DNA of 43,838 nt, taken from the NCBI GenBank assembly GCA_020628165.1, contig JAHDFM010000008.1, positions 69,096-112,933 of the forward strand. The letters run 5' to 3'. The stretch comes from Bdellovibrionales bacterium. GTDB taxonomy: Bacteria; Bdellovibrionota; Bdellovibrionia; Bdellovibrionales; UBA1609. Made by a program: the position numbers and the translations under genes. Each line of letters begins with the position of its first letter. The stretch's first letter is position 1. Below, one piece after another: positions 1-43,838 of this stretch. The notes under the pieces were generated by a model. That model was not told the origin of the DNA and did no database searches. It saw only the letters and a program-made list of their open reading frames with translations.

Positions 1-2
1 CA

Positions 3-71
3 CACCTTTCTCAAACCATTCAAGCCCTACAAAAGATCAAAGGCATCATTGGCGTGAGTCGAGTGTCTTAA
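3..71 (+). CDS. 3' end of an upstream gene, ACT-domain-like C-terminus (possibly RelA/SpoT)
   Basis: The window opens inside a reading frame that ends with TAA at 69-71. Its last residues read HLSQTIQALQKIKGIIGVS followed by RVS. This pattern (a helix, then a short G-V-x-x-V-R strand at the very end of the protein) is typical of the C-terminal ACT domain of RelA/SpoT (p)ppGpp synthetase/hydrolases. Only 22 codons are visible, so the assignment is an inference. Another ACT-domain protein is possible. The coding frame itself is better supported than the family name. No clear terminator hairpin follows. Confidence 0.45.
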   Translation, partial: HLSQTIQALQKIKGIIGVSRVS

Positions 72-133
72 GTATTTTCAAAGATATAAATTCATAAATT
101 TTTTTTGTTTTTTGAACTTCAAAATAAAGACAC

Positions 134-433
134 TTAATCAAATTGAGTAAAACATTTTTTATTCACAGTATTGTAAATCGTCTTAGTTATTGGATGACCA
201 ATTGGTTTTGTTTTAGGCGTAAAACTAATTTCAAACTTTTCTAGCCCTGGGTAAATCGGGTCTGAGTTTACTAGCTTGATAATAACTTTAGAATTGATTA
301 TTTCACCGTTTTGAATGGCAGTTACGTACTCATTTAGAAGAGAGTGCATTTTATCAAAGCATGGAACTTCAAAAGCATTTGAATTTATTGAAAAGAATAA
401 TAAGACCGATGTTGAAAGAAATTTTTTAAACAT
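134..433 (-). CDS. Small secreted hypothetical protein (99 aa)
   Basis: I do not recognise this protein. It starts with a clear Sec signal peptide: Met-Phe-Lys-Lys, then a hydrophobic stretch, ending in Ser-Asn-Ala before Phe-Glu, so about 78 mature residues would be exported. The mature part has two cysteines, one near its start and one four residues from the end, which could form a disulfide in the periplasm. The start is supported by GGAG seven bases upstream of the ATG. It converges on the gene ending at 71 and stands alone. Coding potential is supported by the signal peptide and ribosome site only. Confidence 0.6.
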   Translation of the reverse strand: MFKKFLSTSVLLFFSINSNAFEVPCFDKMHSLLNEYVTAIQNGEIINSKVIIKLVNSDPIYPGLEKFEISFTPKTKPIGHPITKTIYNTVNKKCFTQFD

Positions 434-625
434 ATTTTACTCCAATTAAGATAATTATTATCACGGAGGACTAATGACTTCTAACTGAGGCCTTAATTTT
501 GCAAATTATACTATCAATACTACTATAAGTATTAAATTAAGACTAAAAGCTTTTCATAGAAAAAGTTATTTGATTTTCTATAGGTATAGAGAAGAGGTTA
601 TTAAAGGGGGATAAGACTTCAATAA
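434..625. other. Intergenic stretch, AT-rich, no gene seen
   Basis: This gap separates the small secreted protein from the outer-membrane protein terminator. It holds the ribosome-binding region of the 134-433 gene and presumably its promoter. I see no convincing ORF, repeat or RNA. Confidence 0.5.
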
Positions 626-655
626 AAAAAGCCTTTATAAATATAAAGGCTTTTT
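626..655 (-). terminator. Rho-independent terminator of the beta-barrel protein gene
   Basis: GCCTTTAT (631-638) pairs perfectly with ATAAAGGC (643-650) across a 4-base loop. The stem is flanked by A5 and T5, so it reads as a terminator on both strands. It lies 28 bases past the stop of the outer-membrane protein gene. Confidence 0.8.
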
Positions 656-682
656 AAGTATTCACTCATTTTTTAATTGTTT

Positions 683-1579
683 TTAAAATTTATAGGCGAG
701 TCCTAAGCGAATCGCAATGAAGTTGGCGCTCACTGTATCAGCTGGTGGGAAGAAGTTGTATTCGACCTGTATTGGCGCCATAAGGGTCGGTGAAAAGTGA
801 ATGTCAGCACCAAAAGCACCCACGAAGGTGTTGGCTATTTGAATCTTGTCTTCGTTAAGAGCTGTTGTTGTGTTTGAAATTGGCAGTAAGAGATCGATAC
901 CTCCACCAACCCATGGTCTAAAAGTGCTCATGCCGAAAACATAACGGGCGTGAAGATCAAGAGTGAGATAATTGATTTCAACAACACAAGGCTTATCAAA
1001 AACATTGGAGTCACTTTCACTACAAACGGCATTTGCTGGATCATCTTCAAGTGTGAGCATCTCCATACCAAACATACCGCGGAACCAAAGACCACCAAAT
1101 AAACGGTAGTCGGCAAGAACTTTGGCACTGAAACCACTTCCAGAAAGGTCTGATGTGTTATAGTTGGGAGAAATACCAATTTGCTCAACACTCATATTAC
1201 CCATGTTCATACCTAACACAGCTCCAATGGCCATGTTTTTCATTTTAGAACGCGGATCATACTCATCATCCTTACGCATGCGTTTGCGACGTTTAGCCAC
1301 TTTGCGAACACGCTTGCGAAGGGTCCACCCTTTTTTAGCGCGACTCTTTTTTGAGATCACCCCAATGGCCTTAGAACCTTTGACCTTTTTGATTTTTACG
1401 AGGCCTCGTTTTTTACCACTTTCAGAAATAATGAAAAAGACTTTGCCAGCTTCAAGCTCCGTGCCTTCAGCTTTAATTAAAACTTTACGGCCTTTCACTT
1501 TTGCAATGGATGCAGCATGCAAGGTTTCTGACAAACCAAATGAGAGGGTTAATACAAATATTAAGCTTATGAATTTCAT
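683..1579 (-). CDS. Outer-membrane beta-barrel protein
   Basis: This 298-residue protein begins with a signal peptide (MKFISLIFVLTLSFG, ending ...HAAS). A very basic segment follows at about residues 75-115 (clusters of K and R, e.g. RKRVRKVAKRRKRMRK). After that comes a glycine- and aromatic-rich region of alternating residues that looks like a small transmembrane barrel. It ends in ...AIRLGLAYKF, the C-terminal aromatic signature recognised by the BAM machinery. The start at 1579 is preferred over the ATG 15 bases upstream because GGAG sits 8 bases before it. The family is uncertain (OmpW/OmpA-like porin fold). The basic segment between export signal and barrel could bind LPS or peptidoglycan; that is inference. 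Confidence 0.7.
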   Translation of the reverse strand: MKFISLIFVLTLSFGLSETLHAASIAKVKGRKVLIKAEGTELEAGKVFFIISESGKKRGLVKIKKVKGSKAIGVISKKSRAKKGWTLRKRVRKVAKRRKRMRKDDEYDPRSKMKNMAIGAVLGMNMGNMSVEQIGISPNYNTSDLSGSGFSAKVLADYRLFGGLWFRGMFGMEMLTLEDDPANAVCSESDSNVFDKPCVVEINYLTLDLHARYVFGMSTFRPWVGGGIDLLLPISNTTTALNEDKIQIANTFVGAFGADIHFSPTLMAPIQVEYNFFPPADTVSANFIAIRLGLAYKF

Positions 1580-1860
1580 AGTTGTCTCCATCAAGTGGTT
1601 TCATAGTTATGCTTAAAACCAAATCTTATAAGATACTAATATTGTAAGAAAATTATTATTTCGGAGCAAATTGTTAAAAGCATTCCATCAAACTATGGTC
1701 TTAAGGCTTGAGCAGCGAATGCTCAAAAAAGTTAAAATAAATTGTATTGGGTGAAAACGATTTTAAGCACCAAAATGACTAAAATAAAAGTGGCTGTGGT
1801 AAAGGTTTTTAGAGAGCTAATACAGTTTGTATAGGTGTGCTGATCAAATTGGCAAAGTGT
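1580..1860. other. Intergenic stretch with a small perfect hairpin
   Basis: This region lies upstream of the beta-barrel protein gene and downstream of a lipoprotein gene. At 1708-1726 TTGAGCA and TGCTCAA pair perfectly around GCGAA. No T-run follows on the minus strand, so it is not a typical terminator. No ORF is supported. Confidence 0.4.
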
Positions 1861-2250
1861 TCAATTGCGACTGTGACGGCTTAATATATCAACACCTAAG
1901 TCGAGGAGAACTTTTAAGTCATCTGATTTTAGAGATTGTATATCTTTAACACTAAAGTCACAGTTAAGTTCATCACTTTTTGAATTAAGACTTAACTGAA
2001 TATTTTGTATGGACTTGTAAAGCACGTATTCAAGCTTTTGATACTCGCCATCATCAATAGGTATGAGTTCTTCGGTATCAAGCTCTTGGTTGTACAGGCA
2101 GTAAGAGGTGTTGATTTTGTCAGTCGAGTTCACCACAATTTTACCATTTTGAATAAGCCCGTTCTCATTGATGAAGTCTCTGGGTTCAGAGGTGTAAACG
2201 TTGCAACTGGAAATAATGACTAATATGGCAGAGTAAAAAAGCAACTTCAT
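1861..2250 (-). CDS. Small lipoprotein of unknown function
   Basis: The protein has a lipoprotein signal peptide, MKLLFYSAILVIISSC, with a lipobox-like ISSC, so it should be anchored by a lipidated cysteine. The mature part (about 115 residues) is hydrophilic and acidic, and contains two more cysteines. I do not recognise a domain. An ATG four codons upstream (2262) is also possible; the chosen one puts the lysine directly before the hydrophobic core. Neither start has a good ribosome site. It stands alone and ends 281 bases before the outer-membrane protein gene. Confidence 0.55.
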   Translation of the reverse strand: MKLLFYSAILVIISSCNVYTSEPRDFINENGLIQNGKIVVNSTDKINTSYCLYNQELDTEELIPIDDGEYQKLEYVLYKSIQNIQLSLNSKSDELNCDFSVKDIQSLKSDDLKVLLDLGVDILSRHSRN

Positions 2251-2481
2251 ACTTTGTAGCATACTATGGGCTGTTCAGAGCTGCTAATTTACATAGTTAT
2301 TTTAAGACCTTAGTCTTATAATGAGCGATCATTTATGAAGACTAAGAATAATTAAAGCAATCAAAGTAAATAAACATGACTTCCTTTGTTATTGATGGCC
2401 GATCAATTTGTTCATATATTCATACTTTGCATATTTTTATGCTCAAATAATAATCAATTGTAAGGGGATTTCATCAGATTC

Positions 2482-2511
2482 TTGATGACAGCTTTATTGA
2501 GAGTTTATAGG
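2482..2511 (+). promoter_or_regulatory. Candidate promoter of ssb
   Basis: TTGATG (2482-2487) and TATAGG (2506-2511) are separated by 18 bases, upstream of the ssb ribosome site AAGGAG. The -35 box is good and the -10 box is weak. Confidence 0.3.
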
Positions 2512-2539
2512 CTAATTTTTTAATTAAGGAGATACTACT

Positions 2540-2959
2540 ATGTCAGTGAACAAAGTTATGATTGTTGGTCGTTTAGGAAATGACCCTGAGTTGAAGACAT
2601 TGTCCTCAGGAAGTGCTGTTTGCAACTTCAGTGTGGCTACAAGTGAAAGATGGACAGATAAAGAGGGGCAGAAGCAAGAAAAGACCGAGTGGCATAGAAT
2701 TGTAACATGGGGACGTCAGGCTGAATTGTGCGGCAAGTATTTATCAAAGGGTCGCCAAGTGTTTATTGAAGGTAAGTTGCAAACGCGTTCATGGGAAGAT
2801 CAACAAGGTCAAAAACGTTACACGACAGAAGTTGTTTGTAATAACGTTCAGTTCTTAGGAAGCACACAGCAGAATGCAAACCCGGGAATGTCTACTCCAA
2901 TGCCAGAAGACTTCGGCCCAGAGCCATCGTTTGAAGCGTCTGATGACATTCCGTTCTAA
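2540..2959 (+). CDS. ssb: Single-stranded DNA-binding protein SSB
   Basis: SSB coats single-stranded DNA during replication, repair and recombination, and recruits partner proteins through its C-terminal tip. The 139-residue protein starts with the typical [19 protein letters not shown] strand. It carries the OB-fold through about residue 108 (W-x-R-I-V-x-W, [20 protein letters not shown]) and then a short flexible linker rich in P, G, M and N. It ends in the acidic tip DDIPF that binds SSB partners. AAGGAG lies 9 bases before the ATG. The linker is short compared with E. coli SSB (178 aa), as in many environmental SSBs. It is monocistronic, with its own terminator. Confidence 0.97.
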
Positions 2960-3015
2960 GTAAAGAAGAACCGACTTTAAAAAAATAAATGAGAGTTTGA
3001 TGGCTCTCAAAAAAG

Positions 3016-3044
3016 AAAAGCTCCTTTTAAGGGAGCTTTTTTTT
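3016..3044 (+). terminator. Rho-independent terminator of ssb
   Basis: AAAAGCTCC (3016-3024) pairs with GGAGCTTTT (3032-3040), followed by a run of eight T. It lies 57 bases past the ssb stop. Confidence 0.9.
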
Positions 3045-3144
3045 ATCTTCAAAACGTTAAATTGAATTTTACCATAGGTCTCTCGCTGTCACTCAAGATG
3101 AGAGCATGAATTATTCAAAGTGTGAGGAGGGACAATTCAAGCTA

Positions 3145-3260
3145 AAAGAAAGCCAACACATTCTCTTCGCACGCAGTTCCGTGGGTGCGCTGCTCGTCCG
3201 CAGGGCGAGCGGTGCTGCCCGCGGCTGTTTGAGTACGAAGAGGGTGTGTTGGTTTTCTTT
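3145..3260. repeat. Long foldback element 1 (GC-rich palindrome)
   Basis: Positions 3145-3169 pair with 3236-3260 over 25 consecutive bases, with only three G-T type pairs. The 60-base interior is strikingly GC-rich compared with its surroundings and contains nested inverted repeats (e.g. GCTCG at 3192-3196 with CGAGC at 3206-3210, and CCGTGGG/CCCGCGG). It sits between the convergent ssb and gspN genes. Both strands are open across it only because the palindrome lacks stops; the two 'proteins' are mirror images, so I do not call a gene. It could be a decayed mobile palindrome, a bidirectional termination structure or a protein-binding site. Confidence 0.8.
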
Positions 3261-3315
3261 GGGTGGAACCGTTGGCTCTACGAACAAAGCAAGTGCTACA
3301 TGCAAAACAAAAAAA

Positions 3316-4323
3316 TCAGAAGGCCTGAATCGGTTTCATCTTAGGTGGTGGACCAAATTTAGACATCTTAGCTCCGCTGACACCCATTAGGACACGAATG
3401 CCTTTGTTGGTTTTTTGTTTAAACTGATCTTCTAAAAGCGCTAAGAAGTAAAGTTCAGACTCTTTCTGTTTTGAGATGTTTAGGTTGATGTTGATATTGT
3501 AAGAGCCAAAGTTAGGCACAACTCGAGGACCTCTGCGACTGAGCTTAATGGTCATCTTTCCTTTTAGTTTGCCGTTGATCTCATCTGTGGGTTTACCGAG
3601 TAAGCCTTCTTGTAAAACAAAACTTGAGCCAGCAAGGCGACCTTTGAGTTTAACTTCTTTGAACATGATTTCAGGAATTTCAACGGGCAAGCCATTCATG
3701 TTGATTGATCCTGCCGGCATGACAAAGTTTTTGACATTGATTTCTGTGGTGCCATCGGGTTGAGTGAAGAAAGTGGGGTCAATGTTCACTTCAAGTTCAC
3801 CCGTAGCTGAGCCTTTGAGTTTCACGGGGAGAGCGACTAACTTTTCAATCTCAGCCAGGTTTACTTTTTCAAAGCTTGCATCGATCAGCTGTTCTTTGAA
3901 TTTGTCTTTACCCTTTCCTTTGACGGCATCGCCTTCTTTGTAAGTTAAATCGAGATTTCCTTTTAATAAACCCTTGGCATTGACAGAAACACCTTTTTTA
4001 AAAGAAAGCAAAGCAGCTATTGACGGAGCAATAGAAAGGCTGCCAACTTTCAAACCAGAGACCTGCGCTGTTTCAACTTGCACCTTCTCTAAGTCGACAG
4101 AAGGAGTTGGCACTAAGCCAATGCTCATGTCATCAAATGAAAGAAAAACTTGGTTTTGAGTCATTTTAGAAACCTGAGCTGTAGTGAAATCGGCGAGGTC
4201 TGAATAAGGAAATAAAATGACTAGAAAAACAAGAGCTGAAACCCAAACCAGGAACATTTTGAGTTTATGATATTTAAATAGATTTTTAATCAAACCGAGG
4301 ACTTTGCTGATACCTTCGCTCAC
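3316..4323 (-). CDS. gspN: Type II secretion system protein GspN
   Basis: GspN is an accessory inner-membrane T2SS component found in some lineages. Its large periplasmic domain is related to the AsmA-like family. This 335-residue protein has one membrane segment at about residues 23-42 (MFLVWVSALVFLVILFPYSD). A long periplasmic region of repeated beta-strands follows (...PSVDLEKVQVETAQVSGL..., GSINMNGLPVEIPEI), ending in basic residues. Length and layout fit GspN. It is the last gene of the gspE-N cluster and follows gspM after 31 bases. A canonical terminator was not found; the GC-rich foldback at 3145-3260 lies just downstream and may do that job. Confidence 0.85.
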   Translation of the reverse strand: MSEGISKVLGLIKNLFKYHKLKMFLVWVSALVFLVILFPYSDLADFTTAQVSKMTQNQVFLSFDDMSIGLVPTPSVDLEKVQVETAQVSGLKVGSLSIAPSIAALLSFKKGVSVNAKGLLKGNLDLTYKEGDAVKGKGKDKFKEQLIDASFEKVNLAEIEKLVALPVKLKGSATGELEVNIDPTFFTQPDGTTEINVKNFVMPAGSINMNGLPVEIPEIMFKEVKLKGRLAGSSFVLQEGLLGKPTDEINGKLKGKMTIKLSRRGPRVVPNFGSYNININLNISKQKESELYFLALLEDQFKQKTNKGIRVLMGVSGAKMSKFGPPPKMKPIQAF

Positions 4324-4354
4324 AATAGATTCCTTTTAAAAAAATCAGTAACCA

Positions 4355-5053
4355 TTATTTTTTAGTTTTTTTCTTCTTTTTCTTTTTAGATTTTTTCTTT
4401 TTCTTCTTTTTGCCTTTATCTAAAGGCACTTTTTTAACAGGGAAGGCATAGCTCACTAAACGGTAATCGACGTTGTAGTATTGTTTTTTATCAGTGTCTT
4501 CACTCATGCTTGTACTGATCAGCTTGATGTGATCTTTGAAGTTTTTTAAGTGAAAAGACAAGTCAACGACCTGTCTTACATTGAGCTGTTTGAACGAGGC
4601 TTTGATGGCAGTTTGTTGAATGGGTTTTTTAACCAGCGACTTACCAGTGCTTTTAAGATCAGTTTCTTCAATGCTAATGATTTGGTTGGGCAGCAAATCG
4701 AATCGACCCAATGATGAACGAATTTGGCTGGTGACATTGTTAGCGTTGCTCGTCGCAGGAAGTGGTGTTTTTCCTTTTGGCAACTGGCTGTATTTGAATA
4801 AGCTGCGAATGAGATTGCGGTGCTTGTTAAAGTCAGCCACATTGTCAGCAGACGAACTTAAAAAAGAGTAGGGCAAATAAAGTAAAATCAAAACACCAAG
4901 AACGCCTAGAGCAGTTAGAATTATTTTCTGAGTTTGAGCGGGGAGAGTTTCAAACTTTTCCTTGATAGTTTGTACATGTGGGTTTTCTGCAAACTTTTCT
5001 TTGGTCTGAGTGAAGCTATCGACAAGTTTGTCTTTTAAATCGTCAAAGGCCAT
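4355..5053 (-). CDS. gspM: GspM-like inner-membrane platform protein with polylysine tail
   Basis: GspM partners GspL and GspF in the T2SS inner-membrane platform. This 232-residue protein has a cytoplasmic N-terminus (about 42 aa), one membrane helix at about 43-64 (IILTALGVLGVLILLYLPYS), a short coiled-coil-like stretch, and a ferredoxin-like periplasmic domain (VVDLSFHLKNFKDHIKLIS). The call rests on position between gspL and gspN, size and topology; sequence similarity to known GspM is weak. It overlaps gspL by one base (TAATG), so translation is probably coupled. The last 20 or so residues are almost all lysine (KKKKKKKSKKKKKKKTKK), which the predicted topology places in the periplasm. 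The A-rich coding run is prone to slippage. Confidence 0.8.
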   Translation of the reverse strand: MAFDDLKDKLVDSFTQTKEKFAENPHVQTIKEKFETLPAQTQKIILTALGVLGVLILLYLPYSFLSSSADNVADFNKHRNLIRSLFKYSQLPKGKTPLPATSNANNVTSQIRSSLGRFDLLPNQIISIEETDLKSTGKSLVKKPIQQTAIKASFKQLNVRQVVDLSFHLKNFKDHIKLISTSMSEDTDKKQYYNVDYRLVSYAFPVKKVPLDKGKKKKKKKSKKKKKKKTKK

Positions 5054-6747
5054 TAAACACCACCTTCAATTTGTACATTCACACGAAATGAAAACGGAAT
5101 TCGACCCGGGCTTGTTTGCAAGCGAGCGTTGGTTTTTTTCACTTTGCCATCAACAGACATGCCTTTGAGGCTTCTTTCAACAGATTGAAGTTGTTGTCTT
5201 GAAGCCACTTCGCCTTGAATGTCCATATAGCCATTCACAATGTTCAAGCTTTTTACGTTGAGTTTAACAGCGCTCTTTGCTGGCATAGATGAGGAAAGTT
5301 TTTTTAATACTTGTAAGGCTGAACCAATAGTTTGCACTTTGTCTGCCATTTCTATAGCTTTGAGTTCGCTCTTTTGGTTTTTTATGTACTTCTCGACGTT
5401 TCTAGCGTTAGCTTTCGATTTTGGAAGTTGTGCAATCTTTGTAGCATGTTTTTTCAATGTGCTACGTGCGGTTTCTTTCATGGTTGCTGTCATGCTATCG
5501 CGGGCTATGCCGTAAACTAATAAAATCATAAACACAGCTGAGAGATACTTAACTGTCGTGCCCCATTTGTTCCAAAAATTAACCCATTGTTCACTTTTTT
5601 TAGCAAACTCATCTTTGAGCAAGTTAGCGGCAGGGTTGATGGGCTTTTTAAAAGCCTCAATGGCTAAGCCCACTGCTGGGCCACCATTCACTCCGTACTG
5701 GGCTCCCGCTGAGAATTCGACGAATGGAGCCATACTGAACTCAGTGAGGCGATTCACCGGACGCTCTAATTTTTGAGTTAAATAAGCCCCAATGTTTTTT
5801 ATACGGCTCACTCCACCAACAATTTTGATATTATCCAGCTCTAAGCGAAACTTTGATTCTACGGCAATGATAAGAAGCTTTAGCTCTTTGTAAAGATCAT
5901 CAATAGATGCTTTGACGGTGTCAGAGTAAACAGCCTGATTTTTATCCCCCTCATTGTTGTTGAGTAAGATGAACGACTTCGACATGAGTTCTTTGAGAGC
6001 CTCATAAGGTTGAATTTTATATTTTTTCCCAAGGGTATTGGCGATATTTATACCACCCCAATCAATGCTCTTGGTGTCGATGATTCGCTGGCCTTCTACG
6101 AAAAGCACAATCGTTTGACTGTGACCAATGTGTAAAATCATATCAATGGCCGTGGTTTCCCAATCAGGTTCCTCTAAATCGTCATCCTCGTCATCTTCAA
6201 GCTCTTCATGAGGGTTGTAGCTATTCTTAGCGTCCACGGGTCCTTGTTGCCAAGCTTCAAACAGGTTGGCAAAAGCAAGCCCCTCAACAGACAAACTTGA
6301 AACGGGAATCAAACTGTCTTTTGATAAATTAATTAAATTTTGAATCACTTCTTTAGGGGCAGCAAAAGCAAGAACTTCCGAAGCGTTCTTAAAGTAACGA
6401 GTGATCTTGGCATCAAAGATGGCATTTTCATAGGTGAGAGGAATGTCATCCTCAAGTTCAAAGGCGACTGACTTTAAAACCTTGTGTCGCTCTTTAAAGG
6501 GAAAACTACAAATACGAGAACTGACAAATTTTTGAGGCAAGCCCAAAACAAACTTGGTGTGACCGTCGTCATACTTTTCGGCCACTTTACGAAGAATGTC
6601 GATGATCTCAATGTCATGGTCAGAGTTTGGGTTTGGGTTTAGTGGAAACTCATGAAAATCATCAAAAGAATAGGATCTGTTACGATAATTTACGACGGCA
6701 ATCTTTACACTAAAACTACCAATATCAATACCGATTGCGCGACTCAA
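5053..6747 (-). CDS. gspL: Type II secretion system protein GspL (PilM-like ASKHA domain)
   Basis: GspL links the ATPase GspE to the periplasm and to GspM. This 564-residue protein begins with an actin-like ASKHA domain (IGIDIGSFSVKIAVV, residues 5-19) that resembles PilM of type IV pili as much as GspL of Proteobacteria. A very acidic insert (EELEDDEDDDLEEPD) sits near residues 180-195. The second phosphate-like motif, KIVGGVSRIKNIGAYL, lies near residue 310. One membrane helix follows at about 395-415 (VKYLSAVFMILLVYGIA), and then a PilN-like periplasmic part. It is longer than E. coli-type GspL (about 390-400 aa), so it looks like a PilM-PilN-type fusion. It lies between gspK and gspM. Confidence 0.9.
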   Translation of the reverse strand: MSRAIGIDIGSFSVKIAVVNYRNRSYSFDDFHEFPLNPNPNSDHDIEIIDILRKVAEKYDDGHTKFVLGLPQKFVSSRICSFPFKERHKVLKSVAFELEDDIPLTYENAIFDAKITRYFKNASEVLAFAAPKEVIQNLINLSKDSLIPVSSLSVEGLAFANLFEAWQQGPVDAKNSYNPHEELEDDEDDDLEEPDWETTAIDMILHIGHSQTIVLFVEGQRIIDTKSIDWGGINIANTLGKKYKIQPYEALKELMSKSFILLNNNEGDKNQAVYSDTVKASIDDLYKELKLLIIAVESKFRLELDNIKIVGGVSRIKNIGAYLTQKLERPVNRLTEFSMAPFVEFSAGAQYGVNGGPAVGLAIEAFKKPINPAANLLKDEFAKKSEQWVNFWNKWGTTVKYLSAVFMILLVYGIARDSMTATMKETARSTLKKHATKIAQLPKSKANARNVEKYIKNQKSELKAIEMADKVQTIGSALQVLKKLSSSMPAKSAVKLNVKSLNIVNGYMDIQGEVASRQQLQSVERSLKGMSVDGKVKKTNARLQTSPGRIPFSFRVNVQIEGGV

Positions 6748-6833
6748 ATTTTTACACCTTTAAAACGATTGAAGACCTGATGCTATTATAACAAGTACAA
6801 ATAATCTCATGTATTTATTACGTTTAAATTTTA

Positions 6834-8186
6834 TCAATTTTCTGTCATAAAAACTATTGTCGGTCTTCCTTTAGGTGTTTTTTTCTTGGCTTTGGTCGTG
6901 TTTTTATTCTGATCGTTATTGTTATTAGAGTTATTTGGATCATTGGGGTTTTGATCGTTATTATTGCCGGTGTCGTTGTCGTCTTCGTCTTCGTTTTTCT
7001 CCTCTTCGTCGTCTTCTTCGAGGAGTTTAATATACCTTTCTTTAATGTTATCTAAATCAAAAGTGACGGCCGTTATCTCTCGAGAAATTCCCCCGTAAGT
7101 GCCGATGCTTTTCACCACAAAGTTGTGTTCATTGCCAAACAAAAGAGGAATGCCCTCTTCGTTAAAGTCTTCAATATTAATACCTTGCCCTTTGGGTGGG
7201 TTTTCTAAAAAGCCTTCAAAATCATCGTCATTTTGAAAAGGTCCCCCTTGCTCGGGATCGTTGATTCGCTCTTGAATGGCATCGACAAGTTCATCGGTGA
7301 TTTGACTGTCGAGAGATTTGATCACGTCTTTTTCAGCTGTATTGATGTTAATGCCTTTGATGCCATAAATGGTGACACGTGATTTGAGCATGTTGAAAAA
7401 CTCATTGTTCATACCTGGAATCATGTAGAGTTCTTCTATTGTGCGGAAGGCTTGATTGGGTGGGAACTCATCGGTATTGCTGTCTTCAAACTGATCTAGC
7501 ACCTCGTCAAAATTTGATTTTTCATCACCCCCGAGGTCACTGATCTTGTCATCATCGACCCAGTCTTTGATATTATTAACGAGCTCATTGAAGTCCGTGC
7601 TTCCATATTTGTCGGCAAACTCAGTGTTATTTTCCATTTCAATTTCAAAAATCTTAAGGAGTTGCTTGGTCGTCGCCTCTCGAATTTTTTTAGATCCTGA
7701 GCCCAAATCATTGATATCAATCTTACCACCTTCATCTTGAATTGTGATTTGATAAGATCCTTCAAAGATAGATTCCTCTTCAATGGCCTTGACCTCTCCT
7801 TTTTCGATATTGCCCAAGTCTTCAGGAATGAAGGAAGAGATGGGCCAGGCAAACGGGAATTGCCAGATCAGATCAATCTTTTGCTTGATGGCCTCAACTT
7901 GAGGTCTTGCTATGTCGGGAATATCGGCATCATCTGGGATCAGGGCAATGACTTTTTGAAAGATCAAAATTCGCAACAAAGCGATTTCTAACCCCGACTT
8001 CGCCGCGTAATAGGCGCGCACTTTGTGTATAGACCTTGCAGACACATTGTACTCAATCAGAGTGTCATAGGATATAGAAGTGGCAAGAAAGGTCATGATA
8101 ACGACAAAAAATAAAGACATCAACAAAGCAACACCGTTCCTAGCTTGTTGCTTTAATTTTTTATTAAAATCTATGAACGTTTTCAT
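6834..8186 (-). CDS. gspK: Minor pseudopilin GspK
   Basis: GspK is the large tip pseudopilin that caps the T2SS pseudopilus with GspI and GspJ. The prepilin site is RNG|VALLMSLFFVVIM near residue 18. As is usual for GspK, position +5 is not Glu, which is how the tip subunit differs from the others. The body contains the SAM-like helical insertion and DInDlG-type segments (GGKIDINDLGSG, INTAEKDVIKSL). At 450 aa it is over 100 residues longer than E. coli GspK. Much of the excess is a C-terminal tail made of acidic and Asn/Pro-rich sequence, ending in a basic patch (KAKKKTPKGR). The start overlaps gspJ by 4 bases (ATGA). Confidence 0.93.
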   Translation of the reverse strand: MKTFIDFNKKLKQQARNGVALLMSLFFVVIMTFLATSISYDTLIEYNVSARSIHKVRAYYAAKSGLEIALLRILIFQKVIALIPDDADIPDIARPQVEAIKQKIDLIWQFPFAWPISSFIPEDLGNIEKGEVKAIEEESIFEGSYQITIQDEGGKIDINDLGSGSKKIREATTKQLLKIFEIEMENNTEFADKYGSTDFNELVNNIKDWVDDDKISDLGGDEKSNFDEVLDQFEDSNTDEFPPNQAFRTIEELYMIPGMNNEFFNMLKSRVTIYGIKGININTAEKDVIKSLDSQITDELVDAIQERINDPEQGGPFQNDDDFEGFLENPPKGQGINIEDFNEEGIPLLFGNEHNFVVKSIGTYGGISREITAVTFDLDNIKERYIKLLEEDDEEEKNEDEDDNDTGNNNDQNPNDPNNSNNNNDQNKNTTKAKKKTPKGRPTIVFMTEN

Positions 8187-9214
8187 CCACCACTCCCCTC
8201 TGGGTTAGTTGTGTCTTGGGAGGTGTTGTTTTGATTCTGTTGCTGTTGCTGTTGCTCTTGCTGTTCTTGTTGTTGTTTGAGAGCGGCTTCTTCAGCTCGT
8301 TTTTCTTCTCGAACTTTAGCTATGTTGTTTGGAAAGCGTATGGGTGCAACAACGGTGAGGGCAAATTTTTTAGGTTTTAAATTGGCTTTTTGAGCTTTCT
8401 CAACAACTCCTAAAGTGATTTCAACCACATTGGGAAACTGTCCATTTGAATGTTTACTTTGTTTGTCTGTTGTTTTCCATTCCTTTTTCCAGTCAAGCTC
8501 CTCTTTGTCACCCTCGATGTCACCAGCATACTTCATTTCAAAGCGATCTACATTTTCAACTAGCACCATTTTGTTACCATCTTCATCGACCTTATCATCG
8601 ATGAAGGCACTTGAGCGTCGCCACAAGCATTTATTAACGCTGTCGCCAGTCTTGCGCGACTTACAGTCATCAATAAAATAACCAATTTCTGCTAAGTTAC
8701 TCTCCATACTTTCAGCAAAAGAGCGAATGTTACTGGCGCTGGTAAAATGCAGATTGTCCTCTTCACCTAAAAACTGAGTGTTTGAAACCATTTTTTTTTC
8801 TTTAAATTTTTCTTTGAGGCTAGCACAGGGGTCTTTTTTAGTTTCATTAGTATTGTTTGTTGTGGTTGGGTTCGTAGTTGTTGGAGTTTGTCCGTTTGGG
8901 TTAGTTGTGTTAGGAGTCGTGGTTTTTTTCTTGTTTTCTTTTTCGCAGCGGATGATGCGTTCTTTGAAAGATTCATTGTATAACTCTGCATGGTAATCAT
9001 AGAAGTTAAAGGCTTTTTCGATATCGCGCTTCATAACAGCGAGTGCATCTCTTACAATCGATTCGCGGTCAATACGTGCTTGAATGTTGCGTTTATTGGT
9101 CAGTGAGCTTTGTATAGAACGCGACGACAACAGAGCAAGAGATGAAAGAATTGCTAAAGCGATCATAGTTTCAATGAGAGTGAAACCAGAAGAGGATAAG
9201 TTTTTAGTTCGCAT
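8183..9214 (-). CDS. gspJ: Minor pseudopilin GspJ
   Basis: GspJ is part of the I-J-K tip complex. The start at 9214 (MRTKNLSSSG|FTLIETMIALAIL) is chosen because GGAGGAG lies about 8 bases upstream and the cleavage site follows after ten residues. Upstream in-frame codons would read back into gspI. The 343-residue protein has the N-terminal prepilin helix, a Thr/Asn-rich insertion at about residues 98-124, and a beta-rich body with WKKEWKTTD and VVEITLGVVEKA. The C-terminal tail is Gln-rich, then Asn/Gly-rich. E. coli GspJ is about 200 aa, so insertion and tail account for much of the extra length. It overlaps gspI by 11 bases. Confidence 0.92.
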   Translation of the reverse strand: MRTKNLSSSGFTLIETMIALAILSSLALLSSRSIQSSLTNKRNIQARIDRESIVRDALAVMKRDIEKAFNFYDYHAELYNESFKERIIRCEKENKKKTTTPNTTNPNGQTPTTTNPTTTNNTNETKKDPCASLKEKFKEKKMVSNTQFLGEEDNLHFTSASNIRSFAESMESNLAEIGYFIDDCKSRKTGDSVNKCLWRRSSAFIDDKVDEDGNKMVLVENVDRFEMKYAGDIEGDKEELDWKKEWKTTDKQSKHSNGQFPNVVEITLGVVEKAQKANLKPKKFALTVVAPIRFPNNIAKVREEKRAEEAALKQQQEQQEQQQQQQNQNNTSQDTTNPEGSGG

Positions 9215-9830
9215 CGCCAGAGTCTCCTCCGCCATCGCTATCATCGCCACCACCACCTCCACCGCCGCCAAGAGCAGACGCCAGTCCTCCAAGAGCACCT
9301 AAATCAAGCTCTTTGTTGTAATCAATATGGTATGTTGTGGCTGAAAATTCGATCTCCTTTTTTTTGTGTTTTACAAAAACGGACACTTTGATTTCTTTGA
9401 CCGACTTTTTAATGTGCTCACTCATCTGTTTGAGAATAGTTCCGATGGTTTCGTCGACATTGTCATCTTGTGAGGCGAGAATGGGGCCCAAATCTGGGAT
9501 TTCAAACTCTTGACTCGACATAGTCCAACGATAATTAGGATAGCCTTCAAATGTTCCAGACATTTCCTCTTTAACCTCTTCAAAGCTTTTGTCTTTGTGG
9601 ATGATTTCTATTTCTGTCATTTTTCGTTGCAGGAGTTCGGCAACGTTGTGGTTGAGTTGTGACTTATTTAAGCGAAAGTAATTGCCCGACCAAGAGGTGG
9701 TGAGGGTCACAATTGCGCCTGTTAATATTAGCATTGCGACCATCACTTCGATGAGAGTGAACCCTAATTCAAAAGGAGAGATCTTTGTGTTTTTTTTTAA
9801 ATCATTGTGAGAACTCATCCTTAAATTCAT
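9204..9830 (-). CDS. gspI: Minor pseudopilin GspI
   Basis: GspI nucleates the pseudopilus tip with GspJ and GspK. The prepilin cleavage motif ELG|FTLIEVMVAMLILTG is clear, with Glu at +5. The leader before cleavage is 23 residues if the ATG at 9830 is used and 19 if the one at 9818 is used. The second has AAGG directly before it but at too close a spacing, so the start is unsettled. The body includes the expected Y-R-W strand (YPNYRWTM). After about residue 178 the protein ends in a glycine/aspartate run (GGGGGGGGDDSDGGGDSGD) not typical of GspI. It is cotranscribed with gspH (43-base gap) and gspJ (11-base overlap). Confidence 0.92.
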   Translation of the reverse strand: MNLRMSSHNDLKKNTKISPFELGFTLIEVMVAMLILTGAIVTLTTSWSGNYFRLNKSQLNHNVAELLQRKMTEIEIIHKDKSFEEVKEEMSGTFEGYPNYRWTMSSQEFEIPDLGPILASQDDNVDETIGTILKQMSEHIKKSVKEIKVSVFVKHKKKEIEFSATTYHIDYNKELDLGALGGLASALGGGGGGGGDDSDGGGDSGDAN

Positions 9831-9873
9831 AACATAATTTTACTAAAAAAATTGTAAAAGTCATGTTAATAAA

Positions 9874-10497
9874 TCATTTCGGAGAGATGTCTTTCAATGA
9901 GCGGTACTCTGTGGAGATGTAGGCCTTTCCAGTCAAGGGGTGAATGCTGACAGTCCATCTTAAATTGTCGTCGTACTTTAAATGGATAGCGGCTTCGTCA
10001 ACAAAGCCTTCAGGCCTGAAATGAATGTAAACAACGCCGCTATCTATGGTTTTATCTAAATGTTTGAGCTCAATGTCTTCAAAAAAAATTCCACCTGGCA
10101 ACTGCCTGGGTTTGCCAAGCCTTGAATCTGGGGAGAAACCATCGTCTCGTTTTGGTTGTTTGTCATCTTTAAGCTTGAGTTTATTATACTCAGAGATAGA
10201 GCTGCTCTTTGAAGAAATTCGACTGCCAGACGCACTCTCAACCCAATATCGATGTTTGTCTTTGTGAAACTTTCCTTCACCCATGTCGATGACAAGGCGG
10301 TAGGTGGAGTTGCTGAGCTTTGCTTTGGAGTGCAGGTCTCGAGTGAGAACTCCAAACTGTCTGACGGCTTCTTTAATTTTATTGTTAGAGTTTTGGATTT
10401 TAGAAAAAAACATGGTTGCACTGCCGCCAATGATGAGAAGAACAATCATGATTTCCATCAATGTCATTCCTTTTTCATTTTTTAAAATTGCAGTCAT
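9874..10497 (-). CDS. gspH: Minor pseudopilin GspH
   Basis: GspH joins the pseudopilus shaft to its tip. The protein (207 aa) has the cleavage site NEKG|MTLMEIMIVLLIIGG ten residues from the start, then a hydrophilic beta-rich domain (TYRLVIDMGEGKF, VVYIHFRPEGFVDEAAIHL), the usual GspH/FimT arrangement. GAGG lies about 8 bases before the ATG. It is the first gene after the gspG terminator at 10528-10554, so gspH-N depend on read-through or on a promoter I could not identify. Length is slightly above the usual 150-200 aa. Confidence 0.9.
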   Translation of the reverse strand: MTAILKNEKGMTLMEIMIVLLIIGGSATMFFSKIQNSNNKIKEAVRQFGVLTRDLHSKAKLSNSTYRLVIDMGEGKFHKDKHRYWVESASGSRISSKSSSISEYNKLKLKDDKQPKRDDGFSPDSRLGKPRQLPGGIFFEDIELKHLDKTIDSGVVYIHFRPEGFVDEAAIHLKYDDNLRWTVSIHPLTGKAYISTEYRSLKDISPK

Positions 10498-10527
10498 GGT
10501 GCATCCTCATCGAATTGTGTTAAAAAA

Positions 10528-10554
10528 AAAGCGAAGATTTTTGATCTTCGCTTT
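10528..10554 (-). terminator. Terminator between gspG and gspH
   Basis: On the minus strand AAAGCGAAGAT and ATCTTCGCTTT form a perfect 11-bp stem with a 5-base loop, followed by a long T-run (nine T on the minus strand, + strand A-run 10522-10530). It lies 24 bases after the gspG stop and 30 bases before gspH. Such a strong terminator inside the gsp operon should make gspG mRNA far more abundant than gspH-N. Confidence 0.92.
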
Positions 10555-10577
10555 GTTTGTTTGAATCAGATGGAGTA

Positions 10578-11024
10578 TTACTCTTCATCTTCTTCTGGGT
10601 AAGAGATATCTTTATCAAAGCCATCACCACCTTCTGATTTATCAGCAGCGTACGACGTGATTGTATAAGAACCACCATCACTTTCATAGGCGAATTCATT
10701 CTTCCAAGGATCTTTTAAGTTGTCTTTTTTAACGTAAGACGTTGGGCCCCAGTTAGAACAATCAGAGGGAGCAGACACTAAGTTATCTAGTTCAGACGGG
10801 TAAGTGCCACAGTCTGCGTAGTAAGTTTCAATCGCCTTGCCAAGTTCAGCCATGGTGATTTTTGCTTGCGAGATTTTAGATTTTTTAAAGTTATCCATAA
10901 CTTTTGTGCCGAGAGTTGCCATCAAGCCACCTAAGATAACCATAACAATCATGATCTCAATGAGTGTCATACCTTCTTCATCTTTAAGGCTTGGAAGCTT
11001 TGTTGTTAATATTTTCTTCATCAT
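10578..11024 (-). CDS. gspG: Major pseudopilin GspG
   Basis: GspG polymerises into the T2SS pseudopilus that pushes substrates through GspD. The start at 11024 is chosen over the ATG eight codons upstream because GGAGGA stands 8 bases before it. The 148-residue prepilin is cut at DEEG|MTLIEIMIVMVILGG. The globular part shows the family features: KITMAELGKAIETYYADCGTYP, DPWKNEFAYESD and the C-terminal calcium-site region (GDGFDKDISYPEEDEE), followed by an acidic end. Two cysteines (YYADC and SDC) may form a disulfide. It is bounded by a 333-base gap upstream and a strong terminator downstream, which suits its need for high copy number. Confidence 0.96.
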   Translation of the reverse strand: MMKKILTTKLPSLKDEEGMTLIEIMIVMVILGGLMATLGTKVMDNFKKSKISQAKITMAELGKAIETYYADCGTYPSELDNLVSAPSDCSNWGPTSYVKKDNLKDPWKNEFAYESDGGSYTITSYAADKSEGGDGFDKDISYPEEDEE

Positions 11025-11105
11025 GTGGTTCTTCCTCCGTTTATTCATAATACTATTTCGGTATAAAATTCAAAGCACTAAAGGCACTTATGAAAGTACT
11101 GTATT

Positions 11106-11135
11106 ACTATATTCTGATTGTTAAATAAATGTAAA
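11106..11135 (-). promoter_or_regulatory. Candidate promoter of gspG
   Basis: On the minus strand TTTACA (11135-11130) and TATAGT (11111-11106) are 18 bases apart, each matching the sigma-70 consensus in five of six positions. A leader of about 75 bases would precede the gspG start. Confidence 0.4.
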
Positions 11136-11323
11136 ATTATCTCAATGATTTATTGGAAGGCCTTAATTTACGGCAAAAATTGTAAAAATTTGAAACAGAA
11201 GTGACAATTTGAGTTTCCTCTTGCTTTTCAGGCTAGGTCACATTTTGCGCAATATTTAGTCAGCCACTTGTTAATCAATGAAAAGGAGTCGAGTCGTTTT
11301 TGATAAAAATAATAAGACCAAAG

Positions 11324-11355
11324 CCCAGTGTCATTCTTTTTAAGATGACAGTGGG
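11324..11355 (-). terminator. Hairpin after gspF, weak terminator or attenuator
   Basis: CCCAGTGTCAT (11324-11334) and ATGACAGTGGG (11345-11355) pair over 11 bases with one mismatch and a 10-base loop, immediately past the gspF stop. The following minus-strand sequence is only partly T-rich (TTATTATTTTTATC, about 13 bases later), so termination may be partial. Confidence 0.5.
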
Positions 11356-11357
11356 TG

Positions 11358-12578
11358 CTATGTGCCCATGTTCATCATGTCGAAGAGGGGAACCATGATG
11401 GCAACAACGATGGATCCAATCACCCCACCCATAATAACAATCATCACAGGCTCCATCAGGGCGGTGAGGCCTTCTACCTCAGTATTGACCTGAAAGTCGT
11501 AAGCGTTACTGACCTGTTCGAGCATGTTTTCAAGTTCTCCTGTTTTTTCACCAATCCCAATCATATGTAAAACCATTGGTGGAAACTGCCCTGATCTTTT
11601 GAGTGGGCCAGCAATGGATTCCCCCTCACTGATGTTCTCACGAGCATCATCAATGGCAACGGCCAGAGCATCGTTATCAACAACATTACGTACAATGTCC
11701 ATAGCGGCAAGCATCGGCACGCCTCCATTGAGTAACGTTGAAAGAGTTTGGGCGAAACGAGATACGGCAACAAGGCGGGTGAGTTTGCCTATGATGGGCA
11801 GCTTTAAAATAAAACGGTCCCAAACTTTTCGTCCTGCCGGGGAGCTTTTCCAATTGCGAAAAATAAAGAAGCCAGCGATTGAAGCGATGATTATAATCAT
11901 CCAGTACTTGACCACAAAATCACTGAGGTCAATGATCAAGAGAGTGAACCAAGGCAAAATTAAATCTTCATTGGCTTCAAAGATTTCAACCATCTTGGGA
12001 ACAACATAAGTAAACACTACCCCTAAAATACCAATGGTCACAATGATCATAATAACTGGGTAAATCATGGCTGACTTTAATTTACTCTGAAGTTCGTTAG
12101 CTGACTCAGTAAATTCAGCCAAACGAATTAAAATCACGTCAAGAGTACCAGACATTTCACCGGCTTCTACCATTGACAAAAAGATGGTGTCAAAAGTTTT
12201 AGGGTATTTGGCCATTGATTTAAATAAGGGTTGTCCTTCATTCACCATGTTTTTAATTTCTGCCATAGTTTCAGCAAGGCTTTCGTTTTCAATTTGTTCA
12301 CTCACAGCTGTCAGGGAATCCACTAAAGGAATGTTTGCTTTTAACAGGGTCGCAAGCTGTCGAGTCATCATTGCTAAATCTTTAACGTTAGCTTTTCTAG
12401 AGTTGTTGCGTTTTTTTGCTTTTTTACCTTTGGCACCTTTTGAGCGATCTTTTAACGACTGAACATAAATGCCTTTTTTCTTCAGTTTTAACTTAGCTGT
12501 ACGAACATTATCAGCATCGACCGTACCTTTAGATGTGGTCCCTTTTTTGTTGAGACCTTTGTACTCATAAATGGGCAT
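11358..12578 (-). CDS. gspF: Type II secretion inner-membrane protein GspF
   Basis: GspF is the polytopic platform protein on which GspE drives pseudopilus assembly. The 406-residue protein begins MPIYEYKGLNKKGT..G, the family's N-terminal strand. It has two repeated helical cytoplasmic domains (RQLATLLKANIPLVDSL near 70-86 and RFAQTLSTLLNGGVPMLAAM near 270) and membrane segments at about 168-190, 213-232 and 374-398. The signature GEKTGELENMLEQVSNAYD and the end LMEPVMIVIMGGVIGSIVVA are typical. An insert of basic residues near 45-60 (KGAKGKKAKKRNNSRKA) is longer than usual. Its ATG directly follows the gspE stop. Confidence 0.96.
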   Translation of the reverse strand: MPIYEYKGLNKKGTTSKGTVDADNVRTAKLKLKKKGIYVQSLKDRSKGAKGKKAKKRNNSRKANVKDLAMMTRQLATLLKANIPLVDSLTAVSEQIENESLAETMAEIKNMVNEGQPLFKSMAKYPKTFDTIFLSMVEAGEMSGTLDVILIRLAEFTESANELQSKLKSAMIYPVIMIIVTIGILGVVFTYVVPKMVEIFEANEDLILPWFTLLIIDLSDFVVKYWMIIIIASIAGFFIFRNWKSSPAGRKVWDRFILKLPIIGKLTRLVAVSRFAQTLSTLLNGGVPMLAAMDIVRNVVDNDALAVAIDDARENISEGESIAGPLKRSGQFPPMVLHMIGIGEKTGELENMLEQVSNAYDFQVNTEVEGLTALMEPVMIVIMGGVIGSIVVAIMVPLFDMMNMGT

Positions 12579-14270
12579 TTACTGCTCCACCTGCGTGTTG
12601 GAGAGAATTTCTTCAATAGAAGTCAGTCCGCTCAATACTTTTTGAATGCCGTGATCACGGAAGGGAACCATGCCCTCTTCGATGGCTACTTTTTTGATGG
12701 TAGCACCATCTTTACGTTGCATGATCAAGCTTCGAATGGGTTCAGACACCATTAAAAGCTCTTGAATGATCGTACGGCCTGAGTATCCTTTGCCATTGCA
12801 CTCGTTACATCCCACGGGTTTGTGAATGTTGGTTCCTGCAATTTGATCTCGAGTTAACTCAAGGCTTTCTAGCTCGAGATCTGTCGGAGTGTGTGGCTCT
12901 TTGCAATGTGGGCAAAGCAATCGAATCAATCGTTGGGCCACAATTCCTAGAAGAGAAGTAGCAATCAAGAAAGGCTCACAACCCATATCGATCAAACGCG
13001 GGAAAACACCTGAAGAATCATTGGTGTGTAAAGTAGATAGCACTAAGTGACCAGTGAGAGATGCGTTGATGGCGATCTCTGCTGTTTCCAAGTCACGAAT
13101 CTCTCCCAGCATGATGACATTGGGGTCCTGACGTAAAATTGATTTTAAGCCTTTTGCGAAGGTTAAACCAATTTTGGCGTTGGTTTGAATTTGACCAATA
13201 CCGTGAATCCGTTGCTCCACTGGATCTTCAACAGTAATGATGTTTTTATCAATCGTATTGATTTTAGAAAGAGAGGAGTAAAGGGTGGTTGACTTACCAC
13301 TCCCTGTTGGACCCGTCACAAGAAAGATGCCGTAGGTTTTAGTTAAAATGTCATCGATCAGATCGAGGCTGCGTTTAGAAAAACCAAGCTGGTTGAGGTC
13401 TAAGATGACATTGGATCTATCTTGTAAACGCATGACGATGCGCTCACCAAAAGCTGTCGGTACAGTGCTTAAGCGCACATCAATGTCTTTACCTGCAAGT
13501 TTAAGCGGAATACGGCCATCTTGAGGTAAACGTTTTTCAGCAATGTTGAGGTTGGCCATAACTTTAATACGAGAGGTGATGGCGTTTTGTAATTTCTTAG
13601 GTGGTTTGTAGACATCCGTCAAAACACCGTCCACTCGGAAACGAACGACCATGTCTTTTTCATAAGGTTCAATATGAATATCGGAAGTTTTTTCTTTCAC
13701 AGCACGGAAGAGCAAGCGGTTGACCATCTTGATCACAGGAGCATCGTCGTCTCCCGCCTCAAGAAGGTCAATGACGGGATCGTCAAGGTCCATGTCGTCT
13801 TCTTCAATGTCGTCGAGACCTTCAAGTTCAGAGGTGCTTTTTTCGTAAACGCGGTTGATGGTGTCTTGCATTCTTTGACTAGAGGTCATTAAGTATTTAA
13901 TTGGTTTGCCAAATAGAACGCGCAAATCATCAAAAGCTTTATGATTGAGAGGATTGCTCGTTAAGACCAGCATGTATTCTTTTTCATCTTTAAAGGGAAG
14001 CACTTCGTGATTCTTAGAATAGTTGATGGGTATTTCACGCACATGATCTGTTAAAATATCATTGGCGGGAATGTTATCGATAAATTCAAGGTCCATCAGT
14101 TGGCACAGGTGGATCAAAACTTCATCAAGGCTTGAGTAACTCTTCTCGCGCATCAACTCTCTAAAACGCTCTCCATCAGCTGTTTTGAGATCTAAAATAG
14201 ATTCGAGCTGTTCTTTGTTAATGCGTGTGCCTTTAATGATCAGTGTTTCAAAGGTGGTTTTACTAGCCAT
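12579..14270 (-). CDS. gspE: Type II secretion ATPase GspE
   Basis: GspE is the hexameric cytoplasmic ATPase powering pseudopilus growth. The 563-residue protein has an N-terminal MshEN/GspE-N domain (about 10-150), a linker rich in acid (DDIEEDDMDLDD, 153-164) and the N2E domain (SDIHIEPYEKDMVVRFRVDG, 196-215). Walker A GPTGSGKS is at 320-327, the Asp box is ITVEDPVE, Walker B VIMLGEIRD is near 385-393, and a His box (LSTLHTND) follows. Four zinc-binding cysteines lie in two CxxC pairs at about 453/456 and 488/491, as in T2SS rather than twitching ATPases. The gene opens the gspE-N cluster. No convincing ribosome site or promoter was found upstream. Confidence 0.97.
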   Translation of the reverse strand: MASKTTFETLIIKGTRINKEQLESILDLKTADGERFRELMREKSYSSLDEVLIHLCQLMDLEFIDNIPANDILTDHVREIPINYSKNHEVLPFKDEKEYMLVLTSNPLNHKAFDDLRVLFGKPIKYLMTSSQRMQDTINRVYEKSTSELEGLDDIEEDDMDLDDPVIDLLEAGDDDAPVIKMVNRLLFRAVKEKTSDIHIEPYEKDMVVRFRVDGVLTDVYKPPKKLQNAITSRIKVMANLNIAEKRLPQDGRIPLKLAGKDIDVRLSTVPTAFGERIVMRLQDRSNVILDLNQLGFSKRSLDLIDDILTKTYGIFLVTGPTGSGKSTTLYSSLSKINTIDKNIITVEDPVEQRIHGIGQIQTNAKIGLTFAKGLKSILRQDPNVIMLGEIRDLETAEIAINASLTGHLVLSTLHTNDSSGVFPRLIDMGCEPFLIATSLLGIVAQRLIRLLCPHCKEPHTPTDLELESLELTRDQIAGTNIHKPVGCNECNGKGYSGRTIIQELLMVSEPIRSLIMQRKDGATIKKVAIEEGMVPFRDHGIQKVLSGLTSIEEILSNTQVEQ

Positions 14271-14648
14271 AGCATTATTTTAGATACAATTTTTTAAAAA
14301 AGCTAGGGTTTTAAACAGTGAAGATGTTATATCTTAGCAAAGTTTATACTTTAAAAATTAGGTTCTTGTTGTTTTTGTGAAAAGTCTTAAATTAAAATTT
14401 AGTGATTTGATGTTTATAATTTTTTTTTCTTGCAATAATAAACCTGTAGGAAGGTCGAGTTTTTGTTGCAGGCTTTAAATAGCAAGAAGCTAAAAAATAA
14501 AAGTTGTAGAAGTATATTATCTAGTAGTCCGTACAACTTTAAAAGCTTGCATGTTCTTCTTTTTAATTAAGGGAATTGAAGTTGACAGATGAAAAACTGC
14601 CTTTAAAATTTAATCAAGAGTCGTCAATTCATTACCTCTGAGGTGAGT
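14271..14648. other. Divergent intergenic region between gspE and a secreted protein gene
   Basis: This 378-base AT-rich gap must carry the promoter of the gspE-led operon (minus strand) and that of the LamG-like gene (plus strand, listed separately). I could not assign the gspE promoter with confidence. No ORF or repeat stands out. Confidence 0.5.
14582..14609 (+). promoter_or_regulatory. Candidate sigma-70 promoter of the LamG-like gene
   Basis: A perfect TTGACA (14582-14587) is followed after 16 bases by TAAAAT (14604-14609), a five-of-six match to the -10 box. The start codon of the next gene is 40 bases downstream. Confidence 0.5.
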
Positions 14649-15596
14649 ATGCATTTTATATTTTTAATATTAATATCTTTGAGTTTGGTTTTTGCAAAAG
14701 ATAAAGCGGAGTATGAGTTTTTTTACAACAATCACTCTTCAGATTTTATTTTATGGTTAGATGCTTCGAACAAAGAGTCTGTTGAAGATAAGTTTGGAAA
14801 CACAGCAAATCAACGCGAGTTCAATGGCAGAGTGTCTGTGTGGAGAGATATATCCAATAGTAAGCACACCCATGACTTTTACAGTCATAAAGAAAATACG
14901 GCACCTGACTATATAAACAAAAGACAGTCTCTTCGATTTAATGGCTTTGATACAAGGTTGGGCCCAAACAACCACGCCGAGTTAAACACTGCTGATGTTA
15001 ACCAAAGAAATGTCTCTGTCGTCTTTAGAACGAGTAGAGATGTGAGATCTCGGCAAATGATCTGGGATGGCGGTGGTGCCACACGTGGAATGAATATTTT
15101 TATTAGTAAAGGGCATTTGTATTGTGGTTTTTGGAATATGCCCAGTCTCAATGAAGATGGCGGGCAGGCACCAGAGTTTATAAAAACAAAAATTCGATCA
15201 AATAAAAAATATGTTATCACTTGGAGATTTGATTACTCAAACTATCCTGGCTTTCCAAATATTAATCAGTACACTCACACAGGTACTGATCCTTACAATA
15301 ATATAGGTATTTCAGGCACAGTTGATTGCTTTTTAAACGGGAAAAAATTTGGAACTATTGAAGCAAAGTCAGCTTTGTATTCTCATGGAGCTGACATCGA
15401 AATTGGCTGGAATGGAAACACATGTTGGGAAACAGCCTCTCGTAGCAATGAAGAAAGAACAAGTTGTGACAATGAGCCCAAAGGTGTTGAGCCTTTTCAT
15501 GGCAATATCTATGAAGTCCTGATGTTTAGGTCTGTGCCCAACAACCAGAAATTAAGACGCCTGTGGAGAACGCTAAAGAAAAAGTGGCAATTTTAA
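14649..15596 (+). CDS. Secreted LamG/concanavalin A-like domain protein
   Basis: This is a 315-residue exported protein. The signal peptide is MHFIFLILISLSLVFA. The start at 14649 is preferred to the GTG six bases upstream because GAGG lies 6 bases before it. The mature protein begins with the pattern FILWLDASN...W.DISN and continues with LRFNGFDTRLG, SVVFRTSRD, a ligand-loop-like GGGATRGMNIFIS and FHGNIYEVLMFRS. That is the layout of a LamG-like jelly-roll carbohydrate/protein-binding domain filling the whole protein. Two cysteines (NTCW, TSCD) may be bridged. It sits between the two T2SS gene blocks, so it is a candidate T2SS substrate; that link is inference. No catalytic motif was recognised. 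Confidence 0.75.
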   Translation: MHFIFLILISLSLVFAKDKAEYEFFYNNHSSDFILWLDASNKESVEDKFGNTANQREFNGRVSVWRDISNSKHTHDFYSHKENTAPDYINKRQSLRFNGFDTRLGPNNHAELNTADVNQRNVSVVFRTSRDVRSRQMIWDGGGATRGMNIFISKGHLYCGFWNMPSLNEDGGQAPEFIKTKIRSNKKYVITWRFDYSNYPGFPNINQYTHTGTDPYNNIGISGTVDCFLNGKKFGTIEAKSALYSHGADIEIGWNGNTCWETASRSNEERTSCDNEPKGVEPFHGNIYEVLMFRSVPNNQKLRRLWRTLKKKWQF

Positions 15597-15707
15597 TCTA
15601 GGGTCATTTCCACTTCTTAAAATGCTTATTCTATAAACCTTAAGTCGTAGACTCGTTTCTTATGTATTTTAGATTTCAACCCTTGAACTTTAGTCACTAA
15701 ATGTTTA

Positions 15708-15736
15708 AATAGCTAAGGCAATCAGCCTTAGTTATT
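15708..15736 (+). other. Intergenic hairpin upstream of the ABC exporter
   Basis: CTAAGGC (15713-15719) pairs perfectly with GCCTTAG (15725-15731), and AT pairs (with one G-T) extend the stem to about 12 bp. It is followed by TTATTAATAA rather than a clean T-run. It may be a weak terminator for the upstream gene or a leader structure of the exporter operon. Confidence 0.4.
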
Positions 15737-15758
15737 AATAAGACAGGAAGTGGTTACA

Positions 15759-16757
15759 GTGTCTATACAGATCGATAAATTAAGCAAAAAATTTATTTCT
15801 TATAAAAAACAGCCCGGGATCATTGGCTCTTTAAAATCCTTTGTCAATCGACAAGAGTTTGTGAACACTGCTGTGGATGAGTTCACCTTAGACATACAGC
15901 AAGGGGAATTCGTAGGTCTTTTAGGGCCAAATGGGGCTGGCAAAACGACACTTATGAAAATGATGACTGGGATCATTGTTCCGAGCTCAGGCCACATTCG
16001 TATCGTTGGCTACGAGCCTTTTCAGCGAAAGAAAATGTTTAGAAAAAAAATAGCTTTGGTGATGGGTCAAAAGTCTCAATTGTGGTGGGATGTGCCGGCC
16101 TATGATTCGTTCATGTTGTTGCAAAAGTATTATGAGCTTGAGTTTAAGTCTTTTAAATCCAGGTTAGATCAGTTGAGTGAACTTTTAGATGTCACTGACA
16201 AATTGCACATTCATGTTAGGAAGCTCTCCTTAGGTGAAAGAATGAAACTTGAAATCATGGCCAGTTTGCTGCACCAACCGGATGTGATTTTTCTTGATGA
16301 GCCCACGATAGGGCTTGATGTTTTAGCCCAACAAAACATTCGAAAATTTTTAAAAGAGTATCAAAAAGAACACAACACCACAATTGTGTTGACCTCGCAC
16401 TATATGGCCGACGTTCAGGAGCTATGCTCACGAATTGTGTTAATACTTGGTGGTAAAAAAAGTTTTGATGGGCCAATAGAAAAATTTGAAAGTTTACTGG
16501 GAAAAGAAAAATTTGTTCACTTTGAGTTTTCGGAGTCAGTTAACCCTCATAAAGACTTTACTTTTTTTGATCAATTTGACCCGAGCTGGTCAAACGATTT
16601 CTCCCAAGTGGACTTGCGCATACCCGAAACAGATTTGCGTTCAGCCACTATTAAAATTTTGCAAGACTTTCCTTTAATCAATTACAACTGTGAGCAGTTG
16701 CCGGTTGAGCGAGTTATGAAAGCCTTGATGGAAAAGCCGGGAGTGATCAGTGAATGA
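15759..16757 (+). CDS. ABC transporter ATP-binding protein (ABC-2 type)
   Basis: This cytoplasmic ATPase powers an ABC-2 type exporter with the next two genes. Counted from the GTG at 15759 (AGGAAG eight bases upstream; another GTG at 15750 overlaps that site), Walker A GPNGAGKT is at residues 56-63. The signature LSLGE and Walker B VIFLDEP follow near 145 and 170, then the H-loop (TIVLTSHYMADV). The roughly 90-residue C-terminal extension and strong similarity in layout to the DrrA/NatA-like COG4586 group suggest export of an unknown substrate. The stop overlaps the next gene by 8 bases. Such triplets are known in antibiotic, lipid or sodium export, so the substrate cannot be named. Confidence 0.9.
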   Translation: MSIQIDKLSKKFISYKKQPGIIGSLKSFVNRQEFVNTAVDEFTLDIQQGEFVGLLGPNGAGKTTLMKMMTGIIVPSSGHIRIVGYEPFQRKKMFRKKIALVMGQKSQLWWDVPAYDSFMLLQKYYELEFKSFKSRLDQLSELLDVTDKLHIHVRKLSLGERMKLEIMASLLHQPDVIFLDEPTIGLDVLAQQNIRKFLKEYQKEHNTTIVLTSHYMADVQELCSRIVLILGGKKSFDGPIEKFESLLGKEKFVHFEFSESVNPHKDFTFFDQFDPSWSNDFSQVDLRIPETDLRSATIKILQDFPLINYNCEQLPVERVMKALMEKPGVISE

Positions 16758-17580
16758 ATCGCAAAGAACAATAAGCCAGCGACTGGAGCTTAGCAAATGG
16801 TCAGAGACCATAAAGCTTGCTCTGGTCAATAAGCTTGCTTACAAGGTCAATTTCTTGCTCATAGTGCTCGGACCGTCGATCGTTTTTTTTATTATTAAGT
16901 ACAATTTGTGGTCGGCCATCTTTAATACCTCGAGTGTTGATGTCATTCGGGGGTACAGTCTAGAAACAATGATTGAGTACCAAATGTGGACCCTCATCAT
17001 TGCTCTGATAGGTAAAGGACACACCTCAATGAACCTTGCTGTCGATATTCGTTTAGGTAAAATTTCAACCTATTTAATTTATCCATTTAATTTTTGGCAG
17101 TATCATACCTCGCAATTTATGGCCTCACAATTGATGCAAACATTGAGTGCCTTAGCGATCGTTGCTCTGGCATTTTTATTAAATGTGTTTGTTGGAGTTT
17201 CGCTCGTTTCTTTTTTGCAAGGCTTTGTGTTAACTCTGGTCGTCAGCCTTTTTTGGTTTGCTTGTCAGTACTTAATTGGGACTCTCGCTTTTTGGTTGGA
17301 TGAAACTTGGGTTTTGCGCGTGATTCTTATTACGATCACTTCGTTTTTGTCGGGTTCTTTATTGCCACTCGAAATTTTTCCTGATTGGTTTGCAAGCAAT
17401 TTGTTTTATACCCCTTTTCCGTATTTAACTTACATTCCTGTGAAAACCTTCATGGGGGAGTCGCCTGTAACCTTTTTAAAAGCTCTGATCAATATCATTT
17501 TATGGTCGTTGCCGCTGGTTGCTCTTTGCGCCTTTGTTTGGAGGCAAGGCCTTAAAAAATACACTGGAGCGGGGATGTGA
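16750..17580 (+). CDS. ABC-2 type exporter permease, first subunit
   Basis: An integral membrane protein of 276 residues with about six hydrophobic segments (FLLIVLGPSIVFFIIKYNL, LSALAIVALAFLLNVFVGVSL, FLQGFVLTLVVSLFWFACQ, VILITITSFLSGSLLPLEIF, and a last one near 250). It matches the COG4587-like permease paired with COG4586 ATPases. FPDWFASNLFYTPFPYLTYIP is a characteristic periplasmic re-entrant stretch before the last helix. It starts with GTG, overlapping the ATPase gene by 8 bases, and ends in TGATG overlap with the next permease, so all three are translationally coupled. The substrate is unknown. Confidence 0.85.
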   Translation: MNESQRTISQRLELSKWSETIKLALVNKLAYKVNFLLIVLGPSIVFFIIKYNLWSAIFNTSSVDVIRGYSLETMIEYQMWTLIIALIGKGHTSMNLAVDIRLGKISTYLIYPFNFWQYHTSQFMASQLMQTLSALAIVALAFLLNVFVGVSLVSFLQGFVLTLVVSLFWFACQYLIGTLAFWLDETWVLRVILITITSFLSGSLLPLEIFPDWFASNLFYTPFPYLTYIPVKTFMGESPVTFLKALINIILWSLPLVALCAFVWRQGLKKYTGAGM

Positions 17581-18362
17581 TGAAGCATTATTTACAAGTA
17601 TATTTTGAATGTGTACGCACTTGTTTTTCAGAAGTGACCTCTTTTCGGGTTCATTTTGTTTTATGCATGGTGATGGACATTGTATTTTACGCCACCAGTT
17701 TTGCCTCGGCCATCTTTATTTTTGATCATGTGGAAGTGATCGGTGAGTGGAATAAAAATCAATTTTTATTTTTTGTGGCCTTTATGTTGGCTATCGATCA
17801 AATTCATATGACCTTTGTGAGTGAGAATTTTTGGAGGTTTTCAGAAGATGTGCGCACTGGCCATTTAGATTACACTCTTCTGAAACCTCTTGGTGCTGTG
17901 TTCACTTGTTTTTTTAGGCGTATGCGACCTTCTACTTTGTTTAACTTTATTTTTGTATGGGGAGCTTTGATTCATTTTGGCATTCTAAATAATTTATCGG
18001 TGATTTCATGGTTTTTACTTCCGTTTGCAATATTGGTCTCTCTATATTTACTAGTTATGGTAGAAATTCTATTGGTGATCTCAAGCTTTTGGATTGTCGA
18101 AGGCTATGGCATCAACTTTTTAAGGATGCAATTTCAACAACTGAGTCGCTGGCCAGATTTTATTTATAAGTTTTATTTAAGAAAGGTGTTCACGTTGGTA
18201 GTTCCCATACTTGTGGTGGGGAGCGCCCCTGTTAAATTTTTATTTGATCAAAATAAAATTGGTATCTTTGCACTTTTGTTTTTATTTGCTGTACTTTATA
18301 CCTTTCTTGTAAAAGTATTTTGGAAATTTGGATTGAAGCACTACTCATCGGCGTCATCTTAG
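17580..18362 (+). CDS. ABC-2 type exporter permease, second subunit
   Basis: The second membrane subunit (260 aa) resembles COG3694 permeases and forms a heterodimer with the previous one. It starts at ATG 17580, sharing one base with the preceding stop (TGATG) and with GGAG/GGGG just upstream. Hydrophobic segments lie near residues 25-45, 60-80, 110-135, 140-170 and 205-250 (e.g. WFLLPFAILVSLYLLVMVEIL, FTLVVPILVVGSAPVKFL). It converges on gspD, and the shared region 18363-18457 carries a terminator. It is the last gene of the exporter operon. Confidence 0.83.
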   Translation: MKHYLQVYFECVRTCFSEVTSFRVHFVLCMVMDIVFYATSFASAIFIFDHVEVIGEWNKNQFLFFVAFMLAIDQIHMTFVSENFWRFSEDVRTGHLDYTLLKPLGAVFTCFFRRMRPSTLFNFIFVWGALIHFGILNNLSVISWFLLPFAILVSLYLLVMVEILLVISSFWIVEGYGINFLRMQFQQLSRWPDFIYKFYLRKVFTLVVPILVVGSAPVKFLFDQNKIGIFALLFLFAVLYTFLVKVFWKFGLKHYSSASS

Positions 18363-18407
18363 TTTGTTAGAAAAAGATAAATTAACTATGATCTTTTTAT
18401 AAAAAAA

Positions 18408-18431
18408 AAGCGGCAAGTCACCTTGCCGCTT
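18408..18431 (-). terminator. Terminator of gspC-gspD
   Basis: AAGCGGCAAG (18408-18417) and CTTGCCGCTT (18422-18431) form a perfect 10-bp stem with a 4-base loop. The minus strand continues in nine T (A-run 18401-18409 on plus), so it terminates gspD transcripts. It may also stop the converging exporter transcript to some degree. Confidence 0.92.
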
Positions 18432-18457
18432 GATCATATTAGTTTTTTAAGGTTGCT

Positions 18458-20701
18458 TTAAAAAGATTCTACAGCCGGCTCTTCAAGATCTGAACCAAAC
18501 TCATCGTCAAAGTCATCTGAGTCGTCGAGGGTTTTAGGTGGTCTAACACGGTTCGAAGACGACTTTCTTGGTAGAGTATCAATTGTGTATCCGTGAGGGT
18601 CGCGACCATTCATAAAGCTTTGAATGAAGTCAATGCGCTCATTGATTTTTTGATTAACGATGTCTCCGCTGTCTTCATTGTTGCGAATGATTTTTGGTGT
18701 GATAAAAATCACTAAGTTCAGCTTGGTTTTTTCACGGGTTTTACTTTTAAATAGCCAACCAAGTAAGGGAATGTCACCGAGGACTGGAAACTTTCTCACT
18801 CTTTCAGTGTCTTGATCTTGCAATAAGCCACCAAGAACGGCCGTGTCACCACTGTCGACGGCTATGGTGGTGTCTACTTCTCTTTTACTGATGATGGTTG
18901 TTGAGTTAGCTAAGTTTGCTGCTCGCACCTGACGGTCTGAGGCTTGACCCACTTTTTGCACAACCTTCATTTGTACGCGGTCGGTGTCCGGGCTGATGTG
19001 AGGTGTGATTTTTAACTCAATATCAGCATCTTCAAACTGCACGCCTTGTGAGACGACACCGGTGGTGGACGTGTTGTTATTGTTGGCGATAGGAACTTTT
19101 TCACCGACAGAGATGGTGGCCTCTTCGTTGTCCATAACAGTGACTTGTGGACTTGATAGAACGTTACCATTGTTGTTTGATTTTAAGAAGTTCACAAAGC
19201 TCACTAGGCTAGGAATGGAAACTTCTCCTGCTGGGCCTTGAATGGTCACTGTTTCGCCGCTTCCAAAGCCAAGAATGGCTCCACCTAAACCGAGTGGGTT
19301 CACTAAGCTTGCAACGTCTTGAATACCAGAGAAACCTATTCGGCCAACACCGTTGGAGGCTTTGTCAAAATTAAAATAACTGATGCCCCAGTTATGGGAT
19401 TTTCCAGCATTCATTTCCATGATGATGGCTTTTACAAACACCTGGTCACGAGGAATGTCGATTTTAGCAAGCAGACCTTTCATCACTTCGTAATCTTGTT
19501 TGCTCGCAGTCACGATAAGACTGTTGGTGGTTTCGTCAGCCGCAATTTTAACTTCGCCACCAAAAAGAGCTGTCCCTGACCCAGAAGACTTGCTCGATGA
19601 CGATGTTGTCGTAGGAGTTGTCGTTGTTCTTGGGCGTGCGACACCACTTCCACCAGTCGCAGCGTCATTGGCTTTTTTTGCGTCACTGGCAACACCATTA
19701 AGAACGGCTGCAATCTTTTCGGCATTGCCATGGCGAACGTAATACACATACACGCCCCCAGCGTCGTCGGGGTTTAATGGAAAGTCTAACTTTTTAACAA
19801 GAGCTTTTATGCGCTTAATACCGGCCTTGTTCCCCATGATCACAATGGAGTTGGTTCTTTCGTCATCAACAACTAGGGAGTAGGACTCAGCACCTGATTT
19901 GCTGCTTGTTGTTTTTTTTCGGCGGAACCTCGGAACATTTCGTGAGCTTTTTTCACCTTTGTTGATGATCTGTTCGATCAAATTTTTGATATCTTTGGAT
20001 TTAGCATTGTAAATACGAATGACAGCGAGCTGCTCTTCAAACCCGGGCACGTCGAGCTGTGCTAATATACGAGAGATCCTTTCAATGTTAGAACCAAAGT
20101 CAGTGATGATGAGGGAATTGGTAGCCGGGTAAGCCTCTAAGATACCTTGTCTTGATTTTAGGTATTTAATTTTACTAGCTAGATCTCCGGCAGAGATGTA
20201 CTTGAGCTTCACAATGCGAGTGATCACTTGGTCGGTGTTAGGGAAGTAGTCGGTGTAGGTTTCTATGCTGTCGTTTTGGGCCGTGGTGACCTGACGAATT
20301 TTTAAAATGTTAGTTCCAGGCATTGGGACTACGGTTAGGTTGTTCATGGCAAGGGCGGCTAAGAAGGCGCGGTAGGCTTCAGCCACGGTGATTTGCGATG
20401 GAGCTAAAATCGTGATCTTACCTCGGCTCGCTGCTTGGTCGATGATGAAGTTTTTGCCGGTGAGCTTACTGATCGCTTTGACCACTTCTTGGATATCAGC
20501 TTGTGGAAAATCAAAACTTTCGATCACTTCCGGGAAGTTCTCGTTATTGATATCTTCAGGCTGGGCGTTGGCAAATTTCTTTTTTGCGGCAGCGTCTAAT
20601 GGGCCATCTGAGTCGTTGCCACTTTGTGCCGACAAAGGCAAAACAAAAGACAACATCACAATAAGGATGACGGTTTTGATGGTTGAAATGGTTTGTAACA
20701 T
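18458..20701 (-). CDS. gspD: Type II secretion secretin GspD
   Basis: GspD forms the large outer-membrane pore of the T2SS. The start at 20701 (MLQTISTIKTVILIVMLSF) is preferred over a codon 39 bases upstream: AGGGAG precedes it at 6 bases and it gives a clean signal peptide. Domains in order in the 747-residue protein: N0 (IESFDFPQADIQEVVKAIS), N1 (ITRIVKLKYISAGDLAS), N2 (LAVIRIYNAKSKDIKNLIEQ), N3 with a Ser/Thr/Gly-rich insert (VYVYYVRHGNAEKIAAVLNG), then the secretin barrel (VLSSPQVTVMDNEEATISVGEKVPI, ending VLGDIPLLGWLFKSK...LVIFITPKII) and an S-domain-like C-terminus with many acidic residues. It lies 90 bases after gspC. Confidence 0.96.
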   Translation of the reverse strand: MLQTISTIKTVILIVMLSFVLPLSAQSGNDSDGPLDAAAKKKFANAQPEDINNENFPEVIESFDFPQADIQEVVKAISKLTGKNFIIDQAASRGKITILAPSQITVAEAYRAFLAALAMNNLTVVPMPGTNILKIRQVTTAQNDSIETYTDYFPNTDQVITRIVKLKYISAGDLASKIKYLKSRQGILEAYPATNSLIITDFGSNIERISRILAQLDVPGFEEQLAVIRIYNAKSKDIKNLIEQIINKGEKSSRNVPRFRRKKTTSSKSGAESYSLVVDDERTNSIVIMGNKAGIKRIKALVKKLDFPLNPDDAGGVYVYYVRHGNAEKIAAVLNGVASDAKKANDAATGGSGVARPRTTTTPTTTSSSSKSSGSGTALFGGEVKIAADETTNSLIVTASKQDYEVMKGLLAKIDIPRDQVFVKAIIMEMNAGKSHNWGISYFNFDKASNGVGRIGFSGIQDVASLVNPLGLGGAILGFGSGETVTIQGPAGEVSIPSLVSFVNFLKSNNNGNVLSSPQVTVMDNEEATISVGEKVPIANNNNTSTTGVVSQGVQFEDADIELKITPHISPDTDRVQMKVVQKVGQASDRQVRAANLANSTTIISKREVDTTIAVDSGDTAVLGGLLQDQDTERVRKFPVLGDIPLLGWLFKSKTREKTKLNLVIFITPKIIRNNEDSGDIVNQKINERIDFIQSFMNGRDPHGYTIDTLPRKSSSNRVRPPKTLDDSDDFDDEFGSDLEEPAVESF

Positions 20702-20791
20702 GCTAACTCCCTTTAATATGAAACCACGGATATTTATCAATCACACTTTTAATTCATTCAAATAAATATTCTCTCCACACATAGACTTTAA

Positions 20792-21745
20792 CTATTCGAT
20801 GACATAGTTATAACTTGAATCACGCCCACCTGAATTTATGTCTATACTTACACTGCTGGCATCCGATTTTAAAACGTTGTAAAGCTCCATGGCTTTAGCA
20901 GCACTGTTCACTGGCTCGCCATTTACACCCTTGATAACATCACCATTTTTAAAACCAAGTTTTTCAAAAATACTACCAGGCTTAATGCTTAAAAATTTAA
21001 ACCCTTGTATAGAGCCATCGGGCCCTTTGTTCGGAGCCATACTTGCTTGCCTTAAAATTTCACCCATACGACGAGTTTGTTTAAGGAAATCAGCTCGTTT
21101 GATCACACGGTTATTGCCTCGGACTTTGACGATGTCGTTGCCAGCTTTTTTAGGGGCTGCTTTGGCTGTTTTTTTGCCGAAGTTCAGTTTGTTGTCTTCT
21201 GGAATTTCTGCATATTCTTTTTTTCTATTTTTTAAATTGCGAAAGATCACTTTTCTACGTTCTACTTCGATAATTTCAATCATCTTTTCAACGTCTTCAC
21301 CAACCTTCCACGAACCTGTTTTGTTGCGATTGCTCAAGTTAAGGGTGGCGATCGATTTTGCAGGGTTGGCGTGAACAATCGTGCCGAGGAGTTTGATTGG
21401 TAAGCGTGTGAGTGACGCTGGTCCGTCGTCATCTTGGGTTTGCTCTTCACCTTTTTTCTTATTGGCCAGTTGAGACAGAGACGGTGGGATTTTTCCGTCA
21501 GAGTTAAAAATATTTCTAGACGCAATCGGCGAGTAGACACTTTTTGATTCCGGAGATTTAAAAATCTTTTTAGTTGGTTTTTTAGGAGGCGCTTCATTGG
21601 GAAGCATGTAAGGGCGAAGGTAAAGGGTGGTGATGTCAGCGACGATGAAACCCAAAAGTAAAACGATGACATATGGAAGTAAAAATTCAAATGCCGGTTT
21701 GGAATTGCTTTTTTTAGAACCAAAAAACTTAGACAATAATCTCAT
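20792..21745 (-). CDS. gspC: Type II secretion protein GspC (PDZ type)
   Basis: GspC couples the inner-membrane platform to GspD. The 317-residue protein has a short cytoplasmic start, one membrane helix at about 24-46 (LPYVIVLLLGFIVADITTLY), a proline/lysine linker and the homology region that binds GspD N0 (SPIASRNIFNSDGKIPP, LLGTIVHANPAKSIATL, about 70-190). A C-terminal PDZ domain follows at about 225-317 (GFKFLSIKPGSIFEKLGFKNGDVIKGVNGEPV). It heads the gspC-gspD pair, which is separated from the gspE-N block by about 4 kb of other genes. It diverges from the FabD-like gene across a 764-base gap. Confidence 0.94.
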   Translation of the reverse strand: MRLLSKFFGSKKSNSKPAFEFLLPYVIVLLLGFIVADITTLYLRPYMLPNEAPPKKPTKKIFKSPESKSVYSPIASRNIFNSDGKIPPSLSQLANKKKGEEQTQDDDGPASLTRLPIKLLGTIVHANPAKSIATLNLSNRNKTGSWKVGEDVEKMIEIIEVERRKVIFRNLKNRKKEYAEIPEDNKLNFGKKTAKAAPKKAGNDIVKVRGNNRVIKRADFLKQTRRMGEILRQASMAPNKGPDGSIQGFKFLSIKPGSIFEKLGFKNGDVIKGVNGEPVNSAAKAMELYNVLKSDASSVSIDINSGGRDSSYNYVIE

Positions 21746-22107
21746 GCTTCCATTTTAAGTCGTAATGGCATTGTAATCACTTGAATTTATTTCAAAATTT
21801 ATAAACCTAGACTTTAGCCACCACAGGGGTAAAGACAAGGTCATGAACATAAATTTCGTGTGTGTTTTAACACAACCATCTGCCAAAAAAATCACAAAAA
21901 AATAGTTTGCAACCACATCGCCCAAAGTAGAGATGAAAATTAAAAAGTAAGACTGAAGTCGTGTTAACAAACTAAGAAAGCAAAAATAGAATAAGTAAGA
22001 TAATAAAAAAAATTAAAATTAAAACACCAAACAACCAAATCAAACCAATATCCACAAAAGAATCCAGAACCCTAAAACGCCAAGTAAAACTTCCCCTCAC
22101 GATCTTT

Positions 22108-22197
22108 CAACCCGCCTCTTTTGCTGGGCCTTCATTCCCGCTTCCGGCGAAGCAACGGCTTTAAGGAATTGAAGGCTCCAGCAAAAGAGGCGGGTTG
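22108..22197. repeat. Long foldback element 2
   Basis: Arms 22108-22138 and 22165-22197 are complementary. The outer 20 bases (starting CAACCCGCCTC) match perfectly, and the next 11 pair with two single-base bulges. The 26-base loop has a nested CTTCCGGCGAAG. Outer flanks (CTTCC... 22090 region and GGAAG 22212 region) show weaker complementarity. The GC content contrasts with the AT-rich gap around it. Confidence 0.85.
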
Positions 22198-22292
22198 AAT
22201 GCAAACCCCGAGGAAGGGAGAAATTTCCACACAGTGTCAAAGTGCCGCAAAAAAACCACAAGTTATCAGGCTTATAAGTTTTGGTTATTAAG

Positions 22293-22308
22293 TGTTTCGC
22301 GTGAAACT
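22293..22308. promoter_or_regulatory. parS-like ParB binding site
   Basis: TGTTTCGCGTGAAACT matches the conserved bacterial parS consensus TGTTTCACGTGAAACA at 14 of 16 positions; the inner 14-base core has a single change. It is intergenic. ParB spreads from such sites to organise the origin region, so this would place the window near the chromosome origin or mark a secondary site. No parA/parB gene is in the window. Confidence 0.55.
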
Positions 22309-22509
22309 ACTTGAAATCACTAGCTTTTTAAAAATTGTTCCAAGCTTATGTAAAAAAGTAAATTTGGCTAGTTGCATAAAAGTCACCAACTCAAAATAAA
22401 CTGACAGAAAGGTAAATTAATTCAGGCACGGCATTTGCTATTTAGTAACACAGCATGCGTTTCATGCTTATTACAAAACAATGTTTTCATTACCAATGGG
22501 GAGGGAGTG

Positions 22510-23190
22510 ATGAAGCAAGCCGTTATATTTTGTGGGCAAGACTCACTGAATTTTATGAACATCCGTAACAACATAATAAGGATACCTGAGGTCTATCAGC
22601 AAATTCAAAAGGCACAAAAAGTGTCTGATGAACAAGGGACTAATTCTTACTTTGCTGGAATTGATTTTTCACTAGCTTTTTTGCAAGACGATGAAGCTTT
22701 TAAAAACAATCTCAAGTTAAAGAACGTTCTTCACGTCATCGTGCAGTTAGGTCTTTATGATCGCTACACAAAAAAGAACGGTCGCCCTGACTATATAGTC
22801 GGTGATATCAGTGGTGAGTCCACAGTGAATATCATATCTGCAGAAAAAACATTCCAATCCTTATTTATGATCAATGAGACTCCTGGTGAACTTAAAGTTA
22901 TCTCAAGCGAGCCAATTTTGTCGGGTTCAACCATGGGCTTGAATCAAATCTTTGATTTGCAATCAGATGAAGATAAAAAAATCCATGAAACAAAACAAAA
23001 CATGGAGTTGTTATTACAATACCTCATCGAAGATAAGGGCGTGAAAAGGTTTGTTAATATAGGGCCTGGCTTGCCATCAAATAAGTTGTGTGAGTACCAG
23101 TTAGAGCAATACGATATCAATATGTTTGAGTCTATTGACGTGGACCCAATGTTGAGTTGGTTCTGGCCTGCTATTAAGAAAGCCTCTTAA
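22510..23190 (+). CDS. FabD-like acyltransferase homologue lacking the nucleophile serine
   Basis: The start at 22510 (MKQAVIFCGQDSLN) is chosen because GGGAGGGAG stands directly upstream. The 226-residue protein resembles malonyl-CoA:ACP transacylase (FabD/AT domain). It has the initial strand with a GQ motif, an LHVIVQLGLYDRY helix before the active-site elbow, and a late GPG motif (RFVNIGPG, near 185). The elbow, normally GHSxGE, reads GDISGE (residues 98-103): Ser and His of the family motif are replaced by Ile and Asp, with a Ser one place later. It is much shorter than FabD (about 310 aa), lacking much of the second lobe. So it is probably not a normal transacylase. It converges with and overlaps the next gene by 4 bases. 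Confidence 0.6.
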   Translation: MKQAVIFCGQDSLNFMNIRNNIIRIPEVYQQIQKAQKVSDEQGTNSYFAGIDFSLAFLQDDEAFKNNLKLKNVLHVIVQLGLYDRYTKKNGRPDYIVGDISGESTVNIISAEKTFQSLFMINETPGELKVISSEPILSGSTMGLNQIFDLQSDEDKKIHETKQNMELLLQYLIEDKGVKRFVNIGPGLPSNKLCEYQLEQYDINMFESIDVDPMLSWFWPAIKKAS

Positions 23191-24320
23191 AATAAAAAGG
23201 GCGAATCAAAATCTGGAGGTTCTTTATAAGGTGATGGCTTTAAAAAGCTAGGCACGGGATCTTCAGGTGAGAGCATGCAATACAAACCGAAGCGCAAAGT
23301 GGAATGAATGAACATTTTTGGTGGAAAGGTGTTCAAATGACCTTTAAAGTGCCTATAAGTGATCAATTCTTTTTTGTTAGAGTGCTCATAGGTGAAGTGT
23401 AAAAGGCTATAAAAAATATCTGGGTTGTCCGCTTGAAAGTGCGTGAGAAAGTTAAGGTTAAGAACCTCACCACTGTTTGGTAGCGGTTTCGTGAACCCAA
23501 GATAAGATAAAAACTTCAGCGACTGTTTGGCAGACTGTGCTAGTTTGTTGTTGTAGTTAGCAATTTTAAACTCGGTGGTAGGGAGTGTCCAAGGGGCAAC
23601 ACATCCAATAATATTATTTTTGTAATCCAGCGCTAGAACAAAATCGTCCAGTTCAAAATAGGGCAGTTTATTGATACGTCTTAGCACATCAGTTTGTGAA
23701 TCAATAAAGCGAATGGGTTTGCCTGCTTTTTTCTTGTAAAGATACTTAATTAATTTATCTCTGTCTGAGTACTCAGCTTTTCTAAAAGTGAGTCCTGGTA
23801 GGCGATCGTGGGCAAATGGGAGTAGGCCGTGCAAAAAGACATATTGGTACTTACGGTACAAAAAGTATCTCGGTATTGGGCGGTTGGTTTTGCGTGGCCG
23901 AATGAAAGCGTTGTAGGCTTTTGATTGCTTGTCTGAAATGAACGTAAACACATACTTACAGTTGCGTTGTTTTTTTTCTTTTTCTAAAACAGGCAAAAAG
24001 TGGTCGGTCCAACTTAGGATGGCTTTGCGCTCTTTAGAAACACGCAAATCCGTGGCGTAACCAATGACTTGTTTCTCTCCTTCAATCCAAGCCTCTTTAA
24101 ACATGAGTGTCGCTAGCCCAGAAATCTCATTTTCATCATTCAGTAAAACATAAGTGACATGGTCGTCAGCCTGTATGTCATAATGGTTAAAGAATTTGAG
24201 CTTTCTGTTGATCTCAATGGTCGTCTGTGCAGGGTAGTGACTGTCTTTGAAAAACAGTGACAATTCTTTACTGAGTGAGGTGTCGGCTTTGACCAGTTTC
24301 AATGCTTGTTCTGGCTCCAT
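23187..24320 (-). CDS. GNAT-family N-acetyltransferase-like protein
   Basis: The 377-residue protein carries a GNAT-like fold in its first half: HVTYVLLNDENEISGLATLMF, then VIGYATDLRVSKERKA (residues near 85-100; this resembles the acetyl-CoA pyrophosphate-binding strand-loop, though the R/Q-x-x-G-x-G/A motif is degenerate) and CKYVFTFISDKQSKAYNAFI. The second half (about 190-360) could be a second GNAT-like lobe (DDFVLALDYKNNIIGCVAPW). Substrate unknown. It overlaps the cobalamin adenosyltransferase gene by 22 bases at its start, so the two are probably cotranscribed, and overlaps the FabD-like gene by 4 bases at its end. Confidence 0.65.
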   Translation of the reverse strand: MEPEQALKLVKADTSLSKELSLFFKDSHYPAQTTIEINRKLKFFNHYDIQADDHVTYVLLNDENEISGLATLMFKEAWIEGEKQVIGYATDLRVSKERKAILSWTDHFLPVLEKEKKQRNCKYVFTFISDKQSKAYNAFIRPRKTNRPIPRYFLYRKYQYVFLHGLLPFAHDRLPGLTFRKAEYSDRDKLIKYLYKKKAGKPIRFIDSQTDVLRRINKLPYFELDDFVLALDYKNNIIGCVAPWTLPTTEFKIANYNNKLAQSAKQSLKFLSYLGFTKPLPNSGEVLNLNFLTHFQADNPDIFYSLLHFTYEHSNKKELITYRHFKGHLNTFPPKMFIHSTLRFGLYCMLSPEDPVPSFLKPSPYKEPPDFDSPFLF

Positions 24321-24856
24321 AAAACATCTTCATTGCCCTGCAGCTTATTGAACTGCCTTGCGACAACAAATAAATAGTCACTCAAGCGGTTTAAAAATGA
24401 AATGATCACTGCTGAGACGTCCTCGACTTCGCAGGCTTTGCGCTCAGCACGACGGCAGATACAGCGAGCAATGTGAGCTTGAGCAGAAAGGACACTTCCT
24501 CCTGGAAGAATAAAGTTTTTGAGCGCAGGCAAGTCTCTAGTGAATTGATCCATCTGCTCTTCCATTTTAGTCACGAGGTTTTGATCAACTTGAGGGAGCT
24601 TATCTAAAAAGCTTTCGTCGTCACAGGCAAGTAAACTTCCGACGTTGAATAAATTGTGCTGGCATTGAATGAGCAAGTCTTTGAGATCTGGTATGTCGAT
24701 GTTTTTTTCTGACATAAGGCTTATGATCAGGCCAAGTTGTGAATTCAATTCATCCACAGTGCCGTATGCAGTCAGGCGAGTGTGTGTTTTGGTCACGCGG
24801 TGACCACTGAGCAATGAGGTTTCACCTTTGTCGCCGGTCTTGGTGTAAATTTTCAT
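24299..24856 (-). CDS. pduO: PduO-type cob(I)alamin adenosyltransferase
   Basis: This enzyme transfers the 5'-deoxyadenosyl group of ATP to cob(I)alamin, making coenzyme B12. The 185-residue protein has the family's ATP-binding start KIYTKTGDKGETSLLSGHRV (residues 2-21), then TVDELNSQLGL (about 33-43), FILPGGS (about 117-123) and the catalytic helix ARCICRRAERKA, with FLNRLSDYLFVVAR near the end. All are typical of PduO/MMAB-type ATRs, a length match too. No B12 riboswitch is visible upstream, and no other cobalamin genes are nearby. It is followed by the GNAT-like gene with 22-base overlap. Confidence 0.93.
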   Translation of the reverse strand: MKIYTKTGDKGETSLLSGHRVTKTHTRLTAYGTVDELNSQLGLIISLMSEKNIDIPDLKDLLIQCQHNLFNVGSLLACDDESFLDKLPQVDQNLVTKMEEQMDQFTRDLPALKNFILPGGSVLSAQAHIARCICRRAERKACEVEDVSAVIISFLNRLSDYLFVVARQFNKLQGNEDVLWSQNKH

Positions 24857-24973
24857 ATCACATCCTTTAATAGTTATAATGTTAGCAAAAGAAAATTTCT
24901 TAGGCTTGTTTTTTTATTGAGCGAATGTCGCTATGCATGAACTGGCCTAGTTAAATTGTGGTAATATTTGTGT

Positions 24974-25765
24974 ATGAATTTTTTTATTACTTGTCCACAT
25001 TCAGGAGAAGAAATTCCAGACTTTGTCACTTGGTTGGACAATCTGCCTGAAAAAATTATTATGGCTGATGTCGATCGCTATGTGGATCAGTTGTACACGC
25101 CCGCAGTCAGTGACTTGCAGATTCATTTTATAACTAGCCAGTGGCACAGATATGTGGCCGATTTAAATCGCCACCCCACTGATGTCGATCAAAATTCTGT
25201 GAGCATGAGTGAAAACCCAAAAGGAACTCACAAAAATGGCCTGCACTGGGTGGTGACTAAAAACAATGAACCACTTATGGAGCAGCCCATTTCACTGGCG
25301 GAGCATAAAAAAATATTAGATCTTTGCTATCATCCTTTCCATCAATCTGTTCAAAAACACTATCAAAAATTATTTCAAGATTACGATAAAGTGTACCAAC
25401 TGGACGTACATAGCATGCCGTCACTAGGAACAAAAAATCACCGCGACCCTGGTGAGCAAAGGGCTGAAGTTGTCATTAGTGATCAAGATGGCAAGTCCTG
25501 CTCGCAAGCTTACAGAGACTTAGTGGTTACTAGTTATGAGCAAGCAGGTTTTCAAGTGAAGCTCAATTGGCCTTACAAAGGGGGCGGCATCACTCAAAAG
25601 TACGGTCAACCTGAACTTGGGCAACATTGCATACAGGTGGAGTTAAATCGAGCTTTGTATATGGATGAAACAACAAAAAAAATTCAGCAAAATTTATTTG
25701 ACGAAACACAAGACAAAATAAATGTTGCCGTTAGAACTATTCTTTATAGTATAAAACAGTCATGA
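24974..25765 (+). CDS. N-formylglutamate amidohydrolase family protein
   Basis: The 263-residue protein matches the FGase family (COG3741), zinc enzymes that hydrolyse N-formyl-L-glutamate or similar N-acyl amides. Visible motifs are CPHSGEEIP near the start (usual PHSG), DRYVDQLY, RYVADLNRHP (usual Y.iDlNR), YQLDVHSMPSLG (usual DcHSM) and the late QVELNRALYM. The ATG at 24974 is preferred to an upstream TTG (24968); no strong ribosome site precedes either. It overlaps the TolC-like gene by 4 bases (ATGA), an unusual pairing. It is not next to histidine utilisation genes, so its true substrate is open. Confidence 0.87.
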   Translation: MNFFITCPHSGEEIPDFVTWLDNLPEKIIMADVDRYVDQLYTPAVSDLQIHFITSQWHRYVADLNRHPTDVDQNSVSMSENPKGTHKNGLHWVVTKNNEPLMEQPISLAEHKKILDLCYHPFHQSVQKHYQKLFQDYDKVYQLDVHSMPSLGTKNHRDPGEQRAEVVISDQDGKSCSQAYRDLVVTSYEQAGFQVKLNWPYKGGGITQKYGQPELGQHCIQVELNRALYMDETTKKIQQNLFDETQDKINVAVRTILYSIKQS

Positions 25766-27033
25766 TTACATTATTAACACTCCTTATTTATTTACAACCA
25801 ACACAAGCCTTAACTTTTAAAGAGTTTATAACTTCTTTTCAAGAAAACAGTCAGCGTCTCAGTGAGCTAAAAAGTGAAACCGACGTTAGCCTTTATGAAT
25901 TGAAAGACGCCAAAAGTGAACGTTTGCCGAAGGTGAACTTTAATTTAGCTTACCGAGGCAACTCACAACCAGCTTCTAGTCTGGGCATTGAATTTCCTGG
26001 TCTAAATTTTTTGGAAAGTAAAATTTATTCAGCCATGTTGAGTGTGGATCAAGTGATCTATTCGGGCGGGCGTATTTCTGAAACTATCAGTATTAAAGAA
26101 TCGCAAAATACCTTGGCAAGGTTGATGTACCAATCGCAGAAACAATCGCTGACTACGGAGCTTTTGTCTATGGCCATTCGCTGGTCTTTCAACAAAGAAA
26201 CCATTTTCGTGTTGCAAGAGAGTTTAAAAATGCAAACGCAGTTTTTAAGTCTAGTTGCTAAAAGACAAAGAGCTGGGCTTGCTCGCCGCTTTGATTACGA
26301 TAAGGCCTTGGGTGATAAGACGGCCTATGAACTGCGAATCGAGCAGTTGCAACAAGAGAACGACCGCCTATTAGGCACGCTTCTCGTGGAGACAGGTCTC
26401 AACAAGGAACAATTGAGTCAGCTCACGTTGCCTGAACTGAACTCTCTTAAAGTGGAGGGCTCTGTGGACCAGTTTGAGCAAAACTTGTTTTTAAAAGCGA
26501 CACTTTCAGAAAAAGCTCTGGCTAAAAAACAATTGGCCCTAGAAAAAACGCAATTTCGTCCCAACTTAACTGCTGGTGTAGGGTATGGCCGTGAGAGCAC
26601 TGACTTTTCAGACTTAGATCAAAGCAAATTTGCTACTAAGAGTTTTTATATCAACTTAAAAGTCCCATTGTTTTCAGGGTTTTCTCGCAATCATTTGCGC
26701 CATAAACGAAAGTTCAAAAACTATGCTCTTGAAAAAAAGCTGAAGGCAGCGCAGCGTAACTTAAAAGTTCAAGCTCTGCAGATCAGGGATCGCTTGCAAA
26801 AAAACCAATCCCTAGTTGTTAAAAGTAAACAGTGGAAAGTGGCCGCAGAACGTGGGCTCAAAAGAGTTTTGAAGTCTTATAAAATGGGGCAAGTTGAAAA
26901 CTCTCAGGTTGTTCTCATGCAGTCTGATTTTGAACGAGCTTCGCGCTCTTACCTGGACCTTATTCAGTTGTTTTATACGGATTATATTGCTTGGAACAGC
27001 ATTCAAGGAAATAATATAGAAGATATTTTTTAG
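25762..27033 (+). CDS. TolC-like outer-membrane efflux protein
   Basis: TolC-family proteins form outer-membrane and periplasmic tunnels for RND, MFS or type I exporters. The 423-residue protein has a signal peptide (MITLLTLLIYLQPTQA) and two internal repeats of long helices with characteristic elements: YSGGRISETISIKESQNTLARL, QENDRLLGTLLVETGL, KVPLFSGFSRN and the coiled-coil-rich ending VVLMQSDFERASRSYLDLIQLFYTDYIAWNSI. It lies 4 bases overlapping the FGase-like gene and has no adjacent inner-membrane pump or adaptor, so its partner pump is elsewhere; the ABC-2 exporter at 15.8-18.4 kb is one possibility (inference). Confidence 0.87.
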   Translation: MITLLTLLIYLQPTQALTFKEFITSFQENSQRLSELKSETDVSLYELKDAKSERLPKVNFNLAYRGNSQPASSLGIEFPGLNFLESKIYSAMLSVDQVIYSGGRISETISIKESQNTLARLMYQSQKQSLTTELLSMAIRWSFNKETIFVLQESLKMQTQFLSLVAKRQRAGLARRFDYDKALGDKTAYELRIEQLQQENDRLLGTLLVETGLNKEQLSQLTLPELNSLKVEGSVDQFEQNLFLKATLSEKALAKKQLALEKTQFRPNLTAGVGYGRESTDFSDLDQSKFATKSFYINLKVPLFSGFSRNHLRHKRKFKNYALEKKLKAAQRNLKVQALQIRDRLQKNQSLVVKSKQWKVAAERGLKRVLKSYKMGQVENSQVVLMQSDFERASRSYLDLIQLFYTDYIAWNSIQGNNIEDIF

Positions 27034-27229
27034 TACCAGTTATTAGAAGCGGGTTTTTAGTTTATAAATGTGTTTGGAGCTGTATATATATAGACATCGC
27101 TACTAATGACTAAAGTTCTCAGTGTTTTTGTAAAAAGTATTAAAAAACAGACGCAATGAGTCCTGAATCAGACCCAGGTACCAAAAGTCAAAAAATTGGT
27201 TTATGTTAACTGAAAAATAGGACTGGTTA

Positions 27230-28609
27230 TTGAAAAAGTTTATCAAACCTCTTGCATCGATCAAGTTAGCTGTTTTTGTCATCATTCTTTTGGCAGGCAT
27301 CTCTGCTGTTGGAACCTTTTATGAATCTATGACCAATGAGGCCTATGCGGCTCAAAAAGTGGTTTACAAATCCGCATATATGATACTGGCCCAGGTTCTT
27401 TTGATCATCAACTTGACGGCCGTTATGATTGACCGTTGGCCTTGGAAAGTTCGTCACACAGGATTTGTCTGTGCCCACATAGGGATTATTGTTTTGATCT
27501 TTGGATCGTGGGTGACCTATGAGTTTGGAATCGACGGCTCCATGTCGGTGGACATTGGCAGTAAAAGTCGGTCCGTTGTTTTGCCCGATCGTTTGTTGTC
27601 GGTGTACGCTTATGATGAAAATATGCGCCCTAAGAAAGTGGGGGAGCGCACGACAGACTTCATAGTGAATCGACCGAAGCCGGATGAGCCACTGTTTGTT
27701 GTGGCCGGAAAACCTCTCACTTTGAAAGAGTACTATCACTTCGCAGAGCGAGATGAAAAGATCGTTGAGTCAGACAATAAAAATGACGGTGCTGCTATTC
27801 GTTTTTTACTCAGTAATGACCGGGTGAGTGTCTCTGAGTGGATGTTCATTTCAAAAACTAAAAAAGACCATGTCGTTAACTTGGGGCCGGCTCGTGTGAT
27901 TTGGGATTACGGCGTTTATAAATACGATTACGGCAATGTTTTGCATCTGTCTCCAAAAGGGGATAAGGTCGCTTATAAAATTTATTCAGAAAAAACCAAA
28001 GGGCTCACTAAAGAGGGGCTGACCACAGCTGGTTCGATCATACAAACGGGCTGGATGGGTCTTGAGTTAAGGCTTTTTAACTATTACAAGAACTCAACTA
28101 AAAAAATTACCTATGTTGAAAAAGAGAGTGCTTCCGATGCCACACACTCTGCTATCAAAGTGAATTTTGATGGCAAAGACCACTGGTTGGGGTTAAATTC
28201 GGTCTTGCGTTTGTTCACGGGAGAAAATGGGTTCATTCTCTCTTATGGTCAAAAGCAGGTGCGTTTAAGTTACGACCTTTTTTTAAAGAAGTTTCATATG
28301 GACAAGTATCAAGGCACTGCCAGGGCAGCCACGTATGCCTCTGATATTTTCATTGAAGGTTTGGGTGATTACCACATTTCGATGAACGAGCCACTCAAGT
28401 ACAAAGGCTTAACTTTTTATCAATCCAGTTACGTCAATGATCCCAATGACCCAAATCGAGTCATCGCGTCCGTATTTTCAGTGAACCAAGACCCAGGGCG
28501 CTGGATAAAATACTTGGGCTGTTTTATAATGGTCTTTGGGATATGCCACTTGTTTTACTACAAAAAGTTCGTCATGCGACGAAAAAAGAAAAAGGCGGTT
28601 GAGTCTTAG
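27230..28609 (+). CDS. resB: Cytochrome c biogenesis protein ResB/CcsB
   Basis: ResB acts with CcsA to deliver and attach haem to CXXCH cytochromes (System II). The 459-residue protein starts with the family's membrane segment and loop (KPLASIKLAVFVIILLAGISAVGTFYES), a second pair of helices near 50-70 and 75-105 (VCAHIGIIVLIFGSWV), a long periplasmic domain and a last helix near 430-448 (LGCFIMVFGICHLFYYK). A characteristic FYQSSY motif occurs near 395. The start codon is TTG with AGGA about 10 bases upstream; no ATG is in a better position. CcsA follows after 82 bases. Confidence 0.92.
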   Translation: MKKFIKPLASIKLAVFVIILLAGISAVGTFYESMTNEAYAAQKVVYKSAYMILAQVLLIINLTAVMIDRWPWKVRHTGFVCAHIGIIVLIFGSWVTYEFGIDGSMSVDIGSKSRSVVLPDRLLSVYAYDENMRPKKVGERTTDFIVNRPKPDEPLFVVAGKPLTLKEYYHFAERDEKIVESDNKNDGAAIRFLLSNDRVSVSEWMFISKTKKDHVVNLGPARVIWDYGVYKYDYGNVLHLSPKGDKVAYKIYSEKTKGLTKEGLTTAGSIIQTGWMGLELRLFNYYKNSTKKITYVEKESASDATHSAIKVNFDGKDHWLGLNSVLRLFTGENGFILSYGQKQVRLSYDLFLKKFHMDKYQGTARAATYASDIFIEGLGDYHISMNEPLKYKGLTFYQSSYVNDPNDPNRVIASVFSVNQDPGRWIKYLGCFIMVFGICHLFYYKKFVMRRKKKKAVES

Positions 28610-28691
28610 TTGGCTGGGGAGCAGTGTTGAGCGATTTAATGTGTTTGAATTGTAAATAACGATACAAATGTGCGTTTTAAAAGAGGGTTCT

Positions 28692-30299
28692 ATGAAAGCA
28701 TTATTACTAGTCTTAGTTTTATTCACGTTTCACTTTCCAGCTCATTCTTTGACATCTGACGGATACACAGCACTGAGAAACTTGCCTGTTCAAGATGGTG
28801 GTCGCATAAAACCACTTGATACTTTTGCTTTAGAAAGTTTGCAGCTCATTTATGGAAAATCTAAATTGGACGGCAAAAGACCTGTTGAGTTTTTGATGAC
28901 TTTACTAGCTGCACCTGAAGAGTGGCGCGATAAAAAAATATTTTTAGTTCGTCACAGTGGCCTACGAGAAGGCATGAAGCTTGAAAAAGATAGGCAGCTT
29001 TATTCAGTGAATGAGTTGATTGATAACGACCGCATTGGCTTAGCGATCAACAGTTTGCGTGGCAAACTGGCTAAAAAAGAAAAATTAGATTCTTACTTTC
29101 AGGCCGTACAAAAAATGGCCAGCCAAATTGAACGCTTTCATTTGATTGCTGGAGGGTCTGATGTGCGCGTATCTCCTCCTGTTGAGGGCGATAAGTGGTT
29201 GTCCGTGAAACAACTTGAGGGCGACCGTGAAAAAGCTTTTTTAAATATTGTTTCCGCTTTTGCTGCCGATTTATCACTGAAATCTTCTGACAAAAATGGA
29301 CAGCTTCCAGGGGCTGTTGCTGCTTTTGTTACTAATGTAAAAAGTCAACACGGTGATAAGTATGCGCCATTTGCGCGAGTAAAAACTGAAGTTCATTACA
29401 ACTCGTTCAAACCGTTCATGTGGTCTTGGATTTTTTATTTATTGTGCGCCATTTTGGTGTTGTTGCACTTGGCGTTCAAGGGCAAAGTTCTTTCTATGGC
29501 CATTTGGGGGGCAGCTCTTGTTGGTCTAGCTCTGCACATTTACGGCATTTCATTGCGTGTGTTTATTAGTGAGCGTCCGCCAGTTTCAAATATGTTTGAA
29601 ACGGTGATTTGGGTTCCTTTGGTGGCCATGATCAGTGCTCTTTACTATGAGTATAAAGCGCGCTCTAAGATCATCTTACTTGGGGCGAGCTTGGTGTCTG
29701 TGCTTTGTTTGATTCTTTGTCATTTGGCACCGACCATTTTAGACGCTTCGTTCACCCCTTTGGAACCTGTGTTGCGTGATAACTTTTGGTTGCTCACTCA
29801 CGTGGTCATTATTGTTTCTAGTTACGGCCCTTACTTCCTGGCCTTCTTGTTGGGTGATCTTGCTTTGGTTTACTTCTTACTTGGAGAGAAAAAACACAAG
29901 AAACAAATCAAAGAGCTCACTCAAATCATGTACCGCTGTATACAAATTGGTTCTGTCCTTTTGCTTGCCGGTACCATTCTTGGTGGTGTTTGGGCTGACT
30001 ATTCGTGGGGTCGTTTCTGGGGTTGGGATCCAAAAGAGACTTGGGCCTTTATTGCTTTTATGGGCTATATTGCTGTTTTACATGCTCGCCTTGTTGGTTG
30101 GGTGAAAGACTTCGGCATGGCTGTTAGTTCTGTGGTTTGTTTTTCATTGGTGATCATGGCTTGGTACGGTGTTAACTATGTCCTTGGAGCAGGTCTACAT
30201 TCTTATGGCTTTGGTGCCGGTGGCCTTGAGTATGTTGCCACCTTTGTTGGAGTGCACTTTCTCTTTATTGGTTATGTGTTCTTAATGCGTAAGTCTTAG
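28692..30299 (+). CDS. ccsA: Cytochrome c biogenesis protein CcsA/ResC
   Basis: CcsA exports haem and ligates it to apocytochromes with ResB. The start at 28692 is supported by GAGG five to eight bases upstream and gives a signal peptide. The protein (535 aa) has a periplasmic N-terminal domain (to about residue 230, with LPVQDGGRIKPLDTFALES) typical of the long CcsA type, then about eight membrane helices. Haem-handling motifs are visible: PPVSNMFETVIWV and the tryptophan-rich WWD loop WGRFWGWDPKETWAF. It is in tandem with resB and would mature ActA and ActE encoded at the right of the window. Confidence 0.93.
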   Translation: MKALLLVLVLFTFHFPAHSLTSDGYTALRNLPVQDGGRIKPLDTFALESLQLIYGKSKLDGKRPVEFLMTLLAAPEEWRDKKIFLVRHSGLREGMKLEKDRQLYSVNELIDNDRIGLAINSLRGKLAKKEKLDSYFQAVQKMASQIERFHLIAGGSDVRVSPPVEGDKWLSVKQLEGDREKAFLNIVSAFAADLSLKSSDKNGQLPGAVAAFVTNVKSQHGDKYAPFARVKTEVHYNSFKPFMWSWIFYLLCAILVLLHLAFKGKVLSMAIWGAALVGLALHIYGISLRVFISERPPVSNMFETVIWVPLVAMISALYYEYKARSKIILLGASLVSVLCLILCHLAPTILDASFTPLEPVLRDNFWLLTHVVIIVSSYGPYFLAFLLGDLALVYFLLGEKKHKKQIKELTQIMYRCIQIGSVLLLAGTILGGVWADYSWGRFWGWDPKETWAFIAFMGYIAVLHARLVGWVKDFGMAVSSVVCFSLVIMAWYGVNYVLGAGLHSYGFGAGGLEYVATFVGVHFLFIGYVFLMRKS

Positions 30300-30310
30300 T
30301 TTCCTAGAAT

Positions 30311-30323
30311 TGTCATCCTGAGC
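30311..30323 (+). repeat. Dispersed repeat TGTCATCCTGAGC, copy A
   Basis: This 13-mer recurs exactly at 33254-33266 and in decayed form at 43749-43761. It resembles the widespread intergenic repeat of the GTCATCCTGAGCGAAGCGAAGGATC type. Here it adjoins foldback element 3. Confidence 0.55.
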
Positions 30324-30350
30324 TCAGCGAAAGACCTAGTTGCCCAGTCC

Positions 30351-30491
30351 GCATCTTTCCCCACCCGTATGCATAGATTACTTCCATGCTCAAACAAGCA
30401 TATGCATGCAGCGCTCAAGTCTGCGGCTTAAGCGCTTCGTCAATCCAACTGCGCGTGGAATCAATCTATGCATACGGGAGGGGAAAGATGC
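30351..30491. repeat. Long foldback element 3
   Basis: Arms 30351-30386 and 30456-30491 are complementary over 36 bases with three mismatches. The 69-base interior holds nested palindromes (GCGCT at 30411-30415 with AGCGC at 30430-30434, and a GCATATGCATGC run near 30398). It lies between the convergent ccsA and tetR genes, much like element 1 between ssb and gspN, but its arm sequence is unrelated to elements 1 and 2. Confidence 0.88.
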
Positions 30492-30580
30492 TCGCGGTTT
30501 TTCGTCTTTTTCTTAAAAGACAATTGTTAGAGGTGATGTATTTTTGTTATTTACTTTGTTAATTACAATTATATTTTTAA

Positions 30581-31252
30581 TTAGCTCCACTTCAAAAGAA
30601 TAGATTTTAATAGGTTTGAAATGTTTATGATTAATTTTTTGCCGACGCCTAGTTTTGTTATTGAAATTAGTTTCAGTGTTAGTGGGTAGGTGAGGTCAAT
30701 TAACTTTTTTGTATTCTTACTGTTTGGCGATGAATCGTTGGCCCAGCATAAGCACACTCCCAAATAATAAAACCAATACATAAAAGCAACTGCATTAAGG
30801 TAATCGTCACTTTTGCTATGTTCTTTCAAGGCTGTTTTAAACATTGCAATGGCTCCTTCTTGACAATTTTGTAGTTCTTTACCGAAGGGAGACAGTGGGT
30901 GAGAAAGGTTTGATGTGGTATTGATCAAATCTTTAGTGATGCCTTCGCTTTTTTTTAACAGGTTTAGATTCTCTTCAATGACGGCTCTCACTTTTACTTT
31001 AAAGCTTTCATTTGACGATAAAATCTCTGCAACAGCCAGAGTGGTTTCATCGTGTAGAGTCTTAAAGTAATGAATCAATATGTCATCTTTACTTTTGAAG
31101 TAATAGTAGAGGTTACCCAAAGAAAGATTGAGCTCCTTGGCAAGACCTCTGATCGTGGTTTTCTCGTATCCGTTTTTGGCAAATAGGGCGATAGCCCCGT
31201 CATAAATATAGCTTTTGGTGACTTCTGATTTTTTAAGCTTTTTTTCTTTCAT
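30581..31252 (-). CDS. TetR-family transcriptional regulator
   Basis: The 223-residue protein has the TetR DNA-binding domain at residues 10-60 (IYDGAIALFAKNGYEKTTIRGLAKEL, then NLSLGNLYYYFKSKDDIL) and an all-helical ligand/dimer domain behind it. The first half is a very good match to the family; the ligand domain gives no clue to the inducer. It is divergent from the membrane/SRPBCC-like gene. The 98 bases between them carry two near-identical palindromes, one of which lies just upstream of its own start codon, so it probably represses both genes including itself. Confidence 0.92.
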   Translation of the reverse strand: MKEKKLKKSEVTKSYIYDGAIALFAKNGYEKTTIRGLAKELNLSLGNLYYYFKSKDDILIHYFKTLHDETTLAVAEILSSNESFKVKVRAVIEENLNLLKKSEGITKDLINTTSNLSHPLSPFGKELQNCQEGAIAMFKTALKEHSKSDDYLNAVAFMYWFYYLGVCLCWANDSSPNSKNTKKLIDLTYPLTLKLISITKLGVGKKLIINISNLLKSILLKWS

Positions 31253-31271
31253 ATTAATGGTTTACCTCATT

Positions 31272-31289
31272 TTTTGAACGTGTTCAAAA
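31272..31289. promoter_or_regulatory. TetR operator 1
   Basis: TTTTGAAC-GT-GTTCAAAA is an 18-base perfect half-site palindrome. It lies just upstream of the tetR start codon and of the -35 box of the divergent promoter. It shares half-sites with operator 2. Confidence 0.8.
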
Positions 31290-31295
31290 TATTTC

Positions 31296-31324
31296 TTGAC
31301 CACAGGGCTGTCTTGTTCTATTTT
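31296..31324 (+). promoter_or_regulatory. Promoter of the membrane/SRPBCC-like gene
   Basis: TTGACC (31296-31301) and TATTTT (31319-31324) are separated by exactly 17 bases. It is bracketed by the two operators: operator 2 overlaps the -10 box and start region. Confidence 0.7.
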
Positions 31325-31340
31325 TGAACATGTTCAAAAA
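31321..31340. promoter_or_regulatory. TetR operator 2
   Basis: TTTTTGAACATGTTCAAAAA is a perfect 20-base palindrome. Its centre is 50 bases from that of operator 1, so both lie on nearly the same helical face. It overlaps the -10 box and would block initiation. A further half-site GTTCAAA lies at 31344-31350, before the start codon. Confidence 0.85.
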
Positions 31341-31350
31341 AGGAGTTCAA

Positions 31351-32445
31351 ATGTCTAATGTGCCTCAATCCAGTCAAAGTAAAGGGCTTGTATTTAATGA
31401 AAGAGTCAAAAAAATCAGTGGCTTAGCTACAGTTTTTATCTTTATAACTGCAGCTCTTGGCATAACCATGCTTTTTTACACTAAGGGCCATGTGATTGGC
31501 TGGGGGCTCACTTTAGGGCTGCCAACAGTCATTGGCTTTTATGTGGGTGTTTTTTCACTTTTGTCACATAAGCAGATAAATAATGGTGAAACAAAGCTCA
31601 TCAACTTGAAACTTCTAGCAAAAAGACTTTTCTTCATTGTGGCATTTATAACTATTTCTATTCTGACTCTGTCGTTTATAAATGAAATGTTAAAGGGGAG
31701 CCCTATTGAGCGCTCCTTTGATATTGCTTTGTCGGGTTTGTTTTGCTTTACATTAGGGGTCGTTGTTTTTGTGCCTCTGATTTTTTTTGGAGCTTCACTG
31801 GCTTTGCTAATGGGGCGTTGGATTTTAAAAACAATAGACAAGTCGTCATCAAGCAAACTTGTTTCAGTCGTTATATTAAGTTTGTTAATACCACCTGGTT
31901 TTGATTTTATTGAAAATCAATTGGGTTTTAAAGATAAAGTACAAACTGAGACTTTGGCGAATCAATTCACTGTGAATACCAGCGTCAACCAGTTCTGGAA
32001 CAATTTTATGTTTTACGAAGACACCGGCGAGGAGGCTCCGTTCTTGTTTGCTATTGGTTTTCCAAAGCCCATTAAAACCATAGGCTCTAGAAACAAGGTC
32101 GGGGACATCACGACCTGTGTCTATAACAAAGGCTACCTAATAAAGAAAATTACAAAAATAAATAATATGAGTTATAAAAAACTTCTGCAATTTTCAGTGT
32201 TAGAGCAAAAAAACATAGAAGACCGTTCTATTCAATTGATAGGTGGCTCTGTGAATGCGGTAAGCATAAGTTCAAAACAAACTTCAGTTCACTACAAAAC
32301 AACTTATCAGCCAAAGTTAACACCGCGTTGGGTTTGGAGGCCTTTTGAAGTTGCAACCGTAAACGCACTTCATAAACACATCACTCAAAAAGTGTTAGAA
32401 AGAGCGAGTCTTGAACAAATAAATATTGTTAAACAGAATCATTAA
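31351..32445 (+). CDS. Membrane protein with C-terminal SRPBCC-like domain
   Basis: The start at 31351 (MSNVPQSSQ) is preferred to a TTG at 31324 because AGGAG lies 6 bases upstream, and the earlier codon would fall inside operator 2. The N-terminal half of the 364-residue protein has about four to five membrane segments (ISGLATVFIFITAALGITMLF, LGLPTVIGFYVGVFSLL, IVAFITISILTLSFI, LGVVVFVPLIFFGASLALLMG, VVILSLLIPPGFDF). From about residue 205 there is a soluble START/SRPBCC-like domain (TSVNQFWNNFMFYED, IGSRNKVGDITTCVYNKGYLIKKITK, ending in a long helix). The fusion suggests ligand or lipid sensing at the membrane, controlled by the adjacent TetR; function unknown. Confidence 0.6.
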   Translation: MSNVPQSSQSKGLVFNERVKKISGLATVFIFITAALGITMLFYTKGHVIGWGLTLGLPTVIGFYVGVFSLLSHKQINNGETKLINLKLLAKRLFFIVAFITISILTLSFINEMLKGSPIERSFDIALSGLFCFTLGVVVFVPLIFFGASLALLMGRWILKTIDKSSSSKLVSVVILSLLIPPGFDFIENQLGFKDKVQTETLANQFTVNTSVNQFWNNFMFYEDTGEEAPFLFAIGFPKPIKTIGSRNKVGDITTCVYNKGYLIKKITKINNMSYKKLLQFSVLEQKNIEDRSIQLIGGSVNAVSISSKQTSVHYKTTYQPKLTPRWVWRPFEVATVNALHKHITQKVLERASLEQINIVKQNH

Positions 32446-32484
32446 ATAATGTTAATAATTTTAAATAACACCTGAGTTGAAAAA

Positions 32485-33030
32485 TTAAATTTCAGCATCT
32501 TTACAAAGTTCAGTTAATATTCGTAAAAGTGACTTTGCTTCTTTGTTTGTGTGCTTTGAATATTTCATTGGGTCACTTTCGTAGTCTTTATAAATGGCAT
32601 ACCTAATTAAAGTTTCATCATTGGTCATTTCTACCCAGGAGTTGTATTCACCATCTATTTCTTTTTCGATGAGGTCGATGTATCTGTACTTTAAATCATC
32701 AGAAATTGTGGCGATATGAAAATTTGATGAACTGTACCAATCGTAATCAGTGACCTTGCCATTTTTATAAATGCGAAAGCCGTCGATGTAATAAGTCTTT
32801 GGCTCAAGGGGTTTGCCATTTTTATCGTATTCAAAAAAGAATGTGCACTCATAATCATTCGCTTCTAGATTATTGATGATTTCAACATCTTCTTTGTCGA
32901 GCCACAGACCAACAAATGTGTCGGGCAAATTACTAGTAAAGGCAGCATTATTATCATTATTAGCTTTATTATCTTTTGAAGACCCACAAGAGATGAGTAA
33001 TAAAGATACGACAGTGACGATTAACTTCAT
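32485..33030 (-). CDS. Lipoprotein of unknown function
   Basis: The start at 33030 (MKLIVTVVSLLLISCGSS) is preferred because AAGGA precedes it at about 6 bases and it gives a lipobox (LISC); longer in-frame starts would only add a hydrophilic leader. The 181-residue lipoprotein has a short acidic linker (DNKANNDNNA) and a small beta-rich body (FVGLWLDKEDVEI, YYIDGFRIYKNGKVTDYDWY) reminiscent of lipocalin-like or 'META'-type fold, not firmly assignable. Two cysteines (YECTFF, LCKDAEI) may be bridged. It follows the membrane/SRPBCC-like gene in convergent orientation with a 39-base gap. Confidence 0.65.
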   Translation of the reverse strand: MKLIVTVVSLLLISCGSSKDNKANNDNNAAFTSNLPDTFVGLWLDKEDVEIINNLEANDYECTFFFEYDKNGKPLEPKTYYIDGFRIYKNGKVTDYDWYSSSNFHIATISDDLKYRYIDLIEKEIDGEYNSWVEMTNDETLIRYAIYKDYESDPMKYSKHTNKEAKSLLRILTELCKDAEI

Positions 33031-33479
33031 AAAATTCCTTCGTTGAGATGATTTGATTTTAGCTTGAGTCATAATCTGAACAAAGAAGGTGTTTAGTTGC
33101 AACTTAAACTCACTTAAATGAACTTTAAAAATAATGATGACTTTTTGAGAAAATGAATGAATTTGCCATGAGTTAAGACGCTTTTAGTTTATGGTTTTAA
33201 TAAAGGAAATAAACAAAAAGCAATGAGTAAGGATAAAAAAGGTTATTATGTGATGTCATCCTGAGCGTAGCGTAGGATTCATTCATGCTAAATATTCATT
33301 TATGAATACAGATAAAGTTTGCTTAAGCTATTTCTAAAAAAGCATTTCAATGATTAATCTGAGTAGAAATTTAAAGCTTACCCAGGAAACTTACCGAGCT
33401 TTACTTGTAATTAAGTTTAATTATAGGTTAGGAATTATAAAAGACTTAAATCAGTTACTAAGCTAAATATATAAATAGT
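33031..33479. other. 449-base gap with one dispersed repeat
   Basis: The gap between two minus-strand lipoprotein genes includes the repeat copy at 33254-33266 and the nearby palindrome ATTCATTTATGAAT (33293-33306 region). No ORF or other feature is seen. It should carry the promoter of the 33030 lipoprotein gene. Confidence 0.5.
33254..33266 (+). repeat. Dispersed repeat TGTCATCCTGAGC, copy B
   Basis: An exact copy of 30311-30323. The sequence continues GTAGCGTAGGATTC, near the common GTAGCGAAGGATC extension of this type of intergenic repeat. Confidence 0.55.
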
Positions 33480-34208
33480 TTACTTACTAGTTATAGCTTT
33501 GAGTTCTGTGATTTCACTTTTAATGGTGTTGCTGTTCGATTGAAGGTCGAGGATTTGATACTTTATTGTGTTGATCTGATCTTGCAAACTGATTCGGCCG
33601 CCATCATTACCGTGGATGATAGCTTGTTGCAATTTCTTTTTGAGGCCGTTCTGTTTATCTTTTAACTGGCTTATTTGTTGATCGATCTGGTTTAGTTTGG
33701 ATTCTTTTTTCCGTATGCTTTTAGATACAAAGGTTTGCTTTGCTTGGTTGTAAGCTGCCAAAAATTCTTTTTCTACATTTTTTGGGCAGACATTTAAATA
33801 CTCTTCACCCTTGGCTCCAGCAATTTTTGCGTTGGTTGGTGAGCAGTATTTTCTTAAGCCTTTGTTGTAGGCGTTTTTCATGGTGACGGCATTGTAGTTT
33901 TCACACAATGGGAAGTCGTAAGTTTTACCAGCTTGCCCTAGTTGTTGGCCTAAATCAGGTTGGCACTTTTTTTCGCGCATAAATTTAAAGCCGCGGTCAA
34001 GCTGCTGGTAACTGATGTTAACACCGGCAGCCTCACATCTTTTAACATAGTTATCGCTATCAAGAAAATCACCACTCTCAGCTATTTTTTTTCCGCGCTC
34101 ATACCAGTTGGTGCTATCGCAGTTCTTTTTGAATGAAGAACTGCAGGCACTCATTGATAAAGTACAAAAAAATAAAATGAGGTAATGATTTACTTTGTAG
34201 CTTTTCAT
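33480..34208 (-). CDS. DUF2799-like lipoprotein with coiled coil (paralogue 2)
   Basis: The 242-residue lipoprotein has a lipobox-type signal (ILFFCTLSMSAC) and a repeated C-x(6)-W-x(2)-x-G pattern (CDSTNWYERGKKIAESG), spaced Gly and Cys residues (KYCSPTNAKIAGAKGEEYLNVCP) like the DUF2799 family, then a long heptad-rich coiled coil (about 165-240; KESKLNQIDQQISQLKDKQ). It is the second of two tandem paralogues, 5 bases after the first, and they share domain order throughout. Possibly a periplasmic or outer-membrane lipoprotein pair that self-associates by coiled coils. Function unknown. Confidence 0.7.
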   Translation of the reverse strand: MKSYKVNHYLILFFCTLSMSACSSSFKKNCDSTNWYERGKKIAESGDFLDSDNYVKRCEAAGVNISYQQLDRGFKFMREKKCQPDLGQQLGQAGKTYDFPLCENYNAVTMKNAYNKGLRKYCSPTNAKIAGAKGEEYLNVCPKNVEKEFLAAYNQAKQTFVSKSIRKKESKLNQIDQQISQLKDKQNGLKKKLQQAIIHGNDGGRISLQDQINTIKYQILDLQSNSNTIKSEITELKAITSK

Positions 34209-34213
34209 AGAGA

Positions 34214-34786
34214 TTACATAGACTCCATTTGCATGAGTTTTTTGTCGAGGCTTTCTTTTTCTTTTTCGACTAGTTTTTGCTCTTGTCTGAGCTTGTCGAC
34301 TTTAATTGATTTCATGGCAACTTGTGGGCCAGTGAGGCGGCCTGAAACCATTTCATCCTGCATTTTTGCAATCTGATCATTAATAGACTCAATTTTTGAT
34401 TCTTTTTTCTTGATCTGAGATTTCACATCATAGATTCTCATTCCTTTTTTGTGAGCAGCAGCAAAAGCAGCGCTCATTCCTTTAGGGCAAACGTTTGGAT
34501 TGCTTCGTCCCTTGGAGCCTAAGTCGTAACCATTAGAAGGTGTACAAAATGTTTTGACGCCGTTATTGTAACCTTTGTCGTAAGCTTTCTTATCAGCTGT
34601 GATACCGAACTCTTTGCATTCTTTAACATAAGAGTAGAATTTTTTACTTTTAACACCTTTGGCTCCATCTTTTTCACCAATAGCAGCCCAGTCGCCAACT
34701 TCACATTCTTCTTTAGAGATACTAGCGCAGCCAACTGTGAACCCTAGAGTGCAAATAATAATTATAAGCAAATTCAATTTTTTCAT
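34214..34786 (-). CDS. DUF2799-like lipoprotein with coiled coil (paralogue 1)
   Basis: The 190-residue lipoprotein starts after AGGAG (6 bases upstream) with lipobox signal LGFTVGC. It contains CEVGDWAAIGEKDGAKG, the DUF2799 core, then FCTPSNGYDLGSKGRSNPNVCP and a coiled coil (about 130-185; SQIKKKESKIESINDQIAKM). It is the smaller twin of the downstream gene (33480-34208): the same C/W/G landmarks recur in the same order. Close spacing indicates cotranscription. Function unknown. Confidence 0.73.
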   Translation of the reverse strand: MKKLNLLIIIICTLGFTVGCASISKEECEVGDWAAIGEKDGAKGVKSKKFYSYVKECKEFGITADKKAYDKGYNNGVKTFCTPSNGYDLGSKGRSNPNVCPKGMSAAFAAAHKKGMRIYDVKSQIKKKESKIESINDQIAKMQDEMVSGRLTGPQVAMKSIKVDKLRQEQKLVEKEKESLDKKLMQMESM

Positions 34787-35086
34787 GATTTCTCCTAAAA
34801 TATAAATTTAAAATATGGATGAAAAAATCTACCAAAATAAAATTACTTTGGTCAATTGGTAGAAGTGTGTATTTGTTAAGAAGTTTGATTTGAGTTGGTT
34901 TTTTTTTTCACACCCAAATATAATTTTACAGAAAAAAAGTTGTTCTGCTATTGAACCTCAGTGAGGGGTGGGTTGTAGAAAAACGATAAAAATTGAGCAT
35001 TTAAAGATTGCTTTTAAATTATAATGGCGCTTAGTTTTTCTGCATTTCTTTAAGTAATCAGCTTATGACTTTTTCTTAACTATATA
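34787..35086. other. 300-base AT-rich gap, nothing recognised
   Basis: The gap between the DUF2799 pair and the nucleotidyltransferase-like gene should hold the promoter of the pair. I see no repeat, hairpin or ORF worth naming. Confidence 0.4.
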
Positions 35087-35989
35087 TTAAGCGCCCTTAA
35101 TTTGATTGTAGCATGCTTTGGCATTTGTTTGTGTATTGTGCTCATTGATCCATTTATTTAAGTCGAAGCTGATTTGGCTTCTTTGGTTCTCAATATGGCT
35201 TAAGACATCAAGTCTTTTTAAAAAGTTGTAGGTTTTTGAAGATTGGTCCCTGCTGAACAATCGCTCTATATAATAGTCATCAACACCATTGAGGTTAAAA
35301 GGTTTATCGCTAATGGCATTTTTTAGCTTTATAAAATCTTTATCAGAGTAATTAAATCCTTTTCCATGAAGTCTTGCAATGTGTATAGCTCGTTTAATAG
35401 GGGTGACCTTAAGAGCGGGCCAGTTGATGATTTTCATTTTTTTGTTGAGTGTGCTTTTGTAGCCCTGGTGCGGGTCAATGATTTTAAGTTGAGATCTTTT
35501 GTTTTTTGTTAGCATCGATGTGATTTCGTTAAGTGGGCGGTCTAAATTTATAAATATTTTTTCTATATTGGTGTAGCCTCGTTCTAGAGCAATTTGAACA
35601 GTGTCATAAAATTTTAAATCAAAAATAATCCCATCGATCTCAAGGTGAACAAAAAAGCCTTGAGTGATCTCTTGAGTTTGTTGGTCGGTGGTAATGATTC
35701 CCGTTTTCATGTCTTTGACGTTTTCAATGATACCTAATTTGCTCAGAGCTGTTGTTGCTTGCAGTTTTGTCCAGTTGGATCCGAAGATTGCAATGTCCAC
35801 ATCTCTCGGAGTGAGTGGCGTGCCGAGGTGAGAGTGTGAAATAATTTCTCGTGAAAAACCATGGGCGCTGTAGAGTTCAAAAGGGACAACTTTACTAATT
35901 TGTTGAACTCTATCGCTATAAACATCTGCATAAAGGCAGTGGTTGAGTATAGTAACTAATAAGTAGATAGTTAGCTTGTGCGTGCTTAA
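35087..35989 (-). CDS. Exported nucleotidyltransferase-like protein with no canonical start codon
   Basis: From the in-frame GTG at 35800 the reading frame continues upstream to a stop at 35990-35992. The extension reads VVPFELYSAHGFSREIISH and then SHLGTPLTPRDVDIAIFGS, which fits the G-[G/F]-x-x-R ... D-x-D layout of poly(A)-polymerase/tRNA nucleotidyltransferase head domains. Before it lies a signal-peptide-like stretch, KLTIYLLVTILNHCLYA. So the gene very likely starts near 35989, but that stretch has no ATG, GTG, TTG or CTG; ACG (35983), ATC (35968) or ATA (35950) are the only near-start codons. It may use a rare start, be broken at its 5' end, or be misread. Function unknown. The 35989 boundary marks the open frame, not a proven start. 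Confidence 0.5.
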   Translation of the reverse strand, partial: LSTHKLTIYLLVTILNHCLYADVYSDRVQQISKVVPFELYSAHGFSREIISHSHLGTPLTPRDVDIAIFGSNWTKLQATTALSKLGIIENVKDMKTGIITTDQQTQEITQGFFVHLEIDGIIFDLKFYDTVQIALERGYTNIEKIFINLDRPLNEITSMLTKNKRSQLKIIDPHQGYKSTLNKKMKIINWPALKVTPIKRAIHIARLHGKGFNYSDKDFIKLKNAISDKPFNLNGVDDYYIERLFSRDQSSKTYNFLKRLDVLSHIENQRSQISFDLNKWINEHNTQTNAKACYNQIKGA

Positions 35990-36313
35990 TTAATTAGCAC
36001 TTGATGACTGTGAAAGCTACGCGATTGAAGTCTTTTCAAGTTTTATGGAGTTGAATTAATGATCTTTGTAATAACAAATTAGAATTACAAACAGAGTCCT
36101 GCTGATTTATTGATCAAAAAACTATGTCCCAATGTTAGTAGGAGCTTTGACACAAAGTTCTAGTTGCTTACAAAATTCATTGAAATATCAATCTCTTATT
36201 GCCTAAACTCGAAGGACATTTTAATAATAACTAATTGCAAATGAAAACAAACTGAAACGTAGGTCTGCATTCTTTCGTGTGTAGAAATGTTCGTTAACAT
36301 ATGTAGGTTATAT
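35990..36313. other. 324-base gap upstream of actA
   Basis: The gap holds the actABCDEF promoter and the 5' region of the divergent nucleotidyltransferase-like gene. At 35981-35999 GTGCT and AGCAC flank an AT palindrome. No confident promoter could be named. Confidence 0.4.
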
Positions 36314-36865
36314 ATGAAGAAACATGTGACGGCAGCGGTAATAGCGATAGCACTCTTAGGTGGACTCTCCGCCTATATCTATATGCTATCGAATAACAAA
36401 ATAACATTTGGATACAACGTTGGTTATCAGCCGACACAGCCAATCCCTTTCTCGCACAAATTGCACTCGGGACAGATGGGCGTTGACTGTAAGTTCTGTC
36501 ATACAGGCGTTGCAAGCACTCGTCATGCCAGTGTTCCAAGTTTAAATGTCTGTATGAATTGCCACAATAACTTGGCCATCACAGACGCCAGCGGCAATGA
36601 AAGTCCGCACATCACTAAACTCAAAGAGGCTTACAACAACAACAAGCCTATTGAGTGGCAAAAAGTCAATTTACTACCTGATCACGTAAAGTTTAATCAC
36701 GCCCCACACACACTTGCAGGCAAGCAATGTAACGAGTGTCACGGGCCCATTGAAACAATGGCTGAGGTTTATCAGTGGTCGAGTTTATCCATGGGTTTTT
36801 GTGTGAACTGTCACCGCAAACCTGAGAACAATGCACCCCTTAACTGCTCAACTTGTCACTATTAA
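36314..36865 (+). CDS. actA: Alternative complex III pentahaem cytochrome c subunit ActA
   Basis: ActA is the membrane-anchored multihaem electron carrier of alternative complex III, a quinol oxidising complex that replaces bc1. The start at 36314 (MKKHVTAAVIA) has TAGG six bases upstream and gives an N-terminal membrane anchor (about 5-25). Five CXXCH motifs occur in the 183 residues: about 59-63, 80-84, 139-143, 163-167 and 178-182 (the last ends the protein, CSTCHY). This is the family pattern, with extra His residues (FSHKLHSG, FNHAPH) as axial ligands. It is 14 bases from ActB. Confidence 0.95.
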   Translation: MKKHVTAAVIAIALLGGLSAYIYMLSNNKITFGYNVGYQPTQPIPFSHKLHSGQMGVDCKFCHTGVASTRHASVPSLNVCMNCHNNLAITDASGNESPHITKLKEAYNNNKPIEWQKVNLLPDHVKFNHAPHTLAGKQCNECHGPIETMAEVYQWSSLSMGFCVNCHRKPENNAPLNCSTCHY

Positions 36866-36879
36866 CGGAGAACGGAGCT

Positions 36880-39800
36880 ATGGAAAAATCAAATAAGTAT
36901 TGGCAAAGTTTAGAAGAGTGGAGAAATGATCCTAAATTTAAGGAGCTAGTTAACTCTGAGTTTATGACAAGTCCACTTGCTGGTGACGGTGAAGTCACAG
37001 AAGAAGAAGGTCCAGCAAGACGACATTTCTTAAAGTTGATGGGCGCAAGCATGGCGTTGACAACTTTTGGTTGTGTTCGAAGACCTGCGCAAAAGATTGT
37101 ACCTTACGCCAACAGGCCTCATGAAATTGTTCCAGGCGTCGCTAACTACTATGCCTCTTCATTTGTAGATGGTGTTGAAGGCTTTGGAACCGTAGTTACA
37201 ACGAGAGAAGGGCGTCCTATTAAATTAGAGGGTAATAAAAGTCACCCAGCCAACTTTGGTGGCATGTCGGCGAGGGCACACTCACACGTGTTAAGCCTGT
37301 ATGATCCTGACCGTGCCAACGGCCCAAAAAATAATTTACTTAACGAGCAAAGAACAAACAAAGACACAGTCAATACCACTTGGAAAAGTGCTGACGCTGC
37401 GATCTCTAAACAGCTAGCTAAAGGTGGCGTAGCGGTATTAACGGGGAGTGTTTCATCTCCGACCACAAAAGCGTTATTGAATACTTTCAAGACTGCATTT
37501 TCTGCAGATCACTATGCTTGGGACTCCATCGGTTTAGGTCATGTTTCACAAGCGCAAAAACTGTGTTACGGCCAATCTGTTGTCCCTGCGTATAGATTAG
37601 ATAAAGCTAAGTACATTGTTTCAGTTGATGCCGATTTATTGGGATCTTATTTAAATCCAACTCGTCAAAGCAAAGGCTTTGCTCAAGGGCGAAAGAAGCT
37701 CAATGATGACATGAATAAACTCGTTGTGTTTGAAACACTCATGACTCTAACTGGAACAAACGCTGATGAGAGGTTTGTGATTCATCCAGGTGAACAGGCT
37801 TCGTTGGTTCTTGCCTTAACTCACGAGGTGGTTTCTGAACTTGGCTTTTCAGGTGGCTTTGAAGGAGTCACAAGCTTTACAGCCAGTCATCACGAAAAGA
37901 TGAAGCCTCGTTTTGCTAAAGCACTCAATGCCATTGCGAAAGAGCTTATTAGCTACCGTGGAGATGCTTTAGTTGCGGCAGGAAGTCCTCAGTCACAAGA
38001 CGAAAATGCCATTCCTTTACAAATAGCTGTCAATTTATTGAACACAATTCTTGGCAATGACGGAAAAACCGTTGACCACTCAAACTCCTACTCTTTTATC
38101 ACTGGCTCTGATGCTCAGATGTACAACTTAATTGAAAAAATGAAGTCTGGGTCTGTTAAAACTTTAGTGATCCAAGGCGTGAACCCAGCTTATGCATGGG
38201 GCGATAGCTTTGCTGAAGCCGCTAAGAATGTTGAAATGGTGGTTTATGTTGGTGATAGAAATGATGAGACAGGTTCGATTTCACACTACCTTCTGACAGA
38301 GTCGCACGCTCTTGAGTCTTGGGGCGATGCTGAAGTCATCAAAGGTGTTTACAGCATTCAACAGCCAACCATACGTCCTTTATATGATACGCGCTCTTTC
38401 AACGAAACCTTACTTGCTTGGTTAAACAAAGGCAGTGAAGGTGATGATAAGACTGCTCATGATTATGTGAAATCATATTGGTCGTCTAAGATCAAAGGCC
38501 CTTCATGGAATAATGTTTTACAAAACGGTGTTTTTACAGAAGCCAACTTGCCATCTGGTGGACAGAGAAGTTTTAACAGAACGGCTCTGAATTACTTAAA
38601 AAAATTAACTCCAGTAAGCGGTTTGACTTTAAATATGTACTCAACGGTTGGTTTAAGAGACGGCAGCCTTGCCAATGTTTCTTGGTTGCAGGAGTTTCCT
38701 GATCCAGTCACGAAAATATGCTGGGACAACTATGCGACTGTTTCGCCAAAATATGCCGCTGAAAACTCTCTGAAAGAAGGCGATGTGGTTAAACTTACAT
38801 CTGGTAAAAACAGTTTAACAGTTCCTGTTCATATTCAACCAGGGCAAAGTGACAAAGCTGTAGGTTTAGCTCTTGGTTATGGTCGTTGGGCTGCTGGTGA
38901 AGTGGCCAACAAAGTGGGTGTACGCTCTATAGTTTTTGCCAAAGACTTTAAAAACACAATGGGTCACAACCGTGTATTAGCCTCTTTGCCGGTCAAATTA
39001 GAAAAGACGGGCAAAAGCATTCCACTTGCCAATGTTCAAGGCCACCACTCAATGGAAGGTCGACAAATAGTTGTTGAAACCACTTTAAAAGATTTCCAAA
39101 AAAATCCTGAGTCTGGAATTCATCGCCACAAAATTTTCAGTTTGTGGAGCAAACACAAGTACACAGGCCACAAGTGGGCCCTTTCTGTTGATTTGAATTC
39201 ATGCACAGGTTGCGGATCATGCATCATCGCTTGTCAGTCGGAAAACAACATTCCAACTGTCGGTAAGAAGTATGTTCTCAATGGCCGCGAAATGCACTGG
39301 ATGCGTGTTGATCGCTATTATGTTGGTGACCCAGAAAACCCGAGTGCAGTTCATCAGCCGTTAATGTGCTTTCACTGCGACAACGCTCCTTGTGAAACGG
39401 TTTGTCCGGTACTTGCCACTGTTCACAGTGACGAAGGCACTAACGACATGATTTATAACCGTTGTGTTGGAACGAGGTACTGTGCCAACAACTGTCCTTA
39501 CAAAGTAAGACGCTTCAACTGGTTTAGTTACACAAGTGTTAAAACTCCACTCCATATGGCAATGAACCCAGAAGTGACTGTGAGAAGCCGAGGTGTGATG
39601 GAAAAATGCACTTTCTGTAACCACAGAATCAAAGAAGTTCAAAACAAACAGCGAGTGGCAAAAACAAAATACAAAGATGGCGACATCCTGACAGCTTGTC
39701 AGCAGTCGTGTCCGACTGATGCTCTCGTCTTTGGTGATATGAACGATCCAAACTCGCAAGTGAGTAAAGATTTTGCCGACAAAAGAACTTACATTTTATT

Positions 39801-39897
39801 AGAGGAGTTAAACAACACTCCATCGGTGAGGTACAAAACAAAGATTCGCAATGTTGCTAGCCTCAAAAAAGATAAACACCATGGTGGAGGACACTAA
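36880..39897 (+). CDS. actB: Alternative complex III molybdopterin-type iron-sulfur subunit ActB
   Basis: ActB is the large periplasmic subunit, a fusion of a molybdopterin oxidoreductase-like domain (thought to have lost the cofactor) and an iron-sulfur domain. The start at 36880 has GGAG motifs upstream. At residues 47-52 a twin-arginine motif, RRHFLK, precedes a hydrophobic segment ([13 protein letters not shown]), the export signal. Residues to about 740 form the MopB-like part; from about 774 come four cysteine clusters: [37 protein letters not shown] and CTFCNHRI with CQQSCP. These fit three 4Fe-4S and one 3Fe-4S centre. The length of 1005 aa is normal. Confidence 0.95.
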
Positions 39898-41252
39898 TGT
39901 TAAAACGCAGACCATTAGTCACTGGCGACAAAACTTATAAAGACGTTACTGACGATATATGTGAACTTATCGAGCGCCCACCCGGGATCCATTTTATGGG
40001 TCTTTTCCTTGGGGTGAAGGCGCTTTTCGTATTTTATCTCGTAGTTCTTGCCTTTATCGTATCAACAGGCATGGGCCTTATGGGTGTGAACCATCCAGTG
40101 GGTTGGGGAACAGACATTATCACTTTCGTTTTTTGGATTGGTATTGGTCACGCGGGAACTTTGATTTCTGCGGTTCTTTTCTTATTTAGGCAAAAGTGGC
40201 GAACATCCATTGCGCGAACAGCTGAGGCGATGACCGTCTTCGCGGTGATGACTGCCGGGCTTTTTCCAATTTTACATACAGGCCGACCTTGGCTAGCTTA
40301 CTGGTTGCTACCATACCCTAACCAAAGAGGCCCATTGTGGGTGAACTTTAGATCACCTCTCATTTGGGATGTTTTCGCGGTATCAACATATGCAACTGTT
40401 TCCATTGTGTTCTGGTATGTTGGGTTGATTCCTGACTTTGCAACAGTTAGAGACCGTGCTAAAAACCCAATCCGCAAAAAGATATACGGAATATTATCTC
40501 TCGGTTGGAGAGGAACAGCAAGAGATTGGAACCACTATGAGATGGTTTACATGCTTCTTGCAGGTCTATCGACACCACTCGTTTTATCGGTGCACAGTAT
40601 TGTCTCCTTTGACTTTGCCGTGGCTCAATTGCCGGGTTGGCACACAACTATCTTCCCGCCGTACTTTGTGGCTGGTGCGATCTTCTCTGGTTTTGCCATG
40701 GTGATCACCTTGATGGTTTTGGTGAGACATTTTTACCCTCCTTTCAAAAACTACGTCACACTCGATCATATGGAAGTAATGAACAAAATCATTATGGTGA
40801 CAGGTTTACTTGTTGGTTACGCTTACGGATCTGAGTTCTTTATTGCTTGGTACTCGGGCGCTCCGTATGAGCAATATGCTTTCATTAACAGAGCATTTGG
40901 GCCATACGCTTGGTCATATTGGATTATGATCTCTTGTAACGTGATATCACCACAAGTGTTCTGGTTTAAAAAGTTCAGACGAAGTATTCCAGTGATGTTT
41001 GTGGCCTCTATATTTGTGAACATAGGAATGTGGTTTGAACGTTACGTGATTACCATTACAACTCACAGAGACTTCTTGCCAGCCAACTGGGGCGACTTTG
41101 TCATGACTTTCTTTGACTTAGGGGCCTTGTTCGGAAGTTTTGGTATGTTCTTCTTACTGTTTTTACTTTACTTGCGCTTGGTACCAGCCGTTTCTATCGC
41201 AGAGGTCAAACCGGTCCTCTTTGTTGGAAAGGATAAAGGAGGGCATCACTAA
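39897..41252 (+). CDS. actC: Alternative complex III membrane subunit ActC (NrfD-like)
   Basis: ActC is a quinol-binding NrfD/PsrC-like integral membrane subunit. The 451-residue protein has about ten membrane segments (e.g. [85 protein letters not shown]). It shows the ActC hallmarks [11 protein letters not shown] and [29 protein letters not shown]. It begins on the last base of the actB stop (TAATG), so translation is coupled, and actD follows the same way. Confidence 0.95.
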
Positions 41253-41809
41253 TGATTAATCCAATCACTGTTATAGAAAATCTTTTGCGACCGAAGGCTA
41301 AAAAAGGCTATGTCGGTTTGTTTCTCGACGAACACCAAATGGTGGATGCTGCCAGAGAAGTGCGTGAGTCGGGTGTTAGTAACTTTGAAGCGATCAGTCC
41401 GTTTCCAGTCCACGGCATTGATGAGGCTATGGACATTCCGAGGTCATTCATACCATGGGTCACCTTTGTAATGGGGCTAACTGGTTGTGCTTTAGGTGTG
41501 CTTTTCACTTGGTGGGCTTCGGCAGTTGATTGGCCAATCATTGTAGGTGGTAAGCCGATGTTTTCACTGGCTGCATTTATCCCGGTGATTTTTGAGCTGA
41601 CAATTTTATTTGCTGCTTTGAGCTCTGTTGGTGCCATGTTTTACATCAATGGCTTACCAAAAATTGATCCTGTGATCATTGATCCAGATTTGACTTGTCA
41701 CAAATTTGCTATTTTTGTGCCTGAATGTTCGAGTGGGTTTAATAAAGAAAGTTTAGATAAAATTTTTAACAATCATGGTGCCATTGAAACGCGCCCTGCG
41801 GAGTTTTAG
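41252..41809 (+). CDS. actD: Alternative complex III subunit ActD (DUF3341)
   Basis: ActD is a small membrane subunit with the DUF3341 domain. The 185-residue protein has a cytoplasmic start containing the family motif (VGLFLDEHQMVDAAREVRESG, FPVHGIDEAMDIPRS), two membrane helices (about 65-90, FVMGLTGCALGVLFTWWAS; and about 105-130, IPVIFELTILFAALSSVGAMF) and a soluble end (DPDLTCHKFAIFV). The ATG shares its A with the actC stop. Only 2 bases lie before actE. Confidence 0.94.
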   Translation: MINPITVIENLLRPKAKKGYVGLFLDEHQMVDAAREVRESGVSNFEAISPFPVHGIDEAMDIPRSFIPWVTFVMGLTGCALGVLFTWWASAVDWPIIVGGKPMFSLAAFIPVIFELTILFAALSSVGAMFYINGLPKIDPVIIDPDLTCHKFAIFVPECSSGFNKESLDKIFNNHGAIETRPAEF

Positions 41810-41811
41810 TT

Positions 41812-42357
41812 ATGAGGTTACTGTCCGTAATTTTTATTTCAATGCTTTTGGTTTCATGCAATGGTGGTAAAGATGCGCCTAACATTGAATTGATTCAAAA
41901 TATGATGGATCAAGAATCTATAAAAGCACAAGACTGGGATCCTAAACAGCCTGGCAAAGCAATGATGCTAGAGCCACCTGAGGGCACTGTCCCTGTGAAT
42001 TATCAGCCGTACAAATATGCTGGTGATTTGGTGGGTGCCGAGCAAAATTTGGTAAACCCTTTAAAAGACGATATGTCTCCAGCTATTTTAGATATGGGAC
42101 AAAAGAATTATCAAATTTATTGTGGTGTTTGTCATGGTACTGGTGGAGCAGGAGATGGCTCAGTTGTTGCTAAGATGATTAGAAAACCACCTTCGCTCAT
42201 TAACGAAAGAGCCACTGGCTTTAATGATGGTCGTTTGTTTCATATTATATCTGATGGCTACGGTATGATGTCTAATTACCGCAAACAAGTTCGCGATGAA
42301 AAAGCGAGATGGGCCATTGTTAATTATATTCGCACACTTCAAAAAAAGAAAAATTGA
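41812..42357 (+). CDS. actE: Alternative complex III monohaem cytochrome c subunit ActE
   Basis: ActE is the monohaem cytochrome c of the complex, passing electrons to soluble carriers or an oxidase. It is a lipoprotein: MRLLSVIFISMLLVSC puts the lipidated Cys at 16. One haem site, CGVCH, lies at residues 104-108 (QIYCGVCHGTGGAGDG), and the axial Met is probably within GYGMMSNY near 147. The 181-residue length and the segment DWDPKQPGKAMMLEPPEGTVPVNYQP before the domain are typical of ActE. Confidence 0.93.
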   Translation: MRLLSVIFISMLLVSCNGGKDAPNIELIQNMMDQESIKAQDWDPKQPGKAMMLEPPEGTVPVNYQPYKYAGDLVGAEQNLVNPLKDDMSPAILDMGQKNYQIYCGVCHGTGGAGDGSVVAKMIRKPPSLINERATGFNDGRLFHIISDGYGMMSNYRKQVRDEKARWAIVNYIRTLQKKKN

Positions 42358-42379
42358 TAGGTAGAGGAGAAATTTAAAC

Positions 42380-43600
42380 ATGGGTGGACATACAAATTAT
42401 GTAAAACCGGACAAACCAAACACTTGGAATATCAGTCCTAGGTTAAAGACCTTATCTGCTATCTTTATGTTTATTGGAGTTATCTGTTTGGCATTGACAT
42501 TATTTAACGATAAGTCGAGAGCCTGGCATGCTTACTTAGTTGGTTTATTTTATTTCACATCGCTTGCGTTGGGTGGGTTGTTTTTTACAGCCATACAACA
42601 CGTAACTAACGCAGGTTGGAGTGTGAACATACGCAGAATTATGGAATCACTAACAGCCTTTTTACCTTGGGCTTTTGGTTTAACTATCATTTTTATTGGT
42701 GGAAACTTTATTGCTGGCATGGACGTTTACGATTGGTTCTTCAAAGACCGAATTGCTGCTGACCACTTACTGCAACACAAAGAGCCTTATCTTAACCCAA
42801 CATTTTTTATCATTAGAACATTATTGTTCTTTGGTGGATGGATGTACTTGTGTAAAAAGATCGTGGGTAGTTCATTAAAGCAAGATACCTCTGGTGACGT
42901 TTCACTCACTCACAAGTGTGTGCCTTTATCGATTGCGTTTTTATTGTTCTTTTCTCTTTCGTACTCATTGTTCAGTGTGGACACATTAATGAGTCTTGAA
43001 GCGCATTGGTTCAGTACTATTTTTGGTGTTTATGCCTTTGCTGGTCTTTTTCAATCCACTCTTTGTGTGATGATTTTGATCATTGCTTATTTACTCAAGA
43101 AAGGTTTGATCAATCAATACGTCAACGAAAATCACTTACATGATTTAGGAAAGTTTCTTTTTGGCTTTGTGGTTTTTTGGGCTTATATCGCATTTTCGCA
43201 GTACATGCTCATTTGGTATGCTAACTTACCAGAAGAAACGATTTTCTTTAAACCAAGACAGAAAGACACCTGGTTGTTGGTATCTTTGGGCCTAATTGTC
43301 TTTAAGTTCATCGTTCCATTCTTTGCATTATTGCCTAAGTGGGCAAAGAGAAACATCAACCACTTGGTAGCAGTGAGTATCTTATTGTTGATCACTCAGT
43401 TTGTAGACTTATATTGGTTAGTGTATCCAAACTTAAATACGGACCACAGTTTTGTATTTGGTTTTCAAGATGTTGGAATTTTCTTAGGCTTTTTAGGGTT
43501 ATTTATGTTTGCAGTGATGAAGTTTTTATCAAGTCATGCAGTTATCCCATACAACGACCCAAGGATCCACGAGTCCATGTCTCACGAAGTTGTGTACTAA
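42380..43600 (+). CDS. actF: Alternative complex III membrane subunit ActF (NrfD-like)
   Basis: ActF is the second NrfD-like quinol-binding membrane subunit. The 406-residue protein has about ten hydrophobic segments and the family landmarks: HAYLVGLFYFTSLALGGLFF, HVTNAGWSVNIRR, HKEPYLNPTFFIIRTLLFFG, AHWFSTIFGVYAFAGLFQST and FWAYIAFSQYMLIWYANLPEE. It starts after AGAGGAGA upstream of ATG and is the last gene of actABCDEF, followed by a terminator, so cytochrome oxidase genes are not in the same visible transcript. No assembly factor lies inside the window. Confidence 0.95.
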   Translation: MGGHTNYVKPDKPNTWNISPRLKTLSAIFMFIGVICLALTLFNDKSRAWHAYLVGLFYFTSLALGGLFFTAIQHVTNAGWSVNIRRIMESLTAFLPWAFGLTIIFIGGNFIAGMDVYDWFFKDRIAADHLLQHKEPYLNPTFFIIRTLLFFGGWMYLCKKIVGSSLKQDTSGDVSLTHKCVPLSIAFLLFFSLSYSLFSVDTLMSLEAHWFSTIFGVYAFAGLFQSTLCVMILIIAYLLKKGLINQYVNENHLHDLGKFLFGFVVFWAYIAFSQYMLIWYANLPEETIFFKPRQKDTWLLVSLGLIVFKFIVPFFALLPKWAKRNINHLVAVSILLLITQFVDLYWLVYPNLNTDHSFVFGFQDVGIFLGFLGLFMFAVMKFLSSHAVIPYNDPRIHESMSHEVVY

Positions 43601-43625
43601 TCACAAATTACAATTTAAATTTAAG

Positions 43626-43652
43626 AAAGGCTCGCATAAGCGAGCTTTTTTT
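43626..43652 (+). terminator. Terminator of the actABCDEF operon
   Basis: GCTCGC (43630-43635) and GCGAGC (43640-43645) pair around ATAA and are followed by seven T. Flanking A and T bases extend the stem. It lies 25 bases past the actF stop. Confidence 0.92.
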
Positions 43653-43708
43653 ATATTTAAGAAAAAGGTTTTATTTTTTAAAAGAGATTTTATTGTCAAA
43701 AGATGAGT

Positions 43709-43788
43709 AGTTACTCTGAGCACAGCAATGTTATATTGAGCAAATCACTGTCATCTCGAGCGCAGCTCCGTCATCCTTCGCTGCGTAT
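43709..43788 (+). repeat. Degenerate 20-base tandem repeats, dispersed repeat copy C
   Basis: Four successive 20-base units can be laid out (starts at 43709, 43729, 43749, 43769). They share GT at positions 2-3, A at 5 and, in the first three, GAGC at 10-13. Unit three, TGTCATCTCGAGCGCAGCTC, resembles the dispersed TGTCATCCTGAGC repeat. The window ends shortly after, so the full element is not visible. The periodicity is suggestive rather than proven. Confidence 0.35.
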
Positions 43789-43838
43789 ATGGACCCGACC
43801 CCTCGCGCAAGAGTTTTTTGTAAAAGGTTAAGCGGCAC

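Follow-up and report, generated by a model that had tools for sequence, protein, structure and literature searches.

Three consecutive genes for minor pseudopilins in a Bdellovibrionales type II secretion system (T2SS) encode proteins, GspI, GspJ and GspK, that all contain low-complexity sequence, and the question they raise is whether these stretches together form one device at the pseudopilus tip. For type II secretion in general, the way in which this tip engages substrates and the secretin is still an open problem. The window, by which we mean the whole 43,838-nucleotide stretch of DNA that was analysed, comes from a genome of 3.19 Mb (99% complete) and carries gspE-F-G-H-I-J-K-L-M-N on its minus strand, the strand of every feature given below. 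The genes of interest are gspI (9204..9830, 208 residues), gspJ (8183..9214, 343 residues from the ATG at 9214) and gspK (6834..8186, 450 residues); a gspM candidate (4355..5053) has no Pfam match and was recognised by its position and a family-wide alignment of GspM. Because candidates for gspD (the secretin, 18461..20701, the best PF00263 match in the genome) and gspC (20795..21745, PF11356 at E 2e-5, below the curated cut-off) lie further along in the same window, the cluster is one T2SS. Three more secretin-domain genes are found in this genome (C15, C19 and C53; L315-L317). A PF03934 match elsewhere in the genome, in an ORF of 767 residues, was rejected as a second GspK; by eye it is Tex-type-like, with helix-hairpin-helix. 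The named relatives used for comparison are Bdellovibrionales MAGs and Bdellovibrio bacteriovorus.

The low-complexity stretches themselves are real. The Gly/Asp end of GspI (residues 172-208), the Thr/Asn insert (residues 90-130) and Gln-rich end (residues 298-343) of GspJ and an acidic, Asn-, Pro- and Lys-containing stretch of GspK (residues 378-440) are all in frame, and the homopeptide runs use mixed synonymous codons and thus are not raw single-codon slippage. Low-complexity sequence at or above a threshold of 30 residues is found in four of the ten gspE-N products (I, J, K and M), compared with 11 in a sample of 274 ORFs on 20 contigs of this genome, a ratio that we read as "unusual" and not as a probability, the threshold being our own choice and having been set after the tails were seen. 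A Thr/Ser/Gly-rich stretch was also picked up by the low-complexity scan near residues 341-388 of the gspD candidate, and the C-terminus of GspM is an almost pure poly-Lys tail (4358-4438; KKKKKKKSKKKKKKKTKK), the GspM tails of relatives ranging from 5 to more than 150 residues; low complexity in GspD and GspM is compatible with a habit of the lineage. A preliminary description held that known GspI, GspJ and GspK lack such stretches, which is borne out for GspK but overstated for the other two, since by eye both proteins of E. coli K-12 also have hydrophilic ends, of ~20 residues in GspJ and ~9 in GspI. As set out below, the three regions are three different things.

GspK is the clearest case. 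It matches the T2SSK_1st Pfam family over its cut-off (PF21687, 31.7 bits, cut-off 26.2) and NCBIfam T2SS_GspK at E 4e-23, below the equivalog cut-off of that model; as read from the sequence, its prepilin motif (NG, then VALLMSLF of the mature protein) has no Glu at +5. Using an alignment of 48 sequences, AlphaFold2 placed strands at residues 356-364, 367-376 and 443-449 and a helix at residues 378-402, with low confidence at about residues 401-430. The penultimate strand, REITAVTFD (residues 369-377, 7056..7082), falls in conserved columns. It is followed by the predicted helix (residues 378-403, 6978..7055, block pLDDT ~86-91), which is loosely conserved in Bdellovibrionales, with partial column conservation, and by a putatively disordered low-complexity linker (residues 404-440, 6867..6977, block pLDDT 46-58 over residues 401-430) that diverges fast in same-genus comparisons. 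The chain then closes with the final strand RPTIVFMTEN (residues 441-450, 6837..6866, block pLDDT 92). In the 48 aligned proteins a Trp and a Glu near the C-terminus are nearly invariant and the stretch that precedes them is unalignable. Bdellovibrionales GspK ends in a strand of the form R/K-E-I-x-A-I/V-x-Y/F-D, a variable low-complexity region and then G-R/P-P-x-I/V-V-Y/F-W-x-E-x, with nothing beyond, and in farther Bdellovibrionota families GspK closes with a related hydrophobic strand.

The VIA-align superposition of model residues 47-450 on residues 29-313 of 3ci0_K, the GspK of ETEC, gave a Z score of 19.2 and an rmsd of 2.7 over 265 residues, and matched the C-terminus of the model (residue 450) to that of the solved protein. 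The fold of solved GspK, with its alpha-domain and closing strand, is present in the model, and the short turn that joins the last two strands in model systems, which is not a defining feature, is replaced by 63 residues. Given this alignment of the conserved closing strand, the plain short turn of GspK in Nitrospirota (two strands and a short turn, e.g. FSITSTGNVNNSRKTITAIVNRKEKNSEILYWRID) and, by eye, the lack of a long stretch between the last strands in E. coli K-12, the low-complexity sequence of the predicted structure is not a C-terminal tail but a 63-residue insertion at the turn that joins the final two β-strands of the pilin sheet. The acidic Asn/Pro composition reported in the preliminary description thus stands, but the tail does not, its last ten residues being the conserved final strand. 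The distinction matters, since truncating what appears to be a disordered tail would remove a structural strand. With the second half of the insertion at low confidence, no folded grafted domain of the kind that defines modular pilins was found. The window protein is thus a variant of a known component, an otherwise ordinary GspK whose flexible hairpin loop is shared across the lineage, and we found no description of such a loop or tail in Bdellovibrio in the literature searched.

To see how widespread the loop is, we took the conserved Phe in the third-last strand and counted the residues that follow it up to the C-terminus. A GspK gene is present in 238 of 241 sampled Bdellovibrionota genomes and the loop was read in ~120 distinct sequences, with two that have an apparent frameshift at the end (L040 and L077) and one that is truncated (L051) left out of the counts; the end of GspK in the former two is in a different, Ala/Gly/Arg-rich frame, probably owing to a frameshift or a MAG assembly error. 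In 111 of 117 distinct Bdellovibrionota sequences the distance is at least 57 residues (median 84), and the region is at least ~20 residues above canonical length. In most Nitrospirota GspK proteins with that Phe aligned it is ~33-43. Where the Phe is unaligned, as in E. coli K-12 and several outgroups, the distances obtained (51-69) are misplaced and the proteins were read by eye instead. The lineage-wide comparison proposed earlier therefore comes out for GspK on the side of a retained feature. Four sequences from three families, which cluster on the core tree (L231, L232, L234 and L238), keep a short turn, with 34-39 residues after the Phe, and two others lie in between (L233 and L246, with 51 and 54 residues); hence the loop is not indispensable. 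In one clade (L131, L134, L228-L230 and L262), with 107-137 residues after the Phe, the loop site holds a longer and less simple stretch of 75-90 residues with several cysteines, possibly a small disulfide-bonded module.

Is the loop selected for, or simply tolerated? A surface turn that accepts low-complexity insertions throughout the phylum, with no function, is a possible explanation that we consider the less probable one. It would account for a loop whose sequence and charge are unconserved, for low-complexity stretches in other parts of the same T2SS and for the existence of a short-turn clade. It sits poorly with the persistence of the long region across the phylum, reduced genomes included, because deletion bias would be expected to strip dispensable sequence somewhere among the relatives. 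Among the 59 complete family- and order-level GspK sequences that make up our constraint set, none has a loop shorter than 37 residues, and two genome-reduced relatives (G005 and G006, 1.2-1.3 Mb) keep loops of 40-46 residues. The loop has a mean length of 53.8 residues and a coefficient of variation of 0.18 in this set, compared with 0.57 for the GspJ tail, 0.53 for the GspI tail, 0.95 for the GspM tail and 0.22 for the internal GspJ insert; a lower value than that of the free tails is partly expected without selection, since a loop inside the fold can grow or shrink only through indels that keep the frame. Persistence is therefore a stronger point for constraint than the contrast in variation.

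Charge follows a different pattern. Of the 59 loops, 17 are acidic (−3 or below), 28 near neutral and 14 basic (+3 or above), and in the disordered part no conserved residue or charge was found among the relatives compared, so that the acidic character and basic end once ascribed to GspK are not conserved properties of the protein. The presence and length of the loop seem to matter more than its charge. This bears directly on the proposal of the preliminary description that disordered, charged tails of GspI, GspJ and GspK form an electrostatic cloud that touches substrates or the secretin. In the window the GspK loop, the GspI tail and the GspJ tail are all net acidic, and disordered loops of a substrate are known to act as T2SS signals, the secretion of Pel3 depending on them (PMC7949064). 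The predicted disorder also holds for the GspK linker, whose low pLDDT suggests a flexible appendage; it does not for the Gln-rich end of GspJ, which is predicted to be helical. With the sign of the charge differing among relatives, the GspK stretch an internal loop closed by a strand and the long GspI extension specific to this genome, we regard such a cloud as unlikely. An electrostatic pairing of the acidic GspK loop with the poly-Lys tail of GspM at pseudopilus initiation is more improbable still. The charge of the last 40 residues of GspM does correlate with that of the loop in the raw data (Spearman −0.39), but the correlation is lost once an alignment sets the limits of the tails (a Spearman coefficient of −0.15, with p 0.29) and again when phylogenetic contrasts are used (r of −0.11, with p 0.44 by permutation), and GspM was rejected as a partner.

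The companion ends of the other two pseudopilins, GspI and GspJ, are for the most part local or of an ordinary kind. GspJ scores 38.2 bits against PF11612 (T2SSJ), over the cut-off. Its Thr/Asn-rich stretch (8825..8947) occupies the alpha-beta loop that connects helix 1 to the first head strand, with low pLDDT at about residues 101-130, and in most sampled relatives this loop is longer than that of E. coli and of varying sequence simplicity; the insert is probably another appendage like the GspK loop. It is flanked by a Cys pair (C90 and C130 in the window) in all four of the same-genus sequences compared. The Glu/Lys/Gln-rich C-terminal tail of GspJ (residues 298-343, 8186..8323) is modelled as a helix at residues 300-329, beyond which the pLDDT falls to 47-59, and in relatives the tail is 0-77 residues long.

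GspI is over the Pfam cut-off for N_methyl and matches the GspI/XpsI NCBIfam models TIGR01707 and NF047828 weakly, below cut-off; its identity was assigned by gene order, between H and J. Its C-terminal tail with the Gly/Asp extension (residues 172-208, 9207..9317) is the second longest among 55 relatives. In three same-genus relatives the protein continues for only 13-20 residues beyond the last strand and the long Gly/Asp extension is missing, which leaves this part of the earlier picture without support in these relatives. Part of the glycine is explained by gene overlap. The start of gspJ is most likely the ATG at 9212-9214, not the GTG listed mechanically, and gspI and gspJ overlap by 11 nucleotides in the window, compared with a common 4 nucleotides elsewhere; Gly codons near the end of GspI spell a Shine-Dalgarno-like GGAGGA for gspJ (9225..9230), 10 nucleotides before its ATG. 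A simple motif of this kind lies upstream of gspJ in 19 of the 47 loci scanned. The long GspI end would then be incidental in this genome, partly doubling as the ribosome-binding region of gspJ.

Taken together with the structure prediction, the lineage-wide presence of the GspK loop strongly supports a flexible appendage on this subunit. The explanation that we favour, and hold to be somewhat better than an even bet on the basis of alignments and models, is that of an ordinary GspK fold in which a long loop (of 63 residues in the window protein) takes the place of the turn joining the last two β-strands, after which the chain would return to place its conserved last strand in the GspK sheet. 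GspK forms the top of the pseudopilus tip complex (PMC6211770), and because it caps the pseudopilus the loop would be an appendage of the tip, flexible and anchored at both ends. Selection may keep it for its presence and length and not for its sequence or charge. Most likely it would act sterically, or as a contact site of low specificity, within the periplasm or the secretin lumen; the HIJK complex has been reported to contact secreted effectors and is a likely effector-contact site (PMC10191384). A long linker might instead free the last β-strand of GspK for exchange, pairing in trans with another pseudopilin or a secretin domain, so that the tip would be a tethered strand-donor and not a closed cap, an arrangement we think very improbable. 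For the both-end-anchored loop, the consequence is a defined element, retained in a predator-rich phylum and missing from model systems, that can be shortened or swapped, with the short-turn and Cys-stretch GspK families as natural comparisons.

The relation to known systems differs among the proteins. The core profile of GspJ (XcpW, EpsJ) is matched, the GspJ of E. coli K-12 likewise having a hydrophilic tail, and by eye the alpha-beta loop of the window protein is tens of residues longer than that of E. coli K-12. GspK shares with the ETEC protein and XcpX of P. aeruginosa (PDB IDs 3ci0, 5vtm and 6utu) the common pilin sheet, the inserted alpha-domain and the last strand, the solved constructs having 298 and 273 residues and the window protein 450. 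Modular type 4 pilins likewise carry extra sequence on minor pilins located at the tip (PMC10191384). In those proteins, however, folded domains are attached via short linkers, whereas the addition in the window GspK is predicted to be disordered for the most part and sits within the sheet; the GspK family with the Cys-containing stretch is nearer to the modular pilin idea than the window protein.
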